Shown here: piece after piece, positions 1-45,313 of the stretch
Position numbering within the stretch: the first letter of the stretch is position 1
Layout of the letters: every line of letters starts with the position of its first letter
Assembly (NCBI GenBank): GCA_007121335.1
Contig: SKLY01000030.1
Span: 1 to 45,313, forward strand
Source: Saprospiraceae bacterium
GTDB lineage: Bacteria; Bacteroidota; Bacteroidia; Chitinophagales; Saprospiraceae
Direction: 5' to 3'
DNA length: 45,313 bases
Notes under the pieces: generated by a model
What the model saw: the letters and a program-made list of their open reading frames with translations, nothing else
What the model was told of the DNA's origin: nothing
Databases searched by the model: none
Position numbers and translations under genes: made by a program

Positions 1-2232
1 TACAATTTTGTCACCAGAAAGGGCATGGTGGAGGGTGCTTTTACGCAACAGGGTGACTTGAATATACACGGACGGCGGACTAAAATCATAGGTCAGGATG
101 AGAGTGAGGATGCCTCGGATTTTGTGATCTATCAACAGGATGCACTTTTTACCACCTGCGACCATCCCGAGCCCCATTTTGGAATTCGCTCCAGCAGGCA
201 AAAGGTTATTCCAGGAGAATTGGCCGTAATTGGCCCGTCCAATCTCGAGATTGCGGGGGTGCCCACGCCTCTGTGGCTGCCCTTTGGATTTTTTCCCCTC
301 ATAGAGGGTGGTAGGGCTGGTATTATATTCCCGAGGGATTTCGAGTTCTCACCCCGCTGGGGCTATGGGATTAGCAATATAGGTTATTACGTACCCATCA
401 ACGAGTATATTGATGTCGAATTGAACGGCAATATTTATCTACGCGGATCCTGGGCGCTAGGAGCCAATGTACGATACAACAGACGGTATAAATACAACGG
501 CAATGTCAATATAAACTACTCTGTTTTTCGCGAAGAGGCTGAAAATTCAACAGACATTAACCGAAGCAGGTCATTCAGCATACGGATCAACCACAATCAG
601 GACCAGCGCGCCCATCCCACCCGCAACTTTGGCGGAAATATACATATTGAAACCAATGAGTTCAGGAGCCTGAACTTCAATGATTACGATAACGTATTTA
701 ACAATCAGCTAAGCTCTAATTTTTCCTTCAGTCAGATTTTTCCCGGGAGGCCTTTTAGGGTGAATGCCTCTTTGAGTCACCGGCAAAACACCCAATCGGG
801 GCAGATGGACATCACCTTCCCGAATGTCAACTTTCAAATGAATCAGATATTCCCATTTAAGAACCGACAGCGAACCGGGCCTGAGCAGTGGTATGAGAAG
901 ATAAGTTTCCGGTACAATGCCTCCTATCAGAATCGGTTTTCTGCTCCTGACAGTCTATTTCTGTCTCCTGAATTTTTCGAATCTTCTAGAATGGGATTTC
1001 GTCACAATGCTTCATCCAATGCAGTTTTCAGAGTAGCCCGCCATTTTAATCTTACACCATCTGTCGAGTACAATGAAACCTGGTATGTGCAGACTTTGGA
1101 AAGGCAGTTTCAGGAGGACCTGGATATCAGAGTGGATACTATCTACAACCAGGACAGTACCGAGTTTTTTATTCAGCGTGATACCATTTCGTTTGGCGAA
1201 GTGTTGGATTTGGACCGGCGGGGACTGGATGGCTTCAGAACCTACAGGGCCAGTTTGAATCTCAACACCCAGATTTTTGGTACTGCCCGTTTCAGGTCCG
1301 GCTTTTTAAGGGGAATTCGCCACACCATGAAGCCCAATATCGGCTTGAGTTATGCACCGGATTTTACAAGGGAGAGTTTGGGGTATTTTGAAGAACTTCC
1401 CATTATCAATCAAGCCGGGAAACGGGATACCATACGTTATTCCCGGTTTCAGGATGGGATATTCGGAGGTCCTCCCACCGGGGGCAGCCAAATGCTTATG
1501 AATTACTCCATCGGAAATACACTGGAGGCAAAAGTATTTAATAGAAAGGACTCCACAGAGCGAAATATCAGCCTGCTCAATAATGTCAACGTCAGTGGTA
1601 GCTATGATTTTAACAGGGATTCTCTCAACTGGAGTATGGTGAATGTGCGCGGTACATCCCGTCTTTTTGGCGGAATATCCACGCTTACCCTCGGTCTTAT
1701 GTACGATCCTTATGCCATTGATGAGCAGGGCCGCCGGATCGATAAATTTCATATGAGTGAAACCGGCAGACCACTTCGATTTGTTCAGGCCAATGTGCGC
1801 ATCAGCAGTAGAATGTCCATCAATCAACTGCTGGAAATACTACCATTTGGACCCGATCCCGACAGGGAAGGTAGCAGTGTGCTGGACCTCATACGGCAGT
1901 TAACCATCAATCATCAGATCGGCTTTGTCAACAATGCCCAATTTGAAGAAGGATGGGAGATAAATACCCATTTTATCAGTCTTCGGGGAAGTATTCCGCT
2001 CTCAGAGAAGTGGAACCTCAATTTCACCAACATCGACTACAATTTTCAACAGGGTCGTATGTCCTACCCGGACTTTGGAATCAGTCGAGATCTCCACTGT
2101 TGGACCATGGCACTCAACTGGCAGCCGAGAAGGGGTACCTATCAGTTTACTATCAGCGTTAAGCCCGGCTCCATGGACTTTCTCAATGTACCCTATCGCA
2201 AGAGCAGGGTGGATGGATTCTCGGGCTTTTGA
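1..2232 (+). CDS. lptD: LptD-like LPS assembly outer-membrane protein (5' end missing)
   Basis: The reading frame is open from base 1, so the gene starts before the window; the ATG at 25 is internal. The visible 743 residues match the Bacteroidota LptD/OstA-like family. An OstA-like beta-jellyroll tail (about residues 10-50) leads into the conserved stretch around GPSNLEIAGVPTPLWLPFGFFP, and then a long barrel made of alternating aromatic and polar strands. In the family this protein inserts lipopolysaccharide into the outer leaflet of the outer membrane with LptE. The N-terminal signal and most of the jellyroll domain lie outside the window. The function is inferred from family resemblance. 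The next gene has its own promoter-like box, so it need not be co-transcribed. Confidence 0.85.
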   Translation, partial: YNFVTRKGMVEGAFTQQGDLNIHGRRTKIIGQDESEDASDFVIYQQDALFTTCDHPEPHFGIRSSRQKVIPGELAVIGPSNLEIAGVPTPLWLPFGFFPLIEGGRAGIIFPRDFEFSPRWGYGISNIGYYVPINEYIDVELNGNIYLRGSWALGANVRYNRRYKYNGNVNINYSVFREEAENSTDINRSRSFSIRINHNQDQRAHPTRNFGGNIHIETNEFRSLNFNDYDNVFNNQLSSNFSFSQIFPGRPFRVNASLSHRQNTQSGQMDITFPNVNFQMNQIFPFKNRQRTGPEQWYEKISFRYNASYQNRFSAPDSLFLSPEFFESSRMGFRHNASSNAVFRVARHFNLTPSVEYNETWYVQTLERQFQEDLDIRVDTIYNQDSTEFFIQRDTISFGEVLDLDRRGLDGFRTYRASLNLNTQIFGTARFRSGFLRGIRHTMKPNIGLSYAPDFTRESLGYFEELPIINQAGKRDTIRYSRFQDGIFGGPPTGGSQMLMNYSIGNTLEAKVFNRKDSTERNISLLNNVNVSGSYDFNRDSLNWSMVNVRGTSRLFGGISTLTLGLMYDPYAIDEQGRRIDKFHMSETGRPLRFVQANVRISSRMSINQLLEILPFGPDPDREGSSVLDLIRQLTINHQIGFVNNAQFEEGWEINTHFISLRGSIPLSEKWNLNFTNIDYNFQQGRMSYPDFGISRDLHCWTMALNWQPRRGTYQFTISVKPGSMDFLNVPYRKSRVDGFSGF

Positions 2233-2298
2233 TGGCAAACCTGTCGCCGGGGATGGATATTTTGTCGAAAAGGCACATTTTCAGAGGCGGGATTGTTG

Positions 2299-2306
2299 TA
2301 CATTTG
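2299..2306 (+). promoter_or_regulatory. Bacteroidota -7 box (TACATTTG)
   Basis: TACATTTG fits the Bacteroidota RpoD -7 consensus TAnnTTTG exactly. It lies 23 bases before the ATG at 2329 and excludes the earlier in-frame TTG at 2293 as the start. No good -33 TTTG is seen at the usual 19-20 base spacing. Confidence 0.6.
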
Positions 2307-2328
2307 TAGAAATCCAAAAAACCGGTCA

Positions 2329-3003
2329 ATGGAAAACAAGAGAGAGGAGAATCCACAGCGAAAGAAAAAGGCTGAGTTAATCATTCGGAATCACATGATC
2401 TGGTCCATGGGTGCCGGTTTGATCCCTGTTCCCGTGGCGGACTTTTTTGCCGTTGGTGCCATACAGTTGGATATGATACGCCAGATGTGCAAACTTTACG
2501 AAATTGATTTTAAGGAAAAAGATGGCAAGGCGGTGGTGAGTGCCCTGACAGGAGCCGGCCTCTCGCGCCTCGGTGCCAGTGCGGCCGTCAAGTTCGTTCC
2601 AGGAATGGGCTCAATCGTAGGTGGTGTGACCATGTCTGTACTCTCAGGTGCTTCAACCTTTGCCATTGGAGAGGCATTCAAAAAACACTTTGAAACCGGC
2701 GGCACTTTCCTGGACCTGGACACCGAACGCATCAAAAAGATGTACAACGATTTGTTTGAAAAAGGCAAAAAAATGGCCAGCGATATCCAGGAAGAGAAAA
2801 AGACCACAGGAAAGTCCTACAGCGATATCATTGCCGAAAGGGCCGATGAAGCTTTTTCCGAGGAGGTCGAAGAGGATAAGGACACACAAGATCACGATCA
2901 GGTGATCAAGAAGCTCAAAGAACTTGCGGAACTGAAAGACAAGGGCGTTATCACCGAACAGGAATTTGAAGAATTGAAAAAGGGCATTCTCAAGGGCAAT
3001 TGA
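2329..3003 (+). CDS. DUF697-type membrane-associated protein with C-terminal SHOCT motif
   Basis: This 224-residue protein has a charged N-terminus, then a hydrophobic Gly/Ala-rich region (about residues 17-110) with two amphipathic or membrane segments typical of DUF697 (YcjF-related) proteins; the stretch AGLIPVPVADFFAVGAIQ is characteristic. A Lys/Glu-rich linker follows, and the last 30 residues look like a SHOCT short C-terminal domain (LKDKGVITEQEFEELKK). DUF697 domains often accompany GTPases, but no GTPase domain is present here. The ATG at 2329 is chosen because a -7 box sits at 2299, inside the longer reading frame. It converges with tsaD across a 26-base gap. The biochemical role is unknown. 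Confidence 0.8.
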   Translation: MENKREENPQRKKKAELIIRNHMIWSMGAGLIPVPVADFFAVGAIQLDMIRQMCKLYEIDFKEKDGKAVVSALTGAGLSRLGASAAVKFVPGMGSIVGGVTMSVLSGASTFAIGEAFKKHFETGGTFLDLDTERIKKMYNDLFEKGKKMASDIQEEKKTTGKSYSDIIAERADEAFSEEVEEDKDTQDHDQVIKKLKELAELKDKGVITEQEFEELKKGILKGN

Positions 3004-3029
3004 GGCCCTCGGTCGAGCCAATTCTGAAA

Positions 3030-4064
3030 TCAGGATACAGCCGATTCCCGTTTCATCCTGGGGCTTGCCGTGGCATTGAGGTCTGCAAAATCCCCCTCCA
3101 AAAACTTATAATGTGCGGCCATTGCGATCATGGCGGCATTGTCGGTGCAGTATTCAGGACTGGCTAGAAAAAGCATTCTTCCGCTTTTTTCACAGGCTGA
3201 CCTCATCATTTCCCTCAACTGAGAATTCACAGAGACACCCCCTGAGATGGCAATGTCGTTCAGTTTCTGCTTCTCTGCGGCCAGCATCGTCTTTTTAACC
3301 AGGGTTTTTGCGATAGTATATTGGATGGATGCTGCGAGGTCGCTTTTGTTCTCTCCTAAAAAATCGGGATTTTCTTTAATCCGGTCTCTGATAAAGTAGA
3401 GCACTGCAGTTTTGAGGCCGCTGAAGGAAAAATCCAATCCCGGCACTTTGGACTCAGGAAAGGAGTAAACGGGGCTTCCCTCTTTAGCCAGCTTGTCGAT
3501 GGCCGGGCCTGCGGGGTAGGGGAGTCCCATCATTTTGCCGCATTTGTCAAAAGCCTCGCCCGCTGCGTCATCCAGGGTTTGCCCAATCAACTCCTGTTCC
3601 AGGGGACCGCGCATAACGACCAATTCAGTATGGCCCCCGCTCACTGTCAGATTGAGAAAGGGAAAATCGGGTTTTGGCTCATCGATGAAATGAGCCAAAA
3701 TATGGGCTTCCATGTGATTGACCTCGATTAGGGGTTTTCCGGTTGCCAGTGCCAGGCCTTTTGCAAACTGGGCCCCCACAATTAGAGACCCGAGTAAACC
3801 GGGACCGCGAGTGAAAGCAAAGGCATCGATCTGTCCGATCCTCAACCCCGCTTTTTTCAATGCTTCGTCCACCACGGGCACGATGTGCGACAGGTGGGCA
3901 CGGGAGGCCAATTCCGGTACCACTCCCCCAAAATTTTTGTGCACATCCTGATTGGCGACTATATTGGATAGTATTTTGCCGCCTGACATAACTGCACAGC
4001 TCGTATCATCACAAGATGACTCAATGGCCAAAATGGTTCCCGATTGTCTGGTCTCCTTTATCAT
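3030..4064 (-). CDS. tsaD: tRNA N6-adenosine threonylcarbamoyltransferase TsaD
   Basis: TsaD transfers the threonylcarbamoyl group to A37 of tRNAs that read ANN codons, working with TsaB and TsaE in the cytoplasm. The 344-residue protein has the usual family length. It shows the start motif ILAIESSCDDTSCAV (residues 11-25), the metal-binding HMEAH (H117, H121), the ASKHA sugar-kinase-like core with VSGGHTELV, and the C-terminal CTDNAAMIAM with its conserved Asp. The gene is convergent with the DUF697 gene and divergent from the pseudopilin-like gene. A near-consensus -7 box (GATATTTG, 4069-4076 on the minus strand) would leave almost no 5' leader, which is odd and uncertain. Confidence 0.97.
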   Translation of the reverse strand: MIKETRQSGTILAIESSCDDTSCAVMSGGKILSNIVANQDVHKNFGGVVPELASRAHLSHIVPVVDEALKKAGLRIGQIDAFAFTRGPGLLGSLIVGAQFAKGLALATGKPLIEVNHMEAHILAHFIDEPKPDFPFLNLTVSGGHTELVVMRGPLEQELIGQTLDDAAGEAFDKCGKMMGLPYPAGPAIDKLAKEGSPVYSFPESKVPGLDFSFSGLKTAVLYFIRDRIKENPDFLGENKSDLAASIQYTIAKTLVKKTMLAAEKQKLNDIAISGGVSVNSQLREMMRSACEKSGRMLFLASPEYCTDNAAMIAMAAHYKFLEGDFADLNATASPRMKRESAVS

Positions 4065-4284
4065 ACTGCAAATATCCCACCTTCCGGGCGGTTTTAAGAG
4101 ATTTCATAGAATTTTTATCCTCATACACCAAAATGTTTGCCAAATAAGTCCTATAATTGTGACCTGGAATAGAGTCACTCTCATTTCTCGTGAGGTTGAT
4201 TCTTTCATTTTGTTTACTGAGCCGGACTTTGAATAATAGACCGGCACTTTGTATTGTTTATTACTTATTCAAATATTCAACTCC

Positions 4285-4863
4285 ATGAAACTGGCTATTA
4301 ACCTAGTAATTGTATTGATTATCGCCGGCTTGGTTTATCTTCTGGTCGACTCTATCCGCGAACCCATCCATTTTCAAAATGAAAAGGACAGGAGGTCCAG
4401 CGCTGTTATTGATCAGTTGAGAGATATCAGGGAGACCCAGCGAATGTATAGAGACATCAGAGGTATGTTTGCAAGTGATTTTGATACCTTAATACATGTA
4501 ATGAGAACGGACAGCTTTAACCATATCAGGCTGATTGGAGACCCGGATGATCCTTCGGGAGAAGGTTATGTTCGAGATGCCACCAGGATAAGTGCTTTAG
4601 ATTCTATTGTGGCGATGGGTATTAATCTGGATAGACTTCCTTTCGTTCCCTTTACAGACGACGAAAAGTTTTATATCAATGCAGATACGATTACTTATCA
4701 GCAGACGCTCACACCTGTCACCGAAGTGGGTGTCCGTTGGAGTAAATTTATGGGGCCTTATGCCGATCCATCTTACAGAAAATACGACTACCGCTACAAT
4801 CCCGACGGAGTATTGAGATTTGGGAGTATGAACAACCCCAATTTATCTGGTAACTGGGAATAA
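4285..4863 (+). CDS. Single-pass membrane protein, pseudopilin-like topology, unknown function
   Basis: This 192-residue protein starts with one strong transmembrane segment (about residues 4-22), then a charged helical stretch containing DQLRDIRETQRMYRDIRG, then a soluble extracytoplasmic domain. The short N-terminus, single TM helix and long amphipathic helix recall pseudopilins or single-anchor envelope proteins, but there is no prepilin-peptidase motif. ATG 4285 is preferred over an in-frame TTG at 4249 because the TM begins right after it. It lies 8 bases ahead of the DUF3822 gene and likely forms an operon with it and with the RsmD-like gene. I recall similar proteins beside DUF3822 in other Bacteroidota; no function is known to me. 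Confidence 0.8.
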   Translation: MKLAINLVIVLIIAGLVYLLVDSIREPIHFQNEKDRRSSAVIDQLRDIRETQRMYRDIRGMFASDFDTLIHVMRTDSFNHIRLIGDPDDPSGEGYVRDATRISALDSIVAMGINLDRLPFVPFTDDEKFYINADTITYQQTLTPVTEVGVRWSKFMGPYADPSYRKYDYRYNPDGVLRFGSMNNPNLSGNWE

Positions 4864-4871
4864 AATTTTCG

Positions 4872-5678
4872 ATGCAGGTTTATAAAGAAGAAGATTTTTT
4901 TTCCGGGCCTGAGGGCCTGGAGGCTGTTTTGCTGTGGAGAGACCGCAGTGCGAGTTTAGCCTTGTTTAAGGCTGAAAAAGCAAACAAAGGCCCCGGCGCT
5001 GTTTACGAATGGTCTGCAGCAGACAGGGATCGGATGGAAATTATTGACTTACTCAACAAGCTCAATCCCGATTCAATCCGCATCGTGACAGCAGGTTCAG
5101 GTTTTAGCCTTATGCCCCTTGAGATGGCCAAAGATTCTGAAAGTACCGAGTGGCACCAACACTTGCCAGGCGATTCACAGAAGGGAGTTTTGGTGTCAGA
5201 TAAAAAGTCAATCCCCGCAGTTTCAGTTTCTTTTGAAATAGACCCCGGAGACTTTGAATTTCTAGCCTCCTTGAGAAATGATCAAAAAGTGGAGCACCTG
5301 GCCGGCGTCTTGTTGGAGAATATGGAAAAGGTGGATTTCGTATCACTCTGGTCAAAAATTGTCCTGTACTTCGTGGACAACCAGATGTTTGCAGTGGCGG
5401 TCAAACACGGGAAGCCGGTTTTGGTAAATGCATACAGTTATCAGGTGCCCGCAGATGCCCTTTACTATTTACTCTGGATCAAAAAGGAGTTGTTTGCCGA
5501 CGAATCAGAGGTCCCCATTTTTGCAAACGGACTGATAAAAACCGGCTCAAACCTGCACAATACGCTAAAGAATTACATAGATCCCCTGCACTTTGGCACT
5601 TCATTGAGAAAGAAATCCGACGACCTGAATAAGGACTTCCCGGCCCATACTTTTTCTCTCTTGAGAGAAATATCTTAA
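4872..5678 (+). CDS. DUF3822 family protein
   Basis: This 268-residue soluble protein has no signal peptide. It matches the Bacteroidota-specific DUF3822 family in length and features: an N-terminal strand-rich region, the segment around LYFVDNQMFAVAVKHGKPVLVNAYSY written here in part as VDNQMFAVAVKHGKP (about 172-186), and a C-terminal region with FANGLIKTGSNLH (about 217-229). The two-lobed layout suggests an ASKHA-like (actin/hexokinase) fold, but no clear phosphate-binding motif is seen. It is commonly placed next to an RsmD-type methyltransferase, as here (48-base gap). The role is unknown. Confidence 0.8.
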   Translation: MQVYKEEDFFSGPEGLEAVLLWRDRSASLALFKAEKANKGPGAVYEWSAADRDRMEIIDLLNKLNPDSIRIVTAGSGFSLMPLEMAKDSESTEWHQHLPGDSQKGVLVSDKKSIPAVSVSFEIDPGDFEFLASLRNDQKVEHLAGVLLENMEKVDFVSLWSKIVLYFVDNQMFAVAVKHGKPVLVNAYSYQVPADALYYLLWIKKELFADESEVPIFANGLIKTGSNLHNTLKNYIDPLHFGTSLRKKSDDLNKDFPAHTFSLLREIS

Positions 5679-5726
5679 GGGATAGGATTTTCGTTTCGAC
5701 TGATATTTTATAACCAAGAATCTACC

Positions 5727-6269
5727 ATGCGCGTCATAAGTGGAACATTAAAAGGACGAAGATTCAGTCCCCCAGCAGGGAAGTGGCCAACGCGACCCAC
5801 TACCGATTATGCCAGAGAGGGGCTGTTCAATATCCTGCAGAATCAATTGGCTTTTGAGGAGCTGATCTGTCTGGACCTCTTCGGAGGAGCCGGAAGTCAT
5901 ACTTTTGAGCTGGTGAGCAGGGGATGTGAGGATGTGACTTATGTGGATCAATTTGCCCCCTGCGTGAAATTTGTCAGTGAAACTGCCGTGGAGTGGGGTA
6001 TTGATGATTTTATTACCATCCACCGGCAGGATGTCCGTCATTTTTTGTCTCTGGCTGGTAAGAAAAAATACGACTACATTTTTGCCGGACCTCCCTATCC
6101 GCTGACCTGGCTGGACGACATTCCTAATCTAATCTTTGAGGCAGATATCCTTGCAGAAGATGGACTTTTTGTACTGGAACACAACCCCAATCGCGATTTT
6201 TCAGCCCACCCCCATTTTAGAGAACTCCGTAAGTACGGTAAGACCTATTTCAGCCTGTTCCGACACTGA
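5727..6269 (+). CDS. rsmD: RsmD-like 16S rRNA (guanine966-N2) methyltransferase
   Basis: The 180-residue protein begins with the RsmD signature MRVISGTLKGRRF and TRPTTDYAREGLFNIL (22-37), followed by SAM motif I CLDLFGGAGSHTFE (48-61). RsmD methylates N2 of G966 in 16S rRNA on assembled 30S particles, with S-adenosylmethionine as donor. The catalytic motif IV, usually (D/N)PPY, reads GPPY here (residues 121-124), so the position that normally contacts the target amino group carries Gly. The fold match is strong, but the substitution leaves activity open. It is the last gene of a probable three-gene operon. Confidence 0.87.
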   Translation: MRVISGTLKGRRFSPPAGKWPTRPTTDYAREGLFNILQNQLAFEELICLDLFGGAGSHTFELVSRGCEDVTYVDQFAPCVKFVSETAVEWGIDDFITIHRQDVRHFLSLAGKKKYDYIFAGPPYPLTWLDDIPNLIFEADILAEDGLFVLEHNPNRDFSAHPHFRELRKYGKTYFSLFRH

Positions 6270-6445
6270 CTTAGTGCAGATGTTTTTTAATGAATTGTGA
6301 ATATATAAGTGGGGTTTTCTTTTTGTCGTAAAGTGTTGAAAAGCAGATTGTTGAAGTTGTGAGTTTCCGGCATAAGCCCTTCAGTAATCAGGTAGCGGTC
6401 GGATAGTTTTCAAAAATTCTGCATTTTTGCCTGTAAAATACAGCG
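6270..6445. other. Intergenic region with a weak promoter-like box
   Basis: No gene is seen. CATTTTTG at 6422-6429 differs by one base from TAnnTTTG and lies 16 bases before the ATG of the following glycosyltransferase; this is a weak promoter candidate only. Confidence 0.35.
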
Positions 6446-7168
6446 ATGGCAAAAACACTTTCTGTAATTATTCCCGCCTACAACGAGGAAAAAACGATCC
6501 TGGATATTCTCGAAGCCGTGAAGCTTGTAGTGCTTGACGGAGGATTTGACAAGGAGATTATTGTGGTGAATGATTGCAGTACGGATTCCACGGCTGCTTT
6601 AGTTGAGAAATTTCAGGCGGAAAATCCCAACCTGAGGTTGCTCCTCAAACACCAGGAGAAAAATATGGGCAAGGGGGCGGCATTGCACAGGGGTATTGCC
6701 GAGGCCAGCGGAGATTATTTAGTGATTCAGGATGCCGATTTGGAGTACGACCCCAGAGAGTACAATTTACTGCTTAAACCCATTATCGGAGGTCAGGCTG
6801 ATGTGGTTTACGGATCGAGATTCATGGGCGGGAATCCACACCGAATTCTGTTCTTTTGGCACTCGATCGGAAATAAGTTTTTGACCTTCTGCAGCAATAT
6901 GTTCACCAATCTCAACCTGACCGACATGGAGACCTGTTACAAGCTCTTCCGCGCGGATTTGATCAAGTCCCTGGATTTGAAGGAAAGGCGATTCGGTTTC
7001 GAACCTGAGGTGACGGCTAAGATATCAAGAATCAAAAAGGTCAGAATTTATGAAGTGGGCATAAGTTACTACGGCAGGACTTACGAAGAGGGCAAAAAAA
7101 TCGGATGGAGGGACGGATTTCGCGCCCTTTACTGCATTGCGAAGTACGGTCTGTTCCGGGCAAAATAA
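6446..7168 (+). CDS. Family 2 glycosyltransferase (dolichyl/polyprenyl-phosphate mannose synthase-like)
   Basis: This 240-residue GT-A enzyme opens with [14 protein letters not shown] (residues 5-18), has the nucleotide-binding VNDCSTDST (41-49), the [12 protein letters not shown] loop, the metal-binding DxD as QDADLEYDP (D96, D98), and the acceptor-site region MGGNPHR. Length and motifs match DPM1-type enzymes, which move a sugar from NDP-sugar to a polyprenyl phosphate at the cytoplasmic membrane face. No C-terminal transmembrane helices are present. The exact sugar cannot be read from sequence. It appears monocistronic, with a terminator-like hairpin 35 bases downstream. Confidence 0.9.
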
Positions 7169-7202
7169 ATCCTCGCTAATTCTCATTACAGCTCACCACA
7201 TA

Positions 7203-7253
7203 AAGCCCGGGTAAAATTTCAATGAAAATTTTGTAAATTTGGGCTTCTTTTTC
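7203..7253 (+). terminator. Probable intrinsic terminator after the GT2 gene
   Basis: AAGCCC at 7203-7208 pairs with GGGCTT at 7241-7246, and AAATTT at 7214-7219 pairs with AAATTT at 7235-7240, giving a bulged stem followed by CTTTTT. It lies 35 bases past the stop codon of the glycosyltransferase. Confidence 0.6.
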
Positions 7254-7438
7254 AACTGAGTCCTGTGGTCAGGGGAGGTTTTGGGAGTGAGGTTGCCGGC
7301 AAAAGTTTCCGAAAAGCATTGTAATGGCAGTAAATAGAATACGAATGAGCCCTTTTGGAGGGTTTAATCATAAGGCAGAAAGGTGGGCTGTCGTGAAATT
7401 TTTTCCACCACTTAATGTTTGATGTAAAATTTTAACCA

Positions 7439-9556
7439 ATGAAAAACCTATTGATGTTAATGATCTTTTCTGCTTTCAGCTATGCGACCCTGCTGGCTGA
7501 AACCAAAACGCTGGAGGGCAACCCTCTGCTCGAGGAATTTGATACCCCCTATGGTGTGCCTCCTTTTGACAAAATTCAGGAAGAGCACTTCCTCCCCGCT
7601 ATTGAGGAGGGAATAAAAATTCAACAGGGGATAATTCAGGCTATTATCGACAACCCCGAGCCCCCTGACTTCTACAACACCATTGTTATGCTAGACAACA
7701 GCAGCGCTGCTTTGTCCAGAGTTTTGCTGGTGTTTTACAACCTTGCCAGTGCGAACACCAATCCCAAAATTCAGGAAATAGCTCAGGAAGCGGCCCCAAA
7801 ACTCTCCGCCAATTCCGATGATATCATACTCAATTTGGAGCTCTTTGAGCGCATCAATGAGGTTTACCGGCAGAAGGACGAATTAAATCTAGATCCCGAC
7901 CAGAAAAAACTGCTGGAGGATACGCGCAGAAACTTTGTCCGTGGTGGTGCTGAACTTGAAGGCGCATCCAGAGAGCGACTCAGAGAGATCAACTCCAAAC
8001 TCTCGGTACTCACTCTGCAATTTGGCGACAATGTACTGGCTGATGTAAATGATTGGAAGATGGTCATCGAAAATGAGGAGGACCTGGCAGGATTGCCGCA
8101 AAGTGTGAGAGACGGAGCTGCATCTGCCGCTGAGCAAGCTGGTATGGAAGGAAAATGGGTTTTTACCCTGCATCCGCCCAGCGCCTTGCCATTCCTCTCC
8201 TACGCAGAGAACCGCGACCTGCGCAAGAGAATGATTCACGGATACACCCACCGCGGCAACAACGACAATGAATACGACAACAAGGAAATACTGACTGAAA
8301 TAACCAACCTGAGACTGGAGCGCGCCAACCTCCTCGGGTATGAAACTTTTTCCCATTTCGCACTTGAAGTGGGCATGGCCAATGACCCGGAAACGGTCAA
8401 TGACCTTTTACAGCAACTCTGGGAGCCGGCCTTACGTGTGGCAGAGCAAGAGCGCGAAATGCTTCAGCAAATGGTCTATGAAGACGGTCACGATTTTGAA
8501 ATCACAGCCGCCGATTGGAGATATTATTCCGAAAAGGTCAGACTGGCCGAATTCGATGTCGATGACGAGGCATTGCGCCCTTATTTTGAAAAAAGCAGGG
8601 TAGTGGATGGCATGTTTGAAATGATCAACCGCCTCTGGGGATTGACTTTTGAAAAACTGGACGATATACCGGTTCACCACGAGGATGTCGAAGTTTATAA
8701 GGTGCTTGAAGAAGATGGCAGCCTGTTGGGAATATTTTACATGGACCTTTTCCCGCGTGCCAGCAAGCGCTCAGGTGCCTGGATGAGCAGTTTCCGCACC
8801 CAGTCCGTGGATGAGGATGGCAACCGCGTTCACCCCATCGTCACCATTGTGTGTAATTTTTCACCTCCCTCCGGTGATCGCCCCGCGCTTTTCAGCCTGG
8901 ATGAAGTGACTACGCTCTACCACGAAATGGGACACGCTCTTCACGGCTTGATGTCTGATGTCAGATACAGAGGCCAGGCCGGAACTTCGGTTTCCAGAGA
9001 TTTTGTGGAGCTTCCCTCTCAGTTACTCGAAAACTGGGTGACAGAGCGCGAAATGCTCGAGCTTTTTGCCTTCCACTACGAAACTGGCGAACTCATTCCC
9101 GAGGACCTGGTCGATAGAATGGAGGCAAGTGCACTTTTTGGAACCGGTTTCAGAACGGTGGAGTACCTCGCATCCTCCTGGTTAGACATGGCGTACTACC
9201 ACAGAGATGAACCGCTCACTACTCCGATCAATGAGTTTGAAGCGCAGGTGTCCAGAGAGATAAACCGACCCTCTGCCATCCCATTCAGGCACGCAAGCAC
9301 CCATTTCCAGCACATATTCAGTGGTGGATACGCTTCCAACTACTACAGTTACATTTGGTCGGAAGTGCTGGATGCAGATGCGTTCACCGTATTTAAGGAT
9401 GGTGGACTATTCAACCGGGAGTTGGGTGAGTCTCTGAGAGAGCACATCCTCTCCACCGGTGGAACAGCCGAACCAATGGACCTTTACAAGAGATTCCGCG
9501 GATCGGAGCCGGATATACAGCCGCTTTTGGAGAGACGCGGTTTAGTTGAAAACTAA
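7439..9556 (+). CDS. Secreted M3 family zinc metallopeptidase (peptidyl-dipeptidase Dcp-like)
   Basis: This 705-residue protein has a signal peptide (cleavage near LLAETK, about residue 20) and the thimet-oligopeptidase fold of family M3. The zinc motif HEMGHALHG is at residues 495-503 (H495, H499; E496 catalytic), and the third ligand is E524 in FVELPSQLLENW. The Dcp-type C-terminus with FRHASTHFQHIFSGGYASNYYSY is intact. Family members release dipeptides or cut short oligopeptides. Length is close to E. coli Dcp (about 680), with the export signal explaining part of the difference. The gene stands alone and ends in a strong terminator. Confidence 0.93.
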   Translation: MKNLLMLMIFSAFSYATLLAETKTLEGNPLLEEFDTPYGVPPFDKIQEEHFLPAIEEGIKIQQGIIQAIIDNPEPPDFYNTIVMLDNSSAALSRVLLVFYNLASANTNPKIQEIAQEAAPKLSANSDDIILNLELFERINEVYRQKDELNLDPDQKKLLEDTRRNFVRGGAELEGASRERLREINSKLSVLTLQFGDNVLADVNDWKMVIENEEDLAGLPQSVRDGAASAAEQAGMEGKWVFTLHPPSALPFLSYAENRDLRKRMIHGYTHRGNNDNEYDNKEILTEITNLRLERANLLGYETFSHFALEVGMANDPETVNDLLQQLWEPALRVAEQEREMLQQMVYEDGHDFEITAADWRYYSEKVRLAEFDVDDEALRPYFEKSRVVDGMFEMINRLWGLTFEKLDDIPVHHEDVEVYKVLEEDGSLLGIFYMDLFPRASKRSGAWMSSFRTQSVDEDGNRVHPIVTIVCNFSPPSGDRPALFSLDEVTTLYHEMGHALHGLMSDVRYRGQAGTSVSRDFVELPSQLLENWVTEREMLELFAFHYETGELIPEDLVDRMEASALFGTGFRTVEYLASSWLDMAYYHRDEPLTTPINEFEAQVSREINRPSAIPFRHASTHFQHIFSGGYASNYYSYIWSEVLDADAFTVFKDGGLFNRELGESLREHILSTGGTAEPMDLYKRFRGSEPDIQPLLERRGLVEN

Positions 9557-9573
9557 ATTTCATGACACATATC

Positions 9574-9605
9574 AAAGCCCGGGTCTCAGGATTCGGGCTT
9601 TTTTA
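9574..9605 (+). terminator. Intrinsic terminator after the M3 peptidase gene
   Basis: AAAGCCCG (9574-9581) and CGGGCTTT (9594-9601) form an 8-bp stem with a 12-base loop followed by a T run, 18 bases past the stop codon. Confidence 0.85.
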
Positions 9606-9622
9606 CTTTAAAGGGTAGTCTC

Positions 9623-10162
9623 ATGAAAAAACTCAGCCTCGAAGAGCTTAACAGACTCAGTCCTGAGGAGTACCGCAAGGTTTCTCCTGTCCCTGTGGTA
9701 GTCGTTCTCGACAACATCAGAAGCGGTCTCAATGTGGGTTCACTGTTTCGAACGGCCGACGCCTTCAGGATTGAGAAAATTTTCTGCCTCGGTATTACGG
9801 CAAGACCTCCCCACCGGGAAATACTGAAAACGGCTCTGGGCGCCACCGATACGGTCCCCTGGGAAGGGGTGGAGGACGGAGTTGGGTTGGTGGCTTCTCT
9901 CAAAGCGGAGGGATATACGATCCTCGCGGTTGAACAGGCCGAACCGTCAGTGCCATTGAATGAATTTAAACCGGACATAAACCGGAAGTACGCGGTGGTA
10001 TTGGGTAATGAGGTCGGAGGTGTCTCGGACGACATTATGGAACTCGCTGACACAGCCCTGGAAATCCCTCAATTCGGCACCAAACACTCGCTGAATGTGG
10101 CTGTTTGCGGAGGCATCGTGATCTGGCACCTGGCCGGGGTCTGGCTTTGGGGTGAGGAGTGA
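9623..10162 (+). CDS. SpoU/TrmH family RNA 2'-O-methyltransferase
   Basis: This 179-residue SPOUT methyltransferase shows all three family motifs: motif 1 NIRSGLNVGSLFRTADAF (about 32-49), motif 2 VLGNEVGGV (about 121-129), and motif 3 IPQFGTKHSLNVAVCGGIV (about 149-167), which form the trefoil knot that binds S-adenosylmethionine. The enzyme should methylate a ribose 2'-OH in tRNA or rRNA; the target cannot be assigned. The N-terminal extension is short, as in Bacteroidota TrmH-family proteins. It is convergent with the oxidase subunit gene; a small hairpin GAGAA-GTT-TTCTC plus six Ts (10161-10179) between them could be a weak terminator. Confidence 0.92.
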   Translation: MKKLSLEELNRLSPEEYRKVSPVPVVVVLDNIRSGLNVGSLFRTADAFRIEKIFCLGITARPPHREILKTALGATDTVPWEGVEDGVGLVASLKAEGYTILAVEQAEPSVPLNEFKPDINRKYAVVLGNEVGGVSDDIMELADTALEIPQFGTKHSLNVAVCGGIVIWHLAGVWLWGEE

Positions 10163-10177
10163 GAAGTTTTCTCTTTT

Positions 10178-10762
10178 TTACACAAAAGACATCGCCAAAA
10201 AGGACACCAACAAAACCAACCAGAGAATCCCCATGAAGTGGATGTAAATTGCCAGTTGGTCGAGTTGGCGGTACTTGCTGTCATCTGAAAAATAGAGTTG
10301 GAGCTGGTGTTCTTCCCGGTAATTATAGCGAAACCGGTAGTAGATGTAAATCATAAATGGGATTGCTGCAATGACGTGGAGGAGGTGGAGCCCGGAAAGC
10401 AGATATAAAAATGCGTAGGCGTTGTTGGTCTCCATAAAGGCATCGGCGGAAATGACATCGTACCACGTCCGCAACTGTCCGAGCAGGAAGAGCAGCACCG
10501 AAGCCAATGCGAATTGAAGGTTTTGACCATATTTGCCTGCATCGCCCTCGCGGAAGGCCGATTTGACACCCTCTGCGTAGTAACTGAGGGCCAGAATAAA
10601 GAGGGTGGTTATCACAAACCAGCCCGGGAAATTTAAACTGCCCACTGACTGATTGAACTGAAGGTAGAGCAGAGAAGCCAACAGGCTTAGAAATAAAAAG
10701 GATACACCTGCTATTACCAGGATTACTAAGAGGTAGGAAGAATGTTGCCTGCTGAATTCCAT
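10178..10762 (-). CDS. Cytochrome c oxidase subunit III-like (haem-copper oxidase) membrane protein
   Basis: The 194-residue protein has five predicted transmembrane helices (about residues 8-32, 46-63, 81-99, 113-141, 165-188), matching the five-helix form of bacterial oxidase subunit III. Family-like motifs are LSGLHLLHVIAA in helix 4 and IHFMGILWLVLL in the last helix. Subunit III supports subunit I of haem-copper oxidases and is not itself catalytic. ATG at 10762 is chosen; an in-frame start at 10843 would add a polar, His-rich stretch not expected in the family. No other oxidase subunit is in the window, so it is either an additional copy or part of a dispersed oxidase. Confidence 0.8.
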   Translation of the reverse strand: MEFSRQHSSYLLVILVIAGVSFLFLSLLASLLYLQFNQSVGSLNFPGWFVITTLFILALSYYAEGVKSAFREGDAGKYGQNLQFALASVLLFLLGQLRTWYDVISADAFMETNNAYAFLYLLSGLHLLHVIAAIPFMIYIYYRFRYNYREEHQLQLYFSDDSKYRQLDQLAIYIHFMGILWLVLLVSFLAMSFV

Positions 10763-11123
10763 GTGAGTATGTGTTGATATTTTTAAGTGCCTGTTGCACC
10801 AACTGTGATGTTTCATAAACGCTAAATGGGTTTTTGGGTTCATGTCGGTTTAATTAGACTGAAAGACCGGCCATTTTCTATGCAACGAGCCGGACTTTCA
10901 CCCCCTGATCGCTGAACAATTGACCGTAGTTTTTTATTCATTCATACGGGTCGGGCAAAAATGATCATCCGTTTTTCCGATATTGCCAACAATGCTTTTG
11001 CAGGTCCTGGTCGTCTGATCCGGTGATTTTTGAATGGCAAAGACGGAAACTGCCACATTTTAATAGGCCGGAAATCACAGAAAGAGGGAGTCCCTCAATT
11101 TTCAACAAAAAAATTACAGCTAA
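10763..11123. other. Divergent intergenic region
   Basis: About 360 bases separate the minus-strand oxidase subunit gene from the FMN reductase gene and should hold both promoters. No exact TAnnTTTG box, RNA gene or repeat was recognised here. Confidence 0.4.
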
Positions 11124-11687
11124 ATGAAGATATTGATATTGTCATCCAGTGTTCGGGAAAAGAGAAATACCCATATGGTCGCAACTGCAATTGGCCAAAG
11201 GATGCGTGAGAAGTACGGTATAGATGCGGAGGTGGTTGATCTGAAGGAGGAGGCATTGCCCCATCTGCACTGGCTTTACAAAGCACATCCCGAGCCGCCG
11301 GAGAGCATGGGAAAATTGTTCGACAGGTTTATGGACTGCGACGGTTACATTTTTGTAAGTCCCGAGCACAACGGGAGTTATTCAGCCGCCCTGAAAAACG
11401 TGGTTGATCACTTCCCGAAGGACGCTTATTTGAAGAAACCCATTGGTATTTCCACTGTTTCAATAGGTGGAATGGGGGGCATGAGAGCTGCTCTACAAAT
11501 GCAATTGCTGGTGCTGGCTCTGAAGGGATTCCCAATGCCTGAAATGTTGCTCACACCCAATGTCACCTCCAAATTTGAGGATGGTGAACTGGCGGACGAG
11601 GACTTTGAAAAGACCATGGATCGGTATATCGAGAATTACATTTGGTACGCCAACGCACTGATTGAAAAAAGAATAGCTGAAAAATGA
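11124..11687 (+). CDS. NAD(P)H-dependent FMN reductase family flavoprotein
   Basis: This 187-residue flavodoxin-fold protein matches the NADPH-dependent FMN reductase (SsuE/AzoR-like) family. The phosphate-binding first loop is ILSSSVREKRNTHMVA (about residues 4-19), and the second conserved loop is SPEHNGSYSAALKNVVDHF (about 79-97), followed by a GGMGGMRAALQMQ stretch. It should bind FMN and reduce flavin, quinone or azo substrates with NAD(P)H in the cytoplasm. Its stop codon overlaps the start of msrB (ATGA, 11684-11687), so the two are translationally coupled and may both serve redox repair. Confidence 0.9.
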   Translation: MKILILSSSVREKRNTHMVATAIGQRMREKYGIDAEVVDLKEEALPHLHWLYKAHPEPPESMGKLFDRFMDCDGYIFVSPEHNGSYSAALKNVVDHFPKDAYLKKPIGISTVSIGGMGGMRAALQMQLLVLALKGFPMPEMLLTPNVTSKFEDGELADEDFEKTMDRYIENYIWYANALIEKRIAEK

Positions 11688-12082
11688 GTAAACCAAAATA
11701 CAACGCCCTGAGCCCTGAAGAGGAACGCATCCTGCTGCACGCTGGCACTGAAATGCCATTCTCCGGCGAGTACAATGACTTCAAAGCCGCGGGCACTTTC
11801 ATCTGTCGCAGGTGCAACAACCCGCTCTACCATTCCTCGGATAAATTTGACGGCGGATGCGGCTGGCCCTCATTTGACGATGAAATCACCGGAGAGGTCG
11901 AACGCAGACCGGACCCGGATGGAAGACGCACTGAGATAATTTGCGGTAATTGCGGAGGCCACCTCGGCCATGTATTTACCGGCGAGGGCTTTACCGGAAA
12001 AAATACCCGCCACTGCGTGAACTCCCTGTCCATCAGGTTTATTCCCGATGGAGAAGACCTGCCTGAGGTGATAAAGGAGTGA
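11684..12082 (+). CDS. msrB: Peptide-methionine (R)-S-oxide reductase MsrB
   Basis: The 132-residue protein has the full MsrB domain: zinc-binding C41/C44 (CRRC) and C87/C90 (CGNC), the GGCGWPSF motif (57-64), GGHLGHVF (91-98) and the catalytic cysteine C111 in RHCVNSLSIRF. C59 may act as the resolving cysteine. MsrB reduces the R epimer of methionine sulfoxide in damaged proteins using thioredoxin. No signal peptide is seen, so it is cytoplasmic. It overlaps the flavoprotein gene by four bases. It is convergent with the repeat-protein gene to the right. Confidence 0.97.
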   Translation: MSKPKYNALSPEEERILLHAGTEMPFSGEYNDFKAAGTFICRRCNNPLYHSSDKFDGGCGWPSFDDEITGEVERRPDPDGRRTEIICGNCGGHLGHVFTGEGFTGKNTRHCVNSLSIRFIPDGEDLPEVIKE

Positions 12083-12108
12083 GTTTTTGGCTATGATTCT
12101 ATCCCCCC

Positions 12109-14514
12109 CTAATGCGCGATCATCCTCTTCGACACTCTGCCGTAGGGAGTGATTAATTGGTAGTAGTAAATGCCGGGGGAGATATTTAGTTGGAGGGGGA
12201 TTTCATTGTAGCCGGCATCGTATTCGCCCTCTGTGGAGATCACTTCATTTCCATTGATGTCGATGATGCGGAGAGTGACAGTCGTTTTTTCGGGTAGATT
12301 GAAACCTATTGTGGTTTCTTGCTCGAAGGGGTTGGGTATGTTTTGAGCCAATTGCACCAATGTGCCCTGGGAGTCCGGTTTTATGGAACGGCCCTCCACT
12401 TCAATGGTTCCGCGGGCCACATCTTCGTGGCATTTCATGGGGGTGCCGGTTGTTGAAACGGTGTAATTAAAAGTGCCAACTTCTAAAGGGCTGCCACTTA
12501 TGGTGAATTCGACGCCGTCAAAAGTTCCGCTTATTCCCTCGGGCAAACCCCTGACCTCGACTTCTTCTGCATCTCCATCCAACCGATAGGTGATATTTTC
12601 AATGGGATTTTCAATGTACACCTTTTGAGTATCAGAGCCGGCTGCAGAGGTCAGACTTAGCTCACTGTGGTCGCAAGATGAGGTTATGTACATCAGGACT
12701 CCACGTCCGGTGGAGAATCCAGTATTTTCATCTGTAAAATAAAGTGACCATGTAAGGTCTCCATTGGAAGTATAATCGATGGTCCAGCTCTCACCCCCGT
12801 CCCTAGTACTCAAAATTTTATATAGACTGGATGCCCAGCCGTTATTGGCATCTGTGAAGTAAATGGATTCGAGGAATACTGAGGTGCCGGAATTTTGAGG
12901 ATTCCAGGTTTCTCCTCCATCATTCGTGTGTAAAATTGTACCGTCTCCACCCGATGCCCAACCTTTTTCCCCATCAATAAAATGAATGTCGGTGAGGGTT
13001 TTAGTGGTTCCCGAATTTTGAGGTGTCCAGGAGGATTCTCCCCCAACTTTCTTAGCCAATATGGTGCCTCCATCGCCAACTGCGTAACCCGTGTTTTTGT
13101 CCGTAAAAAATATGGACCTCAAAGAATTTGTGGTTCCGGAATGTTGTTTGTTCCAGGTCAGGCCACCGTCTTCTGTTTTAAAAATATCCCCTATAGAATT
13201 GGTAAACCACCCGGTATTTTTGTCCGCAAAGTAAATGGATTCAATCAAGGTCGTGGATTTAGTATGTCGTAGATACCAGGTTTGTCCCCCATCGGTGGTT
13301 GTAATTAGAACACCACTCCAGCCCGTCGTGGCCCATGCGGTATTTTTATCTACCGAATGCACATGGTCAAAACTACCAAAATAATAAGGATTGGTTGCGG
13401 TGCTTCTTTGAGCCTCCCAATTTAATCCGCCGTCACTGGTTTTAAAAAAGCCAGTATAATCAACTGCCCATCCGTGTTTCTCATCGGCAAAATGGATGTC
13501 CCTTAGGGTAGCTGCTTTTCGAGAAGCTATTTTGGTCCAGGATTTGCCTCTGTCAGTAGTGGTCATATAAGCTCCGCCACCTAAAAATCCTGTATTTTCA
13601 TCTGTGAAAAAGACTGAGTTGAGACCATACAAGGTTCCCGTGTCAATAATGGTCCAGGTCTCCCCGTCGTCATAGGTCGATAGTAATACTCCCTGAGCCC
13701 CTGATACCCACACGGAATTATCATCTGCAATATATATGGAAACTATATGATTTGTAACACCGGAATTTTGTGAAAGCCATGTTTCACCTCCGTCTCCGGT
13801 TTTAAGAATGGTACCATCATTTCCTACCGCCCATCCTGTATTTTCATCCCTAAATTCAACATCCAAAAGACGGGTGGATGTTCCTGAAAATTGTGTCGTC
13901 CAGGTTTCACCTCCATCAGTCGTATTCATTATTGTGCCATCCCATCCCACCGTCCATCCGGTCATCGCATCAGTAAAGTGGACAGAAAGAAAGTCATTGG
14001 ATGTTTCTAAAGTTTGTTTACTCCAATTTTCACCCCCGTCAGTGGTTTTCATCACAATACCATCCATTCCCACTGCAAAGCCTGTATTTTCGTCAATAAA
14101 ATAAACCGATCTCAATTCTCCTATCCGGCCTGAATCCTGCCGGGTCCAGTCTTTCCCACCATTTTCTGTGCCCCAAATGGATATTTCATTAGGTTCTACA
14201 AAAATTATACCTTCGCCTACTGCCCAACCTTTGTGGTTGTCAACAAAATGAATGTCCTCAAATCTGGTGTCTGGAAATTCGTGTATAACACTCCAATTAA
14301 GCCCTCCATTACTTGTACCCAAAATAGTTCTTCTGCAATGGGCCCATCCATGATCAAGGTCTGTGAAATGAATAGCATTCATGCCATTTTCATGCAGGAG
14401 ATTTCCCCCGGCCTCAAAATTGGATATCCATTCCTGGGCATTGGACTGGAAGGGGAGGAACAGCATGAGGAGGTATAAAACGGCACAGTGAAATCCTTTC
14501 ATCGGGAGTTTCAT
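12109..14514 (-). CDS. Secreted YCF48/Asp-box repeat protein with T9SS sorting domain
   Basis: This protein of about 800 residues has a signal peptide (LLMLFLPFQSNA|Q), then about 13 repeats of roughly 45 residues. Each repeat carries a DGGETW-like Asp-box and a second signature of the type IHFTDENTGWAVG, as in YCF48-like beta-propellers. After the repeats come an Ig-like domain (GLPEGISGTFDG) and a C-terminal type A T9SS sorting domain (NIPNPFEQETTIGF ... GIYYYQL). It should be exported through T9SS and attached at or released from the cell surface; the ligand is unknown. The start is taken at 14514; 14502 is also possible, while 14628 would put 40 polar residues ahead of the signal. It is a tandem paralogue of the next gene upstream. 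Confidence 0.85.
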   Translation of the reverse strand: MKLPMKGFHCAVLYLLMLFLPFQSNAQEWISNFEAGGNLLHENGMNAIHFTDLDHGWAHCRRTILGTSNGGLNWSVIHEFPDTRFEDIHFVDNHKGWAVGEGIIFVEPNEISIWGTENGGKDWTRQDSGRIGELRSVYFIDENTGFAVGMDGIVMKTTDGGENWSKQTLETSNDFLSVHFTDAMTGWTVGWDGTIMNTTDGGETWTTQFSGTSTRLLDVEFRDENTGWAVGNDGTILKTGDGGETWLSQNSGVTNHIVSIYIADDNSVWVSGAQGVLLSTYDDGETWTIIDTGTLYGLNSVFFTDENTGFLGGGAYMTTTDRGKSWTKIASRKAATLRDIHFADEKHGWAVDYTGFFKTSDGGLNWEAQRSTATNPYYFGSFDHVHSVDKNTAWATTGWSGVLITTTDGGQTWYLRHTKSTTLIESIYFADKNTGWFTNSIGDIFKTEDGGLTWNKQHSGTTNSLRSIFFTDKNTGYAVGDGGTILAKKVGGESSWTPQNSGTTKTLTDIHFIDGEKGWASGGDGTILHTNDGGETWNPQNSGTSVFLESIYFTDANNGWASSLYKILSTRDGGESWTIDYTSNGDLTWSLYFTDENTGFSTGRGVLMYITSSCDHSELSLTSAAGSDTQKVYIENPIENITYRLDGDAEEVEVRGLPEGISGTFDGVEFTISGSPLEVGTFNYTVSTTGTPMKCHEDVARGTIEVEGRSIKPDSQGTLVQLAQNIPNPFEQETTIGFNLPEKTTVTLRIIDINGNEVISTEGEYDAGYNEIPLQLNISPGIYYYQLITPYGRVSKRMIAH

Positions 14515-14635
14515 CTTACGGGATTTATTTTGAAGCATCGATTGTGAATTTTTTATACGAATAGATTCATGGATTTTAAAGAATGTCGATTTGACGGTAT
14601 GTTTAGCTGTTTTTGAAAATTTAACCAAAGCCCGT

Positions 14636-16669
14636 TCAATGGACTATCATCGGTCTGGAAAGATCCCCAAATGGGGTGCTTAATTGGTAAATATAAGTCC
14701 CGGCCGGAATAACCGGTTTAATCGTGATTTCATTGTCGCCTGCATCGAATCGCCTGACTATTTTCTTTACGGTAATTCCGTTTAAATCAGTGATTAGAAG
14801 AGAGACCGTTGCGGATTCCGGTATGTAAAAGTCAATGGTCGTGGATTTGTCAAATGGGTTTGGTGAGTTTTGTGACAGTCTTATTTCTTCCCGGTCACCG
14901 TCTGCCGATGGCTCTTCAACTACAATTGAGCCGGTTACAACCGCTTCTTCGCATGGATTGGCTGTACCGGTGGTAGTTACCGTATAATTAAAAACACCTG
15001 TTTCGCCGGGGCTGCCACTGATGATGAATTCATTGCCGTTCAGTGTGCCATTGACACCCAATGGGAGTCCTGTCACCTCAGCACCTGTCGCGAGACCACC
15101 CAGTTCGTATGTAATATACGATATGGGTGTTTCTAATTCGACAGTTTGCGAGTCAGTATCTGACGATGACGTGAGTGTAAGGGTTGTCCCGGTGCATGGG
15201 TATTCAGTATGCAATAAAATTTCGCCCCCTTGTGTAAAGGCCCAGCCTGTTTTTATATCTGTAAAGTATATGTCCAATATATTATTTGAGGTGCCTGAAT
15301 TTTGAGTGGTCCAGGTTTCTCCACCATCCGTTGTATTGATTATGGTACCAAATTCCCCTGCGGCCCATCCGTGTTTTTCGTCCACAAAGAAGACAGAACC
15401 AAGAACGTCGAACACTCCGGAGTTTTGAAGCCTCCAATTTCTCCCTCCATCATCGGTGGTAATTATGGTGCCATATTCGCCCACAGCCCAGCCGGTTTTG
15501 GAATCTATGAAATAAACAGACAACAAATAATTCACTGTGGCTGAGGTAGCAATTTTCCAGTTTTCGCCCCCATCCTCCGTTCTTAAGATATAGCCACTAC
15601 CTCCAACAGCCCACCCATTGTTTTTATCTGTAAAATGAACTGGAGCAAAGAATAGGTGTGGGAGTTCATCGAATTGAGTCGTCCAGGTTTCGCCGCCATC
15701 CGTTGAAGCTATTATTAAACCAAAATCCTCAACTACCCAACCATGCAGGGAATCTGCAAAATAAATATGTCTGGGTGAAATTGTGAGATTATTTCTAACT
15801 ACATTATAGGATTCCCAGTCATCTTTTGTGTAAATTATGTCCCCATTGCTCTCCATGCACCAAATGTAATCTCCGTGTTGAAGATCACAGGCAATCCAGG
15901 GTCCGCCACCGGCGATATTGACCCTGTTGGCGGTCCAGTTTTTGCCGCCATCGCTGGTTTCAAGTATAGAGGTATTGCGGGTTGCGATTCTTCCATTTAG
16001 GGAGTCCGTGAAATGAACAGCAATAAAATTTGAGTGGCTACCTCCGATTTTTTGGACCCAGTTTTCCCCACCATCTGTTGTGGTGAGGATGACGCCTCCA
16101 TTCCCAGCGATCCAGGCTGTGTTCTCATCAGTGACGTGTATGGAATTCAGCGCACGGTTTGTACCCGAATTGGTCGTGGTCCAGTTTTCTCCCCCGTCGT
16201 TTGTTGTCAAAACTCTTCCACTGTTGCCTATGGCCCAACCGTTATCCGGATCTGTAAAATAGATTGACCTTAAATTGTTCCCGGTTGTAGGATCGTGTAG
16301 GGACCAGTTTTCTCCACCATCCGTTGTTACCATTAGATCCCCATTGTCAAGTACTAACCAACCTTTATTGGAATCCAGGAAATGGACAGACCGACATGTA
16401 ATTAGATCTGAAATTTTTATGTTTTCCCAGTTTTCTCCACCGTCTTTTGTGAACTTTCCTCCTCTCTCGCCCACAGCCCATCCCCTTTCTGAATCCAAAA
16501 AGTGAACTGAATAAAATGTCTGAAAAATAGGAAATCCCAGTTGTTCAGTCCAGGTTTCTCCGCCATCATCGGTTGCCAAAATCAAGCCACCGTAACCTAC
16601 AGCCCATCCTCTGTACCGGTCGATAAATTGCATTGAATAAATAAACCTGCTCGACAGTGAATGCTGCAC
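14636..16669 (-). CDS. YCF48/Asp-box repeat protein with T9SS sorting domain, 3' fragment of a frameshifted gene
   Basis: This reading frame holds most of a second repeat protein: about 11 YCF48/Asp-box repeats (TTDGGENW, TSDGGKNW and similar), an Ig-like domain (GLPLGVNGTLNG) and a T9SS type A sorting domain (NSPNPFDKSTTIDF ... AGTYIYQL). It has no signal peptide; its apparent start at 16669 is only a GTG inside a repeat. The missing beginning lies directly upstream in another frame (16681-16998), separated by an apparent one-base deletion. The whole gene would span 14636-16998 and encode about 787 residues, close to its downstream paralogue. One repeat (TKDDWESY) has lost the usual Gly-Gly. 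Confidence 0.8.
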   Translation of the reverse strand: MQHSLSSRFIYSMQFIDRYRGWAVGYGGLILATDDGGETWTEQLGFPIFQTFYSVHFLDSERGWAVGERGGKFTKDGGENWENIKISDLITCRSVHFLDSNKGWLVLDNGDLMVTTDGGENWSLHDPTTGNNLRSIYFTDPDNGWAIGNSGRVLTTNDGGENWTTTNSGTNRALNSIHVTDENTAWIAGNGGVILTTTDGGENWVQKIGGSHSNFIAVHFTDSLNGRIATRNTSILETSDGGKNWTANRVNIAGGGPWIACDLQHGDYIWCMESNGDIIYTKDDWESYNVVRNNLTISPRHIYFADSLHGWVVEDFGLIIASTDGGETWTTQFDELPHLFFAPVHFTDKNNGWAVGGSGYILRTEDGGENWKIATSATVNYLLSVYFIDSKTGWAVGEYGTIITTDDGGRNWRLQNSGVFDVLGSVFFVDEKHGWAAGEFGTIINTTDGGETWTTQNSGTSNNILDIYFTDIKTGWAFTQGGEILLHTEYPCTGTTLTLTSSSDTDSQTVELETPISYITYELGGLATGAEVTGLPLGVNGTLNGNEFIISGSPGETGVFNYTVTTTGTANPCEEAVVTGSIVVEEPSADGDREEIRLSQNSPNPFDKSTTIDFYIPESATVSLLITDLNGITVKKIVRRFDAGDNEITIKPVIPAGTYIYQLSTPFGDLSRPMIVH

Positions 16670-16680
16670 AGTCCAGGTTT

Positions 16681-16998
16681 CTACCCATCAATTGTAGAAA
16701 TTATTTTACCCCCGGCAGCCCATCCGATATCCTCATTGTAAAAGTGAACAGATCTGAGATTATTAATTTCCAGGTGGTTTTGATTGGACCAGGTTTCCCC
16801 ACCGTCGTTGGTGGCCATCAGTAATCTGTTATCACCCACGGCCCAGCCATTTAGTGAATCCGCGAACGAGATGGAGTGAAGATTGCCCCCTACATACTTA
16901 CCCCCCAATTCAAAGGGCTTTTTCCATTCTTGCGCATTTGCAGGAGAGGTTATTATCACTACAGCGGGTAGCAGAAACAGCAAGTATAAATTTTTCAT
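16681..16998 (-). CDS. Signal peptide and first repeat of the frameshifted YCF48 protein (5' fragment)
   Basis: The 105-residue frame has a signal peptide (VVIITSPANA|QEW), the same EW...FELGG opening as its paralogue, and one complete repeat (NDGGETW). It then stops inside the next Asp-box: ISTIDG followed by TAG. In the other frame the sequence continues at once as ETWTVQHS, exactly what the repeat predicts after DG-G. One extra base near 16682-16687 would join the two. It is either a real inactivating mutation, a sequencing or assembly error, or less likely a programmed shift. Confidence 0.75.
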   Translation of the reverse strand: MKNLYLLFLLPAVVIITSPANAQEWKKPFELGGKYVGGNLHSISFADSLNGWAVGDNRLLMATNDGGETWSNQNHLEINNLRSVHFYNEDIGWAAGGKIISTIDG

Positions 16999-17460
16999 AA
17001 CAAGGTCATTTCGAGGGCAATAAGTCAGGAATGGAAACCGGCCCCCAATGGCTTTTCTAAAATGCCATCGATAACAATAATCTGGAGATTAAATTCTCAA
17101 GTGCAGTAAACTCAATAATGGATTGCCAGCCTATTACTCCTGCCTGTCAGCCTAATTTGTCCCTAAAGGTAGAAACTATCCCAAAACTATTTTAGGAAAC
17201 AACCATTTTTCTGTCATTTTTACAGAACCAGGCCTTCCGGGAAAGCGGTGGTTGGTAAAAACAATCGGCATCTTATAAATTGCGCTTTGACACATTGGTA
17301 TCCACCTAAAAATGACATTTGCTGGAGTGCTTGTTTTGAGACGGCAGTTGATTGGCTGAAGTGGATTTGGTGTTACCCTAAATTCCTTTCAGGCTTTTGC
17401 ACCTGACGGAATCCCAGTTTATCCGTCATCAAGCCCACCAATATTGTTGTGTCCCAATAC
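16999..17460. other. Non-coding stretch upstream of the repeat-protein genes
   Basis: No supported gene. On the minus strand TAGTTTTG (17182-17189) matches TAnnTTTG, but it lies about 180 bases from the start at 16998. A small hairpin TTCTGT-CATTTTT-ACAGAA lies near 17210-17228. A 62-codon minus-strand frame (17373-17561) runs through the tRNA terminator and is not credible. Confidence 0.4.
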
Positions 17461-17526
17461 AAAGAAAAAAGCCCTGCACTCCTTATCGGTATTGGTAAAT
17501 TCATCGAATTATCAGGAGTGCAGGGC
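17461..17526 (-). terminator. Intrinsic terminator of the tRNA-Arg transcript
   Basis: A perfect 13-bp inverted repeat, GCCCTGCACTCCT at 17471-17483 and AGGAGTGCAGGGC at 17514-17526, is followed on the minus strand by TTTTTTCTTT (17461-17470). The 30-base loop contains a second small hairpin (AATTC-ATC-GAATT). It lies about 105 bases beyond the 3' end of the tRNA. Confidence 0.8.
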
Positions 17527-17630
17527 AGTTGATTTGCCACATAGGAACTAAAGTGGCGCATAAACTAAAATCTCCCTTTTTGCAACCCCATGATTTTCAA
17601 AGGTTTTGCCAGGAGATTGTTGTCAAAAAG

Positions 17631-17704
17631 TGACCCCGGAAGGATTCGAACCCTCAACCCCCAGAGCCGAAATCTGGTGCTCTATCCAGTTGAGCTACGG
17701 AGCC
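17631..17704 (-). tRNA. tRNA-Arg (anticodon TCG)
   Basis: A 74-base cloverleaf reads on the minus strand. The acceptor stem GGCTCCG pairs with CGGGGTC (two G-T pairs), with discriminator A. The D arm contains AGCTCAACTGGATAGAGC, the anticodon stem CCAGA/TCTGG encloses the loop TTTCGGC giving anticodon TCG, and the T arm has GGTTCGAATCC. The 3' CCA is not encoded. It reads CGN arginine codons. A -7 box sits 7 bases upstream and a strong terminator downstream, so it is a single-tRNA transcription unit. Confidence 0.95.
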
Positions 17705-17710
17705 ATGGTG

Positions 17711-17718
17711 CAAAAGTA
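17711..17718 (-). promoter_or_regulatory. -7 box of the tRNA-Arg promoter (TACTTTTG)
   Basis: On the minus strand TACTTTTG matches TAnnTTTG exactly, and TTAG lies 18 bases further upstream as a near -33 element. With the usual spacing, transcription would begin only about 3 bases before the mature tRNA 5' end. Confidence 0.65.
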
Positions 17719-17886
17719 GCCATTTTTTAAAAAAGGCTAAGGATTGTGCCCACAAATTAGTCGGGCTTTTTTCAAAGGTATTTTTTTGTCATCTTTGAGG
17801 TTTGAAACAACCGCCAGTGCACTGCAGCAAATCAACTTTTTACTGAGTGGATATGGTGAGGTGATTTAGAGCGGATATTATTTAGT

Positions 17887-19668
17887 ATGGGGAAAAAAGA
17901 TAAACAGGCGAAAGTATCCAAAGAGGGTTTGAAGTCCTTTTTCAGGGTGTTTTACTACATCAGACCCTATGGGTTGCAGTTTGCCGGTGGTCTTATACTG
18001 TTGGTGTTTGGCAGCTTGTTGTTTATGATTTTTCCCGGTGCCGCCGGTGAAATGGCCAATGCGGCTGCCGGTGAAAGTCGCTTCGAATTCACGGTATCGG
18101 ACTACGCGCTGCTCTTTTTAGTGATTTTGGTGTTTCAGGGTGCTTTCTCCTATTTCCGCACAGTGCTGTTTGCCATTGTGAGTGAAAAAGGTATGGCAGA
18201 CGTCAGAAAGGATCTTTTTGCCAAAATGATGTCCCAACACCTCAGCTTTTTTGAGGATAGAAGGGTGGGGGAGTTGACCAGCCGAATCACTGCCGATGTG
18301 GAGCAGTTGCAAAGTGCTTTTTCCATCACCCTGGCCGAGTTTTTGAGACAAATTGTGGTGCTGATCGTGGGCATTGCCATACTGGCGTGGCTCACGCCGG
18401 CCCTATCGCTCATCATGTTGCTGACCTTTCCGGTAATTGTACTGCTGGCCATGCTTTTTGGAAGGTACATCAGGCGCATTTCGAAGAAAAGACAGGACGA
18501 AATCGCCCAGACCAATACCATCGCCGAAGAGGCATTTCAGTCTTTTCAGGTGGTAAAATCTTTTGCCAACGAGTGGTTCGAAACACTGCGTTACAGCAAG
18601 TCCGTCGATCAGGTGGTGCAAATAAGTCTGCGCTACGCCCGTATTCGTGGCGCCTTTTTTGTCTTCATAATCACCGTGCTGTTCGGGGGCATCTTTTTTA
18701 TTCTCTGGCGCGGCGCAATAATGGTGGAGCAGGGGACCATGCCATTGGGCGACCTCTTTGCATTTATTATTTACACAGGAATAATCGGGGGAGCGATAGC
18801 CGGAATTGGAAACCTCTACACCACGCTGGCAGGAGCCGTGGGTGCATCGGAGCGCGTGATGGAAATTCTTGAAACCGAGGGCGAAATAGATGGCGTTTCC
18901 AAAACAGAAGTGAAGAGCGAAAAAATCAACGGCGGACTGCAATTCGAATCAGTTAACTTTTCGTACCCCGGGAGGCTGGAGAGTCCTGTGCTTCAGGATA
19001 TTGATTTTTCAGTTGAAAAAGGCGAGAAAGTGGCGCTTGTGGGTGTGAGTGGTAGCGGTAAAAGCACCATTGTCAAACTGCTTCTCCGTTTTTACAATCC
19101 GCTCTCGGGCCAAATATACCTGGACAACCGCCCCGTCGAAGAATTTGACCTGAAAGCCTACCGGAATAATTTTGCCCTCGTACCTCAGGAGGTGGTGATG
19201 TTTGGAGGTACTATACGCGAAAACATTGAATACGGAAAGCCGGGCGCTCCCGAAGAGGAGGTTGTTGAAGCTGCGAGACTCGCCAACGCCCTCGAGTTTA
19301 TTGAGCGTTTTTCCGATGGGTTTGACACCGTGGTTGGCGACAGGGGCGTCAAACTTTCTGGTGGTCAGCGGCAGCGCATAGCCATCGCGCGAGCCATTCT
19401 CAAAGACCCTGAAATACTCATACTCGACGAGGCCACCTCATCACTGGATGCCGATTCAGAAAAAATCGTTCAGGCGGCATTGGACAACCTGCTGCAGGGA
19501 AGGACCGCCATTATCATCGCACACAGGTTGGCAACCATTCGCAACGCCGATAAAATACTGGTTCTGGATAAAGGTAAGGTTGCCGAGCAGGGAAAACATG
19601 AGGATTTGATCAATTCCGGCGGACTTTATTCCAGACTTGCGGGTCTTCAATTTGAACCCATTAATTAA
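17887..19668 (+). CDS. ABC exporter, fused permease and ATPase (MsbA/multidrug type)
   Basis: The 593-residue half-transporter has six transmembrane helices in the N-terminal half (about 30-310) and one ATPase domain. Walker A is GVSGSGKST (386-394), the Q-loop is in LVPQEV, the signature is LSGGQRQRIAIARA (490 on), Walker B ends LILDEATSSLD (D514, E515) and the H-loop His is H546. It should work as a homodimer in the inner membrane, exporting a lipid or hydrophobic compound; MsbA-like lipid A flipping is possible but unproven. A short gap of 25 bases links it to the next gene. Confidence 0.93.
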   Translation: MGKKDKQAKVSKEGLKSFFRVFYYIRPYGLQFAGGLILLVFGSLLFMIFPGAAGEMANAAAGESRFEFTVSDYALLFLVILVFQGAFSYFRTVLFAIVSEKGMADVRKDLFAKMMSQHLSFFEDRRVGELTSRITADVEQLQSAFSITLAEFLRQIVVLIVGIAILAWLTPALSLIMLLTFPVIVLLAMLFGRYIRRISKKRQDEIAQTNTIAEEAFQSFQVVKSFANEWFETLRYSKSVDQVVQISLRYARIRGAFFVFIITVLFGGIFFILWRGAIMVEQGTMPLGDLFAFIIYTGIIGGAIAGIGNLYTTLAGAVGASERVMEILETEGEIDGVSKTEVKSEKINGGLQFESVNFSYPGRLESPVLQDIDFSVEKGEKVALVGVSGSGKSTIVKLLLRFYNPLSGQIYLDNRPVEEFDLKAYRNNFALVPQEVVMFGGTIRENIEYGKPGAPEEEVVEAARLANALEFIERFSDGFDTVVGDRGVKLSGGQRQRIAIARAILKDPEILILDEATSSLDADSEKIVQAALDNLLQGRTAIIIAHRLATIRNADKILVLDKGKVAEQGKHEDLINSGGLYSRLAGLQFEPIN

Positions 19669-19693
19669 CTTTCAGCGTTTTAAATGTCAGGTT

Positions 19694-20233
19694 ATGAAAC
19701 TCAGTAAACAAGATTTAATAAGAATACTCGCTTCGCTGGCCGCTTTTGTTCTGCTGGTGTTTATTTTCATCAGGGAGATACCTTATAATATCAACACTTT
19801 TAACCGGGTGGAAGTGGTGCTGATATCTATCGGGGTCGGGATTGTGGCCGGTGTGCTGCTGGCCCTTTATTTCAAGCGCTACGCCGAAGAACTCATCGCT
19901 AAATTTCAAATATTTGTCTCACTGGCAGTGATGTGCGCTATTTTTTTCCCGTCAATTCTGAGTATGGTAAATCGCATCCAGGTAACCGAAACCGGAGAGC
20001 ATTTGACTTATGTGGAAACACGGGAGGTTTATGGAATGGTATTCAAAGGAAGACTCGATGAGGATGGACAGGTTTCAGCAGACTCCTATGACATTGTCGT
20101 TGAGCGTGAAAACGGCAAACGGGAAGCTATTCGTTTTTCCAGTGAAATTTCCGCCGGCTGGGAAAGAGGACAGACAGCAGATATTACGGTCCACAGGGGG
20201 CTATTGGGCATTCACTTTGTATATCCGGAATAA
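19694..20233 (+). CDS. Membrane protein with three N-terminal TM helices, unknown
   Basis: This 179-residue protein has three predicted transmembrane helices (about residues 7-27, 38-60 and 73-95), then a strand-rich C-terminal domain of about 80 residues beginning near RIQVTETGEHLTYVETREVYG. I do not recognise the family. ATG 19694 is chosen; the longer frame from 19637 would overlap the ABC gene and place polar residues before the first helix. It sits between the ABC exporter and an envelope protein and abuts the latter with no gap, so the three are probably one operon. Confidence 0.75.
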   Translation: MKLSKQDLIRILASLAAFVLLVFIFIREIPYNINTFNRVEVVLISIGVGIVAGVLLALYFKRYAEELIAKFQIFVSLAVMCAIFFPSILSMVNRIQVTETGEHLTYVETREVYGMVFKGRLDEDGQVSADSYDIVVERENGKREAIRFSSEISAGWERGQTADITVHRGLLGIHFVYPE

Positions 20234-20848
20234 ATGAGGGCGAGGAATACCACTATTTTGTTGCTGTTTTCTGTACTGCTCATCTCCCTGCCGGCTGAGC
20301 GGCTGTACGGTCAATTTGGTTTTGGAATGCACTTTTCAAACGACCTGTATCAATCCGTTTCCAATCCCGATGAGAACGCTCAATACAGCAATGCCAGGAG
20401 CATAGTCATAAGCCCTTCATTCGGTCCCAGGTTTTACTACGGTTTTGGAGAGTGGAGTGTCAGTGCACAAACTGCCATCGGAATTTCCCCCTTTTCCTGG
20501 GATTGGGGTGAATATCGCGGCATGGGGACACTCTACGCACCCTCGCTCTTCAGTGTTAATTACGGAGGGCTCAGTGGGTTTACGGAGGAGGAGGCATCCT
20601 GGGGTTTTTCCGTGGGGGCCGGTATTCACCTGGGAATTACCGATTTTTATTTCCGGGAAGATGAAATCCGGGACGAGAGTTTGAACCTGATCGCCACTCC
20701 TCTGGCGCAAGTTGCCTTCGGATATGGAACCAGGGGAACTTCTGCCAGCGTGTACGTTCGTTACGGCAGGGAATCCGCCGGCAGTGAAGTTTTTTCCGTC
20801 GGAGTGGCCCTCGACATCAATTTCCTCCAAAGAAGAAACTACCGGTAA
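20234..20848 (+). CDS. Exported outer-membrane beta-barrel-like protein, unknown
   Basis: The 204-residue protein has a signal peptide (residues 1 to about 26, cleavage near RLYG|QFG) followed by alternating strands rich in Gly, Tyr and Phe, and ends in a strand pattern (FSVGVALDINFLQRRNYR) like small outer-membrane barrels. The mature start QFGFGMHF is typical of Bacteroidota porin-family or OmpA-barrel-like proteins, but no named family is certain. Its ATG directly follows the TAA of the preceding gene. It ends at a repeat-rich non-coding tract. Confidence 0.75.
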   Translation: MRARNTTILLLFSVLLISLPAERLYGQFGFGMHFSNDLYQSVSNPDENAQYSNARSIVISPSFGPRFYYGFGEWSVSAQTAIGISPFSWDWGEYRGMGTLYAPSLFSVNYGGLSGFTEEEASWGFSVGAGIHLGITDFYFREDEIRDESLNLIATPLAQVAFGYGTRGTSASVYVRYGRESAGSEVFSVGVALDINFLQRRNYR

Positions 20849-20945
20849 TCCTTTTCACAACCGGCAGGAAAGCCCCATCATGAATCCCCGATTCAATATT
20901 CCCCACTCTGTAACTTAAGGAGAAAAACTCACAACTCACAGATAC

Positions 20946-20968
20946 GCCCCTTCGACCCGGCTCAGGGC
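20946..20968. repeat. Dispersed inverted repeat, copy 1 (GCCC-TTCGAC-CTCA-GGGC)
   Basis: GCCCC TTCGAC CCGG CTCA GGGC forms an imperfect palindrome with pairing outer arms GCCC/GGGC. A copy with the same TTCGAC...CTCA core lies in reverse at 21202-21222. Confidence 0.6.
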
Positions 20969-21005
20969 AAAGCAATTCGCAACTAGCCTTCCCCCGCCAA
21001 CAATC

Positions 21006-21082
21006 AATCATTTCACCCCTACGGGGTTCATTATTTTTGTTTGAACCTATGTTCTATAATCATGCCATCCCTACGGGATTCA
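21006..21082. repeat. Two-unit CCCTACGGG hairpin repeat
   Basis: Two 25-base units (21006-21030 and 21058-21082) share 21 positions. Each holds a hairpin with TAC loop: CCCC-TAC-GGGG in the first, TCCC-TAC-GGGA in the second. The outermost pair changes from C-G to T-A, so pairing is kept. A 27-base AT-rich spacer separates them. Confidence 0.75.
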
Positions 21083-21201
21083 CTCCTATTACAAGGGCTG
21101 ATTGGTCGAAATAAATCCTCCAAAATCTACAACTCCAAAATGTATAAACATAATCCTAACAGCGAAGGACTTGCGCCAAAAAAACAACTAAAAACTACTC
21201 G

Positions 21202-21222
21202 GGCTGAGCGTCAGTCGAAGCC
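21202..21222. repeat. Dispersed inverted repeat, copy 2 (reverse orientation)
   Basis: GGC TGAG CGTCA GTCGAA GCC is the reverse complement of the TTCGAC...CTCA core seen at 20946-20968, but with outer arms GGC/GCC in place of GCCC/GGGC, again preserving the stem. Confidence 0.6.
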
Positions 21223-21325
21223 AAAACTAAAAACTCAAAACTCAACGGGCCATCAACCAAAAACCATCGGCCACTTTAGTCCACCACAGTGGAACAGAGA
21301 TCACGGAGATAAAATCTGGAGAAAC

Positions 21326-21640
21326 CAACAACCCCAGTGTAAAGATATACTGCCGACAACATCGAGGTTTCGCTCGCAAAAAGCCATCAACCATCAGCCA
21401 TCCGCCATAAACCCATCAGCAGACGCACCAATTCACAACTGATAAACCCGTCTGCGACCTCTACCGTGAAACCTAATACCCCAGGGTCGGGCGTGAAAGA
21501 AAAAGGTCAGGTTGCCACCGAAACGATATGCACAAGCGAAATCCTCAAAAATCAACAACCCCTCCGAGTAGATATCTTGCCGGCTACATTGAGGTCATGC
21601 CGCAAGCAGCCATCGGCCATCAACCATCAGCCAACAGCCG
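21326..21640 (+). repeat. Pair of diverged direct repeats with CCATCAACCATCAGCC tails
   Basis: Copy A (21326 to about 21410) and copy B (21553-21640) both run CAACAACCCC, then a GATAT.TTGCCG/ACTGCCG segment, then ACAT(C/T)GAGGT, then a Cys/Gly-codon-poor GC tract, and end in CATCAACCATCAGCCA. They are too diverged for a recent duplication. Confidence 0.6.
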
Positions 21641-21834
21641 CTGCATTCCATGCAGCCAACAAGACCAAATTGTCAGAAATAAGTCGGTGGTAATGTAATA
21701 ATATTTTATCTTCGCGTTCCAATTGAGACAGGTAAAATGCAGGGCTTGAATGTGCGAAAAGGAGGGGTGAAGTTACGGTTCCCGAAAGCAGTTAGAAGTG
21801 CATTTGATCCATGTGAAATGATATGCCTTAGTAT

Positions 21835-22488
21835 ATGACATTAGCCGGTTTTGGTACCATGGTGCGCCACGAGTTTCTACTGGAGTTCAGACACAGGTTT
21901 GCCTCTGCCGCACTGCTTGTTTATGTAATTGCCGTGGCATTTATTATATACCTGAGTTTTGCATCTCCTGAACCGGCGGTGTGGAACGCGCTTTTTTGGA
22001 TGGTTATACTTTTTTCCGGCCTTCAATCCGGCACCATGGCTTTTTTGCGCGAATTTGGAAATGCCCATCTGTTTTATTACCAGTATGTCCATCCGCTTTC
22101 CCTGTTTTTGGCAAAAATTTTGTCGGTCTGGCTTAAGCTCTTCATGCTGGCGCTTTTGGCCTGGTTTGTAATGGGTGTAGTCCTCGGCAATCCAATTGTG
22201 GATAGTGGCCTGTTCTTTTCGGCCGTTTTGCTCGGCTCCCTCGGATTTGCCGTCGTTTTTACGTTTTTATCCGCCGTTGCATTGAATGCAAACAACAGCG
22301 GATTGCTACTCGCGGTGCTTGGATTCCCGGTTTTGTTGCCGGTGCTTTTATCCGTGATGCGACTGAGTCTGGTGTCGATGGCGGTGAGGGACGTGGATGC
22401 AACCGAGAGTTTTTTGATGTTAGTGGCCGTGGTAATGCTGTTGATCGGCCTGGGGTTGATTTTGTTTCCCTATCTATGGAAAAACTGA
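21835..22488 (+). CDS. ccmB: Haem exporter permease CcmB
   Basis: The 217-residue protein has six transmembrane helices and the CcmB pattern: an N-terminal amphipathic RHEFLLEFRHRFA, FSGLQSGTMAFLREFGNAH as the cytoplasmic loop that meets the CcmA ATPase, and LNANNSGLLLAVLGFPVLLPVLL near the C-terminus. CcmB is the membrane part of the CcmAB transporter, which releases haem-loaded CcmE during cytochrome c maturation (system I). A later start at 21859 (MVRHEF) is possible. It is followed by ccmC after 3 bases. CcmA is not in the window. Confidence 0.93.
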   Translation: MTLAGFGTMVRHEFLLEFRHRFASAALLVYVIAVAFIIYLSFASPEPAVWNALFWMVILFSGLQSGTMAFLREFGNAHLFYYQYVHPLSLFLAKILSVWLKLFMLALLAWFVMGVVLGNPIVDSGLFFSAVLLGSLGFAVVFTFLSAVALNANNSGLLLAVLGFPVLLPVLLSVMRLSLVSMAVRDVDATESFLMLVAVVMLLIGLGLILFPYLWKN

Positions 22489-22491
22489 TGT

Positions 22492-23556
22492 ATGGAAGGA
22501 TTTAGAAAACATTGGTACAAGTGGTTGTCGGTCGTAATACTGGTCTATGTTATTGCAGCCGGGATGCTGGTTCCTCTCAGGCCGGGCCTCATGAAAACCG
22601 ATGCCTTTAATATTCAGTCAGGTAAGTCCCATGAATTGACCATCCAGTCCTACAATACCTTTTACTCAAGGGCTGAAAATCACCGTGCCTGGCTTCGCTT
22701 ACATGACGAATTTACCCTTTTGGCAAGTGAGATAGTGGTAGTAGATGACCGGCATATAGAAGCGACATTCGACATTCCTGAAAAAATGCCCACATCTGAG
22801 CGAGTGGCAATGGCTTCCCTTATTGTCGATACCGACTATGACGGCTCTATGGTTTTGCCGGCTGCAGTTTCAATTATTGGTCAGGAGGGACTGGAGGCCG
22901 ATCCGGGACCCTGGTTGGTAGAGCCGATAAGGGATTTGAGCCACCGTTGGACCTGGTCCTTTCCGTTTAGGAATATTCTGGAGGAAACCATTCGCAATAC
23001 TTACTATCACGTCCCGATGTGGTTTGGGATGATGTTGATCTTTTTACTGTCAGCTTTTTACGCTGTGAAATTGCTGCGGACTGGAGACCAGCGGTTTGAC
23101 TCCCGGGTTTACTCGCTCAATTTGATGGGCACGGTATTGGGTTTGCTGGGTATATTTACCGGTGCGATATGGGCGCGATACACCTGGGGTTCCTACTGGA
23201 GTGGAGATATTAAGCAGGATATGGCTGCTATAACACTTCTGATATTTATGGCGTATTTCCTTCTCAGAGAGGCGATGAGTCCGGGAGTGAAGAGAGGACG
23301 CGTGACGGCGGTTTATACGCTTTTTGCCTTTTTGGCCAGCATTCCCCTTCTCTACATAATTCCACGTATGCAACCCAGTCTCCATCCCGGTTGCGGTGGA
23401 AATCCAGGTTTTGGCGGAGACGATTTGGATAATACCATGAAAACAGTCTTTTATCCGGCCATCATCGGATGGACATTGTTTTCATATTGGATCAGCAATG
23501 TGGTTTACAGACTGACGGAATTGAAGAGACGATCATTGGATAAAAATTATTCATAG
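22492..23556 (+). CDS. ccmC: Haem handling protein CcmC/CcsA with a large periplasmic insertion
   Basis: CcmC presents haem to CcmE on the periplasmic face. The 354-residue protein has the haem-handling WWD-type motif as WGSYWSGD (232-239), flanked by the two conserved histidines H173 (YYHVPMWFG) and H298 (SLHPGCGGNPGF), and six transmembrane helices. It is about 120 residues longer than typical CcmC. The extra part lies between the first helix (10-27) and the HVPMWF helix; residues about 31-160 form a strand-rich domain that looks Ig/TIG-like (SGKSHELTIQSYNTFY ... AVSIIG). It is placed between ccmB and the CcmD-like gene. Confidence 0.93.
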   Translation: MEGFRKHWYKWLSVVILVYVIAAGMLVPLRPGLMKTDAFNIQSGKSHELTIQSYNTFYSRAENHRAWLRLHDEFTLLASEIVVVDDRHIEATFDIPEKMPTSERVAMASLIVDTDYDGSMVLPAAVSIIGQEGLEADPGPWLVEPIRDLSHRWTWSFPFRNILEETIRNTYYHVPMWFGMMLIFLLSAFYAVKLLRTGDQRFDSRVYSLNLMGTVLGLLGIFTGAIWARYTWGSYWSGDIKQDMAAITLLIFMAYFLLREAMSPGVKRGRVTAVYTLFAFLASIPLLYIIPRMQPSLHPGCGGNPGFGGDDLDNTMKTVFYPAIIGWTLFSYWISNVVYRLTELKRRSLDKNYS

Positions 23557-23596
23557 AATTTACAGCAGTTATTATTTTTAGTAATAAATTCGGACC

Positions 23597-23836
23597 ATGA
23601 TTGGAAAAAGTATAAATAGTTTGGCATTAACACAGCAGGTTCTCCTGTTTGCCTCGATATATCTCATGATGTACCTCAACCCGGTCAATGATTTTATGCG
23701 AAGCATTGGAAAAATATGGGTCGTTGTGGCCTCTCTCCTAATAATATTTTTTGGAATCGTCGTGTTCCTTTATTTCATTGAAAGAAGAATTACAAAACTC
23801 GAAAAAGAATTTGATAATGAGCAACAAGAACATTAG
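23597..23836 (+). CDS. ccmD: CcmD-like small membrane protein
   Basis: The 79-residue protein has two hydrophobic segments (about 12-27 and 40-62) and ends in a charged helix (ERRITKLEKEF), the usual layout of Bacteroidota CcmD-family proteins. CcmD stabilises the CcmABC complex when holo-CcmE is released. The assignment rests mainly on size, topology and position straight after ccmC, since CcmD is poorly conserved. Its last 20 bases overlap the start of the glutamate dehydrogenase gene, implying coupled translation. Confidence 0.75.
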   Translation: MIGKSINSLALTQQVLLFASIYLMMYLNPVNDFMRSIGKIWVVVASLLIIFFGIVVFLYFIERRITKLEKEFDNEQQEH

Positions 23837-25235
23837 TTTTTACGAATCGGTCAACCTCAACTTTGACAGGGCAGCTAAGTTTGTCGATCTGCCAAAAGGA
23901 CTGGTAGAGCAAATCAAAGTTTGCAATGCGGTTTACCAGATGAAGTTTCCTGTAAAAGTGGGCAACCAAATCAAGGTAATTGAAGCCTACAGGGTGCAGC
24001 ATTCGCACCACCGTCTGCCTACCAAGGGTGGTATCAGGTACAGCATTCACGTCGATCAGGACGAAGTGATGGCATTGGCAGCACTGATGACCTACAAATG
24101 TGCCATCGTGGATGTGCCATTTGGTGGTGCAAAGGGAGGTGTCAAGATCAGCCCCTTTAAGTACACCGATCGCCAGCTTGAGAGTATCACGCGGAGATAT
24201 ACCACAGAGTTGATCAGAAAGAATTTCATCGGACCCGGTATTGATGTCCCGGCACCGGATTATGGAACCGGAGCCAGAGAAATGGCCTGGATACTGGATA
24301 CTTACCTCACTTTCAAAAACGGAGAATTGGACTTCGCCGGCTGTGTAACCGGAAAGCCCGTTAGCCAAAATGGAATCCGGGGCAGGGCAGAGGCCACCGG
24401 AAGAGGCGTTTACTACGGGCTTAGAGAAGCAGTAAGTTTTGAGGACGACATGAAAAAACTCGGCCTGGAAACTGGAATGGCCGGAAAAACCATGGTTATC
24501 CAGGGGCTTGGTAACGTGGGTTCTCACGCTGGCCTCATTTCTCAAAAAGAGGGCGACGTCAAAATTATCGCTGTTTCAGAGTATGAAGGTGCTATCTATT
24601 CTGAAAAGGGGATTGACATGGAAAAGCTCCTCAAATTCAGAAAAGAAACCGGCTCTATTGTTGGGTACCCGGGTACTACCACACTCGCACACAGAGATGC
24701 CGCCCTGGAGTTGGAATGTGATATCCTTGTTCCCGCGGCACTTGAAAATGTCATTACTAAGGAAAACGCTCATAAAATTAAGGCCAAAATCATTGGAGAG
24801 GCTGCAAACGGTCCTATTTCTTTTGATGCGGAGGAGATACTCATCAAAAATGGCATACTCGTAATACTTGATATGTATATCAATGCCGGTGGTGTTACCG
24901 TGTCTTATTTCGAGTGGTTGAAAAACCTGTCTCACATGAGATTTGGCCGGATCGAAAAACGCTTTAATCAAAACACCTACAATTCTTTGGTGAACGTGGT
25001 CGAAAAACTGACCGGAAAAACCATTGGAGAGAGGGAGCGCCGAATGGTGACTCGCGGTGCTGACGAAATTGATCTGGTGAGAAGTGGTCTTGAGGAAACC
25101 ATGGTTGAAGCTTACCAGCAAATCAGATTGGTCCGAAAGCGCAAAAAACGCATCAATGACCTGAGAAGTGCTGCATTTGTAAGTGCACTTAATAAAGTTG
25201 GGAACGACTATCTCAACCTGGGGGTTTTCCCATAA
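23817..25235 (+). CDS. Glu/Leu/Phe/Val family dehydrogenase (glutamate dehydrogenase)
   Basis: The 472-residue enzyme interconverts glutamate and 2-oxoglutarate plus ammonia with NAD(P). It shows KGGIRYS (70-76), the active-site lysine loop VPFGGAKGG (K106), IDVPAPDYGTGAREM (142-156) and the Rossmann loop GLGNVG (230-235), with AANGP and INAGGVTVSYFEW near the C-terminal part. The start is ATG 23817 (MSNKNIS); an earlier frame from 23751 would run through ccmD. Coenzyme choice cannot be set with confidence. A strong terminator follows, and an Lrp-type regulator gene lies next. The enzyme has no functional link to haem handling that I know of. Confidence 0.93.
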   Translation: MSNKNISFYESVNLNFDRAAKFVDLPKGLVEQIKVCNAVYQMKFPVKVGNQIKVIEAYRVQHSHHRLPTKGGIRYSIHVDQDEVMALAALMTYKCAIVDVPFGGAKGGVKISPFKYTDRQLESITRRYTTELIRKNFIGPGIDVPAPDYGTGAREMAWILDTYLTFKNGELDFAGCVTGKPVSQNGIRGRAEATGRGVYYGLREAVSFEDDMKKLGLETGMAGKTMVIQGLGNVGSHAGLISQKEGDVKIIAVSEYEGAIYSEKGIDMEKLLKFRKETGSIVGYPGTTTLAHRDAALELECDILVPAALENVITKENAHKIKAKIIGEAANGPISFDAEEILIKNGILVILDMYINAGGVTVSYFEWLKNLSHMRFGRIEKRFNQNTYNSLVNVVEKLTGKTIGERERRMVTRGADEIDLVRSGLEETMVEAYQQIRLVRKRKKRINDLRSAAFVSALNKVGNDYLNLGVFP

Positions 25236-25299
25236 GACTTTATTTGGCATAAACCTTTCAAGAGGTTCCTTTGTTAGGGCTTTTGATATTCCCACACTG

Positions 25300-25336
25300 A
25301 AAAATGTTACTGGCTTGCGGGTCAGTAACATTTTTT
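25300..25336 (+). terminator. Intrinsic terminator between the glutamate dehydrogenase and Lrp-like genes
   Basis: AAAAATGTTACTG (25300-25312) and CAGTAACATTTTT (25323-25335) form a perfect 13-bp stem with a 10-base loop, ending in Ts. The A/T symmetry would allow action on both strands. Confidence 0.85.
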
Positions 25337-25371
25337 GAAAGGGGCTTAATCCTAACAGCAAATATATACCG

Positions 25372-25887
25372 ATGTCTAAACAACCGAAGCGCAAAAACAA
25401 CGTCAGAGTTAAAATCGACAAGACCGACAAAAGAATTCTGAAAATTCTACAGGAAAACAGCAAACTCACCAACCTCGAATTGTCCAGATTAATCGGTTTG
25501 TCACCTGCCCCTACCCTTGAGCGCGTGAAAAAACTTGAAAGGGCAGATGTTATAGCCAGCTACCACGCCAATCTCAACCCCAAGTCAATAGGTCTGAATG
25601 TAGAAACCTTTATTTTGGTCGATTTGGCCTGGCAGAAACCCAATGCTCTCGAGAAATTTTCCAACCAAATTAAGGAGATCGATGAGGTCATTGAGGCTTA
25701 CATTATTACTGGAGAAGCCGACATGATGCTCAAAGTAGTTTGTTCCAATATGGCAGCTTACGAGGAGTTAATGTTCAAGAAGCTCAGTCAGATTAAGGAA
25801 ATAGAGCGACTTAAAACTTTGATAGCCCTATCTAAAATTAAGGATAGTAAAGTGCTTCCCTACGACTACGGTGACAAAAAGAAATAA
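25372..25887 (+). CDS. Lrp/AsnC family transcriptional regulator
   Basis: The 171-residue protein has a basic N-terminal tail, a winged helix-turn-helix (about residues 17-65; LTNLELSRLIGLSPAPTLERVKKLE) and a C-terminal RAM/ligand-binding domain (about 75-155; ETFILVDLAW, VIEAYIITGEADMMLKVV). Family members form octamers and sense amino acids to control amino-acid metabolism. Its position 136 bases after the glutamate dehydrogenase gene makes that gene a plausible target, but the terminator between them suggests separate transcription, and no operator was recognised. Confidence 0.93.
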   Translation: MSKQPKRKNNVRVKIDKTDKRILKILQENSKLTNLELSRLIGLSPAPTLERVKKLERADVIASYHANLNPKSIGLNVETFILVDLAWQKPNALEKFSNQIKEIDEVIEAYIITGEADMMLKVVCSNMAAYEELMFKKLSQIKEIERLKTLIALSKIKDSKVLPYDYGDKKK

Positions 25888-25990
25888 CTCTTCCTGTGCG
25901 CAACTGCTTTTTTAAATCTCAAAGAGATAGATCCTTTTTGATCAGGTCCGGCCGCTGTAGTTTATTAACCACTTTAACCACCACTGAGAA

Positions 25991-26791
25991 GTGAAGAATA
26001 GTTTATTGTGGGCAATAGCAGATGGAGAAGATCTCAGGGGTTTTTTGTTTGGATCCATGCATCTGGCGGGACCCTCTGAGGTACATTTGATAAATTCTGC
26101 AGAGATTATGCTCGACAGAGTAGAAAGCCTCATGCTCGAATTCAATCCCGCCGAAATAAAACCCGATCAAATTGCTGAACTCCAGAAATTGCCTCAAGGG
26201 AAGCGGTTGTCATTAAAAATTCCCCGTCGCAAGTACTTCCGCATCAGAGAGAAATTAAAACGCTTCACAGGAATAGACATCCGTGAATTTGATCTCTTTC
26301 CGCCACTGTACACCCTGAATATAATCTACGCGGGCTTTTTAACGGAAAAAGAGAGCTTCTCAATGGATTTTCACCTGTTTCAAAAAGCCATGCGCAGGAA
26401 AATGCCGGTCATAGGATTGGAGTCAGTCGAAGACCAGACCGACATCATTAAGACCATCCCCCTGGAGCAACAAATTAGCTCCCTGGAAGATTTTTCAAAG
26501 AGCGTGGATGTGCACCGAAAAAAAATACTTCGGTCCGCAGACCTGTATCGGGATCAGAAAATCCACGAGCTCTACCGTTACAACAAAAACCAGATGGGGC
26601 CTATCCGTCGCCAACTTATCTACGAACGCAATTTCAGGATGGCCGATAGAATTGAAGAACAGCTTCGCGAGCAAACGGCCCTGATTGCTGTGGGAGCAGG
26701 TCATTTGTCGGGCCGCTTTGGCCTCATTCGTCTGCTTAAGCGATGTGGTTATCGATTGAAGCCGGTGAAAAATATAAAATCGGACCTTTAA
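25991..26791 (+). CDS. TraB/GumN family protein
   Basis: The 266-residue protein has the TraB/GumN (TIKI-like) pattern: LLWAIADGEDLRGFLFGSMHLAG at the start with the GSMH histidine, an internal Glu in GLESVEDQ, and the C-terminal GAGHLSGRFGLIRLL. TIKI-like members are metal-dependent peptidases, but most bacterial ones have no known substrate. The start is GTG 25991: an in-frame stop lies just upstream, and the next Met would remove the first conserved motif. No signal peptide is evident, unlike many GumN-like proteins. It precedes the TonB receptor by 34 bases and may share its transcript. Confidence 0.85.
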   Translation: MKNSLLWAIADGEDLRGFLFGSMHLAGPSEVHLINSAEIMLDRVESLMLEFNPAEIKPDQIAELQKLPQGKRLSLKIPRRKYFRIREKLKRFTGIDIREFDLFPPLYTLNIIYAGFLTEKESFSMDFHLFQKAMRRKMPVIGLESVEDQTDIIKTIPLEQQISSLEDFSKSVDVHRKKILRSADLYRDQKIHELYRYNKNQMGPIRRQLIYERNFRMADRIEEQLREQTALIAVGAGHLSGRFGLIRLLKRCGYRLKPVKNIKSDL

Positions 26792-26825
26792 CAGACCCAA
26801 ATGGGTGTTTATCTGTTTGGTCAAT

Positions 26826-29174
26826 ATGCAATTTTCACTTACACTATTCGCATTACTCCTACTGGGGTTTTCCTCCGTTGCAGAAACGACCGGAGAAGTC
26901 TCTGAAAGGCACACTGTATCCGGCCATGTTACTGATGCTGAAACCGGAGAAAGTATTATTGGAGCCAATATCTTTCTCGCTGACAGGACCGGAACGGGAA
27001 CAGTAACCAATACTTACGGCTTCTATTCCCTGACGCTGGACAGCGGACCGCATGAATTGGTTTATTCCTACATTGGCAAGAACCCTCAAAGGATCGAGTT
27101 TGATTTACAAAATGACACCATAATTAATATTCGGCTCTTCAGTGGAGTGGAAACCGCAGAGGTGGTGGTCACAGCTGAGGAGGAGGACCGAAATGTGGCG
27201 AGGGCTGAGATGGGTGTTATTGAACTGGATATGGACCGCATCAGTACCTTGCCCATTCTATTGGGAGAACTGGATGTACTTAAAACCATTCAACTTTTAC
27301 CTGGTGTACTCTCTGCCGGGGAGGGCTTTTCCGGATTTCATGTCAGGGGTGGAGGAGCCGATCAAAATCTGGTTCTTTTGGATGAAGCCACTGTGTACAA
27401 TACCGGTCATTTACTGGGGTTTGTTTCGGTTTTCAACTCGGATGCCATCAAAAATACAACCCTGATAAAGGGCGGGATGCCCCCTCAGTACGGAGGACGA
27501 ATTTCCTCGGTGTTGGATATTCAAATGAAGGAGGGCAACAACCGGCAGTTCGAAGCTCAGGGTGGAATTGGACTGATTGCAAGTCGTCTCACTCTCCAGG
27601 GACCTATAGTCGAGAACAGGGCTTCGTTTTTGATCAGTGGCAGGAGGACGTATTTATTCGATTTGGCACAGCCCGCTCTAAGGGGTGGTAATTTTGAGGG
27701 GACCAATTACTTTTTTTACGATTTCAATGCCAAAGTCAACTATAGGATTTCAGACCGGGACAGATTATATTTTAGCTCATATTTAGGCCGGGATGTACTT
27801 GATTTCAACACCCGCAGCCGGGATTTTACCCTCCGTATGCCGTATGGAAATACCACGGCCACCCTCCGTTGGAACAGAATCATCGGAAGTAGAATGTTCG
27901 TCAATACCTCCCTGATTTACAATGACTATCAATTTGACTTTAGGGGCCGGCAGGAAGATTTTAACTTCCGTCTCAAGTCGGGCATTAGGGATATCAATCT
28001 TAAAAGCGACTTTGATTTTTTTCCGTCTGACAGGCACCACGTCAAATTTGGCTTCAGTATTTCAGACCACAAATTATCGCCCAATCAAACATCGGGCTCT
28101 TCCGGTGAAACGGTCTTTGAATCTCCCGATGAACCAGAGTACGCCATCCAGGGAGGAATTTACATACAGGATGAGTGGAAAGTCAGGGACAATATCAGCT
28201 TGCTCGGCGGCCTTCGGTATTCTTTTTTCAATCACAGAGGACCCTATTTTGACGAGGAGACTTCAGAAGAATTAGACCGGGGGGAATCCACAGTTTGGTA
28301 CGACGCCCTGGAGCCGCGGCTGAGTGTAAATTGGCGTCTCAATCCCGAAAGCTCCATCAAGGCCGGTTTTTCAGTCAATGAACAGTTTTTACACCTTGTC
28401 AGCAATTCCACCAGCACCCTTCCAACAGATATTTGGGTGCCGAGCACGAGGATGATACCCCCACAGCGAGGTATTCAGTACTCCCTGGGTTATTTTAGAA
28501 ATTTCCTGGGCAATACCCTGGAAACTTCAGTGGAGGTCTATTACAGAGACCTCCAAAATCAACTTGATTACCAGGAAAATTACGTACCTTCCCTTTCAGG
28601 GAGATTGGAGAATGATTTTGCTGTGGGTAAAGGACGAGCCTACGGAGCTGAATTTTTTGTGAATAAAACGAAGGGGGACTTCACCGGCTGGATAGCATAC
28701 ACTCTCTCCTTTACAGATCGGACCTTTGACGAAATTAACAACGGCCGGACTTTCTCAGCCCCTTTTGACAGGCGACACGATCTTTCTGTAGTGGGCACCT
28801 GGGATGTGAGTGATCGGGTGGATATAGGAGCGACATTTGTGTTTGGCTCGGGACAGGTTTTTACACCAATTGAAGGCATGTACCTGATTGATGGTTTTCC
28901 CGTAGAGATATACGGAGAGCGAAACAGCGCGAGTTTGCCGGACTATCATCGCCTGGATCTTTCCGTGACACTTCGTCCCCCACCGGAGAGAAGAGACGGT
29001 CGATTCAACAGTTACTGGACTTTTTCAGTGTACAATGTTTACAGCAGAAAGAATCCGCTCTTTGTTTACCCTTCCTTCGAACAGATAGGAGCCGAACAAG
29101 TCAATGCGGAACTGGTGCAGGTCTCGCTGTTTCCCATCATTCCCTCAGTAATCTGGAACTTCAATTTTAAATAG
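26826..29174 (+). CDS. TonB-dependent outer-membrane receptor with N-terminal CarboxypepD-reg-like domain
   Basis: The 782-residue protein has a signal peptide (LFALLLLGFSSVAE), a carboxypeptidase-regulatory-like beta sandwich (HTVSGHVTDAETGESIIGAN, about 27-105), a plug domain (LPGVLSAGEGFSGFHVRGGGAD, about 150-245) and a 22-strand type barrel ending in SVIWNFNFK with a terminal aromatic-containing strand. It should import a ligand across the outer membrane, powered by TonB-ExbBD. It is smaller than SusC, and its partner is a DUF4249 lipoprotein 6 bases downstream instead of SusD, so glycans are not implied. ATG 26826 is chosen over a GTG at 26805 because the signal peptide starts there. The substrate is unknown. 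Confidence 0.92.
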   Translation: MQFSLTLFALLLLGFSSVAETTGEVSERHTVSGHVTDAETGESIIGANIFLADRTGTGTVTNTYGFYSLTLDSGPHELVYSYIGKNPQRIEFDLQNDTIINIRLFSGVETAEVVVTAEEEDRNVARAEMGVIELDMDRISTLPILLGELDVLKTIQLLPGVLSAGEGFSGFHVRGGGADQNLVLLDEATVYNTGHLLGFVSVFNSDAIKNTTLIKGGMPPQYGGRISSVLDIQMKEGNNRQFEAQGGIGLIASRLTLQGPIVENRASFLISGRRTYLFDLAQPALRGGNFEGTNYFFYDFNAKVNYRISDRDRLYFSSYLGRDVLDFNTRSRDFTLRMPYGNTTATLRWNRIIGSRMFVNTSLIYNDYQFDFRGRQEDFNFRLKSGIRDINLKSDFDFFPSDRHHVKFGFSISDHKLSPNQTSGSSGETVFESPDEPEYAIQGGIYIQDEWKVRDNISLLGGLRYSFFNHRGPYFDEETSEELDRGESTVWYDALEPRLSVNWRLNPESSIKAGFSVNEQFLHLVSNSTSTLPTDIWVPSTRMIPPQRGIQYSLGYFRNFLGNTLETSVEVYYRDLQNQLDYQENYVPSLSGRLENDFAVGKGRAYGAEFFVNKTKGDFTGWIAYTLSFTDRTFDEINNGRTFSAPFDRRHDLSVVGTWDVSDRVDIGATFVFGSGQVFTPIEGMYLIDGFPVEIYGERNSASLPDYHRLDLSVTLRPPPERRDGRFNSYWTFSVYNVYSRKNPLFVYPSFEQIGAEQVNAELVQVSLFPIIPSVIWNFNFK

Positions 29175-29180
29175 CGCACC

Positions 29181-30149
29181 ATGACAACAATTAATCCAAC
29201 ATATAAAATATTGAGCACAGCGACTACCTTGCTGCTTTTTATGCTCATTTTACTGGTTTCTTCCTGCGAAGAGCCCTTTGATCCTGGTATTTCCGTAGAT
29301 CGGGACGAGATAGTGGTCGAGGCCTACATTGAGTGGAGCGAAGGAGGCGGGATACCCACCTTTGCTGTAATCAGCAGGAGTTTCCCATTTACCGGATTAA
29401 TCGATGCGGACTTTGCCAGTGATGTTTTTATCCGGGATGCCATGGTCTCCGTGTCTAAAGGAGATGAGATGGTAGAGCTAACTAAAGTGTGTCTGGAGGA
29501 TATACCCGAAGATTTTAGAGATGAGGTGATATCCAGCCTGGGAATTGATTCTGTATTGGTTAATATCTGTCTGTATGTGGATGTCAATGGAGAAATAGAA
29601 GCTTTTCCGGGCGAGCAATATGAATTGGAAGTGATTGTGGATGATGCCAGAGTCACATCCACTGTGGTGATTCCTCGGCCTGTTCCCCTGGACTCCCTGT
29701 GGGCAACTGCTGTGCCGGATCCAGATGCAGATACTCTTGCACAATTGAGGTTGTCATTGAGCGATCCTCCCGGTCCTGATTTCTACCGGTACTTCACCTC
29801 AGTCAATGGTGGGCCTTTTATTCCTCCAGTAGCCTCAGTTACCGATGACGCCCTGTTTGACGGTCAGAGTTTTGAAGTCAATATTCTTAAAGCAGAGCCG
29901 AGGGGAACTGATTTTGACCCGGAGACTTTTGGCTTTTTTAGCCGGGGAGACGAGGTGATTTTAAAATGGTGTACCATCGAAAGGGCTCAATTTCGCTTTT
30001 GGGAAACCCTCGAATACAACCGCAACAACCAGGGTCCTTTTACTAATTACACCCTTGTTGAATCAAATATTGAAGGAGACGACGGACTCGGTGTTTTTGG
30101 GGCGCAATCCTGTTTTTACTACGAAATTACCATCCCCGAGGAGTTGTAA
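29181..30149 (+). CDS. DUF4249 lipoprotein, partner of the TonB receptor
   Basis: The 322-residue protein has a lipoprotein signal with lipobox LVSSC (Cys29) followed at once by EE, which resembles the acidic surface-export signal known for Bacteroidota lipoproteins. The mature part opens FDPGISVDRDEIVVEAYIEW and has the strand-rich DUF4249 layout, including a pair of Cys late in the protein (KWCTIERAQF, AQSCFYYEI). DUF4249 proteins are typically encoded beside TonB receptors with carboxypeptidase-like domains, as here. The likely place is the outer-membrane surface as a lid or accessory to the receptor; this is inferred from pairing alone. Confidence 0.88.
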   Translation: MTTINPTYKILSTATTLLLFMLILLVSSCEEPFDPGISVDRDEIVVEAYIEWSEGGGIPTFAVISRSFPFTGLIDADFASDVFIRDAMVSVSKGDEMVELTKVCLEDIPEDFRDEVISSLGIDSVLVNICLYVDVNGEIEAFPGEQYELEVIVDDARVTSTVVIPRPVPLDSLWATAVPDPDADTLAQLRLSLSDPPGPDFYRYFTSVNGGPFIPPVASVTDDALFDGQSFEVNILKAEPRGTDFDPETFGFFSRGDEVILKWCTIERAQFRFWETLEYNRNNQGPFTNYTLVESNIEGDDGLGVFGAQSCFYYEITIPEEL

Positions 30150-30245
30150 TATTTTCGCCATTCCTCCACCAATTTCCACCTGATTTCCAAAATAATCCAC
30201 TGAAAACCAAATGGCCATTGGGCTGTTAGATTCAAAATACAGGCG

Positions 30246-31121
30246 ATGTATAGAACAATAGAAAGAGTACTCCCCCCACCTGACCCATCCTGGGTGGGTA
30301 ACGGATTCAGGACCCACAATTTTTTTCCATCCGGGTACCGGATATCCAGAATGATGAGTCCGTTTTACCTGCTGGACTACAACTCAAAGATCGAGTTCAA
30401 CCCCTCTGAATCTCCCAGGGGCGTGGATGTGCACCCGCACAAGGGATTTGAAACAGTAACCATAGCGTATCACGGAAAAATCGCCCACTACGACAGTGCG
30501 GGAAACAGCGGTGTTATCGGCAAGGGGGGTGTACAGTGGATGACTGCCGGTTCGGGGTTACTTCATAAGGAGTTTCACGAAGAGAGTTTTCAGCGAAGTG
30601 GCGGTCTTTTCCAGATGGTCCAATTGTGGGTAAATCTGCCAGCGAAATACAAATCTGTGGATCCCCGTTACCAGGATATCAGGCACGAGGATAAAGGTAA
30701 AGTGGCCATTCCGGGAGATGGCGGGACCTGCTTTTTGATAGCCGGTGAATTAAATGGAGTTCAAGGCCCTGCAAAAACTTACTCTCCCATGGATATGTTT
30801 GACATTCACCTAAAAAAGGGAGGTCGATTCGAACTGCCCGTAAAAAGTGGTTTTAATACCGGGATTTTAATTGTGGAGGGGAATCTCACGGTCAATGGGG
30901 ATCAAAAAGCGCCCACAGATCACTTTGTTTTCTTCAGACCTGATGACAGCGGAGACAAAATTTTACTGGAGACTTCTGAGGACTCGGTGGTGCTTTTTCT
31001 CTCGGGGGAACCCATTAATGAACCCATCGCTCAGTACGGACCATTCCTGATGAATACCCGCGAAGAGCTGGAAGAGGCCATCAGGGAATTTAATGCTGGC
31101 AAGTTCGGTACACTGGAGTGA
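30246..31121 (+). CDS. Pirin family protein
   Basis: The 291-residue bicupin has the pirin motifs VDVHPHKGFETVTI (metal ligands H63, H65) and GGVQWMTAGSGLLHKEFH (H107, E109), and the C-terminal cupin typical of the family. Bacterial pirins such as E. coli YhhW bind iron and can show quercetinase activity; others act as regulators. Which applies here is not known. No signal peptide is present. It lies 96 bases after the DUF4249 gene, on the same strand, but probably in its own unit. Confidence 0.95.
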   Translation: MYRTIERVLPPPDPSWVGNGFRTHNFFPSGYRISRMMSPFYLLDYNSKIEFNPSESPRGVDVHPHKGFETVTIAYHGKIAHYDSAGNSGVIGKGGVQWMTAGSGLLHKEFHEESFQRSGGLFQMVQLWVNLPAKYKSVDPRYQDIRHEDKGKVAIPGDGGTCFLIAGELNGVQGPAKTYSPMDMFDIHLKKGGRFELPVKSGFNTGILIVEGNLTVNGDQKAPTDHFVFFRPDDSGDKILLETSEDSVVLFLSGEPINEPIAQYGPFLMNTREELEEAIREFNAGKFGTLE

Positions 31122-31223
31122 TCTCGTCATCTCAGCCGCAGATGCATTGAACTTTCATTTTTTTCAGAGGAGTTTAAAGCATCCAAAGCGGGGTCTGTCC
31201 AATATTGTTTCGGGGCTATTGGT

Positions 31224-31231
31224 TATATTTG
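31224..31231 (+). promoter_or_regulatory. -7 box (TATATTTG) before the glycosyltransferase-methyltransferase gene
   Basis: TATATTTG matches TAnnTTTG exactly, 28 bases before the ATG at 31260. The -33 region (ATTG at 31204-31207) is weak and slightly close. Confidence 0.65.
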
Positions 31232-31259
31232 TGATTTATTCCAGTATCAACACCGAATA

Positions 31260-32795
31260 ATGTCCGGGAGAGAAGGCCAACATAATGGACGCGACAGGCT
31301 GCTCATTTTTATAGTTGCCTACAATGCGGAGAAGCACATTTCCAAAGTGCTTGACCGGATACCCCGTTCCATTTTTGAGGATTATGATTACGAAATACTC
31401 ATTATTGATGATCACTCTGCTGACCGCACCTTTGAAGTGGCCCGTGAATACCGCCACTCCAACCCCGATCTCAACATAACGGTCCTTTTCAATCCCGATA
31501 ACCAGGGGTACGGTGGCAATCAAAAACTCGGTTATCGCTATGCCATCATCAATGGGTTTGACTATGTGGTACTGCTGCACGGAGACGGCCAGTACGCCCC
31601 GGAATATCTGGATAAAATGGTGGAGCCCCTTAAAGACGGAGGTCACCAGGCTGTTTTTGGCTCCAGGATGCTACGCAAAAAAGATGCTCTCAAAGGAGGG
31701 ATGCCACTTTATAAATTTGTGGGAAACATCATTCTCACCCGGCTTCAAAATTTGATTCTCGGTGCCGGGCTTTCGGAATTTCACTCCGGTTACAGGGCCT
31801 ATTCGGTGGAAGCACTCAGTGGACTCCCGATTGAGAGGAATTCCAATGATTTTGATTTTGACACCCAGATCATCATCCAGTTGTTATTGGCTCGGATGCA
31901 GATCGCCGAGATTCCCATTCCTACCTTCTACGGAGACGAAATATGCCATGTCAACGGCATAAAGTACGCCTGGAATGTGCTGGTGGCTTCGGTGCAGAGC
32001 AAATTGCACAGACTCAATTTATTTTACAAAATGGAGTACGACATCGACTCCGGAAAGATACCCTACACCCTGAAGCTGGGATATACGAGTTCGCACACCA
32101 TGGCCCTGGACCGCGTCCCCGACAACAGCAAGGTCCTCGATCTGGGAGCGGGCCCCGGTCTGATGGCTGGAGAGCTGCTCAAAAAAGGCTGTGAGATTAC
32201 CGGCCTGGATATGTACGACCAGGAAGAGAATATCAATTTCAACAAGTATATTAAGGGTAATCTCAATGCCCCGGATTTCAAAATAAAGATTGGCGACTAC
32301 GATCTCATCCTGATGTTGGACGTGATTGAGCACGTGGACGACCCCGAGCTGTTGATGGATTATATCCGAAAGCACATTCACCCTTCGCGCAAGCCATTTG
32401 TCATTCTTACAACTCCGAATATTGCTTTTTTCATTACCCGTCTGCAGTTGTTTTTCGGCAATTTTAACTACGGGAAAAAGGGGATACTCGACCAGACCCA
32501 CAAAAGGCTTTTTACGTTTGGAACACTAAAAAAGCTCTGTAATCAGACGGGATATAAAATCAGGAAAACCAGAGGCATACCGGCTCCCTATCCGGAGGCC
32601 ATTGGGTACAACTGGATATCCAGAATGCTTCTCGGCCTGAATAAAGGTTTGATCCGCATAAGCAAAAGACTTTTTTCCTACCAAATTTATATGGAATTGG
32701 AACCCACACCGGTAGTAGAAAACCTCCTTAAATACTCAATCGAACACAGCAGGGAAAAGGCTGAAAATATCCGCGACAGTCAAATTGCCAATTGA
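31260..32795 (+). CDS. Fusion of GT2 glycosyltransferase and SAM-dependent methyltransferase
   Basis: The 511-residue protein joins two enzymes. Residues about 12-255 are a GT-A glycosyltransferase like polyprenyl-phosphate mannose synthase: LLIFIVAYNAEKHI, IIDDHSADRT (48-57), and LLHGDGQYAPEY (105-116) at the metal-binding position. Residues about 285-500 are a class I methyltransferase with VLDLGAGPG (292-300) and DVIEHV (354-359), and a conserved QTHKRLFTF loop. No strong transmembrane segment is present. The first half could charge a polyprenyl phosphate with a sugar; the second could methylate the sugar or another acceptor. It is followed directly by a GT-C enzyme gene, a typical user of such lipid-linked sugars. 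Confidence 0.9.
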   Translation: MSGREGQHNGRDRLLIFIVAYNAEKHISKVLDRIPRSIFEDYDYEILIIDDHSADRTFEVAREYRHSNPDLNITVLFNPDNQGYGGNQKLGYRYAIINGFDYVVLLHGDGQYAPEYLDKMVEPLKDGGHQAVFGSRMLRKKDALKGGMPLYKFVGNIILTRLQNLILGAGLSEFHSGYRAYSVEALSGLPIERNSNDFDFDTQIIIQLLLARMQIAEIPIPTFYGDEICHVNGIKYAWNVLVASVQSKLHRLNLFYKMEYDIDSGKIPYTLKLGYTSSHTMALDRVPDNSKVLDLGAGPGLMAGELLKKGCEITGLDMYDQEENINFNKYIKGNLNAPDFKIKIGDYDLILMLDVIEHVDDPELLMDYIRKHIHPSRKPFVILTTPNIAFFITRLQLFFGNFNYGKKGILDQTHKRLFTFGTLKKLCNQTGYKIRKTRGIPAPYPEAIGYNWISRMLLGLNKGLIRISKRLFSYQIYMELEPTPVVENLLKYSIEHSREKAENIRDSQIAN

Positions 32796-32809
32796 AAACC
32801 GAACAGCCA

Positions 32810-35620
32810 ATGACTAAGAAAGGAAGTAAAAAGAGAAAGGGAAATGTAGCCGGGAAGCGTGCAAAAAAAGGATTGGGTATTCAGTTGATAGTGATGGCAG
32901 AGTCTTTTTCTCCGAAGGATTTCAAAATGTTTCGACCCGCCTTTTCTCTTTTTCAGGGGTCTGAAAACAACTGTCTCTGCATGAGGTCAAATGAGGACCC
33001 CGCCGGAAGTCTCAGCGGTGAACTCGATAATTTAAAGGTTTCGGTTTTTAGTGGTGAATCCGCTCGTGGTGATTTAAATGCTTCACTTGAAAAAGGGGAA
33101 GAAAACGCCCCGGTCCTCTTTATTGACAAGGATAGAATCAAAGGGACTGTGAATTGGAAAAGCCTCGCCGGAAAGCTCTCCTCCACAGATATCAACAGTC
33201 GTCCGGGATGGGTTCTTTCAGGTTCCGGAGAAAAAGCGGGTCTTTTAGCGCCTTTTGTAATCGCTGAAAACCGGATTGCTCATTTTGCAATCAATAAATC
33301 TGAGGACATTTTTGACGACAACCCCGTCGATATTGTATCGGACGAGGTGTTGATGCGCTATCCCGATGCTCAACTTGAAACCGATTCCTTTATTTCCGGC
33401 GTGATTGAATCGATATCCCGACCTGGGTGGCGAAAGAAGATAAATTTTTTGAGCCGTGATGCAGTGCGGGAGTGGAAGCGCAAAATTTTGCCCCCCTTGT
33501 CGATTGGAGGAGAGAGTCCACTTTTCAGATTGGCTTTTGTCAGCCTTCTGGTAGTTGCCTTTTTCGGGATGACCATTTTGAGTCAGAATGCCGGTATATC
33601 CGGGGATGAGTACAGGTATTTGGATCAGGCAGAGCGCGTTTACAACTACTACGCCACTTTTGGCTCGGATAAGGCAGCAGTTTCACAGACCGGCATTGAC
33701 CCACAGCACTACAATGCCCAGACATTTGACAACTTCCTTTACACCGTCCAAAAGTGGGTGGGAATGCCGGCTGACTCCTTCGGTTTCAGGCACTTCTGGA
33801 ATGCAGTGTTGGGGTGGTTGGCGATTTTGCTCACAGGCTTAATTGCATTGAGACTGGGCGGAGGCTACAGGATGGCATTCGTGGTTTGCCTCCTTCTTCT
33901 ACTCTCGCCGCGTTTTTTGGGGCATGCTTACAACAACCACCGGGATATACCGATGGCTACGGCAGTCTTGTTTGCCTTTTACTGGATGATCCCTTTTTTG
34001 AGATCTCTTCCGAGGATAAACAAGAAAGCTGCCATCTGGGTGATTGTCGGAATTGCATCAGCATTTAGTTTGAGACTTGGAGGTGGAGTGTTACTGGCTG
34101 GCTATCTGGTGTTTTTTGCCGGGATATTTTACGCACTCAGATTCCCCGTTAAGATGTGGTTTGCATCGGATAATCTCGCTGTGGCTGGAAAAATGGCAGG
34201 TTACTCTTTAGTTTTGGCGGGTATTGGTTGGGGAATCAGTTTGCTGTTTTGGCCCTTTGGACTGGAGGCCCCAATTCGACACAGTCTTGAAGTACTGGAC
34301 GCCACGGGAGATATCGGCGTGAGTCTGAGACAGGTGTTTGAGGGGGAGGAGTTGTTCTCTTCCGCCATGCCCTGGTACTACGTGTTGCGGTACATGCAAC
34401 TCACGATCCCCCTGATTGTTCTGGCTGGATTTGCTGCCGGCCTTGCATTTGTCAGGGATTTTACGGACAGGCACAATCTTCCTGTTATACTGATGGTGGT
34501 GGCTGCTATCGTTTTGCCTCTGTATTACGCCTGCTTTATGACCACCAATCACTACGGAGGTTGGCGCCACTTTATCTTTGTGTATCCGTTTATTGTACTT
34601 TTTGCAGGCATGGGGATAGAGGGTTTACTGCGGAAAATGAACCAGAAGATTGCAAAAGCAGGAATTTGGGTGGTGATTGCGCTGGGGTTGGCATTGCCGC
34701 TAAGGTTTATTGTGCAGAATCACCCCTATGAGTATATTTATTACAACGAACTGATCGGTGGAACCGGGGGTGCTGCCGGCTATTATGAATTGGACTATTC
34801 GATGATTTCTCTTCGCGAGACCTCCAACTGGCTGATAGAAAATGTGGTGGAAGGTCACCGGGGAGAGGATAAACTGAGAATTGCCACCAATGACAGGCGG
34901 GCTTCAATGTATTATTTTAGAGACTATTTGGATGTAGTGGAAATTGTGTACACCCGTTACTATGAAAAATCTGAGGCAGATTGGGATTATGCGACTTTCT
35001 ATTCTTCTTTTATTGCACCTTTTCAAATCAGAAACGGGCTATGGCCACCTCATGAGGCGATTTACTATGCGGAGGTTGACGGGGCAATAGTGGGTGCAGT
35101 TATCAGACGTGTCTCCAAGGAGGATTATAAGGGACATCAAAAACTCCGCGAGGGCAATCCAGTCGAGGCACTGGTCCACTTCTCCAATTACCTGGAAAAA
35201 GATCCGAATAACGCAGAAGTTTGGACGGCAATGGCAGATGCATATATGTTTCTGGAACTGTATGAAGCAACCATTTCTGCGGCGCAAACTGCCTTAACCC
35301 TTTTGCCCGATTATGGCCCTGTGCTGGAATTAAAGGGAGGAGCCCTTTTGAATACAGGAGAATACGAGGCGGCTGTCTCCGCTTTTCAAGCGGTTTTGGA
35401 GGACATGCCTCATAACTACATGATACATTACTACAAGGCAGCTGCCCTCTTCAGAATGGGGGAATACCACCAGGCCATAGATGCAGCCACCATGTCACTC
35501 GGCTACAATCCCAATTTTCAACTTCCATACAGATTGCTGGCTGAGTGCTATGTCGCTATTGGGGATCACGCTTCCGCAGACCGCATAATGAGGGTCCTTG
35601 AGGAGCGACTGGGTGAGTAG
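32810..35620 (+). CDS. GT-C (GT39/PMT-like) membrane glycosyltransferase with unknown N-terminal domain and C-terminal TPRs
   Basis: The 936-residue protein has three parts. Residues 1 to about 225 are soluble and unrecognised, starting with a very basic Lys/Arg-rich tail. From about 226 to 640 there are about ten transmembrane helices; the first loop carries the GT-C metal/catalytic motif SGDEYRYLDQ (D266, E267) and YNNHRDIPMA. A loop domain follows, and about 765-936 form four or five TPR units. GT-C enzymes take a sugar from a polyprenyl-phosphate donor and add it to protein, lipid or glycan outside the membrane. ATG 32810 is chosen; a TTG at 32792 would overlap the preceding stop. The preceding GT2 fusion probably supplies the donor. 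Confidence 0.85.
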   Translation: MTKKGSKKRKGNVAGKRAKKGLGIQLIVMAESFSPKDFKMFRPAFSLFQGSENNCLCMRSNEDPAGSLSGELDNLKVSVFSGESARGDLNASLEKGEENAPVLFIDKDRIKGTVNWKSLAGKLSSTDINSRPGWVLSGSGEKAGLLAPFVIAENRIAHFAINKSEDIFDDNPVDIVSDEVLMRYPDAQLETDSFISGVIESISRPGWRKKINFLSRDAVREWKRKILPPLSIGGESPLFRLAFVSLLVVAFFGMTILSQNAGISGDEYRYLDQAERVYNYYATFGSDKAAVSQTGIDPQHYNAQTFDNFLYTVQKWVGMPADSFGFRHFWNAVLGWLAILLTGLIALRLGGGYRMAFVVCLLLLLSPRFLGHAYNNHRDIPMATAVLFAFYWMIPFLRSLPRINKKAAIWVIVGIASAFSLRLGGGVLLAGYLVFFAGIFYALRFPVKMWFASDNLAVAGKMAGYSLVLAGIGWGISLLFWPFGLEAPIRHSLEVLDATGDIGVSLRQVFEGEELFSSAMPWYYVLRYMQLTIPLIVLAGFAAGLAFVRDFTDRHNLPVILMVVAAIVLPLYYACFMTTNHYGGWRHFIFVYPFIVLFAGMGIEGLLRKMNQKIAKAGIWVVIALGLALPLRFIVQNHPYEYIYYNELIGGTGGAAGYYELDYSMISLRETSNWLIENVVEGHRGEDKLRIATNDRRASMYYFRDYLDVVEIVYTRYYEKSEADWDYATFYSSFIAPFQIRNGLWPPHEAIYYAEVDGAIVGAVIRRVSKEDYKGHQKLREGNPVEALVHFSNYLEKDPNNAEVWTAMADAYMFLELYEATISAAQTALTLLPDYGPVLELKGGALLNTGEYEAAVSAFQAVLEDMPHNYMIHYYKAAALFRMGEYHQAIDAATMSLGYNPNFQLPYRLLAECYVAIGDHASADRIMRVLEERLGE

Positions 35621-35749
35621 CAGGATGTCCTTTTCTGCAATTTTTTGGTCCAAATGCCGGATTGTTGAATTGGTAAACATTCAATAGGAGGCTGGAATTA
35701 CTTCCGTATTCATGATCGTTTATAACAATGCCTCTACTGTAAACTATTT

Positions 35750-35781
35750 TTTGGAAAAATGAGTTATAAATCGTAATCTTG
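35750..35781 (+). promoter_or_regulatory. Possible promoter: TTTG-N20-TAATCTTG
   Basis: TTTG at 35750-35753 and TAATCTTG at 35774-35781 (one mismatch to TAnnTTTG) are 20 bases apart, the expected Bacteroidota spacing. The start codon of the redox protein lies 47 bases further on. Confidence 0.5.
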
Positions 35782-35828
35782 TGGCGCCTTTTATGGCAAT
35801 AGTACGAAGATAAATCAGCCTCTGTTTT

Positions 35829-36374
35829 ATGAACTACAGAACAATTCCAGTTTCCACTTTAAAGGACATGACCACCAGTAAAGGGGACGATGTGTACCAC
35901 CTAAGTGGTAAAAACCCAACCTTAATTGTTTTTCTAAGAAATTTTGGATGCATGTTCTGCAGGGAGGCCATGGATGATATCAACAAGGTGAAAAAAGAAA
36001 TTCAGTCCAAAGGGGTCGAAATAGTGCTGGTTCATATGTCTGAAACAGAAATTGCCAATAAATTTCTCAAAAAGTATAAGATTGACGATCTCAGACATGT
36101 CAGCGACACCTCAGCAAAATTCTATCAGGCCTTTGGGCTTATGAAGGGCAACTTCAATCAACTTTTTGGTTTTCAAAACTGGATGAGGGGCTTTGATGCC
36201 GCTTTTGCAAAAGGTCATGGAATGTCTGTCCCCATTGGAGACGGTTTTCAAATGCCGGGAATATTTTTGCTCAATGGTAACAAAGTCGAGCAGAGCTACA
36301 TCCACAAATCCATCTCAGACAGACCTGATTATATCAAATTAGCAGGTCTCAAGGTGGAGGAGTCCGAAAAATAA
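35829..36374 (+). CDS. SelL-related / AhpC-TSA-like thioredoxin-fold redox protein
   Basis: The 181-residue protein has a thioredoxin-like fold with a CxxC centre, GCMFCREAM (C41, C44), preceded by TLIVFLRNF and followed by a helix and the strand VEIVLVHMS. This matches the SelL/peroxiredoxin-like (AhpC/TSA-related) proteins, in which selenocysteine or cysteine occupies the UxxC/CxxC site; both positions are Cys here. A cis-Pro-like MPGIFLL lies near residue 145. It probably reduces disulfides or peroxides in the cytoplasm, since no signal peptide is seen. It appears to be transcribed alone. Confidence 0.85.
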   Translation: MNYRTIPVSTLKDMTTSKGDDVYHLSGKNPTLIVFLRNFGCMFCREAMDDINKVKKEIQSKGVEIVLVHMSETEIANKFLKKYKIDDLRHVSDTSAKFYQAFGLMKGNFNQLFGFQNWMRGFDAAFAKGHGMSVPIGDGFQMPGIFLLNGNKVEQSYIHKSISDRPDYIKLAGLKVEESEK

Positions 36375-36489
36375 ACATCCCACCTCGGGCGCTAAAATAG
36401 TTTCAATCAGTGCTGCGTTACTCAAAGAGGTTTCAATATACAGAATGAAACCACTGAATTATTTATTGATAATCTGTAGTTGATCATCC

Positions 36490-37404
36490 ATGAAATTATT
36501 CATCGCGCCGCTTATTCTCTGCCTCTTTTTTATTCCGCCGGTTAGCAGCCAGCACCTGGAAACCAAGGTGGATACATTGATGTTTTACGCTGATGTACTG
36601 GTGAGTTCAAGATTGGATAAACACAGGCAGTTCGGAGCTGAAAATTTCGAAAATATCTTCGTGGACATTCTCAATAAAGGCTCCGAGTCCTTTGATGATT
36701 TAAAAGACCTGCCCGTATTGTCAGTAAAAGTGGATCCGGATTCTACCTTCGCCCTCTACACCTGGCAGTTAATAGTCAATAACGGTTCTGATTTTCACTA
36801 CTTTGGCTACATCCAGAGTCTGAAGGATGAATTCGAACCCATACGTCTGGTCGATCGGATGCACAGCGGCAGAGTGGATGAATATGCCACCTTCCTCCCA
36901 GACCACTGGCCGGGCGCTTTTTACTACAATATAAAACCCTTTATTTTGCCCGATGGGAATCAGGCCTTTCTGCTTTTTGGAATAAATGGTAAGTCGAGAT
37001 TTAACAGATTGAGAGTAATGGATGTGCTCTATAAAGACGGTGACCGCTTTTTATTTGGATTGCCGGTGTTTGGTGAAGAACCTGAAGGAATTCAGCGGTC
37101 CGGCAAAACCAGGATTTTGATGGAATACAGTTATGACGCTCCCATTTATCTAAATTTTGACCCGGAGTACGAATTGATAGTATTCAACCAGGTTGACCGA
37201 AAAGAAGGTATTCATCCCGGACAGGGCATGACCGGAATACCCACAGGCGAATATCACGGCTATGAATACCAGGACGGATTGTGGATTTACGTTCCTGAAG
37301 TTGTAAGGGAACGCTCTGTGCCTGAGGTTTCACCACCTTCTCCACCGGCTCGCGATCGACCTCGAAGAGACCTTTTTGGCCGTCCTCAAAATAATCGCAA
37401 CTAA
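36490..37404 (+). CDS. Exported protein of unknown function
   Basis: This 304-residue protein has a signal peptide (LILCLFFIPPVSS|QH, cleavage near residue 20). The body has no motif I recognise: a helical opening (VDTLMFYADVLVSSRLDKHRQ in part), then a mainly beta region with YFGYIQSLKDEFEPIRL and YNIKPFILPDGNQAFLLF, and a Pro/Arg-rich basic tail (about 280-304). Strand spacing and the ending suggest a periplasmic or surface protein conserved in Bacteroidota. The upstream gap holds a small GGTTTCA/TGAAACC hairpin (near 36429-36452) without a T run. No clear operon partners. Confidence 0.7.
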   Translation: MKLFIAPLILCLFFIPPVSSQHLETKVDTLMFYADVLVSSRLDKHRQFGAENFENIFVDILNKGSESFDDLKDLPVLSVKVDPDSTFALYTWQLIVNNGSDFHYFGYIQSLKDEFEPIRLVDRMHSGRVDEYATFLPDHWPGAFYYNIKPFILPDGNQAFLLFGINGKSRFNRLRVMDVLYKDGDRFLFGLPVFGEEPEGIQRSGKTRILMEYSYDAPIYLNFDPEYELIVFNQVDRKEGIHPGQGMTGIPTGEYHGYEYQDGLWIYVPEVVRERSVPEVSPPSPPARDRPRRDLFGRPQNNRN

Positions 37405-37627
37405 AGCTACCACCTGTCTGGCCGGCCGCACGATACTTTATTGTTGAGTTTCTGACATTTTGTAGTGTTTCACTTTTTCGAGATCGTATCCCGGACCAAC
37501 AAATGCGTTATACGGAAAATGTTACAAATACACATTGTTCCATAAATGCATTTTTTATTAAGTGATTCATCGCCAAAATGTGGTGCGGCTTTTTGTACCT
37601 TTGCTTTATCAAATACCAGATCAAACG
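37405..37627. other. Intergenic region before ettA
   Basis: No gene or RNA is recognised. The only clear element is the -7 box at 37596-37603. Confidence 0.4.
37596..37603 (+). promoter_or_regulatory. -7 box (TACCTTTG) before ettA
   Basis: An exact TAnnTTTG match 24 bases before ATG 37628. It lies inside a longer in-frame extension (from GTG 37562) and so argues for the ATG start. No -33 TTTG at the normal spacing. Confidence 0.65.
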
Positions 37628-39316
37628 ATGGAAAAGAACATAATTTTCTCCATGATGGGGGTGAGCAAGACTTTGCCCCAGAATAACAAGACCATAATCA
37701 AGGATATTCACCTGTCTTTTTTCTACGGGGCCAAAATTGGTATTATCGGATTGAATGGTTCCGGTAAATCAACTCTGTTGCGAATCATTGCCGGTGTCGA
37801 TCAAAACTACCAGGGAAAAGTCGAGTTCCAGAAGGGCTATACCGTGGGATTCCTCGAGCAGGAACCCCAATTGGATGAAAGTAAAACCGTAAAGGAAATC
37901 GTGAGTGAAGGTACACAGGAAGTAGTGGACCTTCTCGCAGCCTACGAAGAAGTCAATGCAGCCATGGGTTTGGAAGAGAATTACAGCGATCCCGATAAAA
38001 TGGATAAGCTGCTGGAAAAGCAAGGCAAGCTCGGAGAGAAAATTGACCACGTAAATGGCTGGGAGATCGATTCGGTCCTGGAGCGCGCAATGGATGCTCT
38101 TCGCTGCCCGGAACCGGATAAACCCATCTCTGTATGCTCCGGTGGGGAACGCAGAAGGGTGGCACTGTGCAGACTCCTGTTGCAAAGTCCCGATATCCTT
38201 CTTTTGGATGAGCCGACCAACCACCTCGACGCCGAATCTGTACATTGGTTGGAACAACATCTGGAGCGCTACAAGGGAACGGTTATAGCAGTTACGCACG
38301 ACCGTTACTTCCTTGATAACGTGGCAGGATGGATACTCGAGCTCGACAGGGGCGAGGGAATACCCTGGGAAGGGAATTACTCCTCCTGGCTAGAGCAAAA
38401 GAAAAAGCGCCTGAAACTGGAGGAAAAGCAGGAGAGCAAGCGGCAAAAAGCCCTCGAACGCGAGTTGGAATGGGTGCGCATGAATCCCAAAGGAAGACAG
38501 GCAAAAGCCAAGGCCAGGCTCAATAATTACGAAAAAATGGCCGCGGAAGAAGCAAAATCCAAAGAGGCCAAGTTAGAGATATTTATCCCGGCAGGACAGC
38601 GACTGGGCAACAATGTCATCAATGCTGAAGAACTCTACAAGGGCTATGAGGATCGTTTGCTTATCGAAAATCTCAGCTTCCAACTGCCCCCGGCGGGTAT
38701 TGTCGGTGTTATCGGTCCCAATGGTGCCGGTAAAACAACCCTTTTTAGAATGATAATGGGACAGGAAAAGCCGGACAAGGGGAATATTGAAATCGGTGAG
38801 ACTGTCCAGATTGGTTATGTGGATCAGGCACATGAGGACATACAGCCCGACAAAACGGTGTTTGAGGTCGTATCGGGAGGCAATGATTTTATAGAACTCG
38901 GAAACACCTCGATAAACAGTAGGGCCTACCTTGCGCGATTTAATTTTACGGGCTCTGATCAGGAGAAAAAATGCGGTGTGTTATCCGGGGGAGAGAGAAA
39001 CAGGTTGCACCTCGCAATGTGCCTAAAGCAACAGGCCAACGTGCTGCTGCTGGATGAGCCCACTAACGATATTGACATCAACACCCTTCGAGCACTGGAG
39101 GAAGCCATTGAGAATTTTGCGGGATGTGCGGTGATTATATCGCATGACCGTTGGTTCCTCGATAGGGTAGCAACCCATATTTTGGCCTTTGAAGGAAATG
39201 CTCAGGTACACTTTTTTGAAGGGGACTACTCTGCTTACGAGGAAAACAGACGAAAGAGATTGGGTGAAGTGGGTAGCCAAAAATTTAAGTACAAAAAACT
39301 GAAGGCAGAATCCTGA
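37628..39316 (+). CDS. ettA: Energy-dependent translational throttle protein EttA (ABC-F)
   Basis: The 562-residue protein has two ABC domains and no transmembrane segment. Walker A motifs are GLNGSGKST (41-49) and GPNGAGKTT (363-371); signatures are SGGERRRVAL and LSGGERNRLHL; switch histidines lie in THDRYFLD and SHDRWFLD. The linker between the domains is rich in Lys/Glu and carries RMNPKGRQAKAKARLNNYE, typical of EttA. EttA binds the ribosomal E site and gates entry into elongation according to the ATP/ADP ratio. Length agrees with E. coli EttA (about 555). ATG 37628 (MEKNIIF) is used. It is convergent with an unknown exported protein across 10 bases. Confidence 0.95.
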   Translation: MEKNIIFSMMGVSKTLPQNNKTIIKDIHLSFFYGAKIGIIGLNGSGKSTLLRIIAGVDQNYQGKVEFQKGYTVGFLEQEPQLDESKTVKEIVSEGTQEVVDLLAAYEEVNAAMGLEENYSDPDKMDKLLEKQGKLGEKIDHVNGWEIDSVLERAMDALRCPEPDKPISVCSGGERRRVALCRLLLQSPDILLLDEPTNHLDAESVHWLEQHLERYKGTVIAVTHDRYFLDNVAGWILELDRGEGIPWEGNYSSWLEQKKKRLKLEEKQESKRQKALERELEWVRMNPKGRQAKAKARLNNYEKMAAEEAKSKEAKLEIFIPAGQRLGNNVINAEELYKGYEDRLLIENLSFQLPPAGIVGVIGPNGAGKTTLFRMIMGQEKPDKGNIEIGETVQIGYVDQAHEDIQPDKTVFEVVSGGNDFIELGNTSINSRAYLARFNFTGSDQEKKCGVLSGGERNRLHLAMCLKQQANVLLLDEPTNDIDINTLRALEEAIENFAGCAVIISHDRWFLDRVATHILAFEGNAQVHFFEGDYSAYEENRRKRLGEVGSQKFKYKKLKAES

Positions 39317-39326
39317 GTCCCGGATT

Positions 39327-39848
39327 TTAATCGACGGAAAACCGGAGGTCCACTATTCGCAACCGGTGCCGCCGGTCAAAGCGGTAGTGGAATTGATCGC
39401 TGACTATCTTGAACAGCCCTCCGGTGGCCGCAAGACCACTCGCGCCTGCTACAAAACCCCAGTCGTATGAGCCCGACCATATCCAGTCACCTACGCTGAA
39501 TATAAGGGTGCCCGCCAGAAAATTCAGGCCGGCATGAAACACTGTATTTCCACGTCTTTTTTGCCGCATGGTTCGCATTGATCTGATCTCAGCGGGCTTC
39601 ACCATTCCAATGTCAAATTCGATCATTTCCTGCTCGGGGAGTATCTTCCATATAGTGACTTCCACCCAGGTTCTCGGATCGTCATAAAGTCTGATCTCAA
39701 ACTGATCACCGGACTGAAATTTGTGTGTTTTGATCCTGTTTTGCCGCTCCACCTGGAGGTATATTTGACTGAGGAGAGAAACGGGAATGGCCCATATTGC
39801 TGCGGTGAGCAAAATGGTTTTCAGTGTCTTTTGCATTGGTGTACCCAT
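39327..39848 (-). CDS. Exported protein of unknown function
   Basis: The 173-residue protein has a signal peptide or N-terminal anchor (ILLTAAIWAIPVSLLSQ), a strand-rich part with HKFQSGDQFEIRLYDDPRTW, a hydrophobic segment around GLNFLAGTLIFSVGDWIW, and a C-terminal basic region (HYRFDRRHRLRIVDLRF). It may be a periplasmic or membrane-associated protein; I do not recognise the family. A start at 39836 (MQKTLK) is an alternative with a better signal peptide. It is convergent with ettA and about 300 bases from the divergent THEP1-like gene. Confidence 0.7.
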   Translation of the reverse strand: MGTPMQKTLKTILLTAAIWAIPVSLLSQIYLQVERQNRIKTHKFQSGDQFEIRLYDDPRTWVEVTIWKILPEQEMIEFDIGMVKPAEIRSMRTMRQKRRGNTVFHAGLNFLAGTLIFSVGDWIWSGSYDWGFVAGASGLAATGGLFKIVSDQFHYRFDRRHRLRIVDLRFSVD

Positions 39849-40117
39849 GTTTTATTTGGTTGTAAATACGAGTTTTTGTAATAGCTGTTTTCCAGAAAAG
39901 AGACACACTCAAATCTTTTCATATGCACAAGGTACAAAATTGCCGGAATTCCTTAAGTAGGTTGGTTTTTGGGAATGGAAATTGTCTTTAATCTTTCTTC
40001 ATTCACACAAAAGATGGATTCTGCATTCTGGCCAATCGAGGCGCAATTCAATAGGTAAAGGCCAGGTGCAAGACATAAATTTTTATTACATGAGTTAAAA
40101 CAGATGTCCATTTTGTG

Positions 40118-40125
40118 TACATTTG
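40118..40125 (+). promoter_or_regulatory. -7 box (TACATTTG) before the THEP1-like gene
   Basis: Exact TAnnTTTG match 19 bases before ATG 40145. It overlaps the longer reading frame that begins with a GTG at 40115, so ATG 40145 is the likely start. Confidence 0.65.
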
Positions 40126-40144
40126 TCACCCAATCAGAAAACCT

Positions 40145-40660
40145 ATGAGTGCTGAAATAGTAATTCTTACAGAGGAAGATGGCAGAGACAACTCGGCCTA
40201 TCTCAAAAAGTGGATTGAGAAAAATAAGCTCCGGGCCCACGGAGTATTGGTGCCTGAAATAAAAGGGGTGAGGTATTTTTACAATCCCTATATGGATGTC
40301 AAGGTGGAGGTAGAACCTCAGCAAAAGGTCAAAGACCCGGATAAAATATACGAATCCAGGGATGAGGTTTATTCCAAAAAAGCCTACAAAGTGGCCGCTT
40401 CATGGTTGCGGATGAAACCTCCTCTCAACAGCGACTATTTTTTGATAGATGGCATCGGCAGACTTGAGCTGGAGGATGAGGGGTTAGAGCCTGAACTCGG
40501 CCGTGTAATCAAAGCTGCCAAGGACGGAAAAATGGACCACTGTCTATTATTGGGTGTCAGAATTGGCTGCAAGACCAAGGTTATAAAAAAGTACAGTCTG
40601 CACTCCGCCCGCACCATCTATCACGAAGATCTTCAGGATTTACTTGAGGATTCGGAGTGA
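40145..40660 (+). CDS. THEP1-like protein lacking the P-loop, unknown
   Basis: The 171-residue cytosolic protein has a region that resembles the Walker B part of THEP1-type nucleoside-triphosphatases: DYFLIDGIGRLELEDEGL (97-114), followed by a helix and a strand (CLLLGVR, 133-139). Its N-terminus follows the same order (IVILTEEDGRDN at 5-16, then a helix, then HGVLVPEIKGVRYFY), but the expected GxxGxGKT/S loop is absent, so ATP hydrolysis is unlikely. It could be a nucleotide- or molybdopterin-related binding protein that has lost catalysis; this is my reading of the pattern. It is convergent with comF. Confidence 0.7.
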   Translation: MSAEIVILTEEDGRDNSAYLKKWIEKNKLRAHGVLVPEIKGVRYFYNPYMDVKVEVEPQQKVKDPDKIYESRDEVYSKKAYKVAASWLRMKPPLNSDYFLIDGIGRLELEDEGLEPELGRVIKAAKDGKMDHCLLLGVRIGCKTKVIKKYSLHSARTIYHEDLQDLLEDSE

Positions 40661-40681
40661 TCACTATTCAAGGAATCGCGA

Positions 40682-41395
40682 TCAACTGAATTCTCCACAA
40701 CCCAAAGTGGTGATGTAGAGATTTTTAGCACCGCTATCCAGTATTTCTCTTCCACAACTCTCCAGGGTGGCGCCCGTAGTGATTACATCGTCCACCAGTA
40801 GGATGTTTTTTCCCTCAGTGTTATCCGGCTTAGTAACTTTGAAAAGTGATTGGCTGTTGTCAAAGCGGCGGTCTCTTCCCAGTCTGGTCTGTGAGGGATT
40901 GTTTCTTATTCGCGCAACCGTATTCGGACTCCAGGGAATGTCCATGACTTCGCTCATTCCCTTTGCGAGCAAGTCACATTGATTGAAACCCCGTTTGGCT
41001 TTTTTTCCTGGATGTAAAGGGACCGGCAATATCAAATCGACCCTGTTGAAGTGCTCAGATTTTTTCAAAAAGTGGCCCATGGCTTTTCCAATTTCAATCC
41101 CCAGGTCTTTTCGCCCCTCGTACTTTATTCGGCCTATTAGGTTTTGGGTTTTACCTCCGGGGGAGAAGAACAATAGCGCTGCCGCTGCCGCAACCGGCAA
41201 ACGACCCCAGAAAGTGGATGCCAATTCGTTTTCAAGCGGGTTCCGATGGTGATTGGTCAGTGGAAGATCAGCCAGACAATTAAGACAGAGGTAGTGGCCG
41301 GAAATAGGTTGTTCACATCTGCAAAAAGGGCACAGCTCCGGGTAAACAAGGTCCAGTAGCCCTTCCAGGATACTTCGGGATTTTGTTTTTAGCAT
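40682..41395 (-). CDS. comF: ComF family phosphoribosyltransferase-like protein
   Basis: The 237-residue protein begins with a double zinc-finger-like segment (CPFC ... CLNCLADLP, about residues 18-45) followed by a phosphoribosyltransferase fold. It has LILPVPLHPGKKAKRGFNQ, a Q-x-RLGRDRRF segment and the PRPP-binding loop ILLVDDVITTGATLES. ComF proteins take part in DNA uptake in competent bacteria and related DNA metabolism; the enzymatic role is uncertain. ATG 41395 is preferred; 27 more in-frame residues to 41476 look unlike the family. It is transcribed leftward after the HtrA terminator. Confidence 0.9.
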   Translation of the reverse strand: MLKTKSRSILEGLLDLVYPELCPFCRCEQPISGHYLCLNCLADLPLTNHHRNPLENELASTFWGRLPVAAAAALLFFSPGGKTQNLIGRIKYEGRKDLGIEIGKAMGHFLKKSEHFNRVDLILPVPLHPGKKAKRGFNQCDLLAKGMSEVMDIPWSPNTVARIRNNPSQTRLGRDRRFDNSQSLFKVTKPDNTEGKNILLVDDVITTGATLESCGREILDSGAKNLYITTLGCGEFS

Positions 41396-41532
41396 TTTTG
41401 ATGTCTCTTTGTATTCAGGTGTTTTAAGTCGTGAAAATGTACCCAGATAGCATCCTTTTGCACAAAAAATAAGCATGGCTGTTAAAAAGTATCGCTTCTA
41501 TTTGTTAGTGGGTCGGGGAAGGAACGAGGTAA

Positions 41533-41576
41533 GAAAAAAAAGCATATCCGAAGGAAGCCGATCGGATATGCTTTTT
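41533..41576 (-). terminator. Intrinsic terminator after the HtrA gene
   Basis: AAAAAGCATATCCGA (41537-41551) and TCGGATATGCTTTTT (41562-41576) form a perfect 15-bp stem with a 10-base loop. On the minus strand it is followed by a run of Ts (TTTCTT), placing it after the HtrA gene and before comF. Confidence 0.85.
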
Positions 41577-41687
41577 CAAAGATCAAATGAGAGTGATTAA
41601 ACCGTCATTGACGGTAGTAATTTTTTGAATGTTACGCTGGTAGGTTTTCCTATAAGCCTAAGATGCACTTCAGCTATTTTCAAAAAA

Positions 41688-42902
41688 CTATTCCCTAAGG
41701 GGTACAGCTACTGTGACGACCTCACCCCCTCTGAGAACAGTTACATTTAGTATGTCACCAACCCTGGAAGCGCCAACTATTGCTTGAATTTCAGATGCAT
41801 TGCGAATATCTCTGCCATCTATGGACACGATTATGTCATCGGATTCCAGTCCGGCCAGATAAGCTGAACTCTCCTCTTCCACCTCCTTTATCAATACCCC
41901 TGATGTCACATCAACACCTATTTCATTGGCAAGGGATGAGCTCATTTCAGTAATGGTGATTCCAAGGAAAACTCTTCTGTAATAGCCGTATTCAATGATG
42001 TCATCGATAATTTTGGCCGCCAGATTTATGGGAATAGCAAAGGAGTACCCTGCATAAACTCCGGTGGGGGTGGCAATGGCTGTATTAATACCGAGCAGTC
42101 TGCCCGAATCATCCACCAGCGCACCTCCGCTATTACCCGGATTTACTGCCGCATCCGTTTGTATAAAGCTCTCGATGGACCCCTCAGTGTCTATGATGTT
42201 TAGATTTCTTCCTTTGGCTGAAATGATGCCTGCCGTAACTGTGGAAGTCAGGTAGTCAAAGGGATTTCCCACAGCCAGTACCCAGTCGCCAACCCTGCTC
42301 TTGTCTGAGTCAGCAAACTCAAGGGTGGGAAGGTTGCTGCCTTCTATTTTTAGAACAGCGAGGTCGGTGGTTTCATCTCTGCCTACCAGTTCTGCCTCAA
42401 AGGTCCTGTTGTCGTTAAGGGTTACGATAATTTCGTCGGCAAACCGTAACACATGGTTGTTGGTGACCACATAACCATCGCTGGAGACAATAACCCCGGA
42501 CCCTGTACCGCGTCTTTGAAAGAATTCAGGACTTCGCTGACCCCGAAATTGGTCCATACCAAAAAAGTCACCGTGAAACCAATCGTCCGGCCCGAAAAAG
42601 CGGTAGAATGGGTTTTGTCTCTGACGCTGCTGTTGCATCCGCTCCCTTGCACTCTCTTCACTTTCTCTTGCTCTGATGTGAACCACCGCAGGCGTTGACT
42701 TTTCAGCAGCCTCCGCAAAGGAAACCGGTGTACGCATTGCTGTCATTGGTGCTTCAAAGTGAGCCACATTCCTCGTAAAGGCATTGTCAATTTGTTGTTG
42801 TTCAGCCTGTGATGGCTTCTCATCCAAAAAAAGAACAAAGCCGGCAAGGACAATAAGTCCTCCTACCACTCCTGATAGCGTGAATCCAATTAGTCGCTTC
42901 AT
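41688..42902 (-). CDS. HtrA/DegP-family serine protease with one PDZ domain
   Basis: The 404-residue protein has an N-terminal membrane/signal segment (about 8-26), a trypsin-like domain and a single PDZ domain (about 310-400). The catalytic triad is H150 (VVTNNHV), D180 (TTDLAVLKI) and S258 (PGNSGGALV). An extended Gln/Arg/Phe-rich loop (residues about 85-130, RQRQNPFYRFFGPDDWF) resembles the LA loop of DegP. It should degrade or refold damaged periplasmic proteins. DegP has two PDZ domains, DegS-like proteins one; single-PDZ forms are common in Bacteroidota. It follows the sigma/anti-sigma pair on the same strand after 214 bases. Confidence 0.95.
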   Translation of the reverse strand: MKRLIGFTLSGVVGGLIVLAGFVLFLDEKPSQAEQQQIDNAFTRNVAHFEAPMTAMRTPVSFAEAAEKSTPAVVHIRARESEESARERMQQQRQRQNPFYRFFGPDDWFHGDFFGMDQFRGQRSPEFFQRRGTGSGVIVSSDGYVVTNNHVLRFADEIIVTLNDNRTFEAELVGRDETTDLAVLKIEGSNLPTLEFADSDKSRVGDWVLAVGNPFDYLTSTVTAGIISAKGRNLNIIDTEGSIESFIQTDAAVNPGNSGGALVDDSGRLLGINTAIATPTGVYAGYSFAIPINLAAKIIDDIIEYGYYRRVFLGITITEMSSSLANEIGVDVTSGVLIKEVEEESSAYLAGLESDDIIVSIDGRDIRNASEIQAIVGASRVGDILNVTVLRGGEVVTVAVPLRE

Positions 42903-43116
42903 AGTCCAATTTTTTAAGTTAAGACAATTTGATTAGGATATTCTTGTCATAGGTCGGACAAGGATACGCATTTATAACGCTGCAAATCGTCAAATTAGTG
43001 AGGCAAGGAAAAAAAATCGGAGCTGCAATATTCGCCCCATTATGGTCGCTGATTTCCAAATGTATTTTAATGATATTCACATCGGAGTAATTCCGATTCC
43101 ATTTGGGTAGAATACC

Positions 43117-43926
43117 TCAAATAAACAATCTGCCAAAAGTAAATCGCAGGCCGCGCATCTCGGATTTGAGTCCTTGTGCGGCCCTTTGATATAAATGGTT
43201 GGTGTCTTCTGCAATTCTATCAAGTTCTATCAGGTATTCTTGATTAAATGGGTCGCTCTCGAGCTGAATTAAGACTTTTTTCCATTCTGCGCGGTCTATA
43301 TGCCAGCGATCGTCAGCTGTTGCGAATATATTGTTGTATTCATCCAGAGCTACACCAATTTTACCAATTCTGTACTTTGAATCGGCTAAAAGAAAATTCA
43401 GTGTCATTTCCTCATCAGTGCTAAGTGGCTGGTACTGCCGGGTCGCTTCAATAACCTTTTCCCATTCCCCTGCTGCGTAAAGTTGGTAGATTTCTCTGAG
43501 GTCTATCGGCATATCTTGCTCCATTCCTCGCTCTGTCAGTGTGTACTCACCTGTATTTCTCTCTGCAAAAACATTGCTCGCATGTCTGGGCGAATCTACA
43601 TACAGGTAAGATACACCCACGACAAATGCCAACAATGAGGCCGCAATACCGTAGGATATTATTCTTCTGACCACACCTTGTTTGGGAGCAGCCCCCTTGG
43701 TTTCCTTATCAGAAGTGCCCGAATTTGGGGCTTCCCATTTCTTCATTCGATCTCTGAGTTCATGCTCCGCCAGGGATTCTGCTACCAACCTTGCTGCTTT
43801 ATGCGCCTCCAGTTTCTCCCGGAGTTTTTCATCCACTTCCAGGCGTTCCATAAATTCTTTCAATTCATCGTCGCTGAGCCTACCATCAATGAATGCCTCT
43901 ATTCTGTCAAATTTTTTGCTACCCAT
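43117..43926 (-). CDS. Putative membrane anti-sigma factor
   Basis: The 269-residue protein has a soluble N-terminal region (1-85) with short helical repeats (IEAFIDGRLSDDELKEFMERL), one transmembrane helix (88-110, ISYGIAASLLAFVVGVSYLYV) and a C-terminal periplasmic part of 155 residues with TPR-like helices (LNFLLADSKYRIGKIGVALDEYNNIF). The position 5 bases after an ECF sigma gene, the single TM and the cytoplasmic N-domain suggest an anti-sigma factor. The zinc-binding HxxxCxxC of ZAS anti-sigmas is absent, so the contact mode would differ. The TPR-like exterior might sense envelope state. Inferred from context. Confidence 0.75.
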   Translation of the reverse strand: MGSKKFDRIEAFIDGRLSDDELKEFMERLEVDEKLREKLEAHKAARLVAESLAEHELRDRMKKWEAPNSGTSDKETKGAAPKQGVVRRIISYGIAASLLAFVVGVSYLYVDSPRHASNVFAERNTGEYTLTERGMEQDMPIDLREIYQLYAAGEWEKVIEATRQYQPLSTDEEMTLNFLLADSKYRIGKIGVALDEYNNIFATADDRWHIDRAEWKKVLIQLESDPFNQEYLIELDRIAEDTNHLYQRAAQGLKSEMRGLRFTFGRLFI

Positions 43927-43931
43927 GGTTT

Positions 43932-44513
43932 TTAATTGTTTAGTTCGTTAACCAGATTGGGTCGGCCCGCCAGGTATTTTACCAACCTTTTGTGGCAGCG
44001 GTATTTGTACTTGATCGCCATACGCTCAGAACTCAGGTCCAACCTTGCAGCAATTTCTCGCATGGAAAAATCTTCCATCCACAATCTCAAAATCTCTTTA
44101 CACTGATCAGTAAGGCTGCTAATTATGCTATCTACCAGTTTTCTCCTCTCCTGCCTCTCTAAATGTTCGTCACAATACAGGGAAACCGATGTATCGTTGG
44201 CGTATTCATTTTGATAGTCCTCTGCTACTTTGTTGGAGCGGGAGGTGTTTTTCCACAGGTTCCTCGCAATTGCAACGAGGTAGTTTTTGGCATTGAATTC
44301 ATCCTGGTGTTCGCCCTTGTCTAGTTTTTTCATCAAAACCAAATAGGCTTCCTGGAACAGATCTTCGGCATCTTGCAGGGTTCCGCGATAGGGCTCAATA
44401 CTGCGGTAAATGATATTAACACAGCCCTGATCCCTCAATTGTTTGTAGATTTTCTCCTGGGCTGTGTATCTGTCATTTCCCCCATTTCTTAGCAATACAA
44501 GTAAATTTTCCAT
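43932..44513 (-). CDS. ECF RNA polymerase sigma factor
   Basis: The 193-residue protein has the sigma-70 region 2 pattern DAEDLFQEAYLVLMKKL (about 48-64), an intervening NYLVAIARNLWKN, and region 4 helix-turn-helix LTDQCKEILRLWMEDFSMREIAARLDLSSERMAIKYKYRCHKRL (cited in part, about 132-175). It should direct RNA polymerase to a specific promoter set. It lies 5 bases ahead of a putative membrane anti-sigma gene, with HtrA following. Its own promoter candidate is at 44565-44572, a consensus vegetative -7 box, so the unit is at least partly transcribed by the housekeeping sigma. Confidence 0.92.
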   Translation of the reverse strand: MENLLVLLRNGGNDRYTAQEKIYKQLRDQGCVNIIYRSIEPYRGTLQDAEDLFQEAYLVLMKKLDKGEHQDEFNAKNYLVAIARNLWKNTSRSNKVAEDYQNEYANDTSVSLYCDEHLERQERRKLVDSIISSLTDQCKEILRLWMEDFSMREIAARLDLSSERMAIKYKYRCHKRLVKYLAGRPNLVNELNN

Positions 44514-44564
44514 TGGGGCAACATCTTTGGTTTTTTATGGTGTTTCTAAATGAACATTGGTACC

Positions 44565-44572
44565 CAAAAGTA
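44565..44572 (-). promoter_or_regulatory. -7 box (TACTTTTG, minus strand) of the ECF sigma gene
   Basis: On the minus strand TACTTTTG matches TAnnTTTG, about 50 bases before the sigma start at 44513. A long A tract lies just upstream, which could act as an UP element. The expected -33 TTTG is closer than usual (12 bases). Confidence 0.55.
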
Positions 44573-44738
44573 AGGTTTTTTTTGCAAAATAAAATTTTAG
44601 CGCAACAAAAATAGCTGCAACTCTTGTTGTCTCTGTAAATGCAGGGGCGGTAAAGGTATTGATTTATGGCGGACAAAAAACTTGCATTCCATTGGCTTTT
44701 AGCTTGTTAGATGAAGTTGTTTTCAAAAAACATGAACA

Positions 44739-45313
44739 ATGTGTGGTAGAGTTACTTTGGTGGCAGATCAGGAAAAGGTGGAAAATTACTTTGAAACTCC
44801 GTTTGAAGATTGGGCAGGGGAGACGTACGATCAACTTTTCCCCTTGTACAATGGGGCCCCGACTCACTACTTACCGGTACTGCTGCAAGAGGAGAAGAGA
44901 ACGCTTGATTTGTTGCAGTGGGGCCTGGTACCTTTTTGGGCGAAGGATCGGAAAATAGGCTATACACTCATAAATGCCAGGGTCGAGACTGTCGCTGAAA
45001 AACCCTCTTTTAGAAATGCCTTTAAAAAGCGCCGGTGTCTCATAGCGGTGGATGGCTATTACGAGTGGGTTGTGAAAGACGGGAAAAAAGTGCCCTTCCG
45101 AATTGTACCTGAAGACGACAATTTATCTGCTCTCTGTGGATTGTCCGAGTCCTGGACGGATCCCAAAACCGGGAAGGAGCTGAGAACTTTTACCATCGTT
45201 ACCATGCCGGCCGCAGATTCCATCGCACATCTGCACCACAGAATGCCCTTCGCCATCCTTCCTGAGGATTTTAACAACTGGCTGCAAGGTGAACTTTCTG
45301 AAAAGGATTTGCA
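44739..45313 (+). CDS. SRAP-domain protein (YedK/HMCES-like), 3' end missing
   Basis: The gene begins ATG TGT GGT AGA at 44739, giving the SRAP hallmark MCGR with catalytic Cys2, and stays open to the window end (191 codons seen). Conserved residues are N79 (LINARVET), E109 (DGYYEW) and H166 (AHLHHRMPF), with LLQWGLVPFWAK (58-69) binding DNA in family structures. SRAP proteins form a DNA-protein crosslink with abasic sites in single-stranded DNA, protecting them during replication. The first Met must be removed to expose Cys2. It is divergent from the ECF sigma gene. Confidence 0.95.
   Translation, partial: MCGRVTLVADQEKVENYFETPFEDWAGETYDQLFPLYNGAPTHYLPVLLQEEKRTLDLLQWGLVPFWAKDRKIGYTLINARVETVAEKPSFRNAFKKRRCLIAVDGYYEWVVKDGKKVPFRIVPEDDNLSALCGLSESWTDPKTGKELRTFTIVTMPAADSIAHLHHRMPFAILPEDFNNWLQGELSEKDL

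Follow-up and report, generated by a model that had tools for sequence, protein, structure and literature searches.

The window analyzed here, a 45,313-nucleotide stretch from a Saprospiraceae bacterium, carries two adjacent genes that on balance probably form a donor-synthase/transferase module, through which a lipid-carried and perhaps methylated sugar would be transferred outside the inner membrane. Gene A fuses a GT2 domain to a methyltransferase, and gene B is predicted to encode a GT-C enzyme with C-terminal TPRs. The pair is a real, conserved variant of lipid-phosphate-sugar glycosylation built from little-studied families; surface glycosylation, a methylated sugar and TPRs that bind protein targets are what we infer for it.

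Organization of the gene pair

The locus contains the following features.

31224..31231, + strand: Bacteroidota-type promoter box TATATTTG, 36 nt 5' of the gene A ATG
31260..32795, + strand: gene A, GT2 and class I methyltransferase fusion, 511 aa, ATG start (ORF list, Pfam, model)
31296..32024, + strand: gene A GT2 domain, about aa 13-255, predicted polyprenyl-phosphate-sugar synthase fold (Pfam, model, residues)
32025..32792, + strand: gene A methyltransferase domain, about aa 256-511, with SAM motif VLDLGAGPG at aa 292-300 (Pfam, model, 3cc8)
32810..35620, + strand: gene B, N-terminal domain, GT-C core and TPRs, 936 aa counted from the ATG
32810..33475, + strand: gene B N-terminal alpha/beta domain, aa 1-222, probably cytoplasmic (model)
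33476..35104, + strand: gene B predicted GT-C membrane core and following region, aa 223-765, about 11 membrane spans (model)
35105..35617, + strand: gene B C-terminal TPRs, aa 766-936, predicted periplasmic (Pfam, model)

The ORF coordinates bear out the positions of both genes and the 14 bases that the initial annotation placed between them. This gap is measured from gene A to the first ATG of gene B at 32810; the longest frame of gene B begins at a TTG (32792), 18 nt before the ATG, and overlaps the gene A stop. The longest frame of the G004 homologue begins at the equivalent ATG.

The promoter box is likely common to both genes. Each of the eight genus members (G000-G007) has a single TAnnTTTG between -33 and -54 ahead of gene A, retained despite unlike flanking genes, with a background in the window of 0.046 per 100 nt of one strand. 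In the window the box is TATATTTG at -36, in line with the earlier claim of a shared box. A -33 element to go with it is not evident by eye. The motif is absent from the 180 nt before the gene A homologues of G030 and G044, and in G085 it precedes the fusion only at -78.

Linkage in Bacteroidota

Full-length fusions are present in 9 of 60 genomes, the window genome counted, and a further one, in G005, is truncated at the end of its contig. An even draw of 396 genomes from the order, searched at E ≤ 1e-58, returns seven matches, comprising six full fusions and the GT2 part alone in G253. This last protein (L107:8184-8957) is 55% identical to the gene A GT2 and has no methyltransferase; by its sequence, it is a split or pre-fusion form.

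Twelve Bacteroidota fusions are evaluable for linkage (G000-G004, G006, G007, G030, G044, G085 (locus L113), L114 and L115). Gene B lies directly downstream on the same strand in nine of them, with gaps of 5 to 160 nt, and the initial annotation's check for genes unlinked in most relatives thus comes out in favor of the pair. The pairing persists in at least four different gene contexts: genes for a pirin and a redox protein flank the pair in the window and in G002, G003 and G004, and other genes do so in G001/G006, G007 and G030. Chance adjacency is ruled out, because the pair and its promoter box stay together across gene contexts.

The gene A homologue of G044 has no adjacent GT-C and is neighbored by a small ORF that we take to be DUF2200-like; no gene B match is found anywhere in that genome. 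The same holds at 1e-20 for G005, a genome that is 85% complete and in which gene A runs off the contig. Beside the L115 fusion lies a multi-span protein of 697 aa that matches PMT_2 below the threshold. In G085, the fusion is flanked by two unrelated multi-span proteins in place of gene B. These two (L113:675-2039 and L113:3575-5071) have no Pfam match, one carries a DE motif, and by sequence they are possibly unrecognized GT-C enzymes.

Gene A

Pfam places PF00535 at aa 16-186 of gene A (1.4e-24) and PF13489 at aa 285-435 (1.5e-16). The AlphaFold2 model has two domains with a mean pLDDT of 91.9 (62 sequences). Foldseek ranks the putative methyltransferase 3cc8 first, followed at ranks 2-15 by ArnC, the Pyrococcus dolichyl-phosphate-mannose synthase and GtrB; glucosyl-3-phosphoglycerate synthase is matched as well. 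Judged by this model, the GT2 domain has the fold of a polyprenyl-phosphate-sugar synthase, and Pfam and the predicted structure agree with the synthase-like domain and methyltransferase that had been read from the sequence. No membrane span is predicted in gene A, where the highest 19-residue hydropathy is 1.42.

The GT2 domain does not carry the canonical DxD metal motif and has H-x-D-x-Q in its place. The motif H107-G-D109-G-Q111 (window 31578-31592) aligns with D-A-D-L-Q of the archaeal mannose synthase. Residues His107, Asp109, Arg136 and Asp201 are found in 81 of 81 fusions, Asp50 and Asp55 in 80 of 81, and Gln111 in 79 of 81, with Lys instead in two. Six standalone relatives have HPDYQ. 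From these alignments, replacement of the first Asp of DxD by His is the mark of the GT2 subfamily to which gene A belongs.

The second domain of the window protein has the features of a class I methyltransferase, namely the Rossmann fold, SAM motif I and acidic motif II. Asp354 and Glu357 are kept in 81 of 81 fusions, Gly296 and Asp317 in 78 and Asp294 in 71. The G030 fusion (L046:9283-10764) has lost Asp294 and Asp317, retaining the domain and its C-terminal motif; this is perhaps a dead domain retained for structure. The check on catalytic residues of the GT2 and GT-C parts suggested in the initial annotation comes out in favor of the pair, as the GT2 residues and the GT-C aspartate (see below) are conserved.

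The fusion family across phyla

Gene A is a full-length member of a family that we take to be the one named 'bifunctional glycosyltransferase/class I SAM-dependent methyltransferase' among NCBI products. Within the best 80 of its 183 relatives, members outside Bacteroidota are 47-54% identical to gene A and come from Verrucomicrobiota, Acidobacteriota, Pseudomonadota, Cyanobacteriota/Melainabacteria, Myxococcota, Bdellovibrionota, Chlorobiota and others; the domain order is uniform in all 80 loci. A FastTree of 82 fusions places the 11 Bacteroidota rows in one group (local support 99). By sequence comparison, the fusion is an old and widespread family. A recent invention in the window lineage is ruled out by the 183 relatives in genome_contigs. 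The novelty assigned earlier to the gene pair must be divided: no described system with this exact pair was found in the open-licence literature, but the fusion itself is widespread and not peculiar to the pair.

The neighbors of the fusion were surveyed in the best 80 of the 183 loci by longest-ORF gene calls and a hydrophobicity count, so that some of the ORFs are likely to be false frames on the antisense strand; the set is weighted toward Verrucomicrobiota, and several loci stop near the fusion. At least one multi-span ORF lies beside the fusion in 51 of the 80 loci, and none in 29. Among ORFs of at least 300 aa in these 80 loci, 62 of 122 that adjoin the fusion are multi-span, against 28/79 two away, 12/71 three away and 29/155 four or more away. 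With the nine Bacteroidota loci left out, the figures are 51/108 adjoining and 27/148 distant, and 42/71 loci have such a neighbor. The 62 multi-span neighbors form 33 sequence clusters, and seven of them are gene B itself; 40 are on the fusion strand, 31 of these within 60 nt. Only the Bacteroidota branch, among these best 80 of 183 loci, pairs the fusion with the B family. The tie between the fusion and multi-span membrane proteins across phyla appears real on these counts.

Whether these neighbors are GT-C enzymes is less directly read from Pfam. In the same best 80 of 183 loci, PMT_2 is not enriched beside the fusion (13/62 multi-span neighbors vs 7/29 in the distant control). PMT is found in 11 of the 62, possibly overlapping PMT_2 and with some possibly gene B, and it is absent among the 25 families listed for the distant multi-span control. 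A crude acidic-pair motif follows the first span in 35/62 neighbors vs 9/29 distant controls. Since PMT_2 is not enriched, it is this rough motif and PMT that link the fusion across phyla to GT-C enzymes specifically. Ten neighbors scanned singly give PMT or PMT_2 in four (three over the cut-off), DUF7657 in one and nothing in five. Many of the multi-span neighbors are probably GT-C enzymes when taken together, not family by family.

No plasmid record matches gene A at 1e-60. At 1e-15 there are 37 matches, none spanning 80% of gene A; the 20 of these that are listed lie over the GT2 part, with H6 extending into the methyltransferase start.

Gene B

Pfam recognizes the TPRs of gene B (3.6e-15), and PMT (PF02366) stays below the Pfam cut-off (18 bits vs 22.7, E = 0.0022). 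The profile of the gene B core finds no GT-C among the sequences of solved structures. On these two results, gene B was rejected as a plain PMT or ArnT. The core of the model (mean pLDDT 69, eight sequences) aligns by VIA-align, over residues 233-666, with an archaeal AglB (3waj) at Z = 26.2 (340 residues, 3.7 Å), and with STT3 of the eukaryotic oligosaccharyltransferase (Z ~26), Pmt4 (23) and ArnT (22); the range including PglB is 20-26. The TPRs (765-936) match MamA by structure. Gene B is thus of the GT-C fold as far as its model tells, and the TPRs from Pfam and the predicted core support the earlier description of a GT-C enzyme with C-terminal TPRs. That description had overlooked the N-terminal domain of about 222 aa, which the VIA-align rows, spanning residues 233-666 and 765-936, barely cover.

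Asp266, in a GDE motif of the first outer loop, is invariant in 27 of 27 cores. Eleven spans were picked by hand from the model; loops one (65 aa) and seven (54 aa) are long, and Lys and Arg are abundant in the N-terminal flank. With these 11 spans the C-terminus and TPRs come out on the outside; from the charges, we infer that the Asp266 loop is on the outer side. A second B-type GT-C is present in the window genome on contig C222 (L052), its start cut by the contig end. A plasmid search with the gene B core and TPRs gives two weak Azospirillum matches annotated 'glycosyltransferase family 39'.

Shuffled fusions among relatives of gene B

At E ≤ 1e-20, GT-C relatives of gene B are present in 36 of 60 genomes, counting that of the window. 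The A-B pair is missing from 28 of these 36, and wide contexts were taken from 20 of the 28. Eight of these 20 relatives have an intact GT2 at the N-terminus (LTLDADM or close), one has a degraded GT2 (L085) and eleven have none. An ORF with a methyltransferase motif is located no more than two ORFs from the B relative in 11 of 20 loci (10 on the same strand), compared with 0 of 119 ORFs farther away; the far control counts all ORFs of at least 150 aa, and the motif was sought only in ORFs of 150-420 aa. Ten of the 12 candidates were checked against Pfam, and all ten pass the methyltransferase cut-off.

On these counts, GT2, methyltransferase and GT-C recur together in two fusion layouts. Such recombined parts suggest that the three work together, and they provide a simple rule for spotting unrecognized GT-C partners of GT2-methyltransferase genes. 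Of the module arrangement proposed at first, the A-B pairing stands; relatives that carry the GT2 on the GT-C, with the methyltransferase as a gene of its own, had been missed. By sequence, the window lineage seems to have replaced the built-in GT2 of gene B with the GT2 of the fusion. Descent of the gene A GT2 from the GT2 fused to B relatives is not supported, as standalone GT2s are closer (about 40% identity, 135-164 bits); only 5 of 8 GT2-GT-C domains match it, at best with 30.5 bits. We also note three large proteins near B relatives that look TMEM260-like by eye (L085:10062-13085, L096:3519-6902 and L102:1838-4876).

The N-terminal domain of gene B may be a relic of such a GT2, which is possible and to us slightly the more probable reading. 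The other reading, an unrelated and fast-evolving cytoplasmic domain, is a serious one to which we give a little less than even chances. It is favored by hhalign probabilities of only 2.7-2.9% against intact GT2 domains, and by the low identity of the domain to five of six other family members (13-20%; 80% to the sixth). Against it, the probability rises to 27.8% once the degraded GT2 of L085 is added (L085 alone scores 96.8%), and neither hhalign score is reached in 200 column shuffles, with the reversed control lower too. In the GT-C tree, the window clade groups at 97/91 with the eight GT2-bearing proteins and L085, though the domain-less L095 is there too; the other side of the tree holds 11 rows labeled as lacking the N-terminal domain, among them L052 with its cut start. 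By eye, strands and helices of the N-terminal model also follow an order like that in the first half of a GT-A fold.

Proposed mechanism and alternatives

In the module that we favor, the gene A GT2 would load a sugar from its nucleotide onto undecaprenyl phosphate in the cytoplasm, and the methyltransferase part would methylate the sugar, either ahead of loading or afterwards. Turning the lipid-linked sugar over would fall to a flippase, which is probably not GtrA. Gene B, with the presumed catalytic Asp266 in its first outer loop, would then pass the sugar to a periplasmic acceptor, which its TPRs may select or hold; a protein is a plausible acceptor, as it is for the TMTC proteins of animals. 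The GT2-methyltransferase fusion would supply the window lineage with a different GT2, and the N-terminal domain of gene B may be the remains of the old one.

The methylation step has another possible explanation. The donor/transferase pair could be real and the methyltransferase could act on another glycan or on the finished product, or be structural, so that no methylated donor is made. G030 points this way, as it retains the fusion and gene B despite the loss of Asp294 and Asp317, as do the presence of Asp294 in only 71/81 fusions and the fact that the methyltransferase near B relatives is a separate gene of varying type. We nevertheless consider this explanation rather unlikely, given Gly296 and Asp317 in 78/81 fusions, Asp354 and Glu357 in 81/81 and the same domain order in all 80 loci (best 80 of 183). 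The synthase role could also be mistaken, with the gene A GT2 extending a cytoplasmic lipid-linked glycan for a polysaccharide or LPS and the adjacency of gene B reflecting a common pathway instead of donor supply. Some GT2 enzymes of related fold do use soluble acceptors, glucosyl-3-phosphoglycerate synthase being matched by gene A, and the first Asp of DxD is His in 81/81 fusions. This seems improbable to us, because the GT2 is structurally closest to ArnC, the mannose synthase and GtrB, the scanned window ORFs include no further glycan-assembly gene except the GT2 at 6446, and GT2 is fused straight to GT-C in B relatives.

The nature of the acceptor is much more evenly disputed. A lipid or polysaccharide acceptor for gene B, with TPRs that bind a partner enzyme or secretion machinery, is quite possible, if not the reading that we would choose. 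ArnT acts on lipid A. The Gtr and GT136 GT-C enzymes described in the relevant part of PMC11127046 act on O-antigen. Conversely, the closest folds, AglB, STT3 and Pmt4, act on proteins, although the fold does not decide the acceptor, and C-terminal TPRs placed behind an 11-span GT-C core are the arrangement of the TMTC protein O-mannosyltransferases, according to PMC7801869. The boldest version of our preferred module is a bacterial TMTC-like protein glycosylation with a methylated sugar, whose parts have been repeatedly re-fused, whose own synthase domain degenerated into a docking domain once an unrelated GT2-methyltransferase had taken its place in the window lineage, and whose periplasmic TPRs choose protein targets. 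As a whole it is a speculative picture that we would expect to fail in some part. If it were true, the fusion family would supply methylated polyprenyl-phosphate sugars generally in bacteria, to many GT-Cs that are unrelated to one another.

Comparison with known systems

ArnC/ArnT has in common with the A-B pair the GT2 and GT-C folds and the undecaprenyl-phosphate sugar logic, a similarity at the level of the fold only. ArnC is itself a membrane-spanning protein and lacks a methyltransferase, and ArnT has no TPRs; by comparison, gene A has no predicted span and gene B carries TPRs. Three-component glycosylation systems with a GT-C enzyme are established, as outlined in part of PMC11127046. 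Like A-B, these (GtrB/GtrA/Gtr and the C. youngae type with GT136) encode a synthase and a GT-C together. They differ in that the A-B synthase is fused to a methyltransferase and gene B adds the N-terminal domain and TPRs; the account of such systems in that portion of PMC11127046 includes no synthase-methyltransferase fusion. GtrA (PF04138) has no match in the window genome, which is 92.9% complete. A modified sugar also travels via decaprenyl phosphate to a GT-C in the methylthioxylose capping of mycobacterial lipoarabinomannan, as treated in the same portion of the source (PMC11127046), where the modification differs in going through a nucleoside precursor with no fused methyltransferase.

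In TMTC proteins, the first of about 11 spans is followed by an acidic motif, spans 7 and 8 are separated by a long loop, and the C-terminal TPRs lie on the outer side; they have full-length prokaryotic look-alikes that are uncharacterized, according to the passages on topology and distribution in PMC7801869. Gene B, from its model, looks to be built like TMTC: it shares with TMTC1-4, as portrayed in those passages, the GT-C core with its acidic motif, some 11 spans as picked by hand, the long seventh loop and the C-terminal TPRs. It is unlike TMTC in its extra N-terminal domain and in being paired with a GT2-methyltransferase gene. Pfam finds no DUF1736 match in gene B at E ≤ 1, and for this reason gene B is not filed as TMTC. 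In the open-licence literature, no paper was found on the GT2-methyltransferase fusion or the A-B pair, and nothing on a methylated Bacteroidota glycan pathway.

If our reading of the pair is right, the function of gene A would extend to a fusion family of many phyla and would reveal whether sugars are methylated in bacteria while on the lipid carrier. Gene B would serve as a bacterial model for TPR-bearing GT-C enzymes, whose animal counterparts modify cadherins.

Genomic surroundings

The 28 further window ORFs scanned are mostly housekeeping or envelope genes (among them LptD, TsaD, M3 peptidase, ABC transporters and Ccm-like proteins), and no polysaccharide cluster is recognized among them. 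A second GT2 at 6446-7168 of the window is 26% identical to the gene A GT2 and by eye resembles the dolichyl-phosphate-mannose-synthase type. Two large minus-strand proteins with BNR/YCF48-like repeats lie at 12109-16669, one with a Por secretion tail; they are candidates for the outer surface and unrelated to the A-B pair. Elsewhere in the window genome there is a single TMEM260-like protein (G000:C70:17154-17702, L188; PF11028, E = 1.1e-61), whose name connects it with another animal O-mannosyltransferase.
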